From: Balneola sp.
GTDB lineage: Bacteria; Bacteroidota; Rhodothermia; Balneolales; Balneolaceae
NCBI GenBank assembly: GCA_028284195.1
Contig: JANQSE010000002.1
Location: 558,001-622,000 of the forward strand
Direction of reading: 5' to 3'
DNA: 64,000 bases
Positions 1 through 64,000 of the stretch are shown in pieces. The notes beneath the pieces were generated by a model. That model did no database searches, was not told the DNA's origin, and was given only the letters and a program-made list of their open reading frames with translations. Made by a program: the position numbers and the translations under genes. Positions within the stretch are counted from its first letter, which is position 1. The number at the start of each line of letters is the position of its first letter.

Positions 1-75
1 TCGGGTTAAATGAGCATTGTCCATGATGATAAATTACTTAATGTATAAAATATGTGTAATAAACGGAGTTCTTTT

Positions 76-2118
76 ATGAGTGTCAACAAAAAATGTGTGC
101 AATTCATGTATGAAAATTTAATTCTTTTATTTGCTCTCATATTGGTTTTAGGTTGTGATCCTGCATCAAAAGAAGCAAAAATACTTCTTATAAAAGAATA
201 CCCGGCACTTTATGAAGCGGTATTTGCGAGAAATCCTGAAGCTATTCTCGAATTTACAAACCATCCTCACGAGAGAGTTCGCCAGCAGGCCTGGCAGGCA
301 CTTATTAATACTCCGGTTTCTGATATCGACAATGTTATAGAGGCAGCAAATAAAGCAAATACAAAAGAAGCGTGGGCTTCATTATGGTTGAAGGAATTTT
401 CAGAAGACCATATCGCAAGGTTAAATGGATTGTTTAAAAACAGCGATGTCACCAATACAGGGCTTGTTTCTATACTTGGAGAAAAAGGAGATGCCACTTC
501 GTTTGAAGTATTGATGAATGCCGCAATCCCACCTAATGAAGAAATGGAATTCGAGATGGCATACGCCATTGGTAAACTTGCAGGCAATGTGGAGATTAGT
601 GAGACGCAGCAGATTCAGGTTATAGAACGAGCATTGGCAACTCAATCATCTGGTATAAGTCAGGGTTATTTGTACGGCTGGTATCGCAATCGCAATAACG
701 AAGAAAAGCCAAAACTGACAGACAACGCAGAAGCCAAATTGTTGGAGCTGTGGGCTGATTTTTATCCTGATGGAAGGGGAGCCGATCGTTACATAGCAGC
801 CCTGTTATTTAAAAATCATGCGGCCCGGGTTTTCTATCATTTTGTGGAAACGGACTACGCTGAACTTGATATTCAATTAGCTATTGAGCTAAGCAGGTTA
901 ATAGCACAAACAGAGGAGGTTGATCCTTATGCCGCAGTAGCATTGAATGCTTTTCTAAATCATAAAAATCCTAATGTGGTTCTTACAGCACTACAAGCTA
1001 TTGTTCGAAAAGAAGAGATATTGAAACGCATTAATGATTCTATGCTTAACGCAACGGCCCTGAATGAAGTGATTGAAGACAGGGTTCGTTTATCGGGGCT
1101 TAATACTGCTGTAAATCCCGAAGATTACGTGGACGATATGATAGGAGTAGGAAAAGAAAATCCCTATTTGCAAGGGTTAAGATATTCTGTGTTCAAAAAG
1201 GTCTGGGACGAAAAACAAGTATTCGATGAATTAATTTCTGAGATCAATTCATCCTCAGGGCTGAAATACAGTTATTTATTAACGGAATTAAATACGTTAT
1301 GGGCTAATGCCGAAGAGCGTTTGAAAACACCGGAAAACACTGAGCAAGCAAGAGAGATTTTACTTGTAGCTTTAAATAATGGAGAGCGTGCTTTCTTGTT
1401 GCAGGCATTAAGTTCGGATGAAGACATATTGAGGGAAAAAGAATATGATGATCTGATCTCCATAATCGATGAAAAAGAAAGTATAGAGGATGCCGGCTAC
1501 ATTTCGTCAATTACCGGGATCCTGAAAAACAGATTCGAAGAACGTGCTAAAGACTATATCACAGATTTATATGATCGGGCAGCATTTGATTTGAGACAAA
1601 ATTTGATTGCACAGGAATGGTCGGTTATTAAAGACTCTTTGGTCGCTACTGTATTTAGAGTGCCAGATTGGGAAAGGCTTGCGTGGTTAGGCCCAAATCC
1701 TATTTGGGTTTTAGAAACAAAGAAAGGAAACATCGAGATAACACTTGATGTACTTTCAGCACCGGCAACTATTTCAGGAATGGATAGTTTGATTACACAT
1801 GGAAATTATGATGGAGTGGCTTTCCATCGTGTAGTTCCTAACTTTGTAATTCAAGGGGGAGATGTTCAAACAGGGCGCGGTTTTGGCGGGCCGGATTATG
1901 TTGTGCCTACAGAGGCAAGTGCTAATCACTACCAGCGGGGTAAGGCCGGGATTGCAAGTTCAGGGCCTGATACCGAAGGAAGCCAGTACTTTTTTATGCA
2001 CGTGTGGGCTCCTCACCTGAATGGCCGATACACCATTTATGGAGAAGTAACAAAAGGCATGAGTGTTGTGGACAGAATTACACAAGGAGATATCGTAGAG
2101 AAAACTTATTGGAAGTAA
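76..2118 (+). CDS. Lipoprotein peptidyl-prolyl isomerase, HEAT-repeat plus cyclophilin domain
   Basis: Likely a periplasmic or outer-membrane-anchored prolyl isomerase. The N-terminus has a hydrophobic segment ending in a lipobox (LVLGC). A long helical region with HEAT-like repeats follows (for example HPHERVRQQAWQALIN). The last ~140 residues are a cyclophilin domain with FHRVVPNFVIQGGD and the GSQYFF core, including the catalytic Arg after FH. An in-frame ATG lies further upstream at 52, but I chose the one at 76 because CGGAG sits about 7 bases before it. The gene converges on hisA with a 70-base gap. The fused HEAT array may dock clients; that is inference. The family call is secure, the substrate unknown. 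Confidence 0.85.
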   Translation: MSVNKKCVQFMYENLILLFALILVLGCDPASKEAKILLIKEYPALYEAVFARNPEAILEFTNHPHERVRQQAWQALINTPVSDIDNVIEAANKANTKEAWASLWLKEFSEDHIARLNGLFKNSDVTNTGLVSILGEKGDATSFEVLMNAAIPPNEEMEFEMAYAIGKLAGNVEISETQQIQVIERALATQSSGISQGYLYGWYRNRNNEEKPKLTDNAEAKLLELWADFYPDGRGADRYIAALLFKNHAARVFYHFVETDYAELDIQLAIELSRLIAQTEEVDPYAAVALNAFLNHKNPNVVLTALQAIVRKEEILKRINDSMLNATALNEVIEDRVRLSGLNTAVNPEDYVDDMIGVGKENPYLQGLRYSVFKKVWDEKQVFDELISEINSSSGLKYSYLLTELNTLWANAEERLKTPENTEQAREILLVALNNGERAFLLQALSSDEDILREKEYDDLISIIDEKESIEDAGYISSITGILKNRFEERAKDYITDLYDRAAFDLRQNLIAQEWSVIKDSLVATVFRVPDWERLAWLGPNPIWVLETKKGNIEITLDVLSAPATISGMDSLITHGNYDGVAFHRVVPNFVIQGGDVQTGRGFGGPDYVVPTEASANHYQRGKAGIASSGPDTEGSQYFFMHVWAPHLNGRYTIYGEVTKGMSVVDRITQGDIVEKTYWK

Positions 2119-2131
2119 GTAACTAGTGTGA

Positions 2132-2146
2132 TGTACTTACTAAGTA
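2132..2146. repeat. Small palindrome between convergent genes
   Basis: GTACTTACTAAGTAC is an inverted repeat in the gap between the cyclophilin and hisA stops. It shares the TAAGTAC core with the longer hairpin at 23216-23258. It may be a weak bidirectional terminator or a remnant of an intergenic repeat family. Confidence 0.35.
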
Positions 2147-2188
2147 CTAAGAATTAAAAAACGAAACATTTTAATGAAGTAGAATCCA

Positions 2189-2908
2189 TTACACCTGGTT
2201 CAGGGTTTTCATTTCTTCAAGTGTGATGCGGTTTTCGTAGTATGCTTTGCCTACCACAACGGCATCTATGCCGGCATTATCCAAATCAACTAAATCCTGC
2301 TTACCTGATACCCCACCTGATGCGATAAGCTTTATCTCCGGGAATTTTTGCTTGATCGATATGTATAGTTCAAGATTTGGGCCAGACAGCGTGCCATCTT
2401 TTGAAATGTCTGTACACAGAACCTCCTGCAGCCCGCAATCAATCATACGATTCAGGAACGAGAAAGTATTTTCTTCTATAGTTTCCAGCCAACCGGAATA
2501 GGCAATCTGTCCGTGTTTCAGGTCCATTCCCAAAATCATATTACCAGGATATTTTCGGAGTGAAGCAATCCAATCAGCTTCATTTTTAATTGCCATAGAA
2601 CTGCATATAATTTTTGTGAGTCCTTCATCAATTAAATATTCTACGTCATCCAAAGTTCTTATTCCACCACCAGTCTGAACGGAAATGTCAAGTTCGTTTA
2701 TAATTGACTTGATATGGGGAAGATTTACAAACATGCCTTCTTTTGCTCCATTCAGGTCAACAATATGAATATGCCTGAATCCTGCCTGTTTAAAATCTGC
2801 AGCAGTTGATGTTGGGTTCTCATCATAGACGGTTACTTCCTGGTAAGAGCCCTGGTGAAGTCGAACGACCCGGCCGTTAAGCAGATCGATGGCAGGAATT
2901 ACATTCAT
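2189..2908 (-). CDS. hisA: ProFAR isomerase HisA
   Basis: 1-(5-phosphoribosyl)-5-[(5-phosphoribosylamino)methylideneamino]imidazole-4-carboxamide isomerase, an Amadori rearrangement in histidine synthesis in the cytoplasm. It is a (beta/alpha)8 barrel of 239 residues, the usual length. The catalytic Asp8 lies in PAIDLLNGRVVRL and Asp129 in GMDLKHG. The phosphate-binding loops GGGIRT and ASGGVSG are present. It is the last gene of the minus-strand his operon and overlaps the hisH stop by 4 bases. The usual downstream partners hisF and hisI do not follow, since the operon ends here facing the cyclophilin gene. Confidence 0.97.
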   Translation of the reverse strand: MNVIPAIDLLNGRVVRLHQGSYQEVTVYDENPTSTAADFKQAGFRHIHIVDLNGAKEGMFVNLPHIKSIINELDISVQTGGGIRTLDDVEYLIDEGLTKIICSSMAIKNEADWIASLRKYPGNMILGMDLKHGQIAYSGWLETIEENTFSFLNRMIDCGLQEVLCTDISKDGTLSGPNLELYISIKQKFPEIKLIASGGVSGKQDLVDLDNAGIDAVVVGKAYYENRITLEEMKTLNQV

Positions 2909-3528
2909 TCGGTTGCTGTTCCAGTTATTTTTTCTTTAGAATACACCAGATCCAGAAAGTTCTGTAGTACTTTAGAACCAAGAGTTCCTGATTTTTCGGG
3001 GTGGAACTGAACTCCCATAAAATTGTCTTTAACCACAGCAGCTGCAAATGGGTTGATGTAATTACAAGATGCAACGGTGTACTTGTTTACCGGTGCATAA
3101 TAACTGTGCACGAAATACACATGCCGATCTTTGTTTAACCCATGTAAAAGATGATGATCAGTTAGTTTTTCAATAGTATTCCAGCCCATATGTGGAACTT
3201 TGTGCGTACCCGGCTCGAATTTTTTAAGAGAACCGGGTACAAGGCCAAGCCCCGTTGTATTTCCCTCTGTAGAGCTTTCATAAAGCAGCTGCATACCTAC
3301 ACAAATACCTAAAACCAATTTGCTTGTTTGTTTTAGCCATTCATCAACACCTTTTTCTTTTAATGATTGCATTGCTGAATGAGCATGTCCTACGCCGGGG
3401 AAAATTACTGCCCGTGCACTTTCCAGTTCCTGAGGCGTTTCAGCAAAGAAATAATAGGCACCTAACCGATCCAGTGCATTAGAAACGGAGGCGATGTTTC
3501 CCGCCCGATACTTGATGATAGCAATCAT
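2905..3528 (-). CDS. hisH: Imidazole glycerol phosphate synthase glutaminase subunit HisH
   Basis: Class I glutamine amidotransferase that feeds ammonia to HisF to form imidazole glycerol phosphate and AICAR. The triad is visible: Cys76 in LGICVGMQLL, and His176 and Glu178 in QFHPEKSG. The oxyanion motif PGVGH is near residue 45. At 207 residues it is of normal length. It lies 5 bases after hisB and overlaps hisA. Its obligate partner HisF is not encoded in this window, so the complex must be completed from another locus. Confidence 0.97.
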   Translation of the reverse strand: MIAIIKYRAGNIASVSNALDRLGAYYFFAETPQELESARAVIFPGVGHAHSAMQSLKEKGVDEWLKQTSKLVLGICVGMQLLYESSTEGNTTGLGLVPGSLKKFEPGTHKVPHMGWNTIEKLTDHHLLHGLNKDRHVYFVHSYYAPVNKYTVASCNYINPFAAAVVKDNFMGVQFHPEKSGTLGSKVLQNFLDLVYSKEKITGTATE

Positions 3529-3533
3529 AAAAA

Positions 3534-4424
3534 TTAGAGAGAGCCTTTCGAGCTCGGTATTTGATTTTTTATGCGCCCGTTTTGTTCTATAGCCATCTTT
3601 AAAGACCGGGCAAAGCCTTTAAAGCATGCTTCGATCTTATGGTGATCGTTGCTTCCGGTACATGTAACATGTAAAGTTGTTTTCAAGTTCATTGCCAAAC
3701 TGTAAAAAAAATGCTCTAACATTTCGGTAGGGAAATCACCTACATATTCCCGTTTCATAGGAACATTAAAAACGAGAAAAGGACGGTTAGAAAGATCGAG
3801 AGCTACCGTAGCCTGAGCTTCATCCATAGCGAGTACAAATCCATATCGCTCCAATCCTTTTTTGTCGCCAAGAGCTTTCGAAATAGTTTCTCCCAGTGCA
3901 ATGGCAACATCTTCGATGGTATGATGTTCATCAATTTCCAGATCGCCTTTACAGTGAATATTGAGATCGACTAGCCCATGCCTGGCAATTTGTTCAAGCA
4001 TGTGGTCAAAAAATTTCAATCCGGTATCTATTTTTGATTTTCCGCTGCCATCAAGGTTTACATCAACAGTAATATCTGTTTCACTCGTTTTTCGTGAAAG
4101 TGCAGCCTTTCTTTCGGATTGGGTTAATTCTTTAGCTATATCTTTCCAGTTAATTGATTCTGCGATTACATCTTCATTGCTGTTTAAAAGCAAAAGAGTG
4201 CTTCCCTTAGTTTCGATTTTAAAATCAGAGGATGAGCCTTCTTTTTCTAACACAAGGTTTTCTTGTTCCAGTAATTGTTGCTGACCTTTCGAAAGCTCCT
4301 TTTTATCAATTTTCAGAGAAAGCCCCCATTGACTGATCAGATGTAAGGAGGTAATGACACCGGCTCTGAAAATCGTTTCATTGTTGGAAGGTTGCAGGCT
4401 GTTAATATCAATTTGTACGATCAT
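3534..4424 (-). CDS. hisB: Imidazoleglycerol-phosphate dehydratase HisB with eroded phosphatase domain
   Basis: Residues ~106-296 form a complete imidazoleglycerol-phosphate dehydratase: FFDHMLEQIARHG, the manganese-binding motif DEHHTIED, the second histidine cluster NDHHKIEA, and the usual C-terminal PSSKG. Ahead of it are about 105 residues where bifunctional HisB proteins carry a ~165-residue HAD histidinol-phosphatase. The linker still resembles the bifunctional form (NWKDIAKELTQSERKA), and AGVITSLHLISQWGLSLKI resembles the helix and strand after the HAD nucleophile. The DxDGT signature is reduced to DIN and about 60 residues are missing. The dehydratase is probably active and the phosphatase probably dead. 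Confidence 0.92.
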   Translation of the reverse strand: MIVQIDINSLQPSNNETIFRAGVITSLHLISQWGLSLKIDKKELSKGQQQLLEQENLVLEKEGSSSDFKIETKGSTLLLLNSNEDVIAESINWKDIAKELTQSERKAALSRKTSETDITVDVNLDGSGKSKIDTGLKFFDHMLEQIARHGLVDLNIHCKGDLEIDEHHTIEDVAIALGETISKALGDKKGLERYGFVLAMDEAQATVALDLSNRPFLVFNVPMKREYVGDFPTEMLEHFFYSLAMNLKTTLHVTCTGSNDHHKIEACFKGFARSLKMAIEQNGRIKNQIPSSKGSL

Positions 4425-4469
4425 GGAGTTTTAAGAATTAGCTTTGATGAGATTAACTGAAATTCAGGC

Positions 4470-5528
4470 TCATGAATTCAAAACCTGGATGAGTTTTTCT
4501 AAAAATACATTGTTTTGCTCAGGTGTACCTATAGTGAGTCTGAGGCAGTTTTCGCAGTGAGGTTCATTTCCACGATACCGGACAATCACCCCAAGTTTGG
4601 CTAGTTTCTGATACACGGAGTAAGCATCTTTAATTCGGAAAAGAAGAAAGTTTGCATCGCTTGGAAAAACTTTTTCGATCATATCAACCTTATTAAGAGT
4701 TGCTGCTATTCGATTTCTTTCATCCAGAATGGCTTTTATGTTTCTTTGTACCTGTGCGGTATTTTTAAAAGCCAGCAGGGCTTTTTTTGTAGTAAGTTTA
4801 TTGATGTTATAAGGTGCTTTTACTTTCATCATATACTCAATGATCTGAGGGGAAGAGAAGGCAATCCCTAATCGAATTCCGGCTAGACCGAATGCTTTTG
4901 AAAGAGTTTGCAGTACCACAAGGTTAGGGAATTTTGCTAATTGGCCAGCAAAACTTTTCTGAATACTGAAATCGATATACGCTTCATCAACTACCACAAT
5001 CCCATCAAAGTTTTCGAGAAGAGTGATTATATCATTGCTGTTAACACTATTTGCTGTAGGGTTATTTGGTGAACATATAAATATGAGCTTTGTTTCGGGC
5101 CGCACGGCTTCCATAATTTTATCAGGCTGCAGCATAAAATTTTCTGTCATTAAAATTTCATCAACAATAACATCATTAATGGTTGCGGAAACTTTATACA
5201 TGCCATAAGTAGGTGGGTTTATAATTACGCAGTCTTTCCCTGGCTCACAAAAAATTCTGAACAGCAAATCAATGGCTTCATCACTTCCTACACCTACAAA
5301 TACATTTTCGAGTGATACATTTCGGTAAGCAGCAATTTTTTCCCTTAATTGTTCCTGGTAGGGCATGGGATATCGGTGAAGCTCAGAATCGTTCTGGAAT
5401 GGTGCGCCGTAGCTATTTTCATTAGCATCAAGCAAAATGCCCGAATCAAAGTCATCCCGTGCACTCCTGTAAGGCTTTAGGGTTCGGATATTTTCCCGAA
5501 CAAGTGTATCGATCATTGCGTTATTCAT
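4470..5528 (-). CDS. hisC: Histidinol-phosphate aminotransferase HisC
   Basis: Fold-type I PLP aminotransferase that converts imidazole acetol phosphate and glutamate to histidinol phosphate. The Schiff-base lysine is Lys211 in LQTLSKAFGLAGIRLG. The cofactor-binding DEAY (Asp181) and the substrate motif SPNNPT are present. At 352 residues it matches the family. The start overlaps the hisD stop by 8 bases, so translation is probably coupled. It belongs to the hisGDCBHA operon and is cytoplasmic. Confidence 0.97.
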   Translation of the reverse strand: MNNAMIDTLVRENIRTLKPYRSARDDFDSGILLDANENSYGAPFQNDSELHRYPMPYQEQLREKIAAYRNVSLENVFVGVGSDEAIDLLFRIFCEPGKDCVIINPPTYGMYKVSATINDVIVDEILMTENFMLQPDKIMEAVRPETKLIFICSPNNPTANSVNSNDIITLLENFDGIVVVDEAYIDFSIQKSFAGQLAKFPNLVVLQTLSKAFGLAGIRLGIAFSSPQIIEYMMKVKAPYNINKLTTKKALLAFKNTAQVQRNIKAILDERNRIAATLNKVDMIEKVFPSDANFLLFRIKDAYSVYQKLAKLGVIVRYRGNEPHCENCLRLTIGTPEQNNVFLEKLIQVLNS

Positions 5529-6813
5529 TATTGAGTTCCTCCAACCGAATACTTACTGCGTTTTTGTGTGCATCTAGTTTTTCAATTCCGGCAAGTTTTT
5601 CTACTGTTGGGCCAATATTCATCAATCCTTCTTTTGTCAAAGATTGCATAGTAATTGATTTTTGGAATGAAGATACATTCACTCCACTATACATTTTTGC
5701 ATAACCATAAGTAGGTAGCGTATGATTGGTACCTGAGGCGTAATCGCCAACACTTTCAGGAGTCCAGTTTCCAAGAAATACAGATCCAGCGTTAATAATA
5801 GAATCTGTGTATTCCTGTGCATTCAGTATATTAACAATCAAATGCTCAGGTGCATATTCATTCGAAAATGTGAAAGCGTCCTGAATATCATCAACTAATA
5901 CAGAGTAACTTTGGGCAAGAGCCTGCTCTGCAATATCCCTTCTGGGAAGTTGATTCAGTTGTCTGGAGAGTTCCGCTTTCAGTTCTTCAACGTTAAAACC
6001 GGATGTGGCTACCAATACCACCTGGCTGTCGGTACCATGTTCTGCCTGGGAAAGTAAATCTGCCGCAACAAAAGCTGGGTTGGCCGATTCATCAGCAATT
6101 ACCAGAACTTCTGATGGGCCGGCCGGCATATCAATACTAATTTGAGCTTCGCTGTTTTGAAGGATCATTTTTGCAGCGGTGACATATTGGTTTCCGGGCC
6201 CCAGAATTTTGTCTACTTTGGGGACAGATTCGGTTCCAAACGCCATTGCCGCTACAGCTTGAGCTCCGCCGGCTAACAGAATGAGATCAACATTGGCTTT
6301 TTGTGCTATATATATGATTTCGGGAGCGATTTGTCCATTACTATCTGGTGGGGTAGCAAGTATTGTTTTTTCACAACCAGCGAGCATGGCGGGTATGGCT
6401 AACATCATTGCAGATGATGGCAATACAGCTGTTCCTCCGGGCACATATAAGCCTACCCGTTGTATTGGCCGTACAACTCTGGAGCATGATACCCCGGGCA
6501 TAGTTTCAACGGTGAATTCAACTGGGTGCTGCGCTTTATGGAAACGAACGATATTATCAAAAGCGATATCAATTGCTGCTTTGGAAGTAGTATCCAACCC
6601 GACCTTAATGTTGCTGGGCTCAATAGAAACTGATTTGGTTGTAACTCCATCAAACTGTTGAGTAAACTTTTGAACGGCTTTATCGCCTTTCAGTTGAACC
6701 TCATCAATAATTGGTTGAACTTGTTCAAAGACAGGGAGGAAATCCATTTTGGGTCGTTGAATCAATTTTGCAATATCATCCCCAGAAAGGTTTTTGTAAG
6801 TGTAGCTCTTCAT
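5521..6813 (-). CDS. hisD: Histidinol dehydrogenase HisD
   Basis: Zinc- and NAD-dependent four-electron oxidation of histidinol to histidine, the last step of the pathway. Family motifs include GGTAVLPSSAMMLAIPA, DMPAGPSEVLVIAD, the catalytic Glu-His pair in EYAPEHL, and GTNHTLPTYG with SGVNVSSF near the C-terminus. At 430 residues it is full length. It starts 4 bases after hisG and overlaps hisC by 8 bases. Confidence 0.97.
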   Translation of the reverse strand: MKSYTYKNLSGDDIAKLIQRPKMDFLPVFEQVQPIIDEVQLKGDKAVQKFTQQFDGVTTKSVSIEPSNIKVGLDTTSKAAIDIAFDNIVRFHKAQHPVEFTVETMPGVSCSRVVRPIQRVGLYVPGGTAVLPSSAMMLAIPAMLAGCEKTILATPPDSNGQIAPEIIYIAQKANVDLILLAGGAQAVAAMAFGTESVPKVDKILGPGNQYVTAAKMILQNSEAQISIDMPAGPSEVLVIADESANPAFVAADLLSQAEHGTDSQVVLVATSGFNVEELKAELSRQLNQLPRRDIAEQALAQSYSVLVDDIQDAFTFSNEYAPEHLIVNILNAQEYTDSIINAGSVFLGNWTPESVGDYASGTNHTLPTYGYAKMYSGVNVSSFQKSITMQSLTKEGLMNIGPTVEKLAGIEKLDAHKNAVSIRLEELNNE

Positions 6814-6817
6814 TTTC

Positions 6818-7699
6818 TTATAAGATCATGCTTTCGATAGGGAGCATCACAATATCGGAAGCTCCGGCGGCTTTTAGTTCTTCCATTACTATCCAAAAGC
6901 GCTTAATTGGTATTACGGTGTGAATAGCTACCATATCAGATTCTGCGAGAGGTACAATGGTGGGACTTTTCATGGAAGGGATTATCTCACGGATAGTTTT
7001 TATGGCCTCTTTAGGGGCGTTCATCATGATATACCGGCTCTGTTTAGCTTGCTGGTATCCATCAATGCGAACCAGAAATTTTTCTACCAGTTCTTGTTTT
7101 CCGGGTGAAAGCTCCTGATTGGTTCTAATGAGCTTGGTTTCAGATTCAAGAATTGTGGAAATTTCTTCCAACCCGTTGGCGAGCAGTGTACCACCTGTTG
7201 AAACCAGGTCTGAGATACCATCAGCAACTTCTAATTGCGGGGTAATTTCAACCGCACCCGAAATTTCTAAAATGTTAATATCTATTCCTTTTTCAGTGAA
7301 AAACCTGCTTGTAATATTTGGATAACTGGTTGCTATTGTTTTACCAGCAAAGTCTTCCGGTTTTTTGATTGAACCATCTTTTGGTGCTGCCAAAGAGAGG
7401 CGGCAATTTCCATAGTTCAAGCCTCTTAACACAGTAACATCGGCTTCTTTTTCATGGATTTCATTTGCTCCTACAAAGCCAAGATCACACACGCCATCCT
7501 GTACATATTCGGGAATATCATCATCGCGGAGAAGCAAAAGTTCTACATCAAAGTTGCGCGTTTTAACCATTAGGTTGCGCTTGTAATTGTCAAAATCTAT
7601 GCCAATCCCGTGAAGTAGATCAACCGTTTTGTCGGTTAAGCGTCCACTCTTTTGAATGGCAATGCGTAAAGAAGTCGAAGAATCTTTCGATCGGGTCAT
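6818..7699 (-). CDS. hisG: ATP phosphoribosyltransferase HisG, long form
   Basis: Catalyses the committed step, ATP plus PRPP to phosphoribosyl-ATP. The two catalytic lobes include LRIAIQKSGRL at the start and the PRPP loop SGGTLLANGL. At 293 residues this is the long hexameric form. Residues ~215-293 are the C-terminal ACT-like regulatory domain that binds histidine, so feedback inhibition is expected and no HisZ is needed. It is the first gene of the operon. The ATG lies about 70 bases after a His-rich leader frame, which suggests attenuation as well. No clear Shine-Dalgarno precedes it. Confidence 0.96.
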   Translation of the reverse strand: MTRSKDSSTSLRIAIQKSGRLTDKTVDLLHGIGIDFDNYKRNLMVKTRNFDVELLLLRDDDIPEYVQDGVCDLGFVGANEIHEKEADVTVLRGLNYGNCRLSLAAPKDGSIKKPEDFAGKTIATSYPNITSRFFTEKGIDINILEISGAVEITPQLEVADGISDLVSTGGTLLANGLEEISTILESETKLIRTNQELSPGKQELVEKFLVRIDGYQQAKQSRYIMMNAPKEAIKTIREIIPSMKSPTIVPLAESDMVAIHTVIPIKRFWIVMEELKAAGASDIVMLPIESMIL

Positions 7700-7712
7700 T
7701 AGTTCAGTAAAT

Positions 7713-7778
7713 AAAAAGGTTAATGGGGTTGTTTTAACAGGAAAAAGTGAAAGTTCGTGCGAAATATTTTATTGCACG
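7713..7778 (-). promoter_or_regulatory. Candidate his attenuator structures
   Basis: After the His codons the transcript can form CGTGC/GCACG (7778-7756), and then GTTAA/TTAAC (7738-7719) followed directly by CTTTTT, a weak intrinsic-terminator shape. CTTTCAC at 7753-7747, followed by a T run, can also pair with GTGAAAG at the start of the leader. These mutually exclusive pairings are what an attenuator needs, but the stems are short and AT-rich, so this is a hypothesis. Confidence 0.4.
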
Positions 7779-7849
7779 TGATGATGCCCATGGTGCAGAT
7801 GGTGAGCATTTCGAAAAAGATGTATAGTATGTGATTGTGTTCCTTTCAC
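7769..7849 (-). CDS. hisL: Putative His-rich leader peptide of the his operon
   Basis: A 26-codon minus-strand frame starts with GTG at 7849 and ends with TAA at 7769. It reads about VKGTQSHTIHLFRN, then AHHLHHGHHHVQ. Nine of 26 codons are His, seven of them within ten codons near the end, as in classic his attenuator leaders. It lies just before hisG in the same direction. No good Shine-Dalgarno precedes the GTG; AAAGGA lies just inside the frame, so the true start could be later and non-standard. Too short for ordinary gene callers. The role is inferred from composition and position. Confidence 0.72.
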   Translation of the reverse strand: MKGTQSHTIHLFRNAHHLHHGHHHVQ

Positions 7850-7870
7850 GGTGCAAAGATAGAGATAAGA

Positions 7871-10264
7871 TTATTTATTTGGAAACCATTTATTGATGGT
7901 ATTCTGAAGTTCTTCGATTTTCATAGGTTTGCTTAAAAAATCATCCATGCCTGCATTCAAACATTTATCGCGATCTTCCTGCAAAACATTTGCGGTTAAT
8001 GCTATTATGGTCGGGTTAGAAAAAAGTTCGTTCTGTTGTCTGATTTCTTTAGTTGTTTCTATTCCGTCCAGCAATGGCATTTGAACATCCATGAAAATAA
8101 GATCGAACTTTTCTGTGTTCATTAATTCGAGTGCTTCTACCCCATTGTTGGAAATTTTTGGAATGTAGCCGAGTTTTTCCAGATAGGCTCTTACTACAAT
8201 CTGGTTGGTAATGTTATCTTCAACCACGAGTATCGAAAGATGTTCATTGGTGTTATTTGATGGGGCATCTACATTCGTATCCTGAGATTTGCCTGCTCTT
8301 CCAAGATGGTCATTTATCTCTGAAATCAATTCAGATCTTTTAAGTGGTTTTGTTAACCGTTTTTGAAACTGGTCAAGGAATTTGCGGTCAATATTTGAGC
8401 CTAGCGGGTATAAAAGAATGAAAGAGATTTTTTTTGATTGAGCGTCGTGTATTTTTTTGAGTGTTTTTTCATCGCAATACTGCAGAAAATTGTAATCCAG
8501 GAAACATATATCGAAGCTTTCTTTACTACTCAGAAGTGTTTCAAGGCTTACAGAATCCTGTACACACTCAAGTTCTGCATTCCACGACTCAAATAAAGCA
8601 GAAACATCATTCATTAGTATGGCTGAATGAGATCCAAAACAGGCTTTAACTTTATCGAATGATGGTTTAGGGTGCTCAAGTTCAAGGTTTTTATCAAATT
8701 CAGTTTCAATGAAAAAAGTAAAAGAAGAGCCTTTATTGGGGGAGCTTTTAACGCTGATTGAGCCTCCCATTTTTTCCACAATGGTTTTACTAATGGTTAG
8801 TCCGAGCCCGGTTCCTTCAAATTTTTTGGTGGAGCTCAGGTCAACCTGAGTAAATGATTTGAATACATCTTTTTGACGATTTTCTTCGATTCCAATTCCT
8901 GTGTCTTCGACGGTGAAAATTACCTGGCCTTTTTGTGGGTTGTGCTCTTTACAGGAAATATGAACTCTTACATACCCTTGGTTAGTGAACTTAATAGCGT
9001 TATTGACAAGATTAACGAGAACCTGCTTAAGTCGTACCGGGTCGGTTTTAATGAATTGAGGTACATTGCTGTCGATCTGAGATAAAATTTCGAGTGATTT
9101 CTCATGAGCTTTTAATGCCAGCATGTACAGTACTTCTTCAAGGTGAGTATATAAATCTAACGTCTGCTCAGCAATTTCAAGTCTGCCGGATTCTATTTTG
9201 GAGTAATCCAGTATGTCATTAATGATAGTGATCAGGTCGTAACCGCTCTTTGATATAGTATCCACATAATTGAGCTGCTCTTTGGTAAGTTCAGTTTCCC
9301 TGAGTATATCAGTCATACCTATTACTGCATTCATAGGTGTGCGAATTTCATGGCTCATATTAGCCAGGAACATCGCTTTTGCTTGTGAAGCTTGTTCAGC
9401 GGTTTCTTTAGCTTCAATAAGCATCTGTTGTGTTTTTTCCAACTCTTTATTTTTTTGGGAAAGCTGCTCTGTTAGCTGCTCAAAATAATCCGCTTTTTTA
9501 AGTAAGAGCCGCTCAACCTGATTCTTTGTCAGAGTTCCGATCTTAGATTCATCCATAAGCTCTTCAGGAAGAAGAGATACAATTACTTTGAATGAGTTCA
9601 GGTTTATATAATTCTCGGCTAATTTTTGATATTCATCATCAAAACGTTGAAAGGCTGCCTTTTCGCCAATTTTATCGGCAAATGTTTCGTAAATAAGTGC
9701 AGAGAGTTTTTTTAATAATATAGACCAGTCATAGAAATTTTTTGGCTTTTTTATGTCGATCCCCAAATTTAGATTATTACTAAAACTGTGAGGGGCATTG
9801 GTAACCACTGTTTTTATGTTCTGTATCTTAGAGCTGCCCGAATTGCCAAGTACGTTGCCGATGTTTGTAATAATATTCAGCAAAAACATTCTGCACAGTA
9901 GTAATTCCTGAAGCTGCTGTTCCTTAAATATGAGGGCAAAATTCTCGAATTCAGCCAGATGAGGATATTGCTGTTTTATGTACCCTCTAAGTTGTTCTTT
10001 TGATCCTTTAAAATCGCTGCTAAAATCTGTAAGGTATTTTTCTACATACAGATATGTGAGAGTAAGCTTCTCTTTTTGTTCCTTTATAGACGAGTTTAAA
10101 AAGCTGCGGATGGGAACCAGGGTAGTTTGAGGATTATCCAAAGAAGAAACGCTTTCTTCGAGGTAAGAAAAAAGGGCAGCAGCTTCTTTTTTAAAGAGCT
10201 CATCAACATGATTAAGCTCTTCATCTTTTTTAAATGCGGATGATATAGAATCGAAAATTCCCAA
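7871..10264 (-). CDS. Soluble hybrid sensor histidine kinase with two receiver domains
   Basis: A 797-residue signalling protein with no transmembrane segment. Residues ~1-250 are an unrecognised helical input region and ~255-297 a coiled coil. The DHp helix has phospho-acceptor His305 in [10 protein letters not shown]. The HATPase domain (~400-520) has NNAIKFT, DTGIGI and [11 protein letters not shown] first receiver-like domain (~540-655) keeps FLD590 and Lys639 but lacks the paired acidic residues. A complete C-terminal receiver (~676-795) has VVEDN, Asp726 in MDVQMP and Lys779 in SKP. No output domain is seen, so the signal probably passes to a phosphotransfer partner elsewhere. The 120-aa membrane protein just upstream is a possible sensory partner (inference). 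Confidence 0.9.
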
Positions 10265-10279
10265 TGTTATTCAGCCAGA

Positions 10280-10642
10280 TTAATTTTTACTGGCATCATA
10301 TATTTTATAGAAACCCACCGCAGATAATGCCCAGGTTATCATAAGTGCTATGAACCAAACAATTTTGCCTAAAGATTGTCCAAGGCTCCAGACAAAAATA
10401 TCAATTCCGAAAGTACTGGTTATTTGCATGCTTAAATGGCCAATGGCCATAACCAGAAAACCCCATGCCAAATAGGTCATTCCGGTTCCAAAAACACCGC
10501 CTTTTAATTTATGTGCAGTTTTAAAACTGTACACAATACATACAATTAAAAAAGGCAGCTCCAAAATACCGAACCATTGTTCAAACGTTAAATCACTCAG
10601 TTCCATTATAAAGTACATAGCAAATATGTTTAATTTGATCAT
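10280..10642 (-). CDS. Small multi-pass membrane protein, unknown function
   Basis: A 120-residue protein with three to four hydrophobic helices, including GILELPFLIVCIVYSF, YLAWGFLVMAIGHLSM and IVWFIALMITWALSAVGF. A later Met at residue 13 (MELSDLTF) is an alternative start that removes a hydrophobic stub. It ends 15 bases before the hybrid kinase gene on the same strand, so the two are probably co-transcribed. The kinase itself has no membrane segment, so this could be its membrane partner. I recognise no family. Confidence 0.7.
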   Translation of the reverse strand: MIKLNIFAMYFIMELSDLTFEQWFGILELPFLIVCIVYSFKTAHKLKGGVFGTGMTYLAWGFLVMAIGHLSMQITSTFGIDIFVWSLGQSLGKIVWFIALMITWALSAVGFYKIYDASKN

Positions 10643-10721
10643 TAATTAAATGAAAGTATAGGATTCTGTAAAGCTAAAAAAGTTAGATTCTCATCAAGGC
10701 TAATATAGGTTTACCTGATTA

Positions 10722-10752
10722 TTGGTGGCAAATAGAAAGATTACTAACTTCG
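10722..10752 (+). promoter_or_regulatory. Putative Bacteroidota-type promoter
   Basis: TTGG at 10722-10725 is followed after 19 bases by TAACTTCG at 10745-10752. This is close to the Bacteroidota pattern of a -33 TTG box and a -7 TAnnTTTG box. The expected start of transcription lies just before the 81-aa gene at 10773. Confidence 0.45.
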
Positions 10753-10772
10753 GGTAAAACTAAACAAAAGAT

Positions 10773-11018
10773 ATGAAAACAATTGCTCAACTAACGTACA
10801 TCCCTTTAGAAATTCATAATCCACGAGAAAAAGTGCAGGAAATCCTTGAGCATTTGGCACAGTTTAATGTGCAAATTGAAGTTGGTTATCTATCCACAAC
10901 TATTATCGGGCATCCTGATGTTATTTTTGAAACTATTCAAGAGCTGTATAAAATCATGGCTGTTGAATCCACAAAATTCCGTTTTCATGTAGAGCTGCTT
11001 AGCCCGGAGGCAGATTAA
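10773..11018 (+). CDS. YkoF/MTH1187-like small binding protein
   Basis: An 81-residue protein whose pattern (an N-terminal beta strand with PLE, a middle EVGYLSTTIIGHPDVIFETI, and a C-terminal strand) resembles the ferredoxin-like domain of YkoF/MTH1187 thiamine- or HMP-binding proteins. The strongest match is the STTIIG turn. It stands alone with its own putative promoter. No thiamine gene or TPP riboswitch is nearby, so the ligand is not supported by context. Confidence 0.55.
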   Translation: MKTIAQLTYIPLEIHNPREKVQEILEHLAQFNVQIEVGYLSTTIIGHPDVIFETIQELYKIMAVESTKFRFHVELLSPEAD

Positions 11019-11087
11019 CCTAAAAAGCTGAATTTTTTTTGTAAGGAATTGCTTTGAAACTGTCTTATTCAATAAAGTAAAAGACAG

Positions 11088-11402
11088 ATGGCTTCAAAGT
11101 ACTACATCTACATAGTAAGCAATCGTTCAAAAATGATCTATGTTGGATTAACTCATGATCTCAAAAACATTCTCAGTAAACATCGCGAACTGCGAATGAG
11201 ATGCGCCAAAGGGAATTTCGGGCTCAATAAATTGGTGTACGTAGAGGAATACTATGATGTGAATCAGGCAGTAAAAAGAGAGAGTGAACTAAAACAAGCC
11301 TCAAGGTTATTAAAGGCAAAGCTTCTTTCTTTTTCAAATCCAAAATGGGAGTGTATTCAGGATTATTGGATGGAAAATCTTGAAAGAGCTGTGGTTAAAT
11401 AA
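11088..11402 (+). CDS. GIY-YIG domain protein, possibly catalytically impaired
   Basis: A 104-residue single-domain protein. It has YYIYIVSN with IYVGLTHDL (the GIY-YIG core), LNKLVYVEEYYDV, and the helix AVKRESELKQ that carries the metal-binding Glu. Small YhbQ-like proteins normally have an LxRRLxEH stretch after the YIG motif with a conserved catalytic Arg. Here the stretch is LKNILSKH, without that Arg. It may therefore bind DNA without cutting. It lies 69 bases after the YkoF-like gene and 83 bases before lepA. Family call confident, activity doubtful. Confidence 0.8.
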   Translation: MASKYYIYIVSNRSKMIYVGLTHDLKNILSKHRELRMRCAKGNFGLNKLVYVEEYYDVNQAVKRESELKQASRLLKAKLLSFSNPKWECIQDYWMENLERAVVK

Positions 11403-11485
11403 TTCATTACTTAAACAATTGTTTTAGTAGCTGCCAGCTTCTTTGTATCTTCATCAGTTTATAAAGAGATGTACAAGAAGCATAC

Positions 11486-13288
11486 ATGAACAACATTCGA
11501 AATTTTTGCATTATCGCCCATATTGACCATGGAAAATCTACCCTGGCCGATCGTTTATTGCAAACTACCGGCACCATTAGCGAGCGTGAAATGCAAGAGC
11601 AGATTTTGGATGATATGGATCTGGAAAGAGAGCGTGGAATTACGATTAAAAGCCACGCAATCAAAATAGATTACAAGAGGCCAAATGGGCAGGTATATAG
11701 CTTTAACCTGATTGACACCCCCGGCCATGTTGATTTTGCTTACGAAGTTTCTCGTGCACTTAAAGCTTGTGAGGGAGCTATTCTTGTAGTAGATGCTGCA
11801 CAGGGAATTGAAGCCCAAACCATTTCTAATTTATATCAGGCGATTGAGCAGGATCTGGAAATAGTACCTGTTCTTAACAAAATTGATTTGCCGGGAGCCG
11901 ACCCGGAAGGAATAGGCCAACAGGTAATTGACCTGATTGGATGTGAACGAGAAGATATACTTCATGTTTCGGGCAAAACAGGAGAGGGTGTTCCTGCTTT
12001 ACTTGAAGCGATTGTAGAGCGTATATCGGGGCCAACACAAGATACCGAGAAACCGCTTCGGGCTCTTATTTTTGATTCCGTGTTTAATACCTATCGTGGA
12101 TCGGTTGCATATGTTCGTGTAATGGAAGGTGTGCTAAAGAAAGGACAGGCATTCAAGTTTATGGCGAACAAAGAAGAATATAATGCAGAAGATGTTGGCT
12201 TCTTGCGAATGGATTACCAGCCAACCAGCGAACTAAAAGCTGGTGAAGTGGGGTATGTGATTGGCAGCGTAAAATCTCTTCAGGATGTACGGGTGGGTGA
12301 TACGATTACATCGGTTGATAATCCAGCTTCAGAACCAATACCCGGTTACCAGGAAGCAAAACCGATGGTTTTTTCAGGGATCTATCCAACCCAGGCAGAA
12401 GACTTTGAAGATCTGCGATCAGCATTAGAGAAGCTGCAACTGAATGATGCTTCACTTACTTACGAACCCGAAACATCCAAGGCATTAGGATTTGGTTTCA
12501 GAGCTGGTTTTTTGGGATTGCTACACATGGAGATTGTGCAGGAACGGCTTGACCGGGAGTTCAATATTGACATTATCACTACGGTGCCTAACGTTCAATA
12601 CGAGGTGAAGTTAGAATCCGGCAAAACCGTTCGGGTTGATAATCCCAGCCAGATGCCTGAGGTTGGTGAGATAGATGCTATTTATGAACCTTACATTAAA
12701 GCAAGTATTATTACTCCGGCCGATTATATCGGCCCCATTATGAAGTTATGCCAGGATCGCCGGGGCGTGTATCTCAACCAAATATTTATGCAAAACAACA
12801 GGGTTGAGATTACATACGAAATTCCAATGGCAGAAGTGGTTTTTGACTTTTATGATAAGTTAAAATCAGGTACACGTGGTTACGCTTCGCTAGATTATGA
12901 ATTTATTGAATACCGAAAAGGCGATTTGGTACGTTTGGATATTTTGTTGAACGGCGAACAAGTAGATGCACTTTCAAGTATCACACATCGTGATAAGGCG
13001 TATTACCAGGGAAGAAAGGTTTGCACTAAGTTGAAAGAACTTATTCCCCGGCAACAGTTCGAAGTAGCCGTACAGGCAGCGATCGGGAGCCGGATAATTG
13101 CCCGAGATTCTGTACGTGCACTGCGAAAAGATGTAACTGCAAAATGTTATGGCGGCGATATTTCAAGAAAGCGGAAGCTGCTTGAGAAACAAAAAGAAGG
13201 TAAAAAACGGATGAAACAGGTAGGTTCGGTTGAAATTCCTCAAGAGGCATTTTTGGCAGTTCTATCTATGGACGAAGACGACAGGTAA
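11486..13288 (+). CDS. lepA: Elongation factor 4 (LepA), back-translocating GTPase
   Basis: Ribosome-associated translational GTPase of 600 residues, the usual length. The G domain is at the N-terminus: P-loop AHIDHGKST, switch [10 protein letters not shown] and NKIDLPGA. Domain II, the two alpha/beta domains and the LepA-specific C-terminal domain ([18 protein letters not shown]) follow. It heads a + strand run with a 195-aa exported protein and lepB; the lepA-lepB pairing is common in bacteria. The next gene begins 3 bases after the stop. Confidence 0.97.
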
Positions 13289-13291
13289 ATT

Positions 13292-13879
13292 ATGAGAGAC
13301 TCTAAAAAGCGATTGGTTTTCTTTTTCATTTTAATGGTATTACTAACTTCATCGGCGTATGCTCAGTTCGAAGAACCAGAAATAGTAAAAGTAGAAACTG
13401 AAGATATGGCGATGTTCCAGTCAAAGTTTCAATCCATAAAATGGACGGGACAAGGATTTGCGCCTAATAAGCTGGATCGAATTCCGGCTATAGAAATTCG
13501 GGCTCACCTGCAGCGTGTGTATGGAAACCCAACCCAAACCATTGAAGATATTGCTGCGGAAGAGGGGAAATTTAGAGCAGGAAAAGCCATTCAGTTTGAA
13601 TATTGGTTTATTATAGATGGCGAAGTGCCTATGATGGTTCTGGATCTGGACGGGCCATTCGAAAAAGGTCTGGTATATGTGGGTGCAAGCAGATATATAG
13701 ATTTAATGCCGCAAGTGAAACGAACTTTCACAAGACACGTAACCGAGGCCGAGCCGAAAGAGTACAAAGACTACTTTTTTTCTCCGGAAAGGAACCAATG
13801 GTACGAAGTTAAGTATGCGGACGGTAAATACTCAAAAGAAGAAATAGACAAACCTTCTCATATAAAATTAAACAAGTAA
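13292..13879 (+). CDS. Exported protein of unknown function between lepA and lepB
   Basis: A 195-residue protein with a clear signal peptide (KKRLVFFFILMVLLTSSAYAQ, cleavage after AYA). The mature part is mixed alpha/beta with no family I recognise; conserved-looking segments are GNPTQTIEDIA, FEYWFIIDGEVPMMVLD and YFFSPERNQWYEV. It starts 3 bases after the lepA stop and ends 6 bases before the lepB start, so it is translated as part of that operon. Its product must cross the membrane and would be a substrate of a signal peptidase. No function is assigned. Confidence 0.8.
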   Translation: MRDSKKRLVFFFILMVLLTSSAYAQFEEPEIVKVETEDMAMFQSKFQSIKWTGQGFAPNKLDRIPAIEIRAHLQRVYGNPTQTIEDIAAEEGKFRAGKAIQFEYWFIIDGEVPMMVLDLDGPFEKGLVYVGASRYIDLMPQVKRTFTRHVTEAEPKEYKDYFFSPERNQWYEVKYADGKYSKEEIDKPSHIKLNK

Positions 13880-13885
13880 AATACT

Positions 13886-15019
13886 TTGGAAGAGAATAAA
13901 GCAGAAGAGCCTAAGAAAAGCTCATTTTGGCGGCGAAGAAAGGATAAAGCCGAAGAGGATAAAAAAGCAAAATCGTGGCTGCGTGAATGGGTAGATGCCT
14001 TAGTTTTTGCATTTATAGCTGCAGCTATTTTAAGGTCGCTCGTATTTGGATCTTATAAAATCCCAACCCCTTCTATGGAACAAAACCTGATGGTGGGCGA
14101 TTTTTTGATCGTATCTAATCTTACGTATGGTCCAAGAACACCTATGGGGATTTGTGTTCCATTTACGCAATGGTGTTTGCCGGGCATTAAACTTCCTTCT
14201 ACCAGGATTCCGGGTTTCCGGGATGTAGAACGAAATGACGTTATTGTTTTTAATGTACCGCACGAGGTAAAACCAATCTCCCAAAAAACAAACTACATAA
14301 AACGAGCAGTTGCAGTTGCCGGAGATACCCTGGAGATAAAAAGCAAAGAAGTGTATGTAAATGGTGAGAAAGAACCGGATCATGAAGGTTTACAAATGCA
14401 CTATTTTTTAAGAATGAACGACCGTGTGCGTTTGAGCGAAGCAAAGTTGAAATCAGTAGGAGCTGGGGCACTTCAGAATGTGCCGGGTGGGAAGGATGTT
14501 TTTATGGATTATATTGGAGACGATACTTATTGGGTAAACCTGCCAGATGAAGCAATAGATGAAATTTCATCCTGGCCCGAGCTTGATTCGCTATGGTTAA
14601 AAGAAGTACCGGAAGGTCAGGCAGATGCAGGATATGTATCCTCCAGGTCAAGATTTAATTTTTCGAAAGCATTTATAAACCAAGATCACTTTCCTAAAGT
14701 TGTTATCCCATTTGAAGGGCAGGAGATAGAGCTCGATAGCAATAATTGGTTTATTTATAAAGATCTGATAGAGCGTTATGAGGGGAACAGGTTAGAGCGT
14801 AAGGATGGAAAAATCTTTATCAATGGAGAGGAAACCAATACATATACTATTCAGCAGGATTACTACTTTGCTATGGGCGATAATAGAGACAATAGTGAAG
14901 ACAGTCGGTTCTGGGGTTTTGTACCTAAAGACCATATTATTGGAAAAGGATTCATTGTTTGGTTCTCTCATGATAAAGGTGTGCCGCGATTCAGCAGAAT
15001 TCTGAAACTTATCCGGTAG
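13886..15019 (+). CDS. lepB: Signal peptidase I (LepB) with large insertion
   Basis: Membrane serine protease that removes signal peptides. A charged cytoplasmic N-terminus is followed by one membrane helix (ALVFAFIAAAILRSLVF). The catalytic Ser is in TPSMEQNLMVGD and the catalytic Lys in YIKRAVAVAGD. Box E, AMGDNRDNSEDSRFWGFV, is near residue 330. At 377 residues it is longer than typical because ~150 residues are inserted between the Lys box and box E, as is usual in Bacteroidota-type enzymes. The only workable start is TTG at 13886. Confidence 0.95.
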   Translation: MEENKAEEPKKSSFWRRRKDKAEEDKKAKSWLREWVDALVFAFIAAAILRSLVFGSYKIPTPSMEQNLMVGDFLIVSNLTYGPRTPMGICVPFTQWCLPGIKLPSTRIPGFRDVERNDVIVFNVPHEVKPISQKTNYIKRAVAVAGDTLEIKSKEVYVNGEKEPDHEGLQMHYFLRMNDRVRLSEAKLKSVGAGALQNVPGGKDVFMDYIGDDTYWVNLPDEAIDEISSWPELDSLWLKEVPEGQADAGYVSSRSRFNFSKAFINQDHFPKVVIPFEGQEIELDSNNWFIYKDLIERYEGNRLERKDGKIFINGEETNTYTIQQDYYFAMGDNRDNSEDSRFWGFVPKDHIIGKGFIVWFSHDKGVPRFSRILKLIR

Positions 15020-15031
15020 GATACTCCGGTT

Positions 15032-16132
15032 TTATTTGGCAATTGTTTTTCCTTTAGGAGCTCCTTCGCGAATGGCGAGTTGTCCGCATCCCGCATCAAT
15101 ATCATCGCCGCGGCTTCGCCGAACGGTGGCACGCACCTCATTTTTTGAAAGTTCTTTTATAAAAGTATCCAATCGTTCTTCACGTGCACGATGCAATTCC
15201 ACTCCCGCTACATTATTATACATAATGATATTTACTTTGCTGGGAGCCCACTTCACAATGTTGGCGAGATTTCTGGCATCCTCTTTCGAATCATTGAAAT
15301 TATCGAACAGCAGGTATTCATAAGTAAGTTGCCGCTTTGTTTTTCGGTAGTAGTGTCGAACTGCTTGTTCCAGGCTTTCTAAATTCATGGAACTATTTAT
15401 GGGCATGATCTTATCTCTTTTTTCATCGCTTGGTGCGTGTAGAGAAATAGCCAGATTAAACGACTCTTCATCATCAGCCAGTTTTTTGATCTGTTTGGTA
15501 AGGCCAACAGTAGAAACAGTAATTCGCTTTGGCGATAATCCAATCCCTAAAGGATCGGCAATAATAGCTGCAGAATTTACTACTGTTTTGTAGTTATGAA
15601 GCGGCTCGCCCATACCCATATATACAATATTGGTGATCTTCTTATCATATTCTTTAAGTGAGACCTCATTGATGTATTGAACCTGATCAACTACCTCGCC
15701 ATGACTAAGGTTTCTGAAGAACCCCATCTTTCCGGTAGCACAAAATGCACAACCAAATACACAACCAACTTGCGAAGACACACAAACGGTTAAGCGGTTA
15801 GCGGCACCATCCGGGAAAAAATCCGGGATCAGAACAGCCTCAATTTTGTAATCTTTGTCTTTGTCAGAAAGCCTGAAGAGAAACTTGATCGTACCATCTT
15901 TCGATTTTTGCTGCTCTGCCAATTCAATTCTGCTTATGTAAGTAGCCTCAGATAATTTTGAGCGAAGATCTTTTGACAGGTTTGTCATTTCATCAAAAGA
16001 AGCGGCTCCTTTTTGGTACAGCCATTGAAAGATCTGGTCGGTTCTGTAGCGGGGAAGCCCAAGCTTGTCGCAAAACTCGAAAAGCTCGGTTTTTGTGAGG
16101 GATTTTACATCAGTTTTTGAAGTATTGCTCAT
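15032..16132 (-). CDS. rlmN: 23S rRNA (A2503-C2)/tRNA (A37-C2) methyltransferase RlmN
   Basis: Radical SAM enzyme that methylates C2 of A2503 in 23S rRNA and A37 in some tRNAs. The Fe4S4 motif is CVFGCAFCATG. The SAM-binding region MGMGEPLHN follows, and the C-terminal methyl-carrier Cys is in DAGCGQL. The N-terminal accessory domain is intact; total 366 residues. It converges on lepB with only a 12-base gap and is probably a single-gene unit. Confidence 0.96.
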   Translation of the reverse strand: MSNTSKTDVKSLTKTELFEFCDKLGLPRYRTDQIFQWLYQKGAASFDEMTNLSKDLRSKLSEATYISRIELAEQQKSKDGTIKFLFRLSDKDKDYKIEAVLIPDFFPDGAANRLTVCVSSQVGCVFGCAFCATGKMGFFRNLSHGEVVDQVQYINEVSLKEYDKKITNIVYMGMGEPLHNYKTVVNSAAIIADPLGIGLSPKRITVSTVGLTKQIKKLADDEESFNLAISLHAPSDEKRDKIMPINSSMNLESLEQAVRHYYRKTKRQLTYEYLLFDNFNDSKEDARNLANIVKWAPSKVNIIMYNNVAGVELHRAREERLDTFIKELSKNEVRATVRRSRGDDIDAGCGQLAIREGAPKGKTIAK

Positions 16133-16172
16133 TCAACAAAAATAAGAAGAAGTGGAGCTAAGCACTACTAAC

Positions 16173-16196
16173 AAAAAAAGCGGAACAAGTCCGCTT
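16173..16196 (-). terminator. Rho-independent terminator of the peroxiredoxin-like gene
   Basis: On the minus strand AAGCGGA-CTTGT-TCCGCTT forms a 7-bp stem followed by a run of T. It sits 26 bases after the stop of the gene at 16222 and just upstream of rlmN, insulating the two. Confidence 0.85.
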
Positions 16197-16221
16197 ATTA
16201 TGGTTTACTCAAAATACAAGG

Positions 16222-16860
16222 TTACTCAGCAAAAGCTTTAGCAGCGGCTAGTAAAATTCCACCATCAATACGTTCTCTGAAGTTTGGATTCACATAGTTG
16301 AATTTTATCATACCTTTTTGATCCACAATATAAACCGCAGGGGCAGGAAGTAAATGATGATCGTATCCCGAATCGCCAGCCAGGTCAATTCCCATCGTCT
16401 TATACCGGTTTACTGTTTTTTCGTCCACTTTAAAAGCAATGCCAAATGCTTTGGTTGCTTCCATGGGCGAGTCGGAAAGCAGGGTGTACGTTAATTCGTT
16501 TTTTTCGAGAGTCTTTTTCAGAAGTTCAGGGCGGTCGGCACTAATGGCAAGTACCTGGTATCCTAATTCTTCCAAATCATCTTCAATTTTCTTTAGGTCT
16601 GCAAGGTGCCGGTTGCAAAAAGGACACCAGCCGCCCCGATAGAATATAAAGATCGTTGGTCTGTCTTTCACAACGCTTCGCAATTCAACTTCATTTCCTT
16701 CTATATCTTTTACAGAAACATCGGGAATCATTGTGCTGATTAATGCGGGGCTTACTTTATCAGCAGACATCGCATAATCCTGAGCAATGGTGATTGAAGT
16801 GCTTACTAAAATTGCTGTTAATAGTGATAAAAGTTTTTTACTGGTATTCTTGAAAATCAT
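16222..16860 (-). CDS. Exported peroxiredoxin-like (AhpC/TSA) protein
   Basis: A 212-residue thioredoxin-fold protein. The N-terminus is a signal peptide (KKLLSLLTAILVSTSITIAQ). The redox site is GGWCPFCNRH, a CxxC rather than a classical peroxidatic TxxC site. The C-terminus has the PAPAVYIVDQKG strand with the cis-Pro region. This matches the peroxiredoxin-like subfamily, probably a periplasmic thiol peroxidase or disulfide reductase. It is a monocistronic unit with a clear terminator downstream. Confidence 0.85.
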   Translation of the reverse strand: MIFKNTSKKLLSLLTAILVSTSITIAQDYAMSADKVSPALISTMIPDVSVKDIEGNEVELRSVVKDRPTIFIFYRGGWCPFCNRHLADLKKIEDDLEELGYQVLAISADRPELLKKTLEKNELTYTLLSDSPMEATKAFGIAFKVDEKTVNRYKTMGIDLAGDSGYDHHLLPAPAVYIVDQKGMIKFNYVNPNFRERIDGGILLAAAKAFAE

Positions 16861-16998
16861 AAAGGTTTGGTTAGTTATCTAATGAGCAAGATTGTAAGAA
16901 TTATAAGTACAACAAATTGTAACATTACTATAACAATATAGATTTAGAGAGCTGGGAAAGTTTGGTTACAAATACGGTTGATCTTAGAAAGATTTACC

Positions 16999-18258
16999 CT
17001 AGAGCCGGCTGTTAACCACATTACTATAGACCGAACCAAAATTGATTTCGAAGCCGAATGAAGCACCAAAATTATAAGATGTTTGTTGAGCTCTAAGATT
17101 CAATAGGCGTTGTGCTTCACTTAACCCTTGCCCGGAAATATTTAATTGATCGTTGATTACAGAGTAACGCCCTGACACAAAAAAGGAGAAGGTTCTGTTC
17201 AATCTCATTGACATTCCCAGATTGAAGTTTATTCTTCTAAGCGAGAAATCATGCAGGTAATTTCTAATCTCAATTCTCCCGTCAATTTCACCCCAGGGTT
17301 GAGTGAATTCAGATTCTATGGTTAATTCCTGCCGGAACCTGAACTCTTCGGTTTTACCAAAAACAGTGGTATCGGTATAAAAGCTTTGTTCTCCCAAAAC
17401 CCCATACCTGAAAACTACTTGCCGACGATTAAACTCAGAGTAAGGGAAGAGGCTGTACTCGATACTGGGAGTAGCAGCAACTCTTAAATCATAATTATCT
17501 CTGGTAGAAGATTGGCCTCGAAAATAGCTTCCAACCGTCCAATTATCAGATAAACTTCGTGCAACCAAAGCAAATACATTTTGCGCTTCGTTAACAAAGC
17601 TGTCTCTTTTTTTATTTCCCGATGAGTCTTCTCTAATTTCTATTCTGTTGTCATAATTCTGCCAGTAGTTAATTCGTACTTTCCAGTTTTCTGTGGTTCT
17701 TTGGGCTCTGAAATTTCCATTCAGGCGGTAATTTTCCCGAGACTCCTGCCCGCTTATATTGGCACTTGCTCCCAGTTCAAAATTCCAGCCGTTCCAGGGA
17801 TCTTTGGTTTCTTCCTGAGCTATAGATTCTTCTTCTGTTCCGGTATAATTTACTTCGAGCTCCGTAATTATGTCTTTTTCTGCCAGATAATTTATTAAGC
17901 CGAGTTTAATGTATTTAACAAGCCTATTTCTCATAAGCTCATCGGTATCAGATTGGGGCGATATAAAAAGAATTTTATTATCCTTGCTTTCGTATTCTCC
18001 AAGGCCTATGAAATCTAAAGTAAATTGCCAGCCACCGCCGCCGGTTCGCTGCATGGTAACCAGTAATTGCAGCTCGGCTGCGCTTTGGTCGATCACGAAA
18101 TTCACGAAATTGATTTCGCTTCTCACATACTGTCCATCGCAACCCCGACAGTCCAGAAAAACGGTGAGTGTAGAATTATTGATCTGTGCGTTAGAAGTAT
18201 TACTAAGCAAAAAACTAAAAACGAAGAAGCTTGCGAAGAGCCCTATTTTTTTAAACAT
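16999..18258 (-). CDS. Secreted outer-membrane beta-barrel-like protein
   Basis: A 419-residue protein with a signal peptide (FFVFSFLLSNTSNAQ). The N-terminal domain (~30-140) opens with FLDCRGCDGQYVRSEINFV and holds a CxxC pair. From ~150 onward the sequence alternates aromatic and polar residues in strand-like stretches (NWKVRINYWQNYD, EFRFRQELTIE, FNLGMSMRLNRTFSFFVSG). It ends in strand-like residues, as an outer-membrane barrel would. No specific family name is certain. The gene stands alone. Confidence 0.7.
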   Translation of the reverse strand: MFKKIGLFASFFVFSFLLSNTSNAQINNSTLTVFLDCRGCDGQYVRSEINFVNFVIDQSAAELQLLVTMQRTGGGGWQFTLDFIGLGEYESKDNKILFISPQSDTDELMRNRLVKYIKLGLINYLAEKDIITELEVNYTGTEEESIAQEETKDPWNGWNFELGASANISGQESRENYRLNGNFRAQRTTENWKVRINYWQNYDNRIEIREDSSGNKKRDSFVNEAQNVFALVARSLSDNWTVGSYFRGQSSTRDNYDLRVAATPSIEYSLFPYSEFNRRQVVFRYGVLGEQSFYTDTTVFGKTEEFRFRQELTIESEFTQPWGEIDGRIEIRNYLHDFSLRRINFNLGMSMRLNRTFSFFVSGRYSVINDQLNISGQGLSEAQRLLNLRAQQTSYNFGASFGFEINFGSVYSNVVNSRL

Positions 18259-18366
18259 TCGCTAATTTAGGATAAAATTTAATGCATGAAGCTACGGACA
18301 TTAATAGTCTGCTAATGCAAAAAGTTTTAAACAGGTGAGTTGCTTATCAGTTAAATAGTTCGTGTT

Positions 18367-19146
18367 TTATCCCAAAAGGATTTGAAATGCGCTCATTCCT
18401 AAAATGGCTAAAGTAATCCAAAGTCCGATTGTACGAGGTTTACATCTCTCAAGAGCTTCGGGAATAAGATCAGCAAATACCATCCAGATCATAGCTCCGG
18501 CGGCAAATCCCAGCCCAAAAGGAAGATATTCCCGGAATGTTTCTACAAACAAAAAAGCCGGAACGGCCATTAATGGCTGTGGTAAGCTGGAAAATATACT
18601 CCACCATGCTGCTTTTAGCGGGCTTGTACCGTTAGGCACCATAACTAAACTTATGGCAAGTCCCTCCGGTATGTTGTGTATTGCAATGGCGATGGCGATG
18701 AATGTGCCAAACTCAAGGGTATTAGCAAACGATACGCCAACACTTACACCTTCTGCGAAAGAGTGAACGGTCATAATTCCAAGAAAAAGCAGCATCTGCC
18801 TTTTCTTACCGCCAACTACGTCTTTGAGTTCAAGGGTTGATTTTTCTTCCAGCCATTTATTTGAGAGTACAACTAAGATTACTCCTGCAAGCATTCCGCC
18901 TACGGTCATCCATTCATTTTCCCTGTAGCCTTCAAAGATTAGGTTATAACTTGCAGACAGCATTAACCCAGCAGCAGCAGCATTTGATTTTCCAAGAAAA
19001 GAAACAGATATATCTTTTATAAAAAAGAACGGTAAGGCACCTATACCTGTAGCCAGGGCAGTAAGTAAAGCGTATATAAAGACCTGAGTTACAGGTAGTG
19101 AGATCCAATCCATAGTGCAGTTAATTTTAGCAAATATACGCTTCAA
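18367..19146 (-). CDS. ZIP-family divalent metal transporter
   Basis: A 259-residue inner-membrane protein with about eight helices. The ZIP signature is present in helix 4 (HNIPEGLAISLVM) and helix 5, and HSFAEGVSVGVSF in an earlier helix supplies more metal-binding His and Glu residues. Such proteins take up zinc or iron, or sometimes export them. No metal regulator or binding site is nearby, so the metal is not determined. Confidence 0.88.
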   Translation of the reverse strand: MKRIFAKINCTMDWISLPVTQVFIYALLTALATGIGALPFFFIKDISVSFLGKSNAAAAGLMLSASYNLIFEGYRENEWMTVGGMLAGVILVVLSNKWLEEKSTLELKDVVGGKKRQMLLFLGIMTVHSFAEGVSVGVSFANTLEFGTFIAIAIAIHNIPEGLAISLVMVPNGTSPLKAAWWSIFSSLPQPLMAVPAFLFVETFREYLPFGLGFAAGAMIWMVFADLIPEALERCKPRTIGLWITLAILGMSAFQILLG

Positions 19147-19265
19147 TATCTGCTAATGATATTGCTGCTTTCAATTTAGAACTGGATCAAATAATCGGAT
19201 CCCAACCAAAATAAAAAGTGATGAAATGCCTATACTAGCACTCAAATTATAAACTCGAAAGGTAT

Positions 19266-19928
19266 ATGGCCAACAGCCCTAATCAGGATAGAAGATTTGT
19301 ACGTCCCCGTAACAAACTGGTGGAACTCCTCAAAGAAAAAGGGATTAAAAATACACAGGTACTAAATGCTATCGGGAAAATTCCCAGGCACAGGTTAATA
19401 GAAACAGCATTATACCATCGGGCTTATGATGACAGTGCATTACCTATCGGATTAGGACAAACCATTTCCCAGCCTTATACCGTGGCGGCACAAACCGAGA
19501 TGCTTGAAATACAAAAAGGGGATAAGGTCCTGGAGATTGGAACCGGATCAGGATATCAATGTATGATACTTTGCGAATTGGGAGCAGAAGTTTACAGCGT
19601 GGAACGGCATAACGAATTATACCACAGATCAAAAGAAGCGTTAAAATCAGAAGGGTATAACCCGCTTTTAAAATGTGGAGATGGTACGCTTGGCTGGGCT
19701 ACGTATGCACCATATGATGGGATTATTGTAACAGCAGGTGCTCCGGTAGTTCCCGATGATCTTATAAAGCAATTGAAGGTTGGGGGAATATTGGTGATTC
19801 CGGTTGGTGACAGCAAAACTCAAAAAATGATGAAGATCACGAGAATGTCTGAAGATGAATACCGCCAGGATGAATACGAGAACTTTAAGTTTGTACCATT
19901 AATTGGGGAAAAAGGCTGGGGAGGGTGA
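19266..19928 (+). CDS. pcm: Protein-L-isoaspartate O-methyltransferase
   Basis: Repairs isoaspartyl residues in aged proteins using SAM. A class I methyltransferase fold with VLEIGTGSGYQ as the SAM loop, the family motif PYTVAAQTEML before it, and GAPVVPDDLIKQLK near the end. At 220 residues it is of normal length. GAAAGG lies close before the ATG. The stop overlaps the GTG start of the DUF368 gene, so the two are translationally coupled. Confidence 0.95.
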   Translation: MANSPNQDRRFVRPRNKLVELLKEKGIKNTQVLNAIGKIPRHRLIETALYHRAYDDSALPIGLGQTISQPYTVAAQTEMLEIQKGDKVLEIGTGSGYQCMILCELGAEVYSVERHNELYHRSKEALKSEGYNPLLKCGDGTLGWATYAPYDGIIVTAGAPVVPDDLIKQLKVGGILVIPVGDSKTQKMMKITRMSEDEYRQDEYENFKFVPLIGEKGWGG

Positions 19929-21046
19929 AGTTGGATACATCAAGGGATAGAACAACTTTGAAAGAAGCTCCTTTTCTGTTTATAAAAGGATTTTTGATGG
20001 GCTCCGCTGATATTGTGCCTGGTGTAAGCGGCGGTACAATGGCATTAATACTGGGAATTTATGAACGGCTTTTGAATGCGATCAAGAGTGTGAATGGGAT
20101 ATTTTTAAAAACCTTTTTCTCTTTTAAGTGGAAGGCTGCTTTTAAAGAGCTTCATATAGGTTTTTTGGTTGTTCTTTTTGCTGGAATTTTTGCGGCATTA
20201 GCATTCTTTACCAAAATAGTGCCGTTGCAGGTGTATATGTTCACTCATCCTGAGATTGTATTCGGCTTATTTTTTGGATTGATCCTGGGTTCTATTTATA
20301 TCCTGTATAAAACGTTAAATGAGATTAGTTGGCAGGAAATTGTAATGAGCGTTCTTGGAGTAGGTTTTGGCCTTTGGGTTGTGAGTTTAGTACCTGCCGA
20401 TACTCCTGAACATCCTGCATTTGTTTTTTTAAGCGGGATGATAGCAATCTGCGCAATGATTCTTCCGGGTATTTCCGGCTCGTATTTGCTTCTTATTATG
20501 AGAAAGTACGATTACCTGCTTTCAAGCATTGGTAAAATTGGAGGTGCAGAAACAATAGAAGGCATTATAGTTTTAATTCCCTTTATGCTGGGTGCGGTAG
20601 TAGGGCTGGTCGCTTTTTCAAGGTTGCTGTCATGGTTACTTGGTAAGTATCATTCTCAAACTATTTCAGTATTAATTGGTTTTTTGATTGGTTCTTTGTT
20701 CGTGATATGGCCATTTCAAAATAGAGAGTTCGTAGAGCAGGTGAGGGAGCTGGAAGAACTGGCTTACAATGATAAGCAGGTACAGGAGCTACTTAACTCG
20801 GAAGCAAATGAACATTTACCCGAATACAAGCGCATTGGCAGAGTGGTAAATCCGGATGCTTCTTTCGATGAATTTAAAAGAGTGGAAGTGGAAACAGTGA
20901 AAAAGAAAATGATTAAATCCAGGCCGTTTATTCCGGGAGTTTCTAAAGAAGAGCTGCCGAATACAAATGTTGCCGGAGGGATAATAGGGATGTTTGTTGG
21001 AGTAGTATTGGTGGGTGGATTGGACATTCTGAGAAGAAAAGGCTGA
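19925..21046 (+). CDS. DUF368 membrane protein, probable undecaprenyl-phosphate translocase
   Basis: A 373-residue polytopic membrane protein. The family signature GSADIVPGVSGGTMALI is near the N-terminus, and a second related motif, MILPGISGSYLL, lies near residue 180, reflecting the internal repeat. DUF368 (PopT) proteins have been reported to recycle undecaprenyl phosphate across the membrane for cell-wall synthesis. A hydrophilic segment (~270-345) precedes the last helix. It starts with GTG overlapping the pcm stop. Confidence 0.85.
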   Translation: MKLDTSRDRTTLKEAPFLFIKGFLMGSADIVPGVSGGTMALILGIYERLLNAIKSVNGIFLKTFFSFKWKAAFKELHIGFLVVLFAGIFAALAFFTKIVPLQVYMFTHPEIVFGLFFGLILGSIYILYKTLNEISWQEIVMSVLGVGFGLWVVSLVPADTPEHPAFVFLSGMIAICAMILPGISGSYLLLIMRKYDYLLSSIGKIGGAETIEGIIVLIPFMLGAVVGLVAFSRLLSWLLGKYHSQTISVLIGFLIGSLFVIWPFQNREFVEQVRELEELAYNDKQVQELLNSEANEHLPEYKRIGRVVNPDASFDEFKRVEVETVKKKMIKSRPFIPGVSKEELPNTNVAGGIIGMFVGVVLVGGLDILRRKG

Positions 21047-21118
21047 CTTTCTTCATTTAATCTTCATGTTTTGTGATTATATAATAGATGAGCTAACCGT
21101 AACAAATGGAGGCTTATC

Positions 21119-22105
21119 ATGAAAGTTAACAGAATACTTTTTCCCACCGACTTTTCTGAACAATCAACATCTGCTCTCGAACTCGCTAACTTTTTTGTAG
21201 ATATTTATGGGAGCAAGATCGATTTAATTCATGTGGTGCCATTAAGCATGTACATGAGCGAAAGTATTGATAAGCTGGGACTTCCTTTGGATATGGATGA
21301 GGACCTTTATCCAAAGATCATGGAAACAGCAAAAGCAGATCTTGAGGCCTTGGCATCTAAGCATATTAAGAACAGATTCCGGGGAGAAAACCATGTGGTT
21401 GTAGATAGAAAGCCGTCTAATGCAATTGCTGAATATGCAAACAATCATGACTATGACCTTCTTTTAATGAGTTCTAAAGGAGCTCACGAGTCGGCTTTTC
21501 TACGAGGAAGCATCACCGAAAAGGTGATTAGAAAAAGCGAGATTCCGGTTCTTGCTTTGAGCTCGAAATTAGTCTCAAATGGTTTTGAGAGGATTGTAAC
21601 ACCGATTGACCTTTCGGAACTGTCATTTGCAGCTGTACCACTTGCCTTTGAGTTGGCTTACCACTTTGATACAACCCTGGAGTTGCTTTACGTGAACGAG
21701 CTTTATTCTGCCGATGGATATGGTTTTGTGGCTCCATCAATTGGTGTGAGTAATGAAGTCAGCAATGAGGTATTCAAAGAGAATCTCAACGAATATTTTA
21801 CCAGTAACCAACATCTTGGGCTGGCACTGGAACCAACTTCTGAAGCCTATCAATACAGGATTATTAAATCTGACGGAGCAAGCAGTATTTCCATGCCTGT
21901 ACATCTTAAGATCGTACGTGGAATATCGGCTTCGAGAGAAATTACCGAGTACGCCCATAATAATGCCGACCTGTTGATTATGACAACACACGGCAGAACC
22001 GGGTTATCCAGATTCTTTATGGGATCTACTACCGGGCAGGTAATTCAGAATACAGACGTTTCATTGTTAACGGTACGTCCCGGCAATTTTGAATTAAGTC
22101 GATAA
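21119..22105 (+). CDS. Tandem universal stress protein (UspA-UspA)
   Basis: A 328-residue protein with two Usp domains. The first (1-~150) starts RILFPTDFSEQS and has the nucleotide-loop sequence MSSKGAHESAFLRGSITEKV. The second (~155-325) has VTPIDLSELS and ends with TTHGRTGLSRFFMGSTTGQV, the canonical ATP-binding GxxGxxxxGxxS pattern. Only the second half has the full loop, so ATP binding is expected there. GGAGG lies about 6 bases before the ATG, one of the best ribosome sites in the window. Confidence 0.92.
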   Translation: MKVNRILFPTDFSEQSTSALELANFFVDIYGSKIDLIHVVPLSMYMSESIDKLGLPLDMDEDLYPKIMETAKADLEALASKHIKNRFRGENHVVVDRKPSNAIAEYANNHDYDLLLMSSKGAHESAFLRGSITEKVIRKSEIPVLALSSKLVSNGFERIVTPIDLSELSFAAVPLAFELAYHFDTTLELLYVNELYSADGYGFVAPSIGVSNEVSNEVFKENLNEYFTSNQHLGLALEPTSEAYQYRIIKSDGASSISMPVHLKIVRGISASREITEYAHNNADLLIMTTHGRTGLSRFFMGSTTGQVIQNTDVSLLTVRPGNFELSR

Positions 22106-22106
22106 G

Positions 22107-22868
22107 TTAGTTGGAACCGCGTTTTAACGCACGCTCTGTAAATCTCCAGCCGGGAATGGGTTTATTGATGACACGGTTACTCCAAACGAGTTCGGTCTTC
22201 CGGTTCGTCCGAAGATCGAACATCGTCATTTTATTAGCTCGCCAGATGTTGGCATCTACATTAGTAAAGTTTTCTGCTTCTAACCGTTTGATCATTTTTC
22301 CATCTTTATTGAAATACTCTGCCTTTTCCAGTGAGTAACGATTGGTGTTAATGTAGAACCGAATATACGCATATTGACTGTTCTCTTTTTTAACTGCTCG
22401 TAGTATCGCAAGGCTTTCGCTTTCCTCAATAAGTTCAAAATCATAGTCATCGGGGTTTTGATCTCCAAGATCTTCGTACGTAAAGTCACTTCCCATAAAT
22501 CGATCTGCTTTCTGTGATGCAGTTATGGTTTGAACCCGGTTCAGCGCGGGGAGGTATAGCTTTTGTACTTCGTTGCTGCCATCGTTCAGAGTCAGGAATC
22601 CGGTGCCGCGAACATTCGCAGGTTCTTCAAAAACCAACAGGCTTTTTTCTTCCTTACCTCCACTAAATGAAAATGAATTAATGGAACGGTTTCGGGTATT
22701 TCCCCTGCTGTTATAAATGATCATTTTCATATCGGTCTGCTCAAACTTGATCTTACTACGGCGCGCATCCACTTCTTCGAAAATTTTGGTAGCCCGGTCA
22801 GAATTTTGAGCGATTGATGGAACGGCCAGGATAAAAAAGAGAAATGTAGTTATAAAAAATCGCAGCAT
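22107..22868 (-). CDS. LolA-like outer membrane lipoprotein-sorting protein
   Basis: A 253-residue periplasmic protein with a signal peptide (FFITTFLFFILAVPSIAQ). The fold is the LolA-like half-barrel: MKMIIYNSRGN, RGTGFLTLND, QKLYLPALNRVQTI and DRFMGSDFTYEDLG are typical of the outer membrane lipoprotein-sorting group that occurs with RND-type exporters. No exporter is adjacent here. It is convergent with the Usp gene, their stops 1 base apart. Confidence 0.85.
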   Translation of the reverse strand: MLRFFITTFLFFILAVPSIAQNSDRATKIFEEVDARRSKIKFEQTDMKMIIYNSRGNTRNRSINSFSFSGGKEEKSLLVFEEPANVRGTGFLTLNDGSNEVQKLYLPALNRVQTITASQKADRFMGSDFTYEDLGDQNPDDYDFELIEESESLAILRAVKKENSQYAYIRFYINTNRYSLEKAEYFNKDGKMIKRLEAENFTNVDANIWRANKMTMFDLRTNRKTELVWSNRVINKPIPGWRFTERALKRGSN

Positions 22869-22952
22869 AAAAAGGGTTATTTACAGTTCGTGATAACAAA
22901 CAAATAACTAAACCAAAACCATTCATTATTGCAGAAATAATTTAGTTCGTAC

Positions 22953-22983
22953 TTTCAAGTAGTTGGTAAACATCTTAAATTTG
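22953..22983 (+). promoter_or_regulatory. Putative promoter of tRNA-Ile2
   Basis: TAAATTTG at 22976-22983 matches the Bacteroidota -7 box TAnnTTTG exactly and lies 16 bases before the mature tRNA. TTTC at 22953-22956, 19 bases upstream of it, is a near match to the -33 TTTG box. Confidence 0.5.
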
Positions 22984-22999
22984 CAGCCCTTTCTAAAAA

Positions 23000-23073
23000 G
23001 GGCCCATAGCTCAGTTGGTTAGAGCAGTCGACTCATAATCGATTGGTCGGGGGTTCAAGTCCCTCTGGGCCCA
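23000..23073 (+). tRNA. tRNA-Ile2 (anticodon CAT, lysidine-modified)
   Basis: A complete cloverleaf: 7-bp acceptor GGGCCCA/TGGGCCC, D arm GCTC/GAGC, anticodon loop CTCATAA with anticodon CAT, T arm with TTCAAGT, discriminator A, no encoded CCA. The arm ACTCATAATCG followed by TTGGTCG matches the tRNA-Ile2 type, whose C34 is changed to lysidine by TilS to read AUA, better than elongator or initiator Met. It borders the AT-rich accessory cassette. Confidence 0.85.
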
Positions 23074-23215
23074 CTTTTCTAAAGTGCTTCATCTTCACCT
23101 TTTGAGCTAATATCATTTCCATGGAATTAAAGCTCAGGATTGTTAGAGCGGATATTGTGGAATACAATTCGGAAAGAGATATTGTTGGAGTTACCGGAGT
23201 AGGTTTTTAGTATAG
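23074..23215. other. Intergenic stretch after tRNA-Ile2, no gene seen
   Basis: No credible gene is seen. An open stretch from the ATG at 23120 (about ELKLRIVRADIVEYNSERD, ending in TAG near 23210) is short and has no supporting context. Together with the hairpin and pseudogene fragment it makes a 330-base gene-free junction between the tRNA and the cassette. Confidence 0.5.
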
Positions 23216-23258
23216 AGTATGTAGTACTTAGAGAGTGAACTTCTAAGTACTACATACT
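23216..23258. repeat. 17-bp perfect hairpin (TAAGTACTACATAC type)
   Basis: AGTATGTAGTACTTAGA (23216-23232) and its exact reverse complement (23242-23258) flank a 9-base loop. It lies between tRNA-Ile2 and the degraded gene fragment. The core TAAGTAC recurs at 2132-2146, so this looks like a dispersed intergenic repeat. It could also act as a terminator, but lacks a U run. Confidence 0.65.
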
Positions 23259-23270
23259 AACATCTGAGTA

Positions 23271-23385
23271 CTATAAAACTGACTCCACAAAAACCTCTTC
23301 AAAGCCATGAGGCGGGCGGTGCAGCGTCCAGGTTTCAAAGTAGAAATGTCGTTCAGACCGGGATTTTCACTTAATATTGGAAATT
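23271..23385 (-). pseudogene. Degraded 3' fragment copy of the 234-aa gene at 25364-26068
   Basis: About 80 bases are nearly identical to the 3' end of the gene at 25364. On the minus strand the fragment reads RSERHFYFETWTLHRPPHGF then EEVFVESVL and a stop; the intact gene has DRPPHGFEEVFVETLL. Upstream the match decays: a TGA replaces a GGA codon, followed by a small deletion. Nothing of the rest of the gene is present. The fragment and the intact gene sit on either side of the three-gene cassette, in the same orientation. Confidence 0.8.
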
Positions 23386-23403
23386 CAAAAGGAGGATATT
23401 TAA

Positions 23404-23850
23404 TTAATATTGATTTCTGACAATCAAATTTACAATATCATAAGTAGCTTGCTGGGATGATAAAGTCTTTTTCTTAAATGATCTGTAAACAATACTATTA
23501 TTTCTTTTTGTATCGATTAGATAGGCCTCTGGTGTCGAGCCAGTAGAATATTGATTATATAGATCTTTATTTTCAATAACTTGAAAATCAATTTTATTGC
23601 TAATTAATTCAAGTTCATCTATGTTTTCGATGATGCCAATAACCGATAGGTTATTAGGAGAGATATCGTTATTAAGATCATTAAAAATAGTAATCTCAAA
23701 AATACATGCAATGCAATCATCTTCAGAGAAAAAAACTACAAGGTTAAACCGGCTGTTGGAGTTCAGAACTGAGGAATCAAAATTACTTAGAGGCTCTTGT
23801 TGTTCGCAAGACAACAGCATTAACACGCAAAAAAATAAAATACCTTTCAT
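23404..23850 (-). CDS. Thioredoxin-like lipoprotein of the peptide cassette
   Basis: A 148-residue lipoprotein with lipobox MLLSC (Cys15). The rest resembles a thioredoxin/TlpA-type fold: FNLVVFFSEDDCIACI with CxxC at Cys46 and Cys49, then a strand-helix pattern and STGSTPEAYLID, whose TP is the expected cis-Pro loop. A periplasm-facing thiol oxidoreductase is likely. The start overlaps the stop of the propeller gene by 4 bases, so both are one unit. Visibly AT-richer than the surrounding chromosome. Confidence 0.75.
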   Translation of the reverse strand: MKGILFFCVLMLLSCEQQEPLSNFDSSVLNSNSRFNLVVFFSEDDCIACIFEITIFNDLNNDISPNNLSVIGIIENIDELELISNKIDFQVIENKDLYNQYSTGSTPEAYLIDTKRNNSIVYRSFKKKTLSSQQATYDIVNLIVRNQY

Positions 23851-24977
23851 AATTGTTTGAGTTTGACCATATGAAGCATTACTTCTTTTTTCTTCATATT
23901 TATTTTAGTATAGAATAAGTGATCTTCAAAAAATTGTACTGTCTTAAAAGATTCGGAAATATCAAAAACCTTTAGTGTTAATATTCTACTTTGATTAGCT
24001 TTTAATTCGAACTTCCCTAGATAGTATTTATTTTTATTAGAGTTTCTATCAACAAAAGTTATCCAAATGTTATTTTCGAAGAAGTGCATCTTATCAATCA
24101 AAAAAAGTGAATTCATAAAACTATAAAACTTTTCCTGATTGATGTTTTTTTTATCTAAGACTTGTTCATTCTTTCTTATAATCGGAGATTTTATTTTATA
24201 GTGTTTTGTATTGGTTAGATCAGATTTATCTATAATATGGAGATACTCAAGAGTAGTTTTCGCATAAATCAAAAGGCTATCATTAGAATAAAAACTTGTT
24301 TCATTAGACGATATAAAGTTTAGCGCGCCAGGACGAATATCTTTTATGCTGAAATTTATTGTATCTGCTTTGGAATCGATGTTGGAAATTGGATATGGGA
24401 AAATTTTATTATCCGAGACACGTGCATCGTAATTATAGGTATTAAACTTGACATCATTAACCCATAGTTTTAAAAATTTTCTATCTATTTCTTCAAGAGA
24501 TTCGTTGAATCTTTTTATCTGACCATTATCAAATACGTAGGTTATATGATTTTTTTCTGAAATTGAGTTAATGGTAGTTATTTCACCCGGTCCATATCCT
24601 TTTCGGCCAAAGGTTTTTATTAACTTTCCTGTTTTGTCATATTGAGCAATATTTTCTAATTCAGGCGAAAGAATAAGATTGTAAACATAAAAGTAGTTTT
24701 CTGTTTCGATTACTTTTGGAACTTCAATTGATACTGGGAGCGGCAATAATTTAGTAGATAATCTTAGTGATGAGGTATCTATAGACAAGGTCTTTTCAGT
24801 TTGTTCTACAAGAGAAACATTCTTTTTTGCCATATCTTTTACTACATCAAAGCTTTTTTCATCATGTTCGGATAAGAGTTCTTGTTGAACCTCTGTCATT
24901 TGTATATCATCAGTCGAGTTTTTTTTAATACAACTGAGCAAATTAGTTAGTAACAAAGCAATTAAAATTCTTTTCAT
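23847..24977 (-). CDS. 6-bladed beta-propeller lipoprotein
   Basis: A 376-residue lipoprotein (TNLLSC, Cys16). The segment KTFGRKGYGPGEITTI followed by YVFDNGQIKRFNE is the hallmark of Bacteroidota 6-bladed (NHL-like) beta-propeller lipoproteins. The remaining blades are diverged, with repeats of the type YFYVYNLILSPELENIAQYD. Probably surface or periplasmic, binding a peptide or ligand. It follows the 72-aa exported peptide gene, with a strong hairpin between them. AT-rich relative to neighbours. Confidence 0.8.
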   Translation of the reverse strand: MKRILIALLLTNLLSCIKKNSTDDIQMTEVQQELLSEHDEKSFDVVKDMAKKNVSLVEQTEKTLSIDTSSLRLSTKLLPLPVSIEVPKVIETENYFYVYNLILSPELENIAQYDKTGKLIKTFGRKGYGPGEITTINSISEKNHITYVFDNGQIKRFNESLEEIDRKFLKLWVNDVKFNTYNYDARVSDNKIFPYPISNIDSKADTINFSIKDIRPGALNFISSNETSFYSNDSLLIYAKTTLEYLHIIDKSDLTNTKHYKIKSPIIRKNEQVLDKKNINQEKFYSFMNSLFLIDKMHFFENNIWITFVDRNSNKNKYYLGKFELKANQSRILTLKVFDISESFKTVQFFEDHLFYTKINMKKKEVMLHMVKLKQL

Positions 24978-24990
24978 TTAATTGAAAAAT

Positions 24991-25023
24991 TAACTAAAAG
25001 TGTATTTAATACACTTTTAGTTA
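24991..25023 (-). terminator. 15-bp perfect hairpin between peptide gene and propeller gene
   Basis: TAACTAAAAGTGTAT and its exact reverse complement are separated by three bases, 8 bases after the small peptide's stop. On the minus strand the stem is followed by ATTTTTC. This shape suits partial termination or mRNA 3'-end protection, giving abundant peptide message and less of the two lipoprotein genes. Confidence 0.7.
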
Positions 25024-25030
25024 TTTAAGG

Positions 25031-25249
25031 TTAGTTGCAAAGTCCAAGTATACCAGGACAAAATTGAACAATAATAAGCCAGTCATCATCAACATGGATA
25101 TAACCATATTCTATATCCGTGGCAAAAGTATCTGGATTATCTATAAAGGTGATTTCTGGTTGAGCATTCAATTCAGTTCCTTTATGATTTGGAATTATTA
25201 TGGTTGCTATTGCTAAGAATAAACCTAAAAGAAGAGTTTTAGTTTTCAT
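25031..25249 (-). CDS. Small exported peptide with C-terminal Cys pair
   Basis: A 72-residue product: Lys-rich start, hydrophobic leader (LLLGLFLAIATIIIP) and a likely cleavage after LNA (residue 29). The 43-residue mature part is acidic (DNPD, VDDDW) and ends FCPGILGLCN with Cys64 and Cys71. It is the first gene of the AT-rich cassette with the propeller and thioredoxin-like lipoproteins. The arrangement recalls the NVEALA-type exported peptides that accompany 6-bladed-propeller lipoproteins in Bacteroides, but the sequence itself is not NVEALA. The function is unknown; disulfide formation by the linked thioredoxin-like protein is my inference. Confidence 0.65.
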   Translation of the reverse strand: MKTKTLLLGLFLAIATIIIPNHKGTELNAQPEITFIDNPDTFATDIEYGYIHVDDDWLIIVQFCPGILGLCN

Positions 25250-25303
25250 AGTAATCTCAATTAGTTAAAGTTTATATATGATATGTGCTTAAACACATAA
25301 TAT

Positions 25304-25333
25304 CATCAATATATATATATATATATATTGATG
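25304..25333. repeat. Perfect 30-base palindrome built on an (AT)n tract
   Basis: CATCAAT, an AT dinucleotide run, then ATTGATG. It lies 55 bases upstream of the exported-peptide gene and close to the 3' end of the 234-aa gene. A second small inverted repeat, TATGTG/CACATA, is at 25282-25299. It may be an operator, a terminator or simply a slippage-prone tract at the edge of the acquired cassette. Confidence 0.6.
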
Positions 25334-25363
25334 TCAAAAAGCTTGTTGTTTATTTATAATGAC

Positions 25364-26068
25364 TCAAAGTAAAGTCTCCACAAACACTTCTTCAAAACCA
25401 TGGGGTGGGCGATCCAGCGTCCAGGTTTCAAAGTAGAAATGTCGTTCAGACCGGAACTTCTTTCCGTTAATACTGAAGAATCGAAATGCACCGGGAAGCA
25501 TTTGTTGTAACGGGTAAAAGAAGTTGGTATAAATATTCTTTTTGGAGAACAGATGGAGATCAAATCCGTTTTTAGCCTGTTCCTTGTAGATCACCACAAA
25601 GCCCGCTTCCAGTACTTCCTTTAATTCTGATTTGAGATGACCCACGTTTGAGTTGGTATCGATATGGAGCGAAGAAATGTCGAACTCTGTATTCTGTTCA
25701 CCAATGATAATCACTTCTCCATATTCCAGCTTTGATAGGGTCTCTTCCAGAGAAGAAAAATTTCCTTTGTTGGTTTGATAATGATCTGTTCCCAATCCTT
25801 TTTCCAACACCTCAATAAACCCATTGTATTCCGTAAGTACATTCAACCCGAATTGCTCATTCTCCAAATCGGTGGCTGTAAAATACAATCGGGAATAAGT
25901 AGGATCCGGCTTCATGAAGTCAGCCAGTGTGGATTCAATCTGTTCTTTGGTACGATTGGCATTCCGGTCTGCCAGAGCATCCAGGCGCTGATCGTGGTGA
26001 AAGATGAGTTTTAGAATTTGGGAGTTGTTCATAATGGGTCTGCTTACTGCTACTCTATGTGCTGTCAT
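25364..26068 (-). CDS. Hypothetical protein, 234 aa; source of the nearby 3' fragment
   Basis: A soluble alpha/beta protein with no signal peptide or membrane helix that I can assign to no family. Notable stretches are MKPDPTYSRLYFTATDLENE, LEYGEVIIIGEQNTEFDI and the C-terminal ERHFYFETWTLDRPPHGFEE. The in-frame ATG at residue 13 (MNNSQILKLIF) is a likely alternative start, since the first 12 residues look non-native. Its last ~35 codons are duplicated in degraded form at 23271-23385, beyond the cassette. Confidence 0.65.
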   Translation of the reverse strand: MTAHRVAVSRPIMNNSQILKLIFHHDQRLDALADRNANRTKEQIESTLADFMKPDPTYSRLYFTATDLENEQFGLNVLTEYNGFIEVLEKGLGTDHYQTNKGNFSSLEETLSKLEYGEVIIIGEQNTEFDISSLHIDTNSNVGHLKSELKEVLEAGFVVIYKEQAKNGFDLHLFSKKNIYTNFFYPLQQMLPGAFRFFSINGKKFRSERHFYFETWTLDRPPHGFEEVFVETLL

Positions 26069-26233
26069 TCCGAAGTGGAAGTGATTAAGTGAAGGTAAGG
26101 TTTATAACACGAGGAATCTCAAGTTTTAAGGTTGGCTTGTAAGTTACTTTTGGCTTGATCTCCCGTTCTGATTCCAAGGACATAAGATCCTGAAACAATA
26201 CTGAAATGAATTCAGCACATGGTTCAGGATGAC
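26064..26233. repeat. REP-like intergenic element bounded by GTCATTCC/GGATGAC
   Basis: The stretch starts GTCATTCCG and ends with TTCAGGATGAC. It holds internal inverted pieces such as ATCCTGAA/TTCAGGAT. The same GTCAT...ATGAC ends occur at 43227-43307. It fills the gap between the 234-aa gene and hppA. No gene is seen. Confidence 0.5.
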
Positions 26234-26240
26234 GAAGAGC

Positions 26241-26277
26241 AAAAAAAATCCCACTCACGATTTCTCATGAGAGGGAT
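26241..26277 (-). terminator. Rho-independent terminator of the prs-rplY-pth-hppA run
   Basis: On the minus strand ATCCCTCTCA and TGAGTGGGAT pair with one mismatch, followed by eight T. It is 46 bases past the hppA stop and so closes the operon. Confidence 0.85.
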
Positions 26278-26323
26278 GGTAACGAGCGAATTGCAATCCG
26301 CTCATAACAAAATGCCAAAAAGC

Positions 26324-28534
26324 TTAGATCATAGTCGCAATAACAAGAGCAACTACTGACATTAGCTTAAGAAGGATGTTCAATGATGGACCGGAAGTAT
26401 CCTTGAACGGATCACCTACGGTATCACCAACAACACCAGCTTTGTGTGGCTCAGAACCTTTGCCATATTCAACACCGTCGATAGTAACGCCTTCTTCAAT
26501 CATTTTCTTTGCGTTGTCCCATGCACCACCGGCATTACTCTGGAACAATGCCATTAGCACGCCTGCAGAAGTTACACCTGCAAGAAGGCCACCAAGCATT
26601 TTTGCTCCAAGAGTAGGATCATTACTGATAAAGCCAGGTAAGAATCCGAACAACACGGGAACGATAACCGCTAGCAAGCCGGGCAGTACCATCTCACGGA
26701 TAGAAGCTGTGGTAGAAATTTCCACACACTTTTCATACTCAGCTTTTCCGTCAGCAGCTTCGAAAGTAGCTTTGTCTTCGTCTGACCAGTCAGCAAAATC
26801 TTTTTCACCGTTTTTGTTCATTACATCAAGAGCAGCTCTAAGCTCAGGAATAGATTTGAACTGACGACGAACCTCTTCAATCATGCTCATCGCAGCACGT
26901 CCTACTGCATTCATAGATAATGCAGAGAAAAGGAATGGAAGCATAGCCCCAACAAAAAGAGCAGCCATTACAAACGGATTTGTGATATTGATAACCACTT
27001 CTGAACCAGGATTAGCTGCTTCGTACGCAGTGATGAAAGCAGCAAAAAGAGCAAGTGCAGTCAATGCAGCAGAACCAATCGCAAAACCTTTACCGATGGC
27101 AGCAGTAGTGTTACCCACAGCGTCAAGCTTGTCAGTACGCTCACGTACTTCCGGTTCAAGTTCAGCCATTTCAGCAATACCACCTGCGTTATCAGAAACA
27201 GGGCCGTAAGCATCAACAGCAAGCTGGATACCTGTATTTGCAAGCATACCCACTGCAGCAATAGCGATACCATAAAGGCCGGCAAAGCTGTATGCTCCAA
27301 TAATTGCAATAGCGATAATGATGATTGGAATTGCCGTAGAAATCATTCCCACACCAAGACCTGCAATAATGTTTGTTGCAGAACCTGTTACAGATTGCTT
27401 TACAATAGAAAGTACTGGTTTGGTACCTGTACCGGTGTAATGCTCAGTTATAAAACCGATAGCTAAACCAGAGAGCAAGCCGAAAATAGTAGCAACAAAT
27501 ACACCAGTACTTGTGTATTCAATTCCACCAAATGTCCACGTTTCAGGAAGCATCCATCTGATGATAAAGAAAGACGCTAATAACATAGCTAAACCAGAGA
27601 AAAGCTCACCAAAGTTCAATGCTTTCTGAGGATCGCCACCTTCTTTCACGCGAACCAGAAAGGTTCCGAGAATAGAAGTAATGATGCCAGTTCCTGCAAG
27701 AATTAAAGGGAGAAGTACAGCAGATAAACCACCAAAGTCATCACTCCATGAAGTTGCTGTCATAAAAGCAGCACCCAATACCATAGTACCGATGATAGAA
27801 CCTACATAAGATTCGAAAAGGTCAGCACCCATTCCGGCAACGTCGCCTACGTTATCACCTACGTTATCTGCAATAGTAGCAGGGTTTAGCGGGTGATCTT
27901 CAGGAATACCTGCTTCTACTTTACCTACAAGGTCGGCTCCAACATCGGCAGCTTTGGTATAAATACCACCACCTACACGTGCAAAAAGTGCAATAGAGGA
28001 TGCCCCGAAAGAAAAACCGGTTACAACAGCAAGCACCTTATTTACGGCTCCTGCTCCTTCAATACCAAATAGAGTAGAGAATAAAAGGAATAAACCTGAA
28101 AGACCTAAAACTCCCAGTCCTACTACTCCCAGCCCCATAACAGAACCACCTGCAAAAGCTACTTCAAGGCCCTTTCCAAGGCTTTCGCGAGCGGCATTGG
28201 TAGTTCTTACGTTCGCTTTAGTAGCAACTTTCATCCCTATGAAACCTGCAAGTCCTGAACAGATAGCACCTACAACAAAAGAAATGGCTACCATCCAGCT
28301 TGAAGTTACCGCATCGGCACTCAATGCTAAAATTACCGCTACAACTATTACAAAAATAGATAATACACGATATTCAGCTTTTAGAAAAGCCATCGCACCT
28401 GCAGCAATACTATCTGCGATACGTCCCATTCTATCCGTACCTACTTCTTGTTTTGTTACCCAAGAAGATTTTAATGCGGTAAAGATAAGAGCGATAGCTC
28501 CGGCCGCAATTGAGAAAATGATTATGTTTTGCAT
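26324..28534 (-). CDS. hppA: Membrane-bound ion-pumping pyrophosphatase, K+-dependent type
   Basis: A 736-residue, ~16-helix pump that couples pyrophosphate hydrolysis to H+ or Na+ export. The substrate motif [11 protein letters not shown], the double DNVGDNVGD and the C-terminal [13 protein letters not shown] are intact. The helix 12 signature reads [10 protein letters not shown], with Ala where K+-independent enzymes carry Lys, which indicates a K+-dependent enzyme. Sequence reading alone does not settle whether H+ or Na+ is pumped. It is the last gene of a minus-strand run with prs, rplY and pth, a set rich in pyrophosphate-producing translation and nucleotide functions. Confidence 0.95.
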
Positions 28535-28579
28535 AATTCCGCTTGTGTTAGTTTATGTTTTGTCCCGAAAACTCGGAAC

Positions 28580-29137
28580 CTAATTAAAAAGATTCATTGC
28601 CCTTTCAATCCCAATGTTCACAAATGCAAGGGCAGCATCATGAGCATGTTGTACAGCTTGTAATTTTTCTTCAAGCTCTTCATTATCAAAAGGGGCAAGT
28701 ACGTAATCGACTTGCCGTCCCCTCGAAAAATTATCGCCGATACCAAATCGCAATCTTGGAAAATCATTGCTTCCCAGCCGCTCAATGATATCAGTAATTC
28801 CGTTATGCCCTCCGGCACTGCCTTTTGCTTTCATCCGGTTGGTGCCTAAAGGAAGGTTCAGATCATCATAAACGATCAAACAATCCTGCTTATCTGTATT
28901 AAACTTAGCCAACGCTTTCTTAACTGCGGTTCCACTTCTGTTCATAAAAGTAGTGGGCCTTACAAGTACAATTTTTCGGCCTTTATGCCTGCCTTCCGCA
29001 ATTTCAAATGGCCCGCCGCCCGGGCCAAACGAGGTTTTTAGCGTTTTCGCTATTTCATCAACAATTTCAAAGCCAATGTTATGGCGGGTTCCATTGTATT
29101 CTGTGCCAATATTTCCCAATCCTACGATTACAGACAT
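28580..29137 (-). CDS. pth: Peptidyl-tRNA hydrolase
   Basis: Releases tRNA from drop-off peptidyl-tRNAs. The start IVGLGNIGTEYNGTRHN includes the catalytic His19. FMNRSG and the IVYDDLNLPLG strand with its Asp follow, then GSAGGHNGI. At 185 residues it is of normal size. It lies 37 bases after rplY, the usual ctc-pth pairing. Confidence 0.97.
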   Translation of the reverse strand: MSVIVGLGNIGTEYNGTRHNIGFEIVDEIAKTLKTSFGPGGGPFEIAEGRHKGRKIVLVRPTTFMNRSGTAVKKALAKFNTDKQDCLIVYDDLNLPLGTNRMKAKGSAGGHNGITDIIERLGSNDFPRLRFGIGDNFSRGRQVDYVLAPFDNEELEEKLQAVQHAHDAALAFVNIGIERAMNLFN

Positions 29138-29174
29138 AGCGCAGATAAGAAAGAGCCCGCTTCAAACACCTTGA

Positions 29175-29867
29175 TTATTCTTCTGATTCTTTTTCTTCCT
29201 CAGAATTTTCACCTTCAGTTGCTGCTGCTTCACCTTCTGCAGGTGCATCGCCTTCAGCTTCTTCTTCACCTTCCGGAGTATCCGCTTCAAGGCTAGCAAG
29301 GAAGTCGGCTCCTTTTGGAGGACGAATGGTTACAATGGTTCTTCCTAACGGATCTATTGGCGTAATGCCATCCAGATTAAGTGCACCTACGTGGAATGAA
29401 TCCCCAATTGCAAGGTCAGAAATATCAACCGTAAATTCAGCAGGGATAAACTCAGGGAGTACGCGGATGCGAACCACTTTCATAGGCTGAAACAAGCGGC
29501 CACCACCTTCAACAACTCCTTTTGCATTACCGGTAAGTTTAACCGGGATACGAAGAGTTACTTTGTGATTATCAGAAAGCACGTAAAAATCTGCGTGTAT
29601 CGGGCGATCTGTAACCGGATCAAATTCCGTTCTTTTTAAAAGAGTTTTATAAACAGTTCCATCTAAAGTAACCTCAACAAGTTTTGTTTGTTGAGTTCTT
29701 AGAATGCGTTCCAGGTTTAGTTCATCAACCGAGAAATGAAGGTTTTCTTTCACTTCCGGGCCATAAAGCACTGCAGGAACTCTTTTTTGTTCGCGAAGCT
29801 TGCGGTTTACTTTTTTGCCTAGCTCCCGTGCTTCAGCGTCAATTGTTTTAAATTCAGCTTTTGCCAT
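29175..29867 (-). CDS. rplY: 50S ribosomal protein L25/general stress protein Ctc
   Basis: 5S-rRNA-binding ribosomal protein of the long Ctc/TL5 form. Residues ~5-95 are the L25 domain (KLREQKRVPAVLYG, PIHADFY) and ~100-190 the TL5 beta domain (IRVLPEFIPAEFTVDIS). A ~35-residue tail is almost all Glu, Ala and Gly. Total 230 residues. It lies between prs and pth in one minus-strand run; prs-ctc-pth is an order conserved across many bacteria. Confidence 0.96.
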   Translation of the reverse strand: MAKAEFKTIDAEARELGKKVNRKLREQKRVPAVLYGPEVKENLHFSVDELNLERILRTQQTKLVEVTLDGTVYKTLLKRTEFDPVTDRPIHADFYVLSDNHKVTLRIPVKLTGNAKGVVEGGGRLFQPMKVVRIRVLPEFIPAEFTVDISDLAIGDSFHVGALNLDGITPIDPLGRTIVTIRPPKGADFLASLEADTPEGEEEAEGDAPAEGEAAATEGENSEEEKESEE

Positions 29868-29891
29868 TTTTTGGATTTACTTACTTAGTCA

Positions 29892-30824
29892 TTAATTGTC
29901 GAAGAGCGCACTAATAGTGTCATTAGTATGAATACGTTGAATTGCTTTCGCAAAAATATCGGCCACACTCAAAACTTTAATTTTGTTGGATGGCTGGCGA
30001 AGCGTAACGGTATCGGTTACCAATACTTCATCAATAGGCGAATCTTCGATTCTTTGGTATGCCGGCCCCGAAAGTATCGGGTGGGTACAAATAGCAGTTA
30101 TATTCAAAGCACCTCTTTCTTTCATGGCACTGGCTGCATTTGTAAGTGTTCCGGCGGTGTCAATTAAGTCATCAACTATCAACACATTCTTTCCTTCAAC
30201 TTCACCGATAATATTCATGATTTCAGATTCATTAGCTTTTGGGCGCCTCTTGTCGATAAATGCAAGACTGGTTCCCAGCTTTTTTGAATATGCGCGTGAT
30301 GTTTTAAGGCTACCCACATCCGGGGCAACTACCACCAGATTTTCAATTGGGTTGGATTTAAAATATTCAATGAATGCCCGGCTTGCATATAAGTGGTCAA
30401 GCGGGATATCAAAAAATCCCTGAATCTGTGCTGCGTGTAAATCCATGGTTAAGACACGGTCTGCGCCTGCCTCTACAAGCAGATTGGCCATGAGTTTAGA
30501 GCCAATGGATACTCTTGGTTGATCTTTCCGGTCTTGACGGGCATAACCAAAGTAAGGGATTACAGCTGTTACACGTTTAACCGAAGCTCGCTTAGCAGCA
30601 TCAAGCATCAACAATAACTCAAGAATGTTATCGCCCGGCGGGGGAGTTGATTGAATGATGAAAATATCTTCTCCACGGATGCTTTGCTCAAATTTAACAT
30701 ATAGTTCGCCATCAGAGAATTCTTTGATGGTTACATCACCGAGTTCGGTACCATAAGACTCAGCTATGGCACGGGCAAGTGCCGGGTTGCTTCGTCCGGA
30801 GAATATTGCGAGAGGAGTATCCAA
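29892..30824 (-). CDS. prs: Ribose-phosphate pyrophosphokinase
   Basis: Makes PRPP from ribose 5-phosphate and ATP, feeding the histidine, purine and salvage enzymes also in this window. Motifs are IFSGRSNPALA, RQDRKD (ATP binding), DLHAAQIQGFF (metal) and the PRPP loop VDDLIDTAGT. At 310 residues it is a class I enzyme. The start is TTG at 30824; an in-frame TAG lies only four codons further upstream, so no ATG start is possible. Confidence 0.96.
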   Translation of the reverse strand: MDTPLAIFSGRSNPALARAIAESYGTELGDVTIKEFSDGELYVKFEQSIRGEDIFIIQSTPPPGDNILELLLMLDAAKRASVKRVTAVIPYFGYARQDRKDQPRVSIGSKLMANLLVEAGADRVLTMDLHAAQIQGFFDIPLDHLYASRAFIEYFKSNPIENLVVVAPDVGSLKTSRAYSKKLGTSLAFIDKRRPKANESEIMNIIGEVEGKNVLIVDDLIDTAGTLTNAASAMKERGALNITAICTHPILSGPAYQRIEDSPIDEVLVTDTVTLRQPSNKIKVLSVADIFAKAIQRIHTNDTISALFDN

Positions 30825-30899
30825 ATTAAATTGCTAGCACTGAAATGTTCAGGATTACATAAAACAAAAAGATGGCTCCTGTGTCATCTTTCTGAGTGT

Positions 30900-30973
30900 T
30901 GGTTGCCCGGGGAGGACTCGAACCCCCACATACTGGACCAAAACCAGGTGTCCTGCCATTAGACGACCGGGCA
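30900..30973 (-). tRNA. tRNA-Gln (anticodon TTG)
   Basis: Acceptor TGCCCGG/CCGGGCA, D arm GTC/GAC type, anticodon stem CCTGG/CCAGT-like with loop TTTTGGT (anticodon TTG), T arm GGGGGTTCGAGTCCTCC. The mature body ends at 30903; the next bases read CCA on this strand (30902-30900), so CCA appears to be encoded here. It lies upstream of prs. Confidence 0.9.
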
Positions 30974-31022
30974 AAATGTCTTTTTTGACAGACACAAAAG
31001 ATAGAGATAGATCAAAAAGCAA

Positions 31023-32180
31023 TCAAGATGAAATTGCTTTTTTTAGTACCATGCATTGGGAACACCCACCGGTGTTGCAATAGTTTTTTAATTGATAAAC
31101 CGCACCAAGTTTTTTCCGATAGCTTCGCTTTGGCACATTGAGTGCATCAAATTTTGAAAGAATGGATTTAGGGATTGGAGCCTGGTATGTTTTCCAATAA
31201 TCCTGTACGGCTGCTTTGAGATTTTTTGAATGGAATATGGTACTAAGTAAATACAAGGCAGGTAAATAAACCGTAGCAAACAAGACGTTTGGATGCCCGG
31301 CTTTTTGAATTCCGATCTTACTGCACCATTGTTTCCAGATATCAATAGCATTTGCAGTTAAGAAATCTTCAAATGGTGCTTGTTGAACAAGAAGGTAGAA
31401 CCGGGTGGCAGTTTCAATTCTTTTTGCCGGATGATTGTTTGGGCGGCAGCCTTTATAATTCCATTTTAGATCAGAAGATGAGCCAAAAGCAATTTCATTT
31501 GCAAGAACATTCAAAGCACTGGATGGTGCAGGATTTTTTGAGATTAACGTTTTGGCAAGTTTTTGCATGGGCTGGCGGTTTTTGCTAATCCCGAAACCAT
31601 CAAATATCGAAATGATGAGTGCTTCTTTCCACGCTTTGCTTTGCGATATTCCAGGATTGTAGAATGCTAGAAAATCATTCGCCTTCTTTTCAAGATACTC
31701 CTGGTGGGCGTTGTTTATTTGCTGTTCAAAAACTTCTTGCGAAATAAACCGGATGTTGCCGGAACATGGAAGAAAATGATTGGCTTGATGATTTTTAAGA
31801 AAGTGCTCTAGCGGGGAGTAAATATGAGGAAGAATGTTAAGCGTGAAAGGGCTGTTGCCAGAAGTGGTTTTAACCTGTTTTGGAAATGCTTCTGTTACTA
31901 CATGCAGAATTACATTATTGTAATTACCATCGGTGTGATGGTTATGGCTGTACCAATCAGACGATCTCAGATGCAGTTCAACAGAGCCGTGCCACTCTAT
32001 ACTGTCAATAATAATTTTTGAAAATTTAAAATCCGGCCCGTCTGATGTGTTTAAGATGCCCGGATCAAGAATAGTAACTTTTCTGCCACATACTGTGGTA
32101 AGGGCTGAAAGATCAAATAACTGCTCATTCCATACCCATTGTAAAATACGTTCGGGATATGGAAATGAGGGCTTATTCAT
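31023..32180 (-). CDS. DUF2851 family protein
   Basis: A 385-residue soluble protein of the Bacteroidota-typical DUF2851 family. Recognisable stretches are PERILQWVWNEQLFD near the start, NTSDGPDFKFSKIIIDSIEW, and HGSVELHLRSSDWYSHNHH, then the C-terminal Cys cluster YCNTGGCSQC. The conserved DGPDF and ELHxxxxDW patterns suggest a nuclease-like metal site, which is speculative. It overlaps the YtxH gene by 8 bases. Confidence 0.85.
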   Translation of the reverse strand: MNKPSFPYPERILQWVWNEQLFDLSALTTVCGRKVTILDPGILNTSDGPDFKFSKIIIDSIEWHGSVELHLRSSDWYSHNHHTDGNYNNVILHVVTEAFPKQVKTTSGNSPFTLNILPHIYSPLEHFLKNHQANHFLPCSGNIRFISQEVFEQQINNAHQEYLEKKANDFLAFYNPGISQSKAWKEALIISIFDGFGISKNRQPMQKLAKTLISKNPAPSSALNVLANEIAFGSSSDLKWNYKGCRPNNHPAKRIETATRFYLLVQQAPFEDFLTANAIDIWKQWCSKIGIQKAGHPNVLFATVYLPALYLLSTIFHSKNLKAAVQDYWKTYQAPIPKSILSKFDALNVPKRSYRKKLGAVYQLKNYCNTGGCSQCMVLKKAISS

Positions 32181-32472
32181 TTTCTTTTAATTCTTCATCC
32201 CCGAATTGCAGGGATTCGGTAGCCTCATACAAATCAGGAAGATTATCTTTCACACCTTTTTTTATGCTATTCGATACTTTCTCAAGTTTTCTCTCTCCGT
32301 CTTCAATAATTTTATGGCTTTTATCTTCTATCCAGTTTTTAGCTCCTTCGGAATGGTCGTGGATCCACTGTCTGTTTTCTTTGCCGGATCGGGGAGTTAA
32401 TAATAATCCGGTTACCACACCGCCGGCAAAGGCTAATAATCCTGTCAATAATGTTCCTGCTCCTTTGCTCAT
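32173..32472 (-). CDS. YtxH domain protein
   Basis: A 99-residue membrane-associated protein. One glycine-rich helix (TGLLAFAGGVVTGLLLTPRSG) is the YtxH signature, followed by a charged amphipathic coil (WIEDKSHKIIEDGERKLEKV). Proteins of this type are linked to stress or envelope functions but have no fixed role. AGAGGTG lies just before the ATG. It overlaps the DUF2851 gene by 8 bases, so the two are coupled. Confidence 0.85.
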   Translation of the reverse strand: MSKGAGTLLTGLLAFAGGVVTGLLLTPRSGKENRQWIHDHSEGAKNWIEDKSHKIIEDGERKLEKVSNSIKKGVKDNLPDLYEATESLQFGDEELKENE

Positions 32473-32596
32473 AATGCACCTCTGTTTTTAATTTGGTTAA
32501 CGCTGTAAAGTTACGAATTTATAATCTGTTTGTTGTGATTAGTTTCGGATGTGGCTTTATAATTTTATTAACTTACGGCAAGTTAATTTTTGGAGC

Positions 32597-33097
32597 ATGC
32601 AACAGCAAATCGTACTAATGGACAAAGCCAGGATCGGGCGTTCTATACAGCGTATGGCTATACAGGTTTGGGAGAAGCTTGGGCAAAGTGACGAAATCAT
32701 CATAATCGGTTTAAATGAAAGAGGCTATGCCACAGCACTACAATTGCAGCAGCATCTTGAAAAGTATCATGAAGCCTCTTTAATTGAATTGGTTAAATAT
32801 GATGTAAAAAATTTGACGCATAACAAACCCCTGCCCGAATGCTCCGAAAGATTTGTGCTGCTCATTGATGATGTAATTTTTTCGGGTAAAACCATGTTTG
32901 ATGCATTAACAGCAATTATCAGTACCGGCGAGCCTGAACGAATTGAAGTGCTTACGCTGCTGGATCGCGGGCATCGCAAATACCCCATTCAATCTAATAT
33001 TACAGGGATGAATATTTCCACAAAACTAGGTGAACATGTTGAAGTAATGCTCACCAAAAATAAACTTGAGCAGGTAGTGCTCTTCAAGAACAGCTAA
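32597..33097 (+). CDS. PyrR-like phosphoribosyltransferase
   Basis: A type I PRTase. The PRPP loop is VLLIDDVIFSGKTMFDAL, preceded by IIIGLNERGYATA and followed by LLDRGHRKYPI, as in PyrR (uracil PRTase and pyrimidine attenuation regulator). No pyr genes or attenuator sites are near, so it may only be a salvage enzyme. An in-frame ATG at 32549 adds 16 residues with no family counterpart. I chose 32597 (MQQQIVLMD), where PyrR homologues begin, although GGAG sits too close to it to be an ideal ribosome site. Confidence 0.82.
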   Translation: MQQQIVLMDKARIGRSIQRMAIQVWEKLGQSDEIIIIGLNERGYATALQLQQHLEKYHEASLIELVKYDVKNLTHNKPLPECSERFVLLIDDVIFSGKTMFDALTAIISTGEPERIEVLTLLDRGHRKYPIQSNITGMNISTKLGEHVEVMLTKNKLEQVVLFKNS

Positions 33098-33114
33098 TTA
33101 AATATCTATCTATC

Positions 33115-33993
33115 ATGAAAAAACTAACTATCAGTGCATTTGCACTAATTACGGCTATTTTGCTGGCTAATTCTATTCAGGCCCAAACAATTGTGGTTCC
33201 TGATACTTTATCAGGTTGGACACGAACCTGGATAGCAAACCTGAATGGTTCTCAGGCATCTTATGATAATTGGAGTGAAGGAGGGGTGAACACAGTTAGC
33301 TGGGCAGCCTCTACGGTGTACACTAAAATGTATCGGAAAGAGCAATTTGCATTTGGCTTCAGAACAAACCTGAGATATGGCCAATCTGTAATAGATGGCG
33401 ATACCAGAAAATCAGATGATCTCATCTCACTCAGGCTAAGAAGCACATACGCTTTACAGAAAGAGAGTAAATTTGCGGTTTATGGAGCTATTCAGTTTAG
33501 GACTCAATTTGCGAATGGCTTTATTTATGAAGGCAAAACAAATCCCGCCGGAGCAGATTCTTTGATTTCGGGATTCTTTAGTCCGGCATATTTTACCGAA
33601 GGTGCTGGCCTTGAATATAATGCAAGCCCGAAATTACAGATACAAGCAGGCATTGCACTTAAACAAACGGTTATAAGTGATGGTGATCTTGCTCCGAACT
33701 ATGGGCTAAACCGGGGGGATACATTCCGTTCAGAGGGTGGTTTTACAACAGGTATTTCTTTTCAAACGCCTGTTGCTGAAAATATTCAGTACTCCAGCAA
33801 TCTGGAAACCTTTACCAGTTTAGCCAATCCGATTGATGAAACTGATGTATTCTGGGCAAATAAGCTGGTTGGTCAAATAAATTCATTGATCAGTGCTTCG
33901 TTCCAGTTCGAAATGCGATACGACAATGATTTTTCTTCTGAGGTTCAGATCAAACAGGTGCTTTCTGCAGGAATTTCTGTAAACCTGCATTAA
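33115..33993 (+). CDS. DUF3078 outer-membrane protein
   Basis: A 292-residue protein with a signal peptide (LITAILLANSIQAQ). The family signature NWSEGGVNTVSWAAS lies near residue 50. The rest is strand-like, alternating aromatic and polar residues and ending in VLSAGISVNLH, as an outer-membrane barrel would. The function is unknown across the family. Its stop TAA shares one base with the ATG of the next gene. Confidence 0.85.
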   Translation: MKKLTISAFALITAILLANSIQAQTIVVPDTLSGWTRTWIANLNGSQASYDNWSEGGVNTVSWAASTVYTKMYRKEQFAFGFRTNLRYGQSVIDGDTRKSDDLISLRLRSTYALQKESKFAVYGAIQFRTQFANGFIYEGKTNPAGADSLISGFFSPAYFTEGAGLEYNASPKLQIQAGIALKQTVISDGDLAPNYGLNRGDTFRSEGGFTTGISFQTPVAENIQYSSNLETFTSLANPIDETDVFWANKLVGQINSLISASFQFEMRYDNDFSSEVQIKQVLSAGISVNLH

Positions 33994-35339
33994 TGGATAA
34001 CCAGGCACAGCAGGCATTAACACAGGCGCTTGAAAGCTTGGAAGAATGGAAAAACTCCTTTGGAGCATGGAAGCCGGATGCCACGCTTTCCATTTCTGAA
34101 GAAAAAATTGAAGAGGTTTTCTCTCGTCTTTCCCAAAAACTGAAATGTAACTATCCGTTTCATCATCCGGTGTATGCCGGGCAAATGCTAAAGCCGCCAC
34201 ACCCGATAACCTGGGCGGCTTATGCTATGGCAATGAGCATCAATCCAAACAACCACGCACTGGATGGCGGCCCGCCTTCATCCGAAATGGAAAAAGAAGC
34301 ACTTGCTGAGCTGGCAAAATTCTTTGGGTATGGAGACACCTATTTGGGGCACCTTACTGCCAGCGGTACCGTCGCCAATCTCGAAGCTCTTTGGATTGCC
34401 CGTGAATCACATCCCGGTAAAAAAATCGCTTTTTCCTCTAATTCGCATTATACCCATGAACGAATGTGTGGAGTGTTAGCCGTTGAAGGAATTAAAATCC
34501 CTGTTCTGGAAAACGGGCAGTTTGATCTGAATACTATTGATTCAAATGAGATTGGTACCATTGTCGTTACCTTAGGAACTACAGGTTTGGGAGAAGTTGA
34601 ACCATTAGATCAGATTTTACCCTGGGCTAAAAAACATGGAATCCGGATTCATATCGATGCCGCATATGGAGGTTTTTTCAGAAGCCTGAAAGACTCTGAT
34701 TTGATTGACGGAACCCAGTGGCAATTGATGCAGGAAGCGGATAGTATTGTGGTGGATCCACACAAACATGGCTTACAGCCTTACGGTTGTGGATGTGTGC
34801 TTTTCAAAGATCCATCAGTAGGAAAGTTTTACAAGCACGATTCCCCTTATACCTATTTTACTTCGGATAACCTGCATCTTGGAGAGATAAGCCTGGAATG
34901 TTCCCGGGCGGGTGCTGCTGCAGTAGCACTATGGACAACGCTACAATGTTTTCCTTTAAAAAAGGAGGAAGGTTTTGGCCCGATTATGGCTAAATGCAGG
35001 CAAGCTGCTTTAAAAGGTTATTCGCTAATGGTTAACAGTAAAAAATTACAACCATACAAAAAGCCCGAGCTCGATATACTAACCTATTTTCCTGTTAGCG
35101 ATTCAATAAATAGCGTGTCACAAATTTCTGAGCTTTCAAAGAAAGTATTTGATGCAGGGATGAGAAACCAATCGTTTTACCTGTCGCTTTTCAAAGTGCC
35201 TTCATCCAATTTTATCCGGTTATATCCCGAATATGAGGCAGACGAAGAATATGTAACCATTTTGAGAAGTGTACTTATGCATCCCGAGCATGAAGAATTT
35301 ATTGAGGAGTTAGTTAAAAGGATTGAATCGCATTTTTAA
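33993..35339 (+). CDS. PLP-dependent group II decarboxylase-like enzyme
   Basis: A 448-residue fold-type I PLP enzyme of the aromatic-amino-acid/glutamate/tyrosine decarboxylase group. Motifs are LDGGPPSSEMEKEAL, GHLTASGTVANLEA, HIDAAYGGF (Asp of the cofactor site) and the Schiff-base Lys in DPHKHGLQPYGCG. The substrate cannot be read from the sequence; aspartate, tyrosine or glutamate are all possible. It is translationally coupled to the DUF3078 gene. Confidence 0.85.
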   Translation: MDNQAQQALTQALESLEEWKNSFGAWKPDATLSISEEKIEEVFSRLSQKLKCNYPFHHPVYAGQMLKPPHPITWAAYAMAMSINPNNHALDGGPPSSEMEKEALAELAKFFGYGDTYLGHLTASGTVANLEALWIARESHPGKKIAFSSNSHYTHERMCGVLAVEGIKIPVLENGQFDLNTIDSNEIGTIVVTLGTTGLGEVEPLDQILPWAKKHGIRIHIDAAYGGFFRSLKDSDLIDGTQWQLMQEADSIVVDPHKHGLQPYGCGCVLFKDPSVGKFYKHDSPYTYFTSDNLHLGEISLECSRAGAAAVALWTTLQCFPLKKEEGFGPIMAKCRQAALKGYSLMVNSKKLQPYKKPELDILTYFPVSDSINSVSQISELSKKVFDAGMRNQSFYLSLFKVPSSNFIRLYPEYEADEEYVTILRSVLMHPEHEEFIEELVKRIESHF

Positions 35340-35585
35340 CTTTTTGCGATGTTGATACCGATCCCAACAGCCATCAGGACAGAAGAGACGTTTAAAAATC
35401 ATCGAAGCTAAGAGTGAAAAGTCAGATTTTTGACCTCCGCTCTTTCCCCTCTTTGAGAAGGAAGGCATTATATCAGAGCTAAGAATTTGGATCTAAGTTG
35501 GGGAGATTGAAATGAGTAGCCAGTTTAATCAAACAAGGAATCTTAGGTTTTGGTTATAAGCCTTCGAAAAGTTCTGTTGCTTGAT
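35340..35585. other. Intergenic gap, no gene seen
   Basis: About 245 bases lie between the convergent decarboxylase and nucleoside phosphorylase genes. I see no credible reading frame, strong hairpin or RNA gene in it. Confidence 0.5.
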
Positions 35586-36380
35586 TTATAATTCTTCTAC
35601 TAGCCCTTTTACTAAATCGGCAAATTCTCTTTTTTTCATTTCTGCGGCTTCTTTTACTTCGGCATGATCCAGTTTCTGATCGGTAACACCGGCGGCGGCG
35701 TTTGTTATTAGGGAAACAGCTGCGGATTTAATTCCCAATTTGGAGGCTTCTATAAGTTCGGGTGCAGTACTCATTCCAACTGCATCGCCGCCTAGCATCC
35801 TGAAAGCTTTGATTTCTGCCGGTGTTTCGTAGTTAGGGCCTTTTACGTACAGGTATGTTCCCCGTTTGGTGGTTACTCCCGCCTGAGAGGCTATTTCTTG
35901 AACCTTGTCTGCAATCGGATAAAGATTAAGCTGCCATTTTTTAGAAGAAGACGATGCTTTAAGGTCTATATTCTGAGTGATGATGTCTTCGATTACCATT
36001 AAATCTCCCACTCGAAAATCGAGGTTTATGCCTCCTGCCGCATTCGAAATTAAAAGTTTTTCTGCATTTAATGTATGGGCAATATGAACTGGGAGTACCG
36101 TCTTCTGAAATGTGTAGCCTTCATAAAAATGGAATCGACCGGAAAAAGCTAATGTAGTTCTTTCTTTTACTTTTCCGAAAATAAGCGAACCCGAATGTCC
36201 GGCAACGGTAGATTGTGGAAAGCCGGGGATCTTGGAATACGGAATTGCCAGCTGATCTTCAATTTCATTCCCAAAGTCTCCTAACCCTGAACCTAGGATA
36301 ACGACAGCATCAACCTGATTGGGAATGCCTTGTTTCAGTAAAAAATCTTTTATGGAGATTATATAATCAGGCAGGTGCAT
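35586..36380 (-). CDS. Purine nucleoside phosphorylase, trimeric class
   Basis: Splits purine nucleosides to base and ribose 1-phosphate. Motifs of the trimeric (PNP-I, PunA/DeoD2-like) group are visible: VVILGSGLGDFG, FPQSTVAGHSG, SNAAGGINLDFRVGDLM, GPNYETPAEIKAFRMLG with the base-binding Glu, and SLITNAAAG. At 264 residues it is typical. It overlaps the MBL hydrolase by 14 bases and ends a minus-strand run that starts at the DUF4097 gene. Confidence 0.93.
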   Translation of the reverse strand: MHLPDYIISIKDFLLKQGIPNQVDAVVILGSGLGDFGNEIEDQLAIPYSKIPGFPQSTVAGHSGSLIFGKVKERTTLAFSGRFHFYEGYTFQKTVLPVHIAHTLNAEKLLISNAAGGINLDFRVGDLMVIEDIITQNIDLKASSSSKKWQLNLYPIADKVQEIASQAGVTTKRGTYLYVKGPNYETPAEIKAFRMLGGDAVGMSTAPELIEASKLGIKSAAVSLITNAAAGVTDQKLDHAEVKEAAEMKKREFADLVKGLVEEL

Positions 36381-37179
36381 AAGGTTCTATGGGTTCAGTA
36401 TTATATCCGGTTTTTTTGTCATATCCGGTGAGTTTAATAATTGGCGAACTGTCATCATGATAACCTAAAATAATGTACCCTTCGTCATATGCTAACTTTG
36501 CTAATTTCTCTCGCTGCTTTTGACTGACCTCGGGGGCATAATCATATTTGGCAGCAAATTTTCGGTTTACCTGGCTTCGTGTAGCTATTATATCACCTGC
36601 TTGCATATACTTTTCATTTCCATCATTAAATAAAAGTACTTGATGAAATTCAGTATGCCCGCCGGTTTCTTTCACCTTTAATTCGGGGTAAAGCTGATCT
36701 TCTGCTTCCATAAAATGAAGATTTGCTTTTGCGTTTATAAAAGAAACAAACTCGGTTTTCTCTTCATCGTAGTACACGTCTTTATCTATAACTTTCTCCC
36801 ATCCTTTCCTGGAAACCCAAATTTTTGCTTCCGGAAACGTAAGCTCCCAATACCCGTTCTCCTTATGTGCAAGTCCGCCAATATGGTCATAATGTAAATG
36901 GCTGCAAACTACATCGGTGATATCGAATTCTGTTAGAGACTGCTCTTCCAGATTATCCCGCATTACATGTGGTCCAGTATCTTCGCCAAACTCTCCAATT
37001 CCACAATCAAAAAGGTATTTCCGTTTTGGAGTAGAAATCAAAAAAGGGTTTAAAGAAATTTTTAACGCACCTTTTGCAGGTTTATCGTTTCTTGAAATCC
37101 GGTTGAATTTTTTATCAAGTCCCACAGAGAAAGTACCCTCGTAAAGAGCTGCTGCATATGTTTTATCGGAAAAAGACAT
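36367..37179 (-). CDS. MBL-fold metallo-hydrolase
   Basis: A 270-residue metallo-beta-lactamase-fold enzyme. The di-metal motif is CSHLHYDHIGGL, with GGHTEFHQVLL and QAGDIIATRSQ giving the further His and Asp ligands and GYHDDSSP the last. No signal peptide, so cytoplasmic. The substrate is unknown; lactonase or phosphodiester hydrolase activities are common in the group. It starts 2 bases after the phoH stop and overlaps the phosphorylase gene. Confidence 0.9.
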   Translation of the reverse strand: MSFSDKTYAAALYEGTFSVGLDKKFNRISRNDKPAKGALKISLNPFLISTPKRKYLFDCGIGEFGEDTGPHVMRDNLEEQSLTEFDITDVVCSHLHYDHIGGLAHKENGYWELTFPEAKIWVSRKGWEKVIDKDVYYDEEKTEFVSFINAKANLHFMEAEDQLYPELKVKETGGHTEFHQVLLFNDGNEKYMQAGDIIATRSQVNRKFAAKYDYAPEVSQKQREKLAKLAYDEGYIILGYHDDSSPIIKLTGYDKKTGYNTEPIEPYAPA

Positions 37180-37181
37180 GG

Positions 37182-38180
37182 CTATTTATTTTTCTCGAAC
37201 TGTTCATAAGCGTTAATAATGTTCTTTACCAGCTTGTGGCGTACCACATCTTCTTCTTTGAGGTATACGAAGTCGATTCCATCAATATCTTTGAGAATAC
37301 GCTGTACGGAGATTAATCCTGACTCTTGTTTTTTGGGAAGATCTGTTTGAGTGATATCTCCGGTAATTATTGCTCTGCTGTTAAAGCCAATTCTGGTAAG
37401 GAACATTTTCATTTGTGCATTGGTAGCATTTTGGGCCTCATCCAGAATCACAAATGCGTTGTTGAGAGTTCTTCCGCGCATATAAGCAAGAGGTGCTATT
37501 TCTATTACATTTTTTGTGAGGAATAGGTCCAGGCGGTCTGGCTCAATCATATCTTCAAGGGCATCATAAAGAGGGCGGAGATACGGGTCGATTTTTTCCT
37601 TTAGGTCGCCGGGAAGAAAACCCAGGCTTTCGCCGGCCTCTACTGCGGGGCGTGCGAGGATGATTTTTTTAACTCTTTGTTCTTTTAAAGCTTTTACGGC
37701 AATGGCAACCGAGGTATAAGTTTTACCGGTGCCGGCGGGGCCAATAGAAAACAGAATGTCTGTTTCATTTGAGGACTGAACAATGCTGCGTTGTCCTGGC
37801 GTTTTTGCATAAATGGCATTGCCATCATGAGTATACAATATTAGGTCGCTTTCGCTAATATCTTTTGGCAGAGGTTCACGTGCTTTACGCTCACCGGTTT
37901 TTAGTGCGATAAGCGTTTTAACTTCATTTTCTGAAACGGAGCCCTTACGTCTGGCAACACCGATCATACCTTCAATGATATTTTTAACAATCGCAACCTG
38001 TTCGCTAGGACCGGTTAATTTTACGCGCTCTCCCCTCGAATTAATTCTTACATCAGGGAAAGATTTATCCAGGATTTGGATATTTTTATCATGTAAGCCA
38101 AACAGTGAAATTGGATCTGTTTCAGATATATCAACGATTTGTTCAAGAAGTGTTCGTTCGTCTTCGATGGATATGATAAT
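37182..38180 (-). CDS. PhoH-like ATPase; start codon non-standard
   Basis: Cytoplasmic P-loop ATPase of the PhoH/YbeZ family. Walker A is GPAGTGKTYTS and Walker B VILDEAQNA. The first ATG in frame is at 37967, which would drop the N-terminal KH-like domain. The same frame stays open upstream for ~70 codons and reads ERTLLEQIVDISETDPISLFG and RINSRGERVKLTG, clearly the missing domain. It is closed by TAA at 38189-38187. No ATG, GTG or TTG exists there; ATT (38180), ATC or ATA (38174) are the only near-cognate starts ahead of the domain. I extend the gene to 38180 on that ground. Confidence 0.8.
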   Translation of the reverse strand: MIISIEDERTLLEQIVDISETDPISLFGLHDKNIQILDKSFPDVRINSRGERVKLTGPSEQVAIVKNIIEGMIGVARRKGSVSENEVKTLIALKTGERKAREPLPKDISESDLILYTHDGNAIYAKTPGQRSIVQSSNETDILFSIGPAGTGKTYTSVAIAVKALKEQRVKKIILARPAVEAGESLGFLPGDLKEKIDPYLRPLYDALEDMIEPDRLDLFLTKNVIEIAPLAYMRGRTLNNAFVILDEAQNATNAQMKMFLTRIGFNSRAIITGDITQTDLPKKQESGLISVQRILKDIDGIDFVYLKEEDVVRHKLVKNIINAYEQFEKNK

Positions 38181-38348
38181 TAAGTTTTAATTGAGGAATA
38201 AAGATAGCGAAATTTAAGTTTGCTATCAGGCGACGACTTAATTCCTGTTCTTTTTATACCTTCTGTTTTCAAATCTGATTATATGTTTCAATAGCGGGGA
38301 TGTTGATTTCTTTACGCTGCAATACCGGTGCTAAAACAAACAAAAAAG

Positions 38349-38687
38349 TTACTCTCCAATGTGCTTGTGATTTCCCTTTTTATGCCGTTTACGCAGCTCT
38401 TTAATTACACTATGCATTGGGATGTCTTTTTGAGCAAGCAAAAGCATAAGGTGGAAAAGCAAATCGGCTGCTTCACCTATGATCTCTTTGTCTTTTTTAT
38501 TTTTTGAAGCGATTACAGTTTCTACGGCTTCTTCGCCTACTTTTTGAGCAATTTTATCGATTCCTTTTTTGAACATGGAAGTGGTGTAAGAGCCTTTTGG
38601 CATTTCTTCTTTTCGTTCATAAAGAAGATTTTCCAGCTCATCGATAAATTGAAGGTCTTTTTCTGTTAGCTTTTTTGCTACGCTCAT
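38349..38687 (-). CDS. hisE: Phosphoribosyl-ATP pyrophosphatase HisE (stand-alone)
   Basis: Second step of histidine synthesis, PR-ATP to PR-AMP. A 112-residue all-alpha NTP pyrophosphatase with YTTSMFKKGIDKIAQKVGEEA and the metal-binding EIIGEAADLLFHLM. It stands alone, not fused to HisI, and lies ~31 kb from the his operon. It sits between mnmD and phoH on the minus strand. Confidence 0.93.
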   Translation of the reverse strand: MSVAKKLTEKDLQFIDELENLLYERKEEMPKGSYTTSMFKKGIDKIAQKVGEEAVETVIASKNKKDKEIIGEAADLLFHLMLLLAQKDIPMHSVIKELRKRHKKGNHKHIGE

Positions 38688-38772
38688 TGTGTACTATTCA
38701 TTTGTATTTGCGGTAACAAAGGTCTGGAATTTAAAAGCACGAATCAAAGAGTTGGCGAAATTTAACATCGGT

Positions 38773-39549
38773 TTAATTTTCAAAATCATTGGAAAGAAAC
38801 CGTTCTATTAATCGTTTTTCATTTACTCTTTTAAACGAAGCAAGTTTTTGGTCAGAGAGTGATGCAATAGTCATTTCACGTTTTCCCAGTGCTCCACGAC
38901 TGCGGGCTAAATACCAACCTGCTTTTGCCATGGCTGCCCGTGCTTTGGAAGCCGCACAATAGGTGGACAGTACTGCATCAGGTGCAGAAAATGTTTTCAG
39001 TTTTTGAAAGGCCCCGGCGGTCCACAGCTCAGCATTCACTTCAGGGGAGAAAGCATCGTGGAAAATAAAATCAGCTTTTAATCCGGCAGGGGAAAAATCA
39101 TCAAACGTTCCAATAAAAAGATGCAGTTCAATATCTTTATCTGGCAGGGGCTTTATGGTATTCATTCCGGTAGCAAGATGTGAGAAAATATGCCCGGAAA
39201 AAGTGCGTAGTTCATCAAAATCAGAAAATGAAGCGTAGTTTAGTTTTGATGCTTCCTCCTGAGTGATAGGAAAAGCTTCAATGCTGTAATACCGGACGGG
39301 CATAGAGCATTTTTTGGAGAGATAGTAATCCAGGAGCAGAAAAAAGTTTAAACCAGTACCAAAGCCAACTTCTAAAATGGTAAGTTCGTTTTGGGAAGCG
39401 AGTGTATCTGTAACGCCTGGTGTTTCAAAGAAAACATGCTTGCTTTCCGAAACCGAACCATTGGGATTGTGATAGTACTGTTTGTAGGTGTTGGAGTAAA
39501 ATGTGGAAGATCCGTCTTTTGTAATGCGATGATCCGGGCGGTCAGTCAT
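38773..39549 (-). CDS. mnmD: tRNA 5-methylaminomethyl-2-thiouridine methyltransferase MnmD
   Basis: Methylates nm5s2U34 to mnm5s2U in tRNA wobble positions. This is the MnmD half only, without the MnmC oxidase domain. Motifs: LEVGFGTGLNFFLLL (SAM loop), HDAFSPEVNAELWT and LSTYCAASKARAAMAKAGW, all typical of the family. At 258 residues it is full length for the stand-alone form. It overlaps the DUF4097 gene by 8 bases. Confidence 0.92.
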   Translation of the reverse strand: MTDRPDHRITKDGSSTFYSNTYKQYYHNPNGSVSESKHVFFETPGVTDTLASQNELTILEVGFGTGLNFFLLLDYYLSKKCSMPVRYYSIEAFPITQEEASKLNYASFSDFDELRTFSGHIFSHLATGMNTIKPLPDKDIELHLFIGTFDDFSPAGLKADFIFHDAFSPEVNAELWTAGAFQKLKTFSAPDAVLSTYCAASKARAAMAKAGWYLARSRGALGKREMTIASLSDQKLASFKRVNEKRLIERFLSNDFEN

Positions 39550-40858
39550 TTTTTTTGATAGTAACAGTTCCGTATCCCGTTTTTACAATGATATCCAGAT
39601 CTCCACCGTTACCAAGCTTTCCAATAGCCTGGGTTTTCTTTCGCTCACCCGTAAAGTTGAATGCTTCATCGATATCAATTTTAGAGCCATTCGCTGTTAG
39701 TGAAGCATGGGTATTGGCCGGTAACAAAATGTCAACCTGACCCGCTCCGTTACGGGCCTGGATATCATCTTTTATGCTATTGAACTGTAATTTTATATTG
39801 CCTCCACTTGTAAATGCGTTTATAGCCCCGGCAATTTTTGCTGCTTTTATATTGCCTCCAGAAGTTCTCATTTCAATGTCGCCGGCACAATTTATGGCAC
39901 TAAGATGCCCGCCTAAAGATTTGAGAGAAATGTCTCCCCGGCAGTCCTCAATTTTAATGTGTCCGCCTTCGGTGTAAGCAGTTACATCGCCTGAAAGTTT
40001 TTTAAGGGTGATATGCCCACCCATGGTTTTAAATTCCTGATCGCCTGCAAAATTTGTTGCTTCTATATGTCCGCCATTTATAAAGGATGTTAATTCAATA
40101 TTGGAGGGAAGAACCATTGTAGTATGCAAATGTATATTTTGATCAGAATTAACCTGGTTGTTACCGATCTCGACTTTTCCATCACCATCACTAAAATTGT
40201 AGTTTACAGAAACCATTTCTTCGAGGCTGTCTTGCGGGTTTATTACCCCCGAAGCTTTGATCGTTAAAGAACCTTGTGTGTTTTCGCTCCCTACCAAAGT
40301 TAATGACCCTGTCCCCAATGTAATAGCGAGGTCGTGCAGTCCCGAAACATCTAACTCTTTAGTATAGGTATATACCCCGCTCGAAGTTTCTGACCATTCT
40401 CCCTGGTTGATTGGGTAGTTCTTTTTTAGAAGCACCAATCCTTTAGCTAAATTCAGGTTAAGGGAAAATTCTTCATTTTTGAGCTCTGAAAGTGCTTTAT
40501 TTACTTCTGTTACAATTTCTTCTCGTTCTTTCTCAGGTATAAGTGTGGCAAGGCCTTTTAATTTTTCCAAGCCTTCCAGGGTTTCTAATGTTTCAAGTTC
40601 TTTTAATTCTTCAAGCTCTCTTAATCCTTCTACACTAATTACTCTTACACTTTGTTTTTCGGCCCTGTCATTATTAGCTATAGCAACAGCCCTTTGCTGG
40701 GGAGTTTCTTCTCCTTCAGAATAAAAATGTTGGTTCTTGTCAGTTTTTGATGTGATGAAGATCGCAACAAAAAGCAAAATCAAACCGGCTGCAATAATTT
40801 CCCAAGACGTTTTTTTCATAGATATATTTTTTGGGTATAACGGCTGCTGAGTACGCAA
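39542..40858 (-). CDS. Membrane-anchored DUF4097 beta-helix protein with Leu/Glu repeat
   Basis: A 438-residue protein with an N-terminal membrane helix (IIAAGLILLFVAIFITS). Next comes a short-period repeat, LRELEELKELETLETLEGL, likely a coiled coil. The C-terminal ~240 residues are DUF4097-type parallel beta-helix turns: FINGGHIEATN, TMGGHITLKKL, TEGGHIKIEDC, LGGHLSAINC, TSGGNIKAAKI, TSGGNIKL. A better start may be the Met 14 codons in (MKKTSWEI). Probably a scaffold facing the periplasm; the function is unknown. Confidence 0.82.
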   Translation of the reverse strand: MRTQQPLYPKNISMKKTSWEIIAAGLILLFVAIFITSKTDKNQHFYSEGEETPQQRAVAIANNDRAEKQSVRVISVEGLRELEELKELETLETLEGLEKLKGLATLIPEKEREEIVTEVNKALSELKNEEFSLNLNLAKGLVLLKKNYPINQGEWSETSSGVYTYTKELDVSGLHDLAITLGTGSLTLVGSENTQGSLTIKASGVINPQDSLEEMVSVNYNFSDGDGKVEIGNNQVNSDQNIHLHTTMVLPSNIELTSFINGGHIEATNFAGDQEFKTMGGHITLKKLSGDVTAYTEGGHIKIEDCRGDISLKSLGGHLSAINCAGDIEMRTSGGNIKAAKIAGAINAFTSGGNIKLQFNSIKDDIQARNGAGQVDILLPANTHASLTANGSKIDIDEAFNFTGERKKTQAIGKLGNGGDLDIIVKTGYGTVTIKKND

Positions 40859-40913
40859 GCATAAATCTAAAGTTACACTTTAGAAATATTATGATGTATT
40901 TTATTTCGAACCA

Positions 40914-42119
40914 ATGTCTCAATTCAAAAAGATGAATCAAAACGAGAAGATTAAAGCCCTTACAGAGCAGTTTTATCAGGAAATGGTAGATACTCGCAGG
41001 TACCTGCACCAATACCCTGAGGTAAGTTATAAGGAGTTCGAAACCACTAAGGTTATCAAGTCAAAACTAGATGACCTGGGAATTTTTTATGAGAGCCCGC
41101 TGGAAACCGGATGTGTGGGAATTATTGAAGGAGAGAAAAAATCAGACCGGGTAGTAGCTTTACGTACTGATATTGATGCCCTGGCAATGGATGAAGAAGG
41201 TGATTTTAAACAGGAATTCTTTTCCAGGAATAAAGGGGCTGCTCATTGTTGCGGTCATGATGCACATACGGCAAATCTTTTAGGTGCAGCACAAATTCTT
41301 TCAGAAATGAAAGACAAAATTGAAGGCATAGTTCTTTTGGTTTTTCAGCCAGGAGAAGAAAAGCTGCCTGGAGGGGGGAAATTACTTTGCGATACCGGTT
41401 TTCTTCAGTCTAAAAAAGTAAATGCGATTTATGGAATTCATACTTCACCAAGCCATAAGCCCGGAACCGTTGCTACAAAAGCAGGGCCGCTAATGGCAAG
41501 CCCGGATGAAATCGAGATCGAAATAATTGGAAAAGGAGGGCATGCCGCAAGAGCACATGAGGCGGTTGACCCTATTGTAATAGCATCTCAATTTATTAAT
41601 GCCGCACAAACTATAGTGAGTAGATCGATAGATCCTACTGAACAAGCAGTGGTAACCATTGGGAGGATAGAAGGAGGAACTGCTCACAATATCATCCCGG
41701 AATCTGTTAAAATGTGGGGAACAGTTCGCACATTTTCAACAGAAACGAAAGGCCTTATAGAAAACCGCTTAAATACTCTTTTGAAAGGTATTACCGAATC
41801 TGCCGGAGCTGGTTTTGATTTGGTATATCGGCGTGGATACCCGGCTGTAATTAATTCAGAAAGGGAAGCAAAGTTAGTTCTTGAGTCTGCGAAACAATTA
41901 TTTGGTGATGAGGCGGCCATTGAATTAGAGAAACCAAGTATGGCCGGAGAGGATTTTGCCTTTTACCAGGAGCATTTTCCCGGGGCATTCTTTTTTGTGG
42001 GAAGTGGAAGCGAGGAAACAGAATCGACCTATGTTTGGCATCATCCAAAATACAACGTGGATGACCGGTTTTTTCTTACAGCAGCACCTTTAATGGTAAA
42101 ACTTGGTCTCGAAGGTTAA
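40914..42119 (+). CDS. M20-family amidohydrolase
   Basis: A 401-residue zinc metallo-amidohydrolase of the N-acyl-amino-acid/hippurate hydrolase group. Motifs: RRYLHQYPEVSYKEFET, ALRTDIDALAM, CCGHDAHTANLLGAA, VFQPGEEKLPGG and the C-terminal MAGEDFAFY. No signal peptide, so cytoplasmic. The exact acyl substrate is unknown. The next gene, an FAD oxidoreductase, begins one base after the stop, which suggests joint use in amino-acid derivative catabolism (inference). Confidence 0.9.
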   Translation: MSQFKKMNQNEKIKALTEQFYQEMVDTRRYLHQYPEVSYKEFETTKVIKSKLDDLGIFYESPLETGCVGIIEGEKKSDRVVALRTDIDALAMDEEGDFKQEFFSRNKGAAHCCGHDAHTANLLGAAQILSEMKDKIEGIVLLVFQPGEEKLPGGGKLLCDTGFLQSKKVNAIYGIHTSPSHKPGTVATKAGPLMASPDEIEIEIIGKGGHAARAHEAVDPIVIASQFINAAQTIVSRSIDPTEQAVVTIGRIEGGTAHNIIPESVKMWGTVRTFSTETKGLIENRLNTLLKGITESAGAGFDLVYRRGYPAVINSEREAKLVLESAKQLFGDEAAIELEKPSMAGEDFAFYQEHFPGAFFFVGSGSEETESTYVWHHPKYNVDDRFFLTAAPLMVKLGLEG

Positions 42120-42120
42120 C

Positions 42121-43224
42121 ATGAGCCTGCCCCACCGGTCTTTTTGGGAAGATGAACTCTACGATCAAAAGTATGATCTTATAGTTACAGGAGGGGGTCT
42201 TACAGGCTTATCAGCTGCTTATTTTTTTAAGAAAGAATACAACGATGCAAAAGTACTGGTAGTTGAACGGGGAACATTCCCAATCGGCGCAAGCACAAGA
42301 AATGCAGGTTTTGCTTGTATAGGAAGCATTGGTGAGATAATGGCTGATCTTGAAATAGAATCTGAAGAAATAGTAAAACAGCGGATTAAAGACCGCTATG
42401 AAGGTTTATTGCTACTTCGGGAAACGCTGGGCGATGATTTGATCGAATACGATAACTGCGGAGGTTTTGAAATATTCACTAATTCAGATGAGTTCATTCG
42501 CTTGCAAGATCATGTGCCGATGCTCAATGAATGGTTAGAGGGCTTAACTGGTGAGAAAGATGTATTTAGAGTATGGACATATTTAGGGATTCCGGCTTTC
42601 TTCAATCGGGTTGAAGGACAGCTTCATCCCGGAAAAATGATCAAGTTACTGCTTCAGAAATGTATTGAGTGTGGTGTGGAATTCAGGTGGAATACAAAAG
42701 TAAATGAAATTGATACAGAAGAAAATAAAATCCTTTCAGATTTGGGGCATTCATTCAAAGCAGATCGGTTAATCATCTCCGTAAATGCATTTACCTCAGA
42801 ACTTATGCCTGAATACAAGATAAAACCGGGTCGAGGGTATGTTTTCGTAACCAATGAACTTGACTATATGAATTGGAAAGGGACTTTCCATTATGAAAAA
42901 GGTTACGTGTATTTCAGAAATATAGGGGAGGACAGAATGTTGATTGGAGGTGGGCGAAATGTTGCCCATACTGAAGAAGAAACAGCAGAGTTTGGGGTGA
43001 ATCAAAATATAAAGGATTATCTGATTACTTTTGCGAAAGAGGTTTTAGAGCTGCCACCGAATTGGCAGATTGAAAGAGAATGGTCAGGTATTATGGGCTT
43101 CACAGACTCGAAGTCATACATTCTTAAATTGATTGGAGATAATTGTGTAATTGCTGCAGGATTAAGCGGGATGGGTGTTGCCCTGGGAATGAATTTAGGG
43201 AAAAAGGCTACTGAGTTGGTATAA
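42121..43224 (+). CDS. FAD-dependent oxidoreductase (DAO family)
   Basis: A glycine/D-amino-acid-oxidase-like flavoenzyme of ~367 residues. The dinucleotide-binding motif is YDLIVTGGGLTGLSAAYFF. The RNAGFACIG stretch follows, and GLSGMGVALGMNLG closes the FAD site near the C-terminus. A longer frame starts with TTG at 42103, inside the previous gene, but the ATG at 42121 lies directly after its stop and fits family starts. The substrate is unknown. Confidence 0.88.
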   Translation: MSLPHRSFWEDELYDQKYDLIVTGGGLTGLSAAYFFKKEYNDAKVLVVERGTFPIGASTRNAGFACIGSIGEIMADLEIESEEIVKQRIKDRYEGLLLLRETLGDDLIEYDNCGGFEIFTNSDEFIRLQDHVPMLNEWLEGLTGEKDVFRVWTYLGIPAFFNRVEGQLHPGKMIKLLLQKCIECGVEFRWNTKVNEIDTEENKILSDLGHSFKADRLIISVNAFTSELMPEYKIKPGRGYVFVTNELDYMNWKGTFHYEKGYVYFRNIGEDRMLIGGGRNVAHTEEETAEFGVNQNIKDYLITFAKEVLELPPNWQIEREWSGIMGFTDSKSYILKLIGDNCVIAAGLSGMGVALGMNLGKKATELV

Positions 43225-43226
43225 AG

Positions 43227-43307
43227 GTCATTCCGGACTTGATCCGGAATCTGTGTAGGTTAAGCATTTATTTATTTGCTCAGATGCTGAATCAAGTTCA
43301 GCATGAC
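43227..43307. repeat. REP-like double palindrome
   Basis: Two hairpins: ATTCCGGA/TCCGGAAT (43230-43250) and ATGCTGAA/TTCAGCAT (43284-43304). The whole unit starts GTCAT and ends ATGAC. It lies between convergent genes and resembles the dispersed bacterial REP-type repeats. A more degraded version is at 26064-26233. It may serve as a bidirectional terminator here. Confidence 0.7.
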
Positions 43308-43310
43308 AAG

Positions 43311-43952
43311 TTATTGGGTATCCAAAAACTCCTTATACAGTTCTACAAATTCACTTAACATCATAGCTGTTGCCCCCCAGAGAGGCACTTCATGAACGTT
43401 CCATAAAGGAATGTAATAATCCATATCTCTGAGCTTCCAGTTTTCAGTACGCGAGAAGTCTTCATGAATCAGTTTTGATAAAGGCACGGAAAAAATTTCA
43501 TCCACTTCATTAGGATTGGCACAGAAATCCTGTTTTTGATGAATGAATCCGACAATCGGGGTTACCATATTATCCGAGTGATTTACATAAAGAGAAGTAA
43601 GAGAGCCCACAATTTCCACATGGTCAGATTTTAATCCGGTTTCTTCATGCGCTTCACGAAGAGCTGTTTCTTCAATGGTTTCATTTCCTTCTTTACCACC
43701 ACCGGGAAAGCTAATTTGTCCGCCATGTTTAATGCCTGCAGTTCGTAAAGTAAACATAATTTCAAGTTCATTTTTCCAGGTAATCACAGGTACTAAAACA
43801 CTGCTGTTTCTGTATTGATCAGATTCAGGCGTATAAGTCATCTCATGTTTTCGTTTGGTCTTGGGTTGAGGTTTCATCAGATTCTGAGCTTCTTTCCCTG
43901 GTAAGTCAGTCTGAAGGCGTTCCTTTAAAAAGTTTTGAAAATTTTTTTTCAT
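43311..43952 (-). CDS. NUDIX hydrolase, CoA-pyrophosphatase type
   Basis: A 213-residue protein with the full Nudix box GKEGNETIEETALREAHEET within PGGG...GL, preceded by GGQISFPGG as in the NudL/CoA-diphosphatase branch. VTPIVGFIH follows, also typical. It likely hydrolyses CoA or related nucleoside diphosphate derivatives in the cytoplasm. The stop abuts the REP-like element shared with the convergent FAD oxidoreductase. Confidence 0.88.
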   Translation of the reverse strand: MKKNFQNFLKERLQTDLPGKEAQNLMKPQPKTKRKHEMTYTPESDQYRNSSVLVPVITWKNELEIMFTLRTAGIKHGGQISFPGGGKEGNETIEETALREAHEETGLKSDHVEIVGSLTSLYVNHSDNMVTPIVGFIHQKQDFCANPNEVDEIFSVPLSKLIHEDFSRTENWKLRDMDYYIPLWNVHEVPLWGATAMMLSEFVELYKEFLDTQ

Positions 43953-44023
43953 AAATAAGGTTCTCAGTAGTAGTTTAATTGATATATAAAGTCTTACTTA
44001 GATTTTAAAAGTTCCAAAAGAGA

Positions 44024-44887
44024 ATGAAATACGATCCGATACTTGAAAACTTAGAAAAACTACCCTCTGTATTATACAAATATAGAGTCTTTGATGAGCA
44101 GGGTTATACCTTTAAAATGATAAACAATGGAGAAGTATTTTTTTCGAGTGCTAGGAACTTTAATGATCCGTTTGAGAATTATTTTATTCCCCAAACAAAG
44201 ATGGCTGTATTAGAAGGAAAAGAACTCTTCAATTACATAAAGTTAAAAACTAGACAAATATTTCCGGATGCAAATGATAGTGAAAGAAAAAAATTAGAAA
44301 GTATTGCACATAAAAGGGCTATGATGCATAAGAAGAATCCATCAATAATTGGAGAAGAGCTACATCATAAGCAGTTTGATACTTTCGGAATTTTATCTTT
44401 AGCAAAAGAGTGTACTTCACTGCCAATGTGGGCATATTACTCCAACAATCATCAGGGGGTTTGTGTAGGATTTAAAACTGAAGTGATCGGTGAACATCAA
44501 ATTGCATTGCATAAAGAAAAAAGAGAATTACTCGTTTTACATGATGTTGAATATGAGGAAAAAGTACCTAGTGTAATAATAGATACTCCTTTAGATGGAG
44601 ATGAGTCTATGGAAAATCTCGAGCAAACTGAAAAAATTCATTATACGAAGTCGACACAATGGAAGCATGAAAATGAAATACGATTGATTAAATGGCACGG
44701 AGCAGATGAAGCATATTCATTTGGAGCCTCCGCAATCGCGGAAGTTATAATTGGATTAAGAGCCTCAGATGAAGATAAGTCAAAACTTATCGAAGAGATT
44801 AATAAACTAGAGTCTAAACCTTCGATAAAGCAAGCAATAAAATCACAAGATGAATATGGATTAGTTTTTGAACAAGTTGATTTATAA
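44024..44887 (+). CDS. DUF2971 family protein
   Basis: A 287-residue soluble protein. Family features are LYKYRVFDEQ near the start, GEVFFSSARNFNDPFE, LAKECTSLPMWAYYSNNHQG with GVCVGF, and STQWKHENEIRLIKW. The function of DUF2971 is not established; members are often scattered in accessory regions. This copy is a lone gene, visibly more AT-rich than its neighbours and without operon partners, which hints at horizontal acquisition. Confidence 0.85.
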   Translation: MKYDPILENLEKLPSVLYKYRVFDEQGYTFKMINNGEVFFSSARNFNDPFENYFIPQTKMAVLEGKELFNYIKLKTRQIFPDANDSERKKLESIAHKRAMMHKKNPSIIGEELHHKQFDTFGILSLAKECTSLPMWAYYSNNHQGVCVGFKTEVIGEHQIALHKEKRELLVLHDVEYEEKVPSVIIDTPLDGDESMENLEQTEKIHYTKSTQWKHENEIRLIKWHGADEAYSFGASAIAEVIIGLRASDEDKSKLIEEINKLESKPSIKQAIKSQDEYGLVFEQVDL

Positions 44888-44982
44888 GTAAGAGGAGAGA
44901 AATTAGTAAAGACTATGTTTCCAAAGAAGTATAGGTGTGCGTACTTTAGTTTTGTAACAATCCTAAAAAATTAAAAAGCCGG

Positions 44983-45978
44983 ATGGCAAAAAAATATGAT
45001 GTGTACGGTATCGGAAATGCTTTGGTCGATATCGATTTTGAAGTAACCCGTGAATTCATTGATTCTCATAACATTAAAAAAGGATTAATGACATTGGTAG
45101 ATGAAGAAACGCAAACCCGTTTGATTAAAGAAATAGATCATAATAATGCCGAAAAAAAGTCAGGGGGTTCAGCTGCAAATACGGTAATGGCTGTTTCACA
45201 ATTTGGAGGAAGTGCGTTCTATTCCTGTAAAGTTGCAGACGATGAGTTCGGTAATTTTTATTTAAAGGATTTAGCTGATGCAGGAATTTCCACTAATCTT
45301 GATGGTAAACAAAGAGAAGGAGGAATTACAGGGAAATGTTTGGTTATGATTACAGATGATGCTGATCGGACGATGAATACTTTTTTAGGAATTACCACCT
45401 CTTTATCAACAAAAGAAGTGGATGAGGCGGCCATTAAAGAATCAGAGTATATTTACCTGGAAGGGTATTTAGTGGCTTCGCCAACGGCATTTGAAGCTAT
45501 GAAGCTGACCAAACAATTGGCTGAAAAGAATCAGGTTAAAACTTCAATTACACTTTCAGATCCATCAATTGTAGAAGGTTTTAAAGGGCTGTTTTATGAA
45601 GTAATAGGAGATTCCGTTGATCTTCTGTTTTGCAACGAAGACGAAGCTCTTAAATTTACGAACACTTCTTCTTTAAATATGGCAAGAGAGGAATTGAAGA
45701 AGTTTGCTAAACGTTTTGTCATAACTCAGGGAAAAAATGGAGCGATGATTTTTGATGGAGATACATTCGTTGATATTGAACCCTATGATGTTAATGCAAT
45801 AGATACGAATGGAGCCGGAGACATGTTTGCCGGGGCGTTTCTGTACGGAATTACAAATGGTCACTCATTTGCCGGTTCAGGTAAGTTAGCAAGTCTTGCG
45901 TCATCAAAAGTAGTATCTCAGCATGGCCCAAGGCTCGATATGAAAGCAATCAAACAAATACAAAATTACAATTTATGA
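44983..45978 (+). CDS. PfkB-family adenosine kinase
   Basis: A 331-residue ribokinase-fold sugar kinase. The start VYGIGNALVDID and KKSGGSAANTVMAVSQFGG are typical of adenosine kinases. The catalytic and anion-hole motif is DTNGAGDMFAGAFL. It would phosphorylate adenosine to AMP in purine salvage, agreeing with the nearby RdgB. A TAGTTTTG box at 44947-44954 may be the -7 promoter element. The stop overlaps the next ATG by 4 bases. Confidence 0.9.
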   Translation: MAKKYDVYGIGNALVDIDFEVTREFIDSHNIKKGLMTLVDEETQTRLIKEIDHNNAEKKSGGSAANTVMAVSQFGGSAFYSCKVADDEFGNFYLKDLADAGISTNLDGKQREGGITGKCLVMITDDADRTMNTFLGITTSLSTKEVDEAAIKESEYIYLEGYLVASPTAFEAMKLTKQLAEKNQVKTSITLSDPSIVEGFKGLFYEVIGDSVDLLFCNEDEALKFTNTSSLNMAREELKKFAKRFVITQGKNGAMIFDGDTFVDIEPYDVNAIDTNGAGDMFAGAFLYGITNGHSFAGSGKLASLASSKVVSQHGPRLDMKAIKQIQNYNL

Positions 45979-46244
45979 GTGGAGTAGAAATTCTTGGATG
46001 GACCGGATTTGCCATTCTGATTGGGGCATGGATACCCCAAACCTGGCAAACCATAAAACAAGGAAAAACCGATATAAGTCTGGCTTTTATTTTAATGTAT
46101 GTATCATCCAGTGCTCTGCTTACTATACATTCTATCTTAATTGAAGAGTGGGTATATATAGCACTCAATGGATTGCTAACCCTGGGAAGCGCAATCAATT
46201 TGTTTTATAAGCTCAGTCCCAGAGAAAAAAAGAAAGATGCGTAA
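45975..46244 (+). CDS. SemiSWEET/PQ-loop small membrane protein
   Basis: An 89-residue protein with three membrane helices. The PQ-loop motif is in helix 1 (IGAWIPQTWQTIK), as in bacterial SemiSWEET sugar transporters, which work as dimers. The substrate is unknown. It overlaps both neighbours (4 bases with the kinase, 8 with rdgB), so it is fixed within a nucleotide-salvage operon; a nucleoside or ribose cargo is an inference from that. Confidence 0.85.
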   Translation: MSGVEILGWTGFAILIGAWIPQTWQTIKQGKTDISLAFILMYVSSSALLTIHSILIEEWVYIALNGLLTLGSAINLFYKLSPREKKKDA

Positions 46245-46815
46245 TATTGTACTGGCTTCGAGAAATAAGAATAAGATCGGGGAGATGCGGCAACTGGTTA
46301 GTCATTTGGGGATTGAGATCTTGTCCGCATTAGATTTTCCTGATCTCAAAGAAGTAGAAGAAGACTTACCCACGTTAGAGGGAAATGCCCTTAAAAAGGC
46401 ACGCTATGTGAACCAAAATACCGGAATACCTGCCCTTTCGGATGACACAGGTTTGGAAGTAGATACTTTGAACGGAGCACCAGGTGTTTACTCAGCCCGT
46501 TATGCCGGAGAAAAAGTGACCTATCAGGACAACGTGTTGAAACTGCTTACAGAGATGAAAGGCAAATCAGATCGATGTGCTCAATTCCGTACAGTAGTTG
46601 CTTTGGTGGATGGAGATAAAGAATTTACTTTCGAAGGAATTTGTAAAGGTGAGATTATAAGTGAACAACGGGGAAATAAAGGTTTTGGGTACGATCCTGT
46701 TTTCCTCCCCGCAGGATTTGAGCAAACTTTTGCAGAATTAGATCCAGAAACGAAAAACTCTATCAGCCATCGCGGAAGGGCGATTCAAAAGCTCATTGCG
46801 TTTTTGGGTAAGTGA
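46237..46815 (+). CDS. rdgB: XTP/dITP pyrophosphatase RdgB
   Basis: House-cleaning enzyme that removes non-canonical purine nucleotides. Motifs are LASRNKNKIGEMRQL at the start, ALSDDTGLEVDTLNGAPG with the metal-binding Asp pair, SARYAG, GICKGEI, GNKGFGYDPVFLP and SHRGRA near the end. At 192 residues it is of normal length. It is the last gene of the adenosine kinase-SemiSWEET-rdgB operon. Confidence 0.96.
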   Translation: MRNIVLASRNKNKIGEMRQLVSHLGIEILSALDFPDLKEVEEDLPTLEGNALKKARYVNQNTGIPALSDDTGLEVDTLNGAPGVYSARYAGEKVTYQDNVLKLLTEMKGKSDRCAQFRTVVALVDGDKEFTFEGICKGEIISEQRGNKGFGYDPVFLPAGFEQTFAELDPETKNSISHRGRAIQKLIAFLGK

Positions 46816-46848
46816 ACTGAGTTGTTTTGTGTTTACTTCTTTCCCAAG

Positions 46849-46960
46849 TCCATTGCGAGGAGGCTGGATTGAATAAAAGTATATAAATGATTCGACGATG
46901 CAATCTTCCTTTACAAACACCAACTTTTTTCAAGAGCCTGTCCGTTGGGCAGGCATGCCA
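46849..46960. repeat. Degenerate REP-like stretch between rdgB and the GH92 gene
   Basis: The gap holds CATTGCGAGGAGGC and CGACGATGCAATC, which resemble the two ends of a REP-type unit in inverted order. A hairpin GCCTGTCC-GTTG-GGCAGGC follows at about 46938-46956. No gene is seen. The hairpin may end the rdgB operon. Confidence 0.4.
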
Positions 46961-47006
46961 CCTAACTTCTGCAAGAATGCTCATTCTATTTTATTAAATT
47001 CTCTTC

Positions 47007-49193
47007 ATGAATACTTTTCAGCATTTAAAAGTTGCCGTTGTTTCGGTTTTTCTCTTTTCAGTTTCCTGCTCCAACTACGAATCACCTAACAAATATGTAG
47101 ATGTATTTATAGGAACCGGAGGGCACGGACACACCTATCCCGGAGCAACACTTCCATTTGGTATGATACAACCCGGGCCTGTAAATGGAACCCCGGGCTG
47201 GGACTGGGTTTCCGGTTATCATTATTCAGACAGCATTATTACCGGGTTTGCTCAAACTCACTTAAGTGGAACAGGCATTGGAGATCTCAATGATATTTTG
47301 ATAATGCCCACCAATCGAAAAATAAAACTGAGCGATCCTCAGAAATATGAGAGTAAAAGAAGTTATGCTTCAATGTTTTCTCATAAAAGAGAAAAAGGAA
47401 GCCCCGGGTATTACAGTGTGTATTTACAGGATTATGAGATCAACGTAGAAATGACTGCAACTGAGCGGGTAGCAATGTACAGGTTTACTTATGAGTATGG
47501 CGATCCTCAATATTTGAATCTGGATCTGGGTTATAGTCTGAACTGGGATTCCATGACAGAAGCATACTTCAAAGTAGTTGGTAAAGGAGAAGAAAAGAGG
47601 CTCGTGGGTTACAGAAGATCATCTGGTTGGGCGAATGATCAACATATATATTTTGCTATGGAGTTTTCGAAGAATTTCTCAATCGTTGATTCTTCTGATT
47701 ACAAAGGTTTTACAAGCTTCGGTATTTTGAATTTTGAACAGGGAGCAAGAGAAGTGCTGGCTAAAATTGCGATTTCTCCAAACAGTGTAGAAGGTGCATT
47801 GGCAAATCTGAAAACCCCTGAAGGTTGGGACTTTGATGAAACCAAACTCTTTGCGGAGATGGCCTGGGATAAAGAACTGTCCAAAATCAAAGTAAAAGGA
47901 GACCCGGAAAAGAAAACCATTTTTTATACTGCTCTTTATCACTCCAAGTTGGCCCCTGTATTATTTTCTGATGCAAATCAGGATGAAACCACATACACCA
48001 TTTATTCTTTGTGGGATACTTTCAGGGCGCAGCATCCATTGCTCACCATCACCAATCCGGATCGGGTGAATGCCATGATCCGAACGATGCTCGATTTTTA
48101 TGAAGAGAAAGGATTCCTACCTGTTTGGGAATTGCACGGCAACGAAACGAATACCATGACGGGCTATCATGCCATTCCCGTAATTGCTGATGCTTACCTG
48201 AAAGGATTCCGGGATTATGATGCTGAGTTTGCTTTCGAAGCGATGAAGGCAAGTGCAATGCAAAATCAACGGGGATCAGATTTATACAGAAAGTATCAAT
48301 ACATCCCTTCGGAACTGGAACACGAATCAGTTACCAAAACACTCGAATATGCTTTTGATGACTGGGCTATAGCTCAAATGGCTTTGGCTTTAGGGAAAGA
48401 AGAGGAACACGAAGAGTTTATGAAAAGAGCAGCCTATTGGCAGAATGTGTACGATGCTCAAACAAAATTTATGCGGGGGAAAACGGCAAAAGGGGAATGG
48501 GTACAACCATTCGACCCGAAACGATCAAATCACAGGGTTAATACAGATTATACCGAAGGAAATGCCTGGCAGCATAGCTGGTTTGTACCTCATCAGGTTG
48601 ATAAACTGATTGAGTTGATGGGTGGCGATGAGAGTTTTTCTGCAAGACTGGATTCCTTATTCAATGAAGATTCTGAAATTACCGGAGAGAACACTTCGCC
48701 GGATATTTCAGGATTGATCGGGCAATACGCCCACGGAAATGAACCCAGCCACCATATCGGGTATCTGTATAGTTATGCCGGTAAACCATGGAAATCCCAG
48801 AAAATTCTCCATGAAATTATGAATACTCAATATTCAACAGCGGTAGATGGGCTCAGTGGAAATGAAGATTGCGGGCAGATGTCAGCGTGGTATATATTCA
48901 GTGCTATGGGATTTTACCCTGTTAATCCATCCTCAGGGAAATATGTAATTGGAACTCCCCAATTCGAGGAGGTAGAAATAACTATTTCTGACACAAAGAC
49001 TTTTACAATCACAGCGCATGATGTTTCAGATCAAAATATCTACATTCAGTCCGCTATGTTAAATGGAGAACCTTTGGAAAGAAGTTACATCACACATGAA
49101 GAAGTAATGAATGGCGGGCAGCTTGTTTTCAAAATGGGATCATCGCCAAATAAAAACTGGGCAAAAGAAAAACAACACAGACCAACTAACTAA
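47007..49193 (+). CDS. GH92 alpha-mannosidase lipoprotein
   Basis: A 728-residue exo-alpha-mannosidase of family 92, which acts on mannose ends of N-glycans with calcium. The N-terminus has a lipoprotein-type signal ending VSCSN. Signature segments are VFIGTGGHGHTYPGATLPFG, GTGIGDLNDI, WDTFRAQHPL, PVWELHGNETNTMTGYH and the catalytic-acid region NEDCGQMSAWYIFSAMGFYP. Full length. Its stop shares a base with the GH47 start. With the next two genes it makes an N-glycan degradation operon. Confidence 0.93.
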   Translation: MNTFQHLKVAVVSVFLFSVSCSNYESPNKYVDVFIGTGGHGHTYPGATLPFGMIQPGPVNGTPGWDWVSGYHYSDSIITGFAQTHLSGTGIGDLNDILIMPTNRKIKLSDPQKYESKRSYASMFSHKREKGSPGYYSVYLQDYEINVEMTATERVAMYRFTYEYGDPQYLNLDLGYSLNWDSMTEAYFKVVGKGEEKRLVGYRRSSGWANDQHIYFAMEFSKNFSIVDSSDYKGFTSFGILNFEQGAREVLAKIAISPNSVEGALANLKTPEGWDFDETKLFAEMAWDKELSKIKVKGDPEKKTIFYTALYHSKLAPVLFSDANQDETTYTIYSLWDTFRAQHPLLTITNPDRVNAMIRTMLDFYEEKGFLPVWELHGNETNTMTGYHAIPVIADAYLKGFRDYDAEFAFEAMKASAMQNQRGSDLYRKYQYIPSELEHESVTKTLEYAFDDWAIAQMALALGKEEEHEEFMKRAAYWQNVYDAQTKFMRGKTAKGEWVQPFDPKRSNHRVNTDYTEGNAWQHSWFVPHQVDKLIELMGGDESFSARLDSLFNEDSEITGENTSPDISGLIGQYAHGNEPSHHIGYLYSYAGKPWKSQKILHEIMNTQYSTAVDGLSGNEDCGQMSAWYIFSAMGFYPVNPSSGKYVIGTPQFEEVEITISDTKTFTITAHDVSDQNIYIQSAMLNGEPLERSYITHEEVMNGGQLVFKMGSSPNKNWAKEKQHRPTN

Positions 49194-50527
49194 TGAAAAA
49201 GGCAATACTGGTTTTTTTAGCACTTGGAATTGCATGTGCACCTCAAAAGAAATCTGAAAAAGAACAACTCACTGAACAGGTAAAGCAGGAGTTTTTGCAC
49301 GCCTGGAATGGGTACAAAGAACACGCGTGGGGAATGGATGCCTTAAAACCATTGTCCAAATCCGGTAAAAACTGGTACGATGCTTCTCTGTTAATGACCC
49401 CCGTGGATGCTTTTGACACCATGCTGTTAATGGGATTGGACGAAGAAGCCGAAGAAGCAAAAGAGCTGATTTTTAGCGAGCTTTCTTTTGACCATGATTT
49501 CTATGTATCAAATTTTGAGATTACAATTCGTTTGTTGGGAGGTTTGCTCTCAGCTTATGAGATGGACGGAGATGAACGATTTATTGAATTGGCCGAAGAT
49601 TTAGGGCGAAGATTACTCCCTGCATTCGACTCTGAAACGGGAATGACATACGGCCGTGTGAATCTGAGATCCGGCGAAACCCAATGGCAGGTGAACAATC
49701 CTGCAGAGATTGGCACCCTGATGATCGAATTTGGAACACTTACTAAACATACGGGTGACTCAGTGTTTTACAATAGTGCCAAAAAAGCCATGATGGCTTT
49801 ATACGAACGAAGATCAGATATCGATTTAGTTGGAACCACCATTGACGTGGAAACCGGGGAATGGCAAAATACGGAAGCTCACATCAGCGGGATGATTGAT
49901 TCTTATTACGAATATGCGTTGAAATCCTGGTTGCTATTTGGTGACGAAGACTTCAGAAAGATCTGGGAAACACACGAGCCTGCTCTGGAAAAATATTTAC
50001 TTGATGAAGTTGCATCAGGGACCTGGTATGGAAGAGCCGATATGAATACTGGGGAAAGAACCGCAACTACTTATGGTGCTTTGGATGCTTTTATGCCCGG
50101 CGTGTTGGTTTTGGCCGGAGATATTGAGACCGCGGAGAAAGTTCAGGAATCGAATTTTAAGATGTGGCAATTGCATGACATTGAACCTGAAGGTTTAGAC
50201 TATACTGAAATGAAAGTCACCTGGGCCGGGTATCCACTCAGGCCCGAAAATATTGAATCGGCTTATTATTTATATAAAGCTACAGAAGATGAAAAGTATT
50301 TAGAAATGGGAAAAGTAATGTTCCAGAGTCTGGTCGAATATTGCCGAACAGAAGCGGGTTATGCTGCTTTGGCTGATGTGACCACCAAAGAGAAAAGTGA
50401 TGATATGGAGAGTTTCTTTTTGGCGGAAACCTTAAAGTATGCGTACTTGTTGTTTGCAGATGATGAAGTGCTCGATTTGGATAAGTACGTCTTCAATACG
50501 GAAGCCCATCCTCTCAGAATAGATTAA
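49193..50527 (+). CDS. GH47 alpha-1,2-mannosidase
   Basis: A 444-residue class I (inverting) alpha-mannosidase, a family best known from eukaryotic ER/Golgi and uncommon in bacteria. A signal or lipobox start (LALGIACAP) is followed by the (alpha/alpha)7 motifs NFEITIRLLGGLLSAYEM with the acid Glu, TYGRVNLRSGET, and YPLRPENIESAYYLY. It would trim alpha-1,2 mannose from high-mannose glycans, preparing them for the GH92 enzyme. It is coupled to the GH92 gene and 5 bases ahead of the asparaginase gene. Confidence 0.9.
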   Translation: MKKAILVFLALGIACAPQKKSEKEQLTEQVKQEFLHAWNGYKEHAWGMDALKPLSKSGKNWYDASLLMTPVDAFDTMLLMGLDEEAEEAKELIFSELSFDHDFYVSNFEITIRLLGGLLSAYEMDGDERFIELAEDLGRRLLPAFDSETGMTYGRVNLRSGETQWQVNNPAEIGTLMIEFGTLTKHTGDSVFYNSAKKAMMALYERRSDIDLVGTTIDVETGEWQNTEAHISGMIDSYYEYALKSWLLFGDEDFRKIWETHEPALEKYLLDEVASGTWYGRADMNTGERTATTYGALDAFMPGVLVLAGDIETAEKVQESNFKMWQLHDIEPEGLDYTEMKVTWAGYPLRPENIESAYYLYKATEDEKYLEMGKVMFQSLVEYCRTEAGYAALADVTTKEKSDDMESFFLAETLKYAYLLFADDEVLDLDKYVFNTEAHPLRID

Positions 50528-50532
50528 ACATT

Positions 50533-51504
50533 ATGCTGAACAGAAAACAATTTTTAAAGACAGGGTTATTGGGCACTATCCCTTTATCAGGATTGGGATT
50601 TTCAGGAAAGAAAAAACATGTGGGATCAAAACCTGTGGTAATTGCAACCTGGTTCACTGCGCTCAGAGCAAATGAAGCAGCATGGGAAATTTTGGGGAAT
50701 GGTGGCTATGCACTGGATGCAGTAGAAGCAGGAGTGATGGTAGAAGAAAACGATCCCAAAAATATGTCGGTGGGTTATGGTGGCCGCCCCGATCGTGAAG
50801 GCAATGTCTCGCTGGATGCCTGTATTATGGATGAAAGGGGAGAATGCGGAGCAGTGGTTTTTCTTCAGAACTATAAAAACCCGATTTCAGTAGCCCGAAA
50901 AGTAATGGAAGAAACTCCCCATATTATGCTGGCAGGTAAAGGTGCTCAACAATTTGCCAAAGAACAGGGTTTTGAAGAAATGGATTTACTTACTCCTGAA
51001 GCAAAAAAAGCCTGGGAAAATTGGCTGAAGACTTCAGAATACAAACCTGTAGTAAATATCGAAAATCATGATACCATTGGAATGCTGGCATTGGATGCTG
51101 ATGGAAGATTATGCGGAGCATGTACCACCAGCGGCGCGGCCTGGAAAATGCACGGACGGGTCGGCGATTCCCCTATCATAGGTGCAGGTCTTTTTGTGGA
51201 TCCGGAAGCAGGCGGAGCCTGTGCCACCGGGTTGGGAGAAGAAGTGGTTAAAACAGCAGGCAGTGCTTTGATCGTTGAAATGATGCGTCAGGGGCATTCG
51301 CCGGAAGAAGCATGCAAAATAGCCGTGGACCGGATTATCTCCCGAAATAAGAAAGCAGGAAAGAGTTTAAAAAACACTCAGGTTGGTTATCTGGCTCTTA
51401 ATAAAGACGGAGCCTTTGGTGCATACAGCATCCAGAAAGGATTTAACTACGCTGTGTATAACGAAGATGGTAACCGAAGGCTGGATTCGGGGTTTAGGGT
51501 TTAA
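50533..51504 (+). CDS. N4-(beta-N-acetylglucosaminyl)-L-asparaginase
   Basis: A 323-residue Ntn-hydrolase that cuts the GlcNAc-Asn bond left after an N-glycoprotein is degraded. The autocatalytic site and nucleophile are in NHDTIGMLALD (Thr). Substrate motifs WFTALRANEAAW, GGRPDREGNVSLDA and GACATGLGEEV are present. The N-terminus (NRKQFLKTGLLG) looks like a Tat-type leader although it has RK rather than RR. It is the third gene of the GH92-GH47-AGA set. Confidence 0.92.
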   Translation: MLNRKQFLKTGLLGTIPLSGLGFSGKKKHVGSKPVVIATWFTALRANEAAWEILGNGGYALDAVEAGVMVEENDPKNMSVGYGGRPDREGNVSLDACIMDERGECGAVVFLQNYKNPISVARKVMEETPHIMLAGKGAQQFAKEQGFEEMDLLTPEAKKAWENWLKTSEYKPVVNIENHDTIGMLALDADGRLCGACTTSGAAWKMHGRVGDSPIIGAGLFVDPEAGGACATGLGEEVVKTAGSALIVEMMRQGHSPEEACKIAVDRIISRNKKAGKSLKNTQVGYLALNKDGAFGAYSIQKGFNYAVYNEDGNRRLDSGFRV

Positions 51505-51505
51505 C

Positions 51506-52279
51506 ATGTCCTTTAAAACCAAAAAAAGCCTTGGGCAGCATTTCCTTACCGATAGCAATATTATCTACAAAATTGTTGAAGCAATAAAGGCTGAGTCGGT
51601 TGATCGTATTATTGAAATTGGCCCCGGAACCGGTGCACTCACCAAATGGCTGGTTCAAAAGTTCGAAGATGTGCATGTAATCGAGCTTGATGAGCGAGCT
51701 GTTCAGGTACTGGAATCAGAAACAGAAGGCGTTGCTATTCATCAGGAAGATGTGCTGAAGGTTGATTGGGAAAAACTGATTGCCGGCGATAAACAAACGT
51801 ATGTTGTTGGAAATCTGCCTTACTACATCACCAGCCCGATCCTGTTTGTTCTTTTAGAAAACAGGGCGTTTTTTACAGAAGCCATTCTTATGATGCAGAA
51901 AGAAGTGGCTCAACGATTGGTGGCAAAACCTTCCACTAAAGAGTATGGAATCCTGTCGGTTCAAACCCAATTAATGGGTACTCCTGAGCTGCTGTTTGAT
52001 GTTTCCCCCAATTCATTTTCTCCTCCGCCAAAAGTAATCAGCTCTGTAATCCGCCTTACCTTTAACAAACCCACACTCAACTGTGCTGATGCCAATCTTA
52101 AGAAAGTAGTACGAACGGCATTTAACCAACGGCGCAAAAAATTGAGCAATTCATTAAAACCGATATTAGCAGATAACTTGCCGGACGGATATAACTTTGA
52201 TGCACGGGCAGAGCACTGGAGTCCTGACATTTTTGCAAACCTGACAGAACATCTGGAAGCTGAAGGATTACTGGAATGA
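51506..52279 (+). CDS. rsmA: 16S rRNA dimethyladenosine transferase RsmA (KsgA)
   Basis: Dimethylates A1518 and A1519 of 16S rRNA late in 30S assembly. Motifs are KSLGQHFLTDSNI at the start, IEIGPGTGALTKWL (SAM loop) and GNLPYYITSPILF (NLPY catalytic motif), then AFNQRRKKLSNSL. At 257 residues it is full length. A longer in-frame reading begins at 51383 inside the asparaginase gene; the true start is ATG 51506, one base after that gene's stop, where homologues begin. Confidence 0.96.
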   Translation: MSFKTKKSLGQHFLTDSNIIYKIVEAIKAESVDRIIEIGPGTGALTKWLVQKFEDVHVIELDERAVQVLESETEGVAIHQEDVLKVDWEKLIAGDKQTYVVGNLPYYITSPILFVLLENRAFFTEAILMMQKEVAQRLVAKPSTKEYGILSVQTQLMGTPELLFDVSPNSFSPPPKVISSVIRLTFNKPTLNCADANLKKVVRTAFNQRRKKLSNSLKPILADNLPDGYNFDARAEHWSPDIFANLTEHLEAEGLLE

Positions 52280-52375
52280 TTTGGTATGGTACTTGCATTG
52301 AGGTGAGCGAAATAACAAAATGGGCAATAGCTCAAAAATTAACTACTAACACAAAACAAACAAGGAGTCATAAAT

Positions 52376-52663
52376 ATGGCTAGCATTAAACCTTTAGGCG
52401 ATCGCGTATTAGTTCAGGCGGACGCAGCTGAAGAAGTGACCAGCTCTGGTCTATACATTCCGGATACAGCTAAAGAAAAACCGCAGCAAGGAACAATTAT
52501 TGCTGTTGGTGCAGGGAAAGTAGAAAATGGAAACAAGATTGAAATGACTGTAAAGAAAGGAGACAAAGTTCTTTACGGTAAATATGCGGGTACTGAAGTT
52601 ACTCTGGATGGAGAAGAGTACCTGATTATGCGTGAGTCTGATATTGTTGGGATTCTGTCGTAA
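52376..52663 (+). CDS. groES: Co-chaperonin GroES
   Basis: A 95-residue lid of the GroEL chaperonin. The start [11 protein letters not shown], the mobile-loop region [18 protein letters not shown] and the C-terminal [14 protein letters not shown] are typical. AAGGAGT lies 7 bases before the ATG, a strong site. No CIRCE repeat was found upstream. It is 54 bases ahead of groEL. Confidence 0.97.
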
Positions 52664-52717
52664 TCCATCAGGCCAAATCAAGAAAATTAAAATCAAAAAT
52701 TAAAAAGAAAGAAAACT

Positions 52718-54388
52718 ATGTCTAAGTTAGTTCACTATGATGTGGAAGCACGCGATGCACTAAAAAAAGGTGTTGATAAACTCGCCGATGCTGTTAAAGT
52801 TACATTAGGCCCGCGTGGACGTAATGTTGTAATTGAAAAATCATTTGGGGCACCAAAAATCACGAAAGATGGTGTTACAGTAGCAAAAGAGATCGAGCTT
52901 GCCGATAAAGTTGAGAATATGGGAGCTCAAATGGTGAAAGAAGTAGCTTCTAAAACCAACGATAATGCTGGTGACGGTACTACCACTGCTACGGTACTTG
53001 CGCAAGCAATTATTAGTGCAGGATTGAAAAACGTAACTGCCGGTGCCAACCCAATGGATCTTAAAACAGGTATCGACAAAGCGGTTGACGCCGTAGTTGT
53101 TGCCCTAGCCGGTGTTAAGATTGATATTGATAAAGACATCGAAAAATTAAAGCAGATAGCAACTATCTCAGCTAATGGCGATGAAGAAATCGGCGCAATG
53201 ATTGCCAACGCTTACGAGAAAGTTGGTAAATCAGAAGATGGTACATTTAACAACACGGGTGTTATCACTGTTGAAGAAGCAAAAGGAATTGAAACTACAC
53301 TTGAGACTGTGGAAGGTATGCAGTTCGACCGTGGCTACCTTTCTCCTTACTTCGTAACTGATTCTGAGAAAATGACTACGGAATTGGAAGATCCATACAT
53401 CCTTATCTTTGACAAGAAGATCTCTGCGATGAAAGACCTTCTTCCAATCCTGGAAAAAGTAGTGCAGTCCGGCAAGCCACTTTTAATTATTGCCGAAGAC
53501 ATTGAAGGCGAAGCATTAGCTACTTTGGTAGTTAATAAACTTCGTGGATCGCTTAAAATCGCAGCTGTAAAAGCTCCTGGTTTCGGCGACAGAAGAAAAG
53601 CAATGCTTGAAGACATTGCTATCCTAACTGGAGGAACTGTGATCTCGGAAGAGCGCGGGTATAAATTAGAAAACGCTACTCTTGATTTCTTAGGCCAGGC
53701 TGCTACCGTAAGTATCGACAAAGACAATACTACTATTGTTGATGGAGCAGGTAAAGCAGACGATATCAAAGCCCGTGTAAACCAGATCAAATCTCAGATC
53801 GAAACCACTACATCCGATTACGATCGTGAAAAACTTCAGGAGCGTCTTGCTAAGTTAAGCGGTGGTGTTGCGGTTCTTTATATTGGTGCTGCATCCGAAG
53901 TAGAAATGAAAGAGAAAAAAGACCGGGTGGAGGATGCACTTCACGCAACCCGCGCTGCGGTTGAAGAAGGTATTGTTCCTGGTGGCGGCGTAGCATTGCT
54001 TAGAACACTTGACGCTATTGAAAAGCTAAAAGGTGCAAACGAAGACGAAGCGGTTGGTTTCCAAATCGTGAAAAAAGCACTTGAATCTCCATTAAGAACC
54101 ATCTCTAACAATGCCGGTGTTGAAGGTGCTATTGTTGTACAGAAAGTTCTTGAAGGAAAAGCCGCTTTCGGTTACAACGCACGTACCGAAGTATATGAAG
54201 ATCTAATTAAAGCAGGTGTGATTGATCCTACCAAAGTTACCAGAGCAGCGCTTCAAAATGCAGCTTCTGTAGCAGGACTGTTGCTAACTACTGAGGCAGT
54301 AATCTCAGACAAGCCTGAAGAAGACAAAGGCGGCCCGGCTATGCCGGATATGGGAGGAATGGGAGGCGGAATGCCCGGAATGATGTAA
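52718..54388 (+). CDS. groEL: Chaperonin GroEL
   Basis: The 60-kDa chaperonin, 556 residues. The ATP motif [41 protein letters not shown], and the Gly-Met tail ([11 protein letters not shown]) are all present. It follows groES in one operon and ends 32 bases before a strong terminator. A single typical housekeeping copy by sequence. Confidence 0.98.
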
Positions 54389-54420
54389 AATCGTTCAACC
54401 CATATATCTCAAACAGAATT

Positions 54421-54456
54421 AAAACCCTCGTTCATTTAGTTGAGCGAGGGTTTTTT
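54421..54456 (+). terminator. Rho-independent terminator of groESL
   Basis: AAAACCCTCGTTCA and TGAGCGAGGGTTTT pair with one G-T wobble around a 6-base loop, followed by six T. It separates the chaperonin operon from the sensor kinase gene. Confidence 0.93.
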
Positions 54457-54538
54457 ATTGAGAGAATTCAGCGAAAAATCTCATATTCCATCTTTCTTTA
54501 AATTTTTACTTATTGTGAAGGTATAAGCAATTAATCCT

Positions 54539-57502
54539 GTGCCAGGTTTTATTTCCATACTGCTCGCATTTCAGATGGTTCAACCTTACCCCGTAGAACG
54601 GTATGATGTTTCTTCCGGGCTTTCCAGCAATATTGTGTATGATATTTATCAGGATATAGATGACTATATATGGATTGCAACTGAGAATGGGCTAAACCGC
54701 TTTGACGCACATGAATTTGAGATATTCCGGCATGATACGAGCGATAGTTTGTCCATTTCCAGCAATGTAGTTCGGACGATACTGGAAGACAATGACAGGA
54801 ATGTATGGGTAGGCACGGCTAATGGATTAAACGTTTACAAGAGGGATGCGGATAAGTTCATTCGGTTTAGAGGAGTGCCAGGCTACGAGAAAGAAAGAGT
54901 TGATATCCAACATCTGTTTATTGGTGCAGAAGGAAATGTATGGTTTTCTCATCGAGGGCAGGGTATATGGAGGGTTGATGCGAAAGAGTTCACATTTCAT
55001 CAGACAAAAAAGGGCTGGTATTACAACAATTACATGTCTTCGGATGCAAATCAAACCATTTGGTACCAGGGCCATGAAGAGAGGCATCGGGTACTCGGTC
55101 GATACAATCATCAAACACAGCAATTTGAAGTGTTTAAATGGCCGGGAGAAGCTTTTCCATTCAAATTACATGTAGGTCAGAAATCCGGAAAAATATGGCT
55201 TGATGAGGATCTGTCTGGCTTAATTGACAATATAGAGATTGCAAAAGTACCCGATTTACCGGGGGATAATGTGCCTTATCAGTTATTAGAAGATAGAATG
55301 GGCAGGTTGTGGATCGGGACAGTTAATTACGGAGTGTATATCTATCACCCTGAAACGGGAAATATCGATCACTTAAAACTTGCACCAAAAGAAGGTGCAT
55401 TAAGTAATTACGTGCGCCGGTTATTTGAAGATAGATCAGGAAGGATCTGGATTGGAACAAGAGATGGCCTTTTTAAATACGATCCTCTTAAAAAACCATT
55501 TCAACATTTTGATCCGGCATCGGCACCTGGCTTTAAGGATCTGGAGTCGCTGGTTATGGGCATTAGCGAAAGGGAAGGAGAAGAAGGAATTTGGGCAGGT
55601 ATTTTTTCAGAGGGGCTGTTTTATACCGATTCAGATGTATTCGAATTAATGCCTTTCCCGTTTGAAAATGACCCTGCACATAAAGGCCCGGCAAATCAAA
55701 TATGGAGTATTTTTCATCACCAAAATCAACCAGGGTATTTATGGATTGGAACAAGTAATGGCTTGTACCAGTTTGACACGGTAAAAAAACAAAGTGTTCT
55801 TCTAACCTTGCCCCGCCGAGACTTCACCTCGCCGGTAGTCTTCTCTGTCATTAAAGCTGATGCGAATTCAGTATGGGCTGCAGGAGATGAAGATGTTTAT
55901 CAGGTTAATACAGAGACAGGAAAAGTACTAAAAACAATCAGCCTGAAATTATATAATAATCTATCTACTGTTCAAAGTTTATATCTCAGTGATGTTGGCC
56001 TCTTTATTGGTACAGAAGGAGAAGGCCTGGTTCTATACAACACACAAACCGAAAAACTAAAACAATTACATACCATTTATTCAGGAATGGAGGAGCTCTC
56101 AGGAGCTGCAATCTGGACAATGATTGGTGGCAAAGACAATACCCTATGGTTAGGCACAAGCAACGGCCTGTACCAGCTTGAAACTGAAAAAATGGCACTG
56201 GATCATCATGCGGTTACACAATCAGAAACAGGCCTTATCATATATAGTATTCTTGTAGATGATGAGAACCGGCTTTGGCTGGGCACCAATCTGGGATTAG
56301 CCATGTATAACCCAGAGAACAGGGATGCTCGTTTTTACAAGTTTGAAGGACAGAAAGAAGATTATAATCGAAGATCTGCAGTGGCAGATAAAAACGGCCG
56401 GTTTTGGTTTGGGATGAATCATGGCCTTAGGTGGTTTTATCCTTCAGAAATAAATGTAAACCCAATCATTCCTAAGGTGCACATTACCAAGGCAGATGTG
56501 TTTAGCAGGCAGGCAGAAGCAGTAATAGATTTAAGAGAAAAAGAATTGCTTAAGCTAAATAGAGAGAAAAATACTTTTGAATTGCATTTTACTGCTTTGA
56601 ATTACACTAACCCTAAGGAGAACCAATATCGGTATCGGCTTGATGGGTTAGATGAAGATTGGGTAGAAGCAGGGAACCTTAGATTTGCTCGTTATACTCA
56701 GGTTCCGCCCGGGCAATATGTATTTACTGTTCAGGCTTCGAACAATGATGGCATATGGAATACCGAAGGTGCTGCCTTATCTGTGTATGTGGCTCCTGAA
56801 TTTTGGCAGACCACCTGGTTTAAAATTTTGATTGTTCTGATACTTGGGTTGGCCCTCTGGTTGCTGTACCGTTACCGTGTAAATAAATTAATTGAAATGG
56901 AGCGGTTGAGACTGCGTATTGCCAGTGATTTGCATGACGAGATTGGAAGCGGGTTGAGTGGAATTGCACTTAGCAGCGACTTGTTGAATCGTCAATTAAA
57001 CCTGGAAGGGAAACCCTCAGATACTATTCAAAGAATAACTTCCAGTGCGCGAAGTTTAGCTAATTCACTGGAAGCTATTGTCTGGCTGATTGACCCTCAA
57101 AAAGACACGCTCGAAGAATTAGTGCTGAAACTAACATCTACTGCCAATGAACTATTGATTGATAAATCAGTGGAGTATCATATTGATATTGATGAGGGTA
57201 AAAAACAGCTGGTTCTTCCATCCGCATGCCGCAGGAACCTGTATTTATTAATTAAAGAAGCTATACACAACATTGCAAAGCACGCTGACGCACACATGGT
57301 TAGTATAAAGCTAAAGACAGGTAGAAAAGAGATGATCGTAGGAATCGAAGATGATGGGAAGGGATTTGATGTAACTACGATTTCACCAGGCAATGGATTG
57401 GAAACCATGAAAAGAAGGGCACAGGCACTAGGGTCTGCATGGTCATTACAATCTGAACCAGGGGCAGGCACTCAAATTAAATTGTCCGTAAAACTACCGT
57501 GA
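54539..57502 (+). CDS. Two-component propeller-domain sensor histidine kinase
   Basis: A 987-residue membrane kinase. The start is GTG, since an in-frame TAA lies just upstream; a short hydrophobic N-terminus (FISILLAFQMV) may export it. Residues ~20-640 are repeated Reg_prop blades (YIWIATENGLNRFD, NVWVGTANGLNVY, RIWIGTRDGLFKYD). A Y_Y_Y domain (~650-755) and one membrane helix (ILIVLILGLALWLLY) follow. The HisKA_3 helix has phospho-acceptor His in ASDLHDEIGSGLSG and the HATPase ends with DDGKGFD and GNGLETMKRRA. Its partner is the regulator directly downstream. The ligand is unknown. Confidence 0.9.
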   Translation: MPGFISILLAFQMVQPYPVERYDVSSGLSSNIVYDIYQDIDDYIWIATENGLNRFDAHEFEIFRHDTSDSLSISSNVVRTILEDNDRNVWVGTANGLNVYKRDADKFIRFRGVPGYEKERVDIQHLFIGAEGNVWFSHRGQGIWRVDAKEFTFHQTKKGWYYNNYMSSDANQTIWYQGHEERHRVLGRYNHQTQQFEVFKWPGEAFPFKLHVGQKSGKIWLDEDLSGLIDNIEIAKVPDLPGDNVPYQLLEDRMGRLWIGTVNYGVYIYHPETGNIDHLKLAPKEGALSNYVRRLFEDRSGRIWIGTRDGLFKYDPLKKPFQHFDPASAPGFKDLESLVMGISEREGEEGIWAGIFSEGLFYTDSDVFELMPFPFENDPAHKGPANQIWSIFHHQNQPGYLWIGTSNGLYQFDTVKKQSVLLTLPRRDFTSPVVFSVIKADANSVWAAGDEDVYQVNTETGKVLKTISLKLYNNLSTVQSLYLSDVGLFIGTEGEGLVLYNTQTEKLKQLHTIYSGMEELSGAAIWTMIGGKDNTLWLGTSNGLYQLETEKMALDHHAVTQSETGLIIYSILVDDENRLWLGTNLGLAMYNPENRDARFYKFEGQKEDYNRRSAVADKNGRFWFGMNHGLRWFYPSEINVNPIIPKVHITKADVFSRQAEAVIDLREKELLKLNREKNTFELHFTALNYTNPKENQYRYRLDGLDEDWVEAGNLRFARYTQVPPGQYVFTVQASNNDGIWNTEGAALSVYVAPEFWQTTWFKILIVLILGLALWLLYRYRVNKLIEMERLRLRIASDLHDEIGSGLSGIALSSDLLNRQLNLEGKPSDTIQRITSSARSLANSLEAIVWLIDPQKDTLEELVLKLTSTANELLIDKSVEYHIDIDEGKKQLVLPSACRRNLYLLIKEAIHNIAKHADAHMVSIKLKTGRKEMIVGIEDDGKGFDVTTISPGNGLETMKRRAQALGSAWSLQSEPGAGTQIKLSVKLP

Positions 57503-57567
57503 ATGAGGTATTTCATTTTGCATGGATTGTTATTAATTAATGCATGTTTGTTGATGCAATAAGCACT

Positions 57568-58206
57568 ATGAATAAGCCGCTTAACATATGGATTATTGAA
57601 GATGAGGAACTCTTGCGGGATTCCCTGGAGCAGTTAATCTCATCTACAGAAGGCCTCCAACTTGGGGTATCAGCTGGTTCAATGGAAGAAGCTCTTCAAT
57701 CCCTTGTAGTAAGTCATGCTCCTGATGTGATTCTTTCTGACATAGGTCTGCCAGGTATGTCTGGAATCGAAGGGCTTACTGAAATAAAGAAGCAATGGCC
57801 GGATGTTGAGATCATCATGCTAACGGTGTATGAAGATGATGAACGAGTTTTAAATGCCATAAAAGCTGGTGCGAGCGGATATCTTCTAAAACGAACCCCG
57901 GCTCCAAAAATACTGGAATCCATACACGAGGTAGTGGATGGAGGGGCACCGATTACATCATCTATTGCCCGAAAAGTGCTGCGGATTATGAGCCAGGCTC
58001 CTTCGGAAGCATTAAACCCCCTAACAAAACGCGAGACAGAAATACTCCGTCTTTTAGTAGAGGGGCACACTCATGAGTCTATTTCAAAACGGTTATTTAT
58101 CAGCCGTTTTACGGTGGGCACTCATGTAAAGAACATCTACAAAAAACTTCAGGTAACTAACCGAAGCACAGCAGTAGCTAAAGCCTTTCAGCAAGGGTTA
58201 GTTTGA
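57568..58206 (+). CDS. NarL/LuxR-type response regulator
   Basis: A ~212-residue regulator. The receiver domain has EDEEL (acidic pair), the phospho-acceptor in ILSDIGLPGMSG and the Lys in YLLKRT. The C-terminal HTH is PLTKRETEILRLLVEG through VGTHVKNIYKKLQV. It lies ~65 bases after the propeller kinase and is its likely partner. An ATG at 57544 is possible, but the one at 57568 (MNKPLNIWIIEDEE) fits family starts. Confidence 0.92.
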   Translation: MNKPLNIWIIEDEELLRDSLEQLISSTEGLQLGVSAGSMEEALQSLVVSHAPDVILSDIGLPGMSGIEGLTEIKKQWPDVEIIMLTVYEDDERVLNAIKAGASGYLLKRTPAPKILESIHEVVDGGAPITSSIARKVLRIMSQAPSEALNPLTKRETEILRLLVEGHTHESISKRLFISRFTVGTHVKNIYKKLQVTNRSTAVAKAFQQGLV

Positions 58207-58650
58207 TATATGAAGCCTATGAGTTTTCACAGAGCTTAGCACTTTTTTCTTTGTCATTCCTGCAGAAGTTAAGTAACCTGCCCCCGTTTTACCGGGATTC
58301 TATCTCGATTTTCAGGATTGGCAGGATTTTGTTGTTGGTGTATTACCTTCACCTTTCTCACGTAATTGCTTTTTTATTCCCACTCTACGATCAGGGAGGG
58401 AGACGCATCCGTACCATTCTTTCCCGCGTCTTTACGAGGAGTCCGGTAATTATTTAAGACTGGGATATTTATCGACGAAGTAATCTCCTTATGACAACCC
58501 TAGTTTTAATGAGGAACAGGCAGGGTGAAGTCAGAAAAAAGTCATCCAGAAGGAGCCAGGGCGACTGATGGATCCACACAATTCTGATCCAGACCGTTCC
58601 TTGATTGGACGGACAGGCATCCTTTACCTCTTCGGGGCTTCAGGAAAAGT

Positions 58651-58670
58651 CCCCTCTTGGGAGGGGGGGG
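58651..58670. repeat. CCCCTC/GAGGGG hairpin repeat
   Basis: CCCCTC-TTGG-GAGGGG is followed by more G and TTAGGGGTAGG. Units of this form recur between genes in many Bacteroidota genomes. It is non-coding. Confidence 0.55.
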
Positions 58671-58734
58671 TTAGGGGTAGGTTCGGTAGTGGCAATACTC
58701 ATGATCGGGCAGACCTGCCTATGCCGAATCCCGA

Positions 58735-58816
58735 ATTCGTTTGGGACTAAAGTCCCTGTTTTGTTTATGGTCTTGGCACTATCCGGTACATAAACAAGTA
58801 AGGACTTCAGTCCGTC
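58735..58816. repeat. REP-like paired palindrome (long imperfect inverted repeat)
   Basis: GGGACTAAAGTCCC (58743-58756) and GGACTTCAGTCC (58802-58813) are each self-complementary. The arms continue as TTTGTTTATG and CATAAACAA, so the whole 80-base unit is an imperfect inverted repeat. This resembles the REP/BIME units mobilised by RAYT (IS200-like) transposases; no transposase is in the window. Confidence 0.65.
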
Positions 58817-58966
58817 GCTCCTCATAAAATCCCAACATGAATTTTAGAATCCTATGGAAATCAAATCTCCCGAAAAAATACCAATAACACGGTATTGAAA
58901 GCCCCGCTTTTACGGATTATCTATATCTGCAAGTAATTCCACAATTCAAACTAAGGGAGTATCGGT

Positions 58967-61900
58967 ATGAATAGGTTAAGCATCTCTGAATGGGTTAGTC
59001 AGAATCGTTCTAATCTAAACTGGAAACATTGTGTAGTATTCGCTCTATTAATTGCTGCACCAGGAATGCAAGAAGTACAGGCACAATTTGCAGGGGGCAA
59101 CGGTACTCCGGAAGACCCATATCAAATCGAAACCTTTACCCAGTTAAATCGCATTCGAGATCATTTAGACTCTCACTTTATATTGTTATTTGATATTGAT
59201 ATGCAGGGTTCATGGATTCCTATTGGTACCGAAGAAGCACCTTTTACAGGTTCATTAAATGGAAATGGGAAGACAATAAAAGACCTTTCTATTTTCAACA
59301 CAGATTTACTAGAAAATGTTGGGTTGTTTGGAAAAACCAATGGTGCTTCAATTACTAATCTTAATGTAACTCTTGATGAAATACGTGGTTTTCATGATAA
59401 TGTAGGTGTCTTGGTAGGGTTTAGTGACAACTCTACAAACATCAGTTCTTGTAGGGTAAGTACTTCTTCTGATGGCGAGGGAAAGTTAGAAGGTTCTGAT
59501 AATGCAGGAGGATTGGTTGGATTTCAAGCCAATGGCTCTACTATCACAAAATCCAGGGCGGAAATAAAAAGTATTTTCACTACAGCTTCGAATGCAGGGG
59601 GCCTGGTTGGTCGTAGTTCTTCATCGACAATAACAAACAGTTATTCCAATGTACGGGTTAAAGCGACAACAAATGTAGGAGGCTTGATTGGTTTTAGTGA
59701 GTCTTCAACAGTAACCAATAGCTACTCAGTAGGAAAAGTAATTGGTTTTAGTACTACAGGTGGTTTTATTGGAAAGGTAAGTGGGACAAATGCAAATGTG
59801 GCAAAGATCTCTAACAGTTATTCTGCATCCAAAGTTAAGGCAGATACAGATAATGGAGTCGGATTATTTCTGGGTGCTTTATTTGGTGATACCGGGGGGT
59901 TACTCTTAGAATCCACCTCTTTTTTAGATTTCAGCGGTTTACCTGGAATTGGCGAAACTAATACTAATAAAATCAAGGCTTACAGCGGTATTAATGCAAC
60001 CTTGAACCGGTTAACCCAGGCAGAAATGCAGCAGCAAGCCTCATTCACAGGCTTCGATTTTATAGCGGTTTGGCAAATTAACGAAGGTTCCAGTTATCCT
60101 TTTCTCCGAGAAAATCCACAAACCCCGCCTCCGTTTGTTGAGATCATCCCGGAGTTTGCCGGAGGGGATGGTTCGCCCGGAAATCCATTCCAAATTGAGT
60201 TTCCTGAACAATTGGACAATATCAGGGATTACCCGGATTCCAGCTTTGTGCTGGTAGCAGATATCGACCTGGATACATTCCCTTTTAACCTGGGTGAAGG
60301 CTGGAATCCCGTTGGAATAGGCATAGGATTTCCTGCCATACCATTCACAGGCACTATTGACGGAGGCGGATATACCATTTCAAATCTTTATGTGAATACA
60401 ACTTCAAACGGTGCCAGTCTGTTAGGTTTTACTGAGAATTGCTCGGTACAAAATTTGAATTTTGAATATGCAACAGTGATGGGAGCCCAGAGAACGGGGA
60501 TACTTGCATCGCAATCCACGGGATGCGCTTTTGAAAACATTTCTGTTCGGGATCAAAGCTTCAATGCTCTTCCTAAAGCCGGCACTTTTTCAGCAAACGA
60601 AGTTGACTCATTAGACAATGTAGTTTCCGGAACCTTATACGTAGGGGGCTTAGTGGGCTATGTAATCAGCAGTACGTTCGATAGTGTTTTTGTAGAAGCC
60701 TCAGTCAGCAACTCCGGCACCGGAACCGGTGGTATTGCCGGCATCCTGTTGACTTCTTCAAGCATTACGAACAGCGCTTCTGCCGGCATAGTACAAAGCG
60801 AGGGCAATAGCACGGGAGGAATTGCCGGGGAAAACTTAACCTCATCATTAATCAGAAAGAGTTATTCAACATCCCAAATAGACGGAGGAAAACTATACTC
60901 CGGCGGGCTTGTCGGGAACAATAGCAATAGCGCAAGAATTGCTAATTCATACGCTTTAGGCTTTGTGAGTGGCAAACGAGACGTTGGGGGCCTGGTTGGC
61001 AGAAATAGAAATGCCGCCATAATTGATAGCAGCTACAGTGCAGGGCTGGTATCAGGAGATACAAATGCCGGAGGCTTAGCCGGTTCTAATAACAGCCAGG
61101 TGAACAACAGTTTCTGGAATACTCAAACTTCAGGCTTTGGTATTTCAGTGGGGGGAGCACCTTTCTCCGATGATGCTATGAAAGCACAAGATTCCCTGTC
61201 TACCCTGATCGATTTTACGAGCATTTGGACGATAACAGAAGGGTCAAGCTTTCCATATTTGCAATCGAATACCCCACTAACTCCACCCACATTAGATATT
61301 CCCCAGATATTTGCCGGAGGTACCGGAACGGCTGCAGATCCATATCAAATTTCTACTGTTTCTCATTTGAGCAGCGTCAGAAACTATCCGAATTCGAATT
61401 TTTCATTGCAAAATAACCTGAGCCTGGAGCCTTCAGATTATTCTGATGCAGAAGAAGGCTGGGTGCCCATTGGTTCGGAGTCTTTTCCATTCACCAAGAC
61501 CTTTACAGGAAATGATTTTACGATTTCAAATCTGTTTATCAATCGCGGGATATCGGATAATGTTGGGTTTTTTGGGTATGTAGAAAATGGCATGATTTCC
61601 AACCTGAATCTTGCCAACGTAAATGTAACCGGAAATAACAAAGTTGGAGGGCTTGTTGGATACCAGAATGGTGCCGGTGTGGAGCATAGTACCGTTACAG
61701 GTTCTGTAACAGGGGAAAATGACCGGGTTGGCGGCCTTGTAGGTAACCAGGAAGGTGCCACTGTTACACATAGTACGTTTAACGGTTCTGTTACGGGAGA
61801 TTTTTGGGTTGGCGGGCTCGTTGGTTTCCAGGGAGAGAACTCTTCAACAACAAATAGTTCTTCTGATGCGCTTGTGAATGGAACAGGTATTGTTGGAGGG

Positions 61901-64000
61901 TTGGTTGGCAATAGTGCTTCTTCCGGAATAGAGAAAAGTTTTTCGACATCGGAAGTGCATGCAACCGGAGATGATGCCGGGGGCCTAGTTGGCATTAATT
62001 CAGCATCAACTATTACCGAGTCATATTATGCAGGGGAAGGAGTATTTGGAGATACCAATATAGGAGGCCTGGCAGGAGAGAATACGTCTTCTTCAGCTAT
62101 AAGCAACAGTTACAGTATCGGGGAAGTAGAGGGAACTTCCCATGTTGGGGGCTTTGTGGGGCTGAACAGTTCTTCGAACCTAACCGATAATTATAGTGCA
62201 GGGTTGGTTACAGGTATCGACAATGTAGGTGGTTTTCTGGGAGAGATATCAGGAATTGCTTCGGAAAGTGTATTTTGGAACACTCAAACCTCAGGGCAGG
62301 GAGCCAGCCCCGGTACAGCTTCGGTAGGTTTAACCAATACGCAGGCAAAACAGCAAGCATCTTATACAGGTTTCGATTTTGCGGCTACTTGGGGAATTGA
62401 TGAAGGTTCAGGTTACCCGTTCTTGTTAAATGTAGTACAAAACCCGGGCCCGGTACTGGATATTCCTGAATTTTTTGCCGGAGGTTCGGGTACAGAATCA
62501 GACCCATACTTAGTAAGCACCCCCGGGCATTTAAACAATGTGAAAAGGTATCTGGCCAGTTCATACCGTCAGGTTTCGGATATAGATATGAATGTTCAAC
62601 CTTATAATATTAATGAAGGATGGTACCCCATTGGCAGCGGAGATTCCTTCGGGAATTCGTTTGTCAGGTTTGAAGGCGAATTTGACGGAGACGGTTATTC
62701 CATCAAATATCTGTTTATTAACCGCCCAACTGCCAACAATGCAGGTTTATTTGGTTGGACTGAAGCCGCTTCTATCACGAATGTGCATCTTCAGGAAGCA
62801 AATGTAACAGGCAAAGTATATACCGGTGCACTTGTTGGGAGGTTTTCAAACTCCATGATCGATTCCAGTTCATCGTCGGGCGATATAAACGGAACCGTAC
62901 GTGTAGGCGGATTGATAGGAAGTAACGAAACATCAGATATATCCAGAAGTTCATCAAAAGCAGATGTGCGTGCGTCCGGTAGCTACGCCGGTGGATTAGT
63001 CGGCCGCCATGATGATGGAATGATTTCCGAGTCCTACTCAACAGGAGAGGTTAATGGCAATGATTGGGTTGGAGGATTAATAGGTTTTATGGCTGGCGGG
63101 TCTGTCTCCAACAGCTACAGCACTTCTTCTGTAACCGGTGATGCGACAGTTGGCGGCTTTATTGGAAACAATTCCACAAATGGCACCATCGAAAATGTAT
63201 ATAGTTCAGGATTAGTAACGGGGAATACATCTGTGGGAGGGTTAACAGGCCTTGATACAGGAACATTAACCGGAGGCTGGTGGAATACCGAAAGTTCCGG
63301 ACAGGCAGCTTCTGCAAGCGGAACCGGACTCACCGATGCAATGACAAAAATGCAAGCTTCATTCACTGGCTTCGACTTTACCAATACATGGGCTATTACC
63401 GAAACGGAGACCTTTCCGTTTTTACAGCAAAATATCCAAAGTCCGGGGCCGGGTATTCCAGTTGTGCTTCCGGATACGGTGCTGCTTTCATCTCCTTCAG
63501 ATGATTCTTTACGCACTCCCATCAATTTAACGTTGGCATGGGGAAGCACCCCTGATGCAATCAGCTATCATATCCAGGTTTCGTCGAATATGGAATTCAC
63601 TTCCATTATCGCACAAAATGAAGATGCTGCAGGGTTAACCTTTGAGCTGAGCAATCTTGAAAATCTGGCGACGTACTACTGGAGAGTGAGAGCTGAAAAC
63701 GAGTTTGGGTTTGGGGAATGGTCTGCTGTATGGTCGTTTACAACCACCGGACTTCCTCCGGCACGAGTTGTTCTGAATTCCCCCACCGACAGCCTTGAAG
63801 GAGTAGCAGGCGAACCTACATTAGCCTGGAACAGTGCGGAAACAGCCATAAGTTACTCTTTACAGGTATCTGCTTCGGAGGAATTCACTGCCCCGGTAAT
63901 TGATGAAGAAAACCTGGCCGACACGAGTCTTATGGTGGTTGGCCTTGAGGGTTTAACAACGTATTACTGGAGAGTAAGGGCGGGTAATGAGTTTGGCAAT
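58967..64000 (+). CDS. Giant secreted GLUG-repeat/fibronectin III surface protein, partial at 3' end
   Basis: Open from ATG 58967 to the window edge: at least 1,678 codons and no stop. GGGAG lies 7 bases before the start. A signal peptide ends EVQAQ (cleavage near residue 39). Four ~360-390-residue modules start at residues ~41, 397, 782 and 1170 with FAGGxGTxxDPYQI. Each is filled with GLUG turns (VGGLVG, AGGLVG, NSYS) and ends with a FxxFDFxxxWxIxEGSxYPFL pattern. After residue ~1500 come fibronectin III domains (LSSPSDDSLRTP, TYYWRVRAENEFG; then a second copy). A C-terminal sorting domain is likely beyond the window. Probably an adhesin; no enzyme motif seen. Confidence 0.9.
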   Translation, partial: MNRLSISEWVSQNRSNLNWKHCVVFALLIAAPGMQEVQAQFAGGNGTPEDPYQIETFTQLNRIRDHLDSHFILLFDIDMQGSWIPIGTEEAPFTGSLNGNGKTIKDLSIFNTDLLENVGLFGKTNGASITNLNVTLDEIRGFHDNVGVLVGFSDNSTNISSCRVSTSSDGEGKLEGSDNAGGLVGFQANGSTITKSRAEIKSIFTTASNAGGLVGRSSSSTITNSYSNVRVKATTNVGGLIGFSESSTVTNSYSVGKVIGFSTTGGFIGKVSGTNANVAKISNSYSASKVKADTDNGVGLFLGALFGDTGGLLLESTSFLDFSGLPGIGETNTNKIKAYSGINATLNRLTQAEMQQQASFTGFDFIAVWQINEGSSYPFLRENPQTPPPFVEIIPEFAGGDGSPGNPFQIEFPEQLDNIRDYPDSSFVLVADIDLDTFPFNLGEGWNPVGIGIGFPAIPFTGTIDGGGYTISNLYVNTTSNGASLLGFTENCSVQNLNFEYATVMGAQRTGILASQSTGCAFENISVRDQSFNALPKAGTFSANEVDSLDNVVSGTLYVGGLVGYVISSTFDSVFVEASVSNSGTGTGGIAGILLTSSSITNSASAGIVQSEGNSTGGIAGENLTSSLIRKSYSTSQIDGGKLYSGGLVGNNSNSARIANSYALGFVSGKRDVGGLVGRNRNAAIIDSSYSAGLVSGDTNAGGLAGSNNSQVNNSFWNTQTSGFGISVGGAPFSDDAMKAQDSLSTLIDFTSIWTITEGSSFPYLQSNTPLTPPTLDIPQIFAGGTGTAADPYQISTVSHLSSVRNYPNSNFSLQNNLSLEPSDYSDAEEGWVPIGSESFPFTKTFTGNDFTISNLFINRGISDNVGFFGYVENGMISNLNLANVNVTGNNKVGGLVGYQNGAGVEHSTVTGSVTGENDRVGGLVGNQEGATVTHSTFNGSVTGDFWVGGLVGFQGENSSTTNSSSDALVNGTGIVGGLVGNSASSGIEKSFSTSEVHATGDDAGGLVGINSASTITESYYAGEGVFGDTNIGGLAGENTSSSAISNSYSIGEVEGTSHVGGFVGLNSSSNLTDNYSAGLVTGIDNVGGFLGEISGIASESVFWNTQTSGQGASPGTASVGLTNTQAKQQASYTGFDFAATWGIDEGSGYPFLLNVVQNPGPVLDIPEFFAGGSGTESDPYLVSTPGHLNNVKRYLASSYRQVSDIDMNVQPYNINEGWYPIGSGDSFGNSFVRFEGEFDGDGYSIKYLFINRPTANNAGLFGWTEAASITNVHLQEANVTGKVYTGALVGRFSNSMIDSSSSSGDINGTVRVGGLIGSNETSDISRSSSKADVRASGSYAGGLVGRHDDGMISESYSTGEVNGNDWVGGLIGFMAGGSVSNSYSTSSVTGDATVGGFIGNNSTNGTIENVYSSGLVTGNTSVGGLTGLDTGTLTGGWWNTESSGQAASASGTGLTDAMTKMQASFTGFDFTNTWAITETETFPFLQQNIQSPGPGIPVVLPDTVLLSSPSDDSLRTPINLTLAWGSTPDAISYHIQVSSNMEFTSIIAQNEDAAGLTFELSNLENLATYYWRVRAENEFGFGEWSAVWSFTTTGLPPARVVLNSPTDSLEGVAGEPTLAWNSAETAISYSLQVSASEEFTAPVIDEENLADTSLMVVGLEGLTTYYWRVRAGNEFGN

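Follow-up and report, generated by a model that had tools for sequence, protein, structure and literature searches.

We describe a three-gene cassette from a Balneola genome that we read as a horizontally acquired unit composed of a secreted, disulfide-looped peptide, its own oxidoreductase and a cognate propeller lipoprotein that would recognise the peptide, and to this reading we give a probability of roughly 0.55. The cassette lies in the 64,000-nucleotide stretch of DNA that was analysed (hereafter the window) and consists of three minus-strand ORFs, for the peptide, a propeller-like lipoprotein and a thioredoxin-like lipoprotein (Table 1). Layouts that combine a peptide with a propeller are widespread in Bacteroidota but undescribed, and the cassette is one of their rare versions.

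Table 1. Positions in the window of the cassette genes, the hairpin and the flanking features.
Feature	Position	Strand	Basis
Displaced original 3' end of the 234-aa gene, distal repeat copy	23283..23366	-	Comparison with relatives
148-aa thioredoxin-like lipoprotein, CIAC active-site motif	23404..23850	-	ORF; lipobox LLSC; profiles
376-aa propeller-like lipoprotein	23847..24977	-	ORF; lipobox LLSC; remote homology
Hairpin in the peptide-propeller gap, 15-bp perfect stem	24988..25026	-	Folding and shuffles
72-aa exported peptide precursor (predicted)	25031..25249	-	ORF; homologues L022:1101-1301 and L023:~911-1156
Perfect AT palindrome upstream of peptide	25304..25333	.	Sequence
Promoter-like TTGACA-18-TATATT (11/12), overlapping the AT palindrome	25337-25308	-	Sequence match
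3' portion of the 234-aa gene as it now stands, proximal repeat copy	25376..25459	-	Comparison with relatives

An earlier note on this DNA had described an AT-rich cassette encoding a 72-aa product with a leader and an acidic core ending in CPGILGLCN, two linked lipoproteins, one a 6-bladed propeller and one with a CxxC thioredoxin-like site, and a perfect 15-bp hairpin between the peptide gene and the rest. All of this was borne out, the propeller and thioredoxin assignments of the window copies being the weaker points. The G+C content of the cassette is 27-31% (about 29%) against about 38-44% (about 40%) around it, both lipoproteins have an LLSC lipobox-like start, and their genes overlap by 4 nt. 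No transporter gene is present within the cassette. Promoter-like matches such as the one upstream of the peptide are no more frequent in the region than in shuffled sequences.

The peptide has a hydrophobic N-terminus with a Sec-type signal, followed by an acidic core containing a DTFAT motif and by the C-terminal CPGILGLCN, and after the likely cut between LNA and QP the mature form would have a net charge of -8. For the precursor from Fodinibius halophilus, one of the homologues, the signal is predicted to be cut between ASA and DIII. In the structure model, which is of low confidence (pLDDT 61), a signal helix is followed by a beta-hairpin (47-54/57-63) before the Cys loop. Eight residues are invariant between this peptide and the two homologues described below (D40, F42, A43, C64, P65, G66, G69 and C71), such that all three have D-x-F-A-[ST], in the variants DTFAT, DWFAS and DTFAS, and a C-terminal CPGxxGxC. 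Among these three the C-terminal half is the conserved half, and a constant leader with a variable core is not seen.

Regarding the propeller, the lipobox and a remote homology uphold the earlier assignment, but no Pfam threshold is passed, as neither the window protein nor its homologues reach the gathering score of PF17170 or PF15869. Profile comparison with the 6-bladed propellers of Balneolaceae gave 98.2% over 81 columns, and that with the propellers of NVEALA loci, a remoter relation, 96.5% over 46 columns. The protein is propeller-like by remote homology, as predicted from one conserved blade segment, with the other blades not aligned. An AlphaFold model generated from three sequences was poor (pLDDT 42), and the Foldseek list obtained with it, which included the DUF4221 protein 3s9j and BtuG, was discarded as evidence given TM-scores of at most about 0.25.

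The window thioredoxin-like protein matches PF00578 below threshold (E 1e-3), while the Fodinibius halophilus copy scores above the cut-off and the thioredoxin profile matches ResA at 5e-6. It shares the thioredoxin fold region and CxxC with ResA/TlpA proteins, but is lipid-anchored, shorter and peptide-linked. Against the CxxC protein of NVEALA loci, profile comparison gave 69.5%. Homology to the CxxC proteins that accompany the other peptides of Balneolaceae was unsupported, and because the alignment to these is poor (2%), the redox partner of such peptide loci may have been recruited more than once.

We searched for relatives in 92 genomes of the family and in a sample of 394 genomes of the phylum. 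In the family, only two close relatives of the window propeller were found, in Fodinibius halophilus 2W32 (G009; contig NZ_JAALLS010000024.1) and in the metagenome-assembled genome (MAG) Rhodothermia bacterium 7_bin.32 (G035), with identities to the window copy of 38% and 30% for the propeller and 48% and 24% for the thioredoxin-like protein. The peptide search retrieved small ORFs directly before both of these propellers, and the order of peptide, hairpin, propeller and thioredoxin-like gene is identical in both genomes. The earlier note had proposed looking for such homologous small ORFs and for a conserved gene order; the small ORF is present beside the only two related propeller/thioredoxin pairs found, which confirms that the three-gene observation is beyond chance, and the order is the same in all three carriers. 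The three genes occur together in 3/92 family genomes and never apart, and the three sites, in three genera, are all different. Strong scores with the thioredoxin profile were likewise limited to these carriers; since the propeller, peptide and thioredoxin searches all find only the same three, the genes are rare and travel together. The phylum sample yielded no further propeller of this family and no convincing peptide, and its other peptide-profile matches (E 0.001-0.05), mostly inside long ORFs, were taken as chance. No relatives were found in plasmids, phages or viral contigs, where the contig scans used exact short patterns and are insensitive.

Comparison with relatives further indicates that the cassette is acquired. 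An 84-bp direct repeat, which the earlier note had not mentioned and whose copies are 89% identical, flanks the cassette. It corresponds to the 3'-terminal stretch of the adjacent 234-aa gene, and this gene is intact and single in all seven other genomes of the genus. The distal copy continues to the gene end as it does in relatives (ESVL-stop). The proximal copy, now fused to the 234-aa gene, loses similarity after GTGGAG and has last codons unlike those of relatives, and the two copies are about equally distant from relatives. Because the distal copy is the original gene end, incoming DNA with the cassette joined inside the 3' end of the 234-aa gene and displaced that end. In F. halophilus, the cassette adjoins what is left of a dehydrogenase gene, its C-terminal 48 residues; the 11 other genomes of that genus have this gene intact beside ilvE. 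The F. halophilus contig stops shortly beyond the cassette. No integrase was seen; as the route, DNA uptake followed by illegitimate recombination with the help of homology would fit. The 234-aa protein itself (25364-26068), whose C-terminus was replaced by the insertion, is conserved in 8/8 genus genomes and has no Pfam match above cut-off.

The intergenic hairpin has a predicted energy of -15.9 kcal/mol (z -6.7), with 0/200 shuffles as good. Hairpins unrelated to it in sequence stand at the same position in both homologous cassettes (L022 and L023), and a short T tract (ATTTTTC) follows on the minus (coding) strand in the window copy only, such that the element could be either a terminator or a 3'-end stabiliser. 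Searching the hairpins against Rfam retrieved no structure match, the only finding being tRNA. More broadly, 22/24 peptide-propeller gaps have a hairpin with z < -2 against 15/80 control gaps (Mann-Whitney p 2e-10), in loci that were chosen by similarity to propellers, with heuristic ORF calls and with loci of the same genome non-independent. The predicted reading of the hairpin as a means to make much peptide and little machinery gains from this recurrence. A different, 17-bp perfect hairpin, AGTATGTAGTACTTAGA, lies downstream of the cassette (23216-23258), and a similar one precedes the F. halophilus cassette (L022 810-838). It was rejected as a cassette end, given partial copies elsewhere in the genus, and is more likely a dispersed (possibly REP-like) element or a terminator.

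The layout was compared to that of the NVEALA (PF14055) peptide loci of Bacteroidales, to which the earlier note had likened it while remarking that the peptide differs; both remarks hold. All 11 of the 11 NVEALA ORFs examined, from two Bacteroidales-type genomes, are followed by a lipoprotein of propeller size and type (PF15869/PF17170), and at several loci a CxxC lipoprotein comes next, with a DUF1573 domain in two cases. The window locus has the same order of peptide, hairpin in the gap, propeller lipoprotein and CxxC lipoprotein, and in both a leader precedes a short Cys core, some NVEALA cores having a Gly-rich C-x7-C loop (CNGIGSLDC) like the CPGILGLC of the window. Membership of the peptide in PF14055 was nevertheless rejected: the profile matches neither the window peptide nor its homologues, nor anything in the Balneolaceae genomes of the sample, profile-profile comparison aligns the signal only (18%), and the NVEALA motif at the leader end is absent from the peptides of the cassette family. 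The likeness between EALA[SN] and DTFA[ST] is no more than suggestive. Unlike their NVEALA counterparts, the window propeller is below Pfam thresholds and the thioredoxin-like protein is without a DUF1573 domain. There is also no S26 signal peptidase near the window cassette. Genes for S26-type signal peptidases lie inside both NVEALA arrays examined (L167:12835-13725 and L170:2293-3180; Pfam-confirmed in one), and as NVEALA ends in A-L-A, a signal-peptidase-like site, their products may be dedicated leader peptidases.

Peptides beside propellers are not limited to these two families. Across 41 family loci, which were selected by propeller similarity, with heuristic ORF calls and with loci within a genome non-independent, a small ORF for an exported product with two or more Cys precedes 22/121 propeller genes versus 4/157 other genes (Fisher p 1e-5). 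Some of these peptides have Sec signals like that of the window, and some have double-glycine (GG) leaders near TIGR04149 or NF047798. Among PF15869 propeller loci from the phylum sample, 14/28 pass a similar peptide filter, or about 13, as one (L180) resembles a membrane protein rather than a Cys peptide; the only names that Pfam or NCBIfam gave for these peptides were NVEALA and, by a weak match, DUF6520. Unnamed Cys peptides with Sec export thus accompany propellers in Balneolaceae and more widely in Bacteroidota, one of them near DUF6520. They share with the window the hairpin, the propeller and often a CxxC or membrane redox protein, but their sequences are unrelated to that of the window, they usually have 4-6 Cys, and the redox gene often precedes the peptide. 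In the open literature (subscription journals being outside the scope), we found no description of NVEALA, DUF5128, PF15869, PF14055 or DUF6520 as a system. The genome of the window harbours two further loci of note. One is a second peptide-propeller pair, in which an exported Cys-rich ORF of 116 aa immediately precedes the gene for a TolB_like propeller lipoprotein (L055:3388-4788, G000:C12), and the other is a propeller cluster (L053:4031-8911, G000:C17) ending in a C39-type double-glycine-peptidase-like protein (8417-8911), as if for GG-leader peptides.

Closely related copies of such loci vary in a consistent manner. In four close pairs of NVEALA paralogues, the leaders are 84-93% identical up to NVEALA, while the cores are 11-26% and the propellers 21-25% identical. 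In a triplicate array of thioredoxin-like, peptide and propeller genes (L058:2871-10106, G037:C6), the DNA of the thioredoxin-like gene and the signal is mostly 95-100% identical, falls abruptly to about 43-75% in the mature peptide and stays low to moderate through the propeller. The middle peptide of this array is truncated to 40 aa. This is the pattern expected if the leader and the redox enzyme are general parts and the peptide and propeller a specific pair, and it is the main reason for which we chose recognition by the propeller as the mechanism.

According to the mechanism we favour, one transcript would start before the peptide gene, and the hairpin would limit read-through or protect the 3' end, so that more of the peptide than of the two lipoproteins would be made. 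The peptide would exit the cytoplasm by Sec, lose its signal and fold as a beta-hairpin, the dedicated thioredoxin-like lipoprotein would close the loop between C64 and C71, and the propeller lipoprotein would be the cognate partner binding the mature peptide. In kind, the locus belongs with the NVEALA loci, where the leader and redox enzyme are constant and the peptide and propeller vary together. From such covariation either a ligand-receptor or a toxin-immunity pair is expected; we consider the former, by which self or neighbours would be recognised on the cell surface, likelier than the latter, and rank a structural subunit below either of them. Given that the cassette encodes no outer-membrane exporter, the peptide may remain in the periplasm.

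That the peptide is instead a narrow-spectrum antibacterial with dedicated disulfide maturation, and the propeller lipoprotein its immunity protein, seems unlikely to us but deserves weight. The cassette is patchy, acquired and AT-rich, a constant leader with a variable core and partner recalls polymorphic toxin-immunity pairs, and many related propeller loci have GG-leader, bacteriocin-like precursors. Bacteroidetocins (class IIf bacteriocins) are also small, Cys-containing exported peptides, and they carry their own thiol oxidoreductase gene because Bacteroides lack general disulfide machinery (PMC6671954). They show that in this phylum a small exported peptide can have a dedicated thiol oxidoreductase, which makes a redox enzyme of its own sensible for the present peptide on the recognition reading as well. 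The window peptide, by comparison, has a Sec signal and not a GG leader, is acidic and not basic, has two Cys and not four, and is accompanied by a propeller but by no peptidase ABC exporter. All 25 mature peptides examined (with cuts placed by eye) are acidic or neutral and none is cationic, unlike the basic bacteroidetocins, and this disfavours a classical cationic membrane-active peptide. Furthermore, the Sec-type cassettes are without an exporter, the hairpin would starve an immunity partner, and PADLOC detects no known defence family.

A peptide that is never released and serves the propeller lipoprotein as a structural or redox subunit, in a periplasmic or outer-membrane complex, would agree with the Sec signal, the missing outer-membrane exporter, the two lipoprotein partners and the propeller/thioredoxin gene overlap. 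Unequal dosage is suggested, however, by the strong hairpin that follows the peptide gene, and core variability in related loci is unlike that of a structural subunit; we regard such a complex as unlikely, slightly more so than the antibacterial. By far the least likely is a chance small ORF in a decaying or recently acquired accessory cassette in which only the propeller and thioredoxin-like genes matter. The cassette is indeed very rare, and the MAG copy has a split propeller frame and a peptide without an in-frame ATG; yet the peptide motif and position are conserved in three genera, the F. halophilus copy is all intact, and the frame errors of the MAG are likely artefacts, as the coverage of that contig is 2.04.

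If the recognition reading is extended to the phylum, Bacteroidota would hold a polymorphic peptide-propeller system in which varied disulfide peptides make use of a constant leader and redox enzyme and are each paired with a propeller lipoprotein of their own, encoded behind a hairpin that sets dosage, and of which NVEALA, the CPGxxGxC family and the GG-leader peptides would be versions. We advance this extension tentatively, at slightly less than even odds. Both NVEALA and the 6-bladed propeller lipoproteins are families of Bacteroidota, and the window cassette offers a minimal, self-contained version with three genes outside Bacteroides. The recurring layout predicts that a peptide, once oxidised, is bound by the propeller whose gene follows its own, and if true, this would point to a large class of secreted peptides and receptors in a main bacterial phylum. 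Elsewhere in the window, an open frame of >1678 aa (58967-64000) with GLUG-like repeats and fibronectin-like segments runs off the end and encodes a probable giant surface protein.
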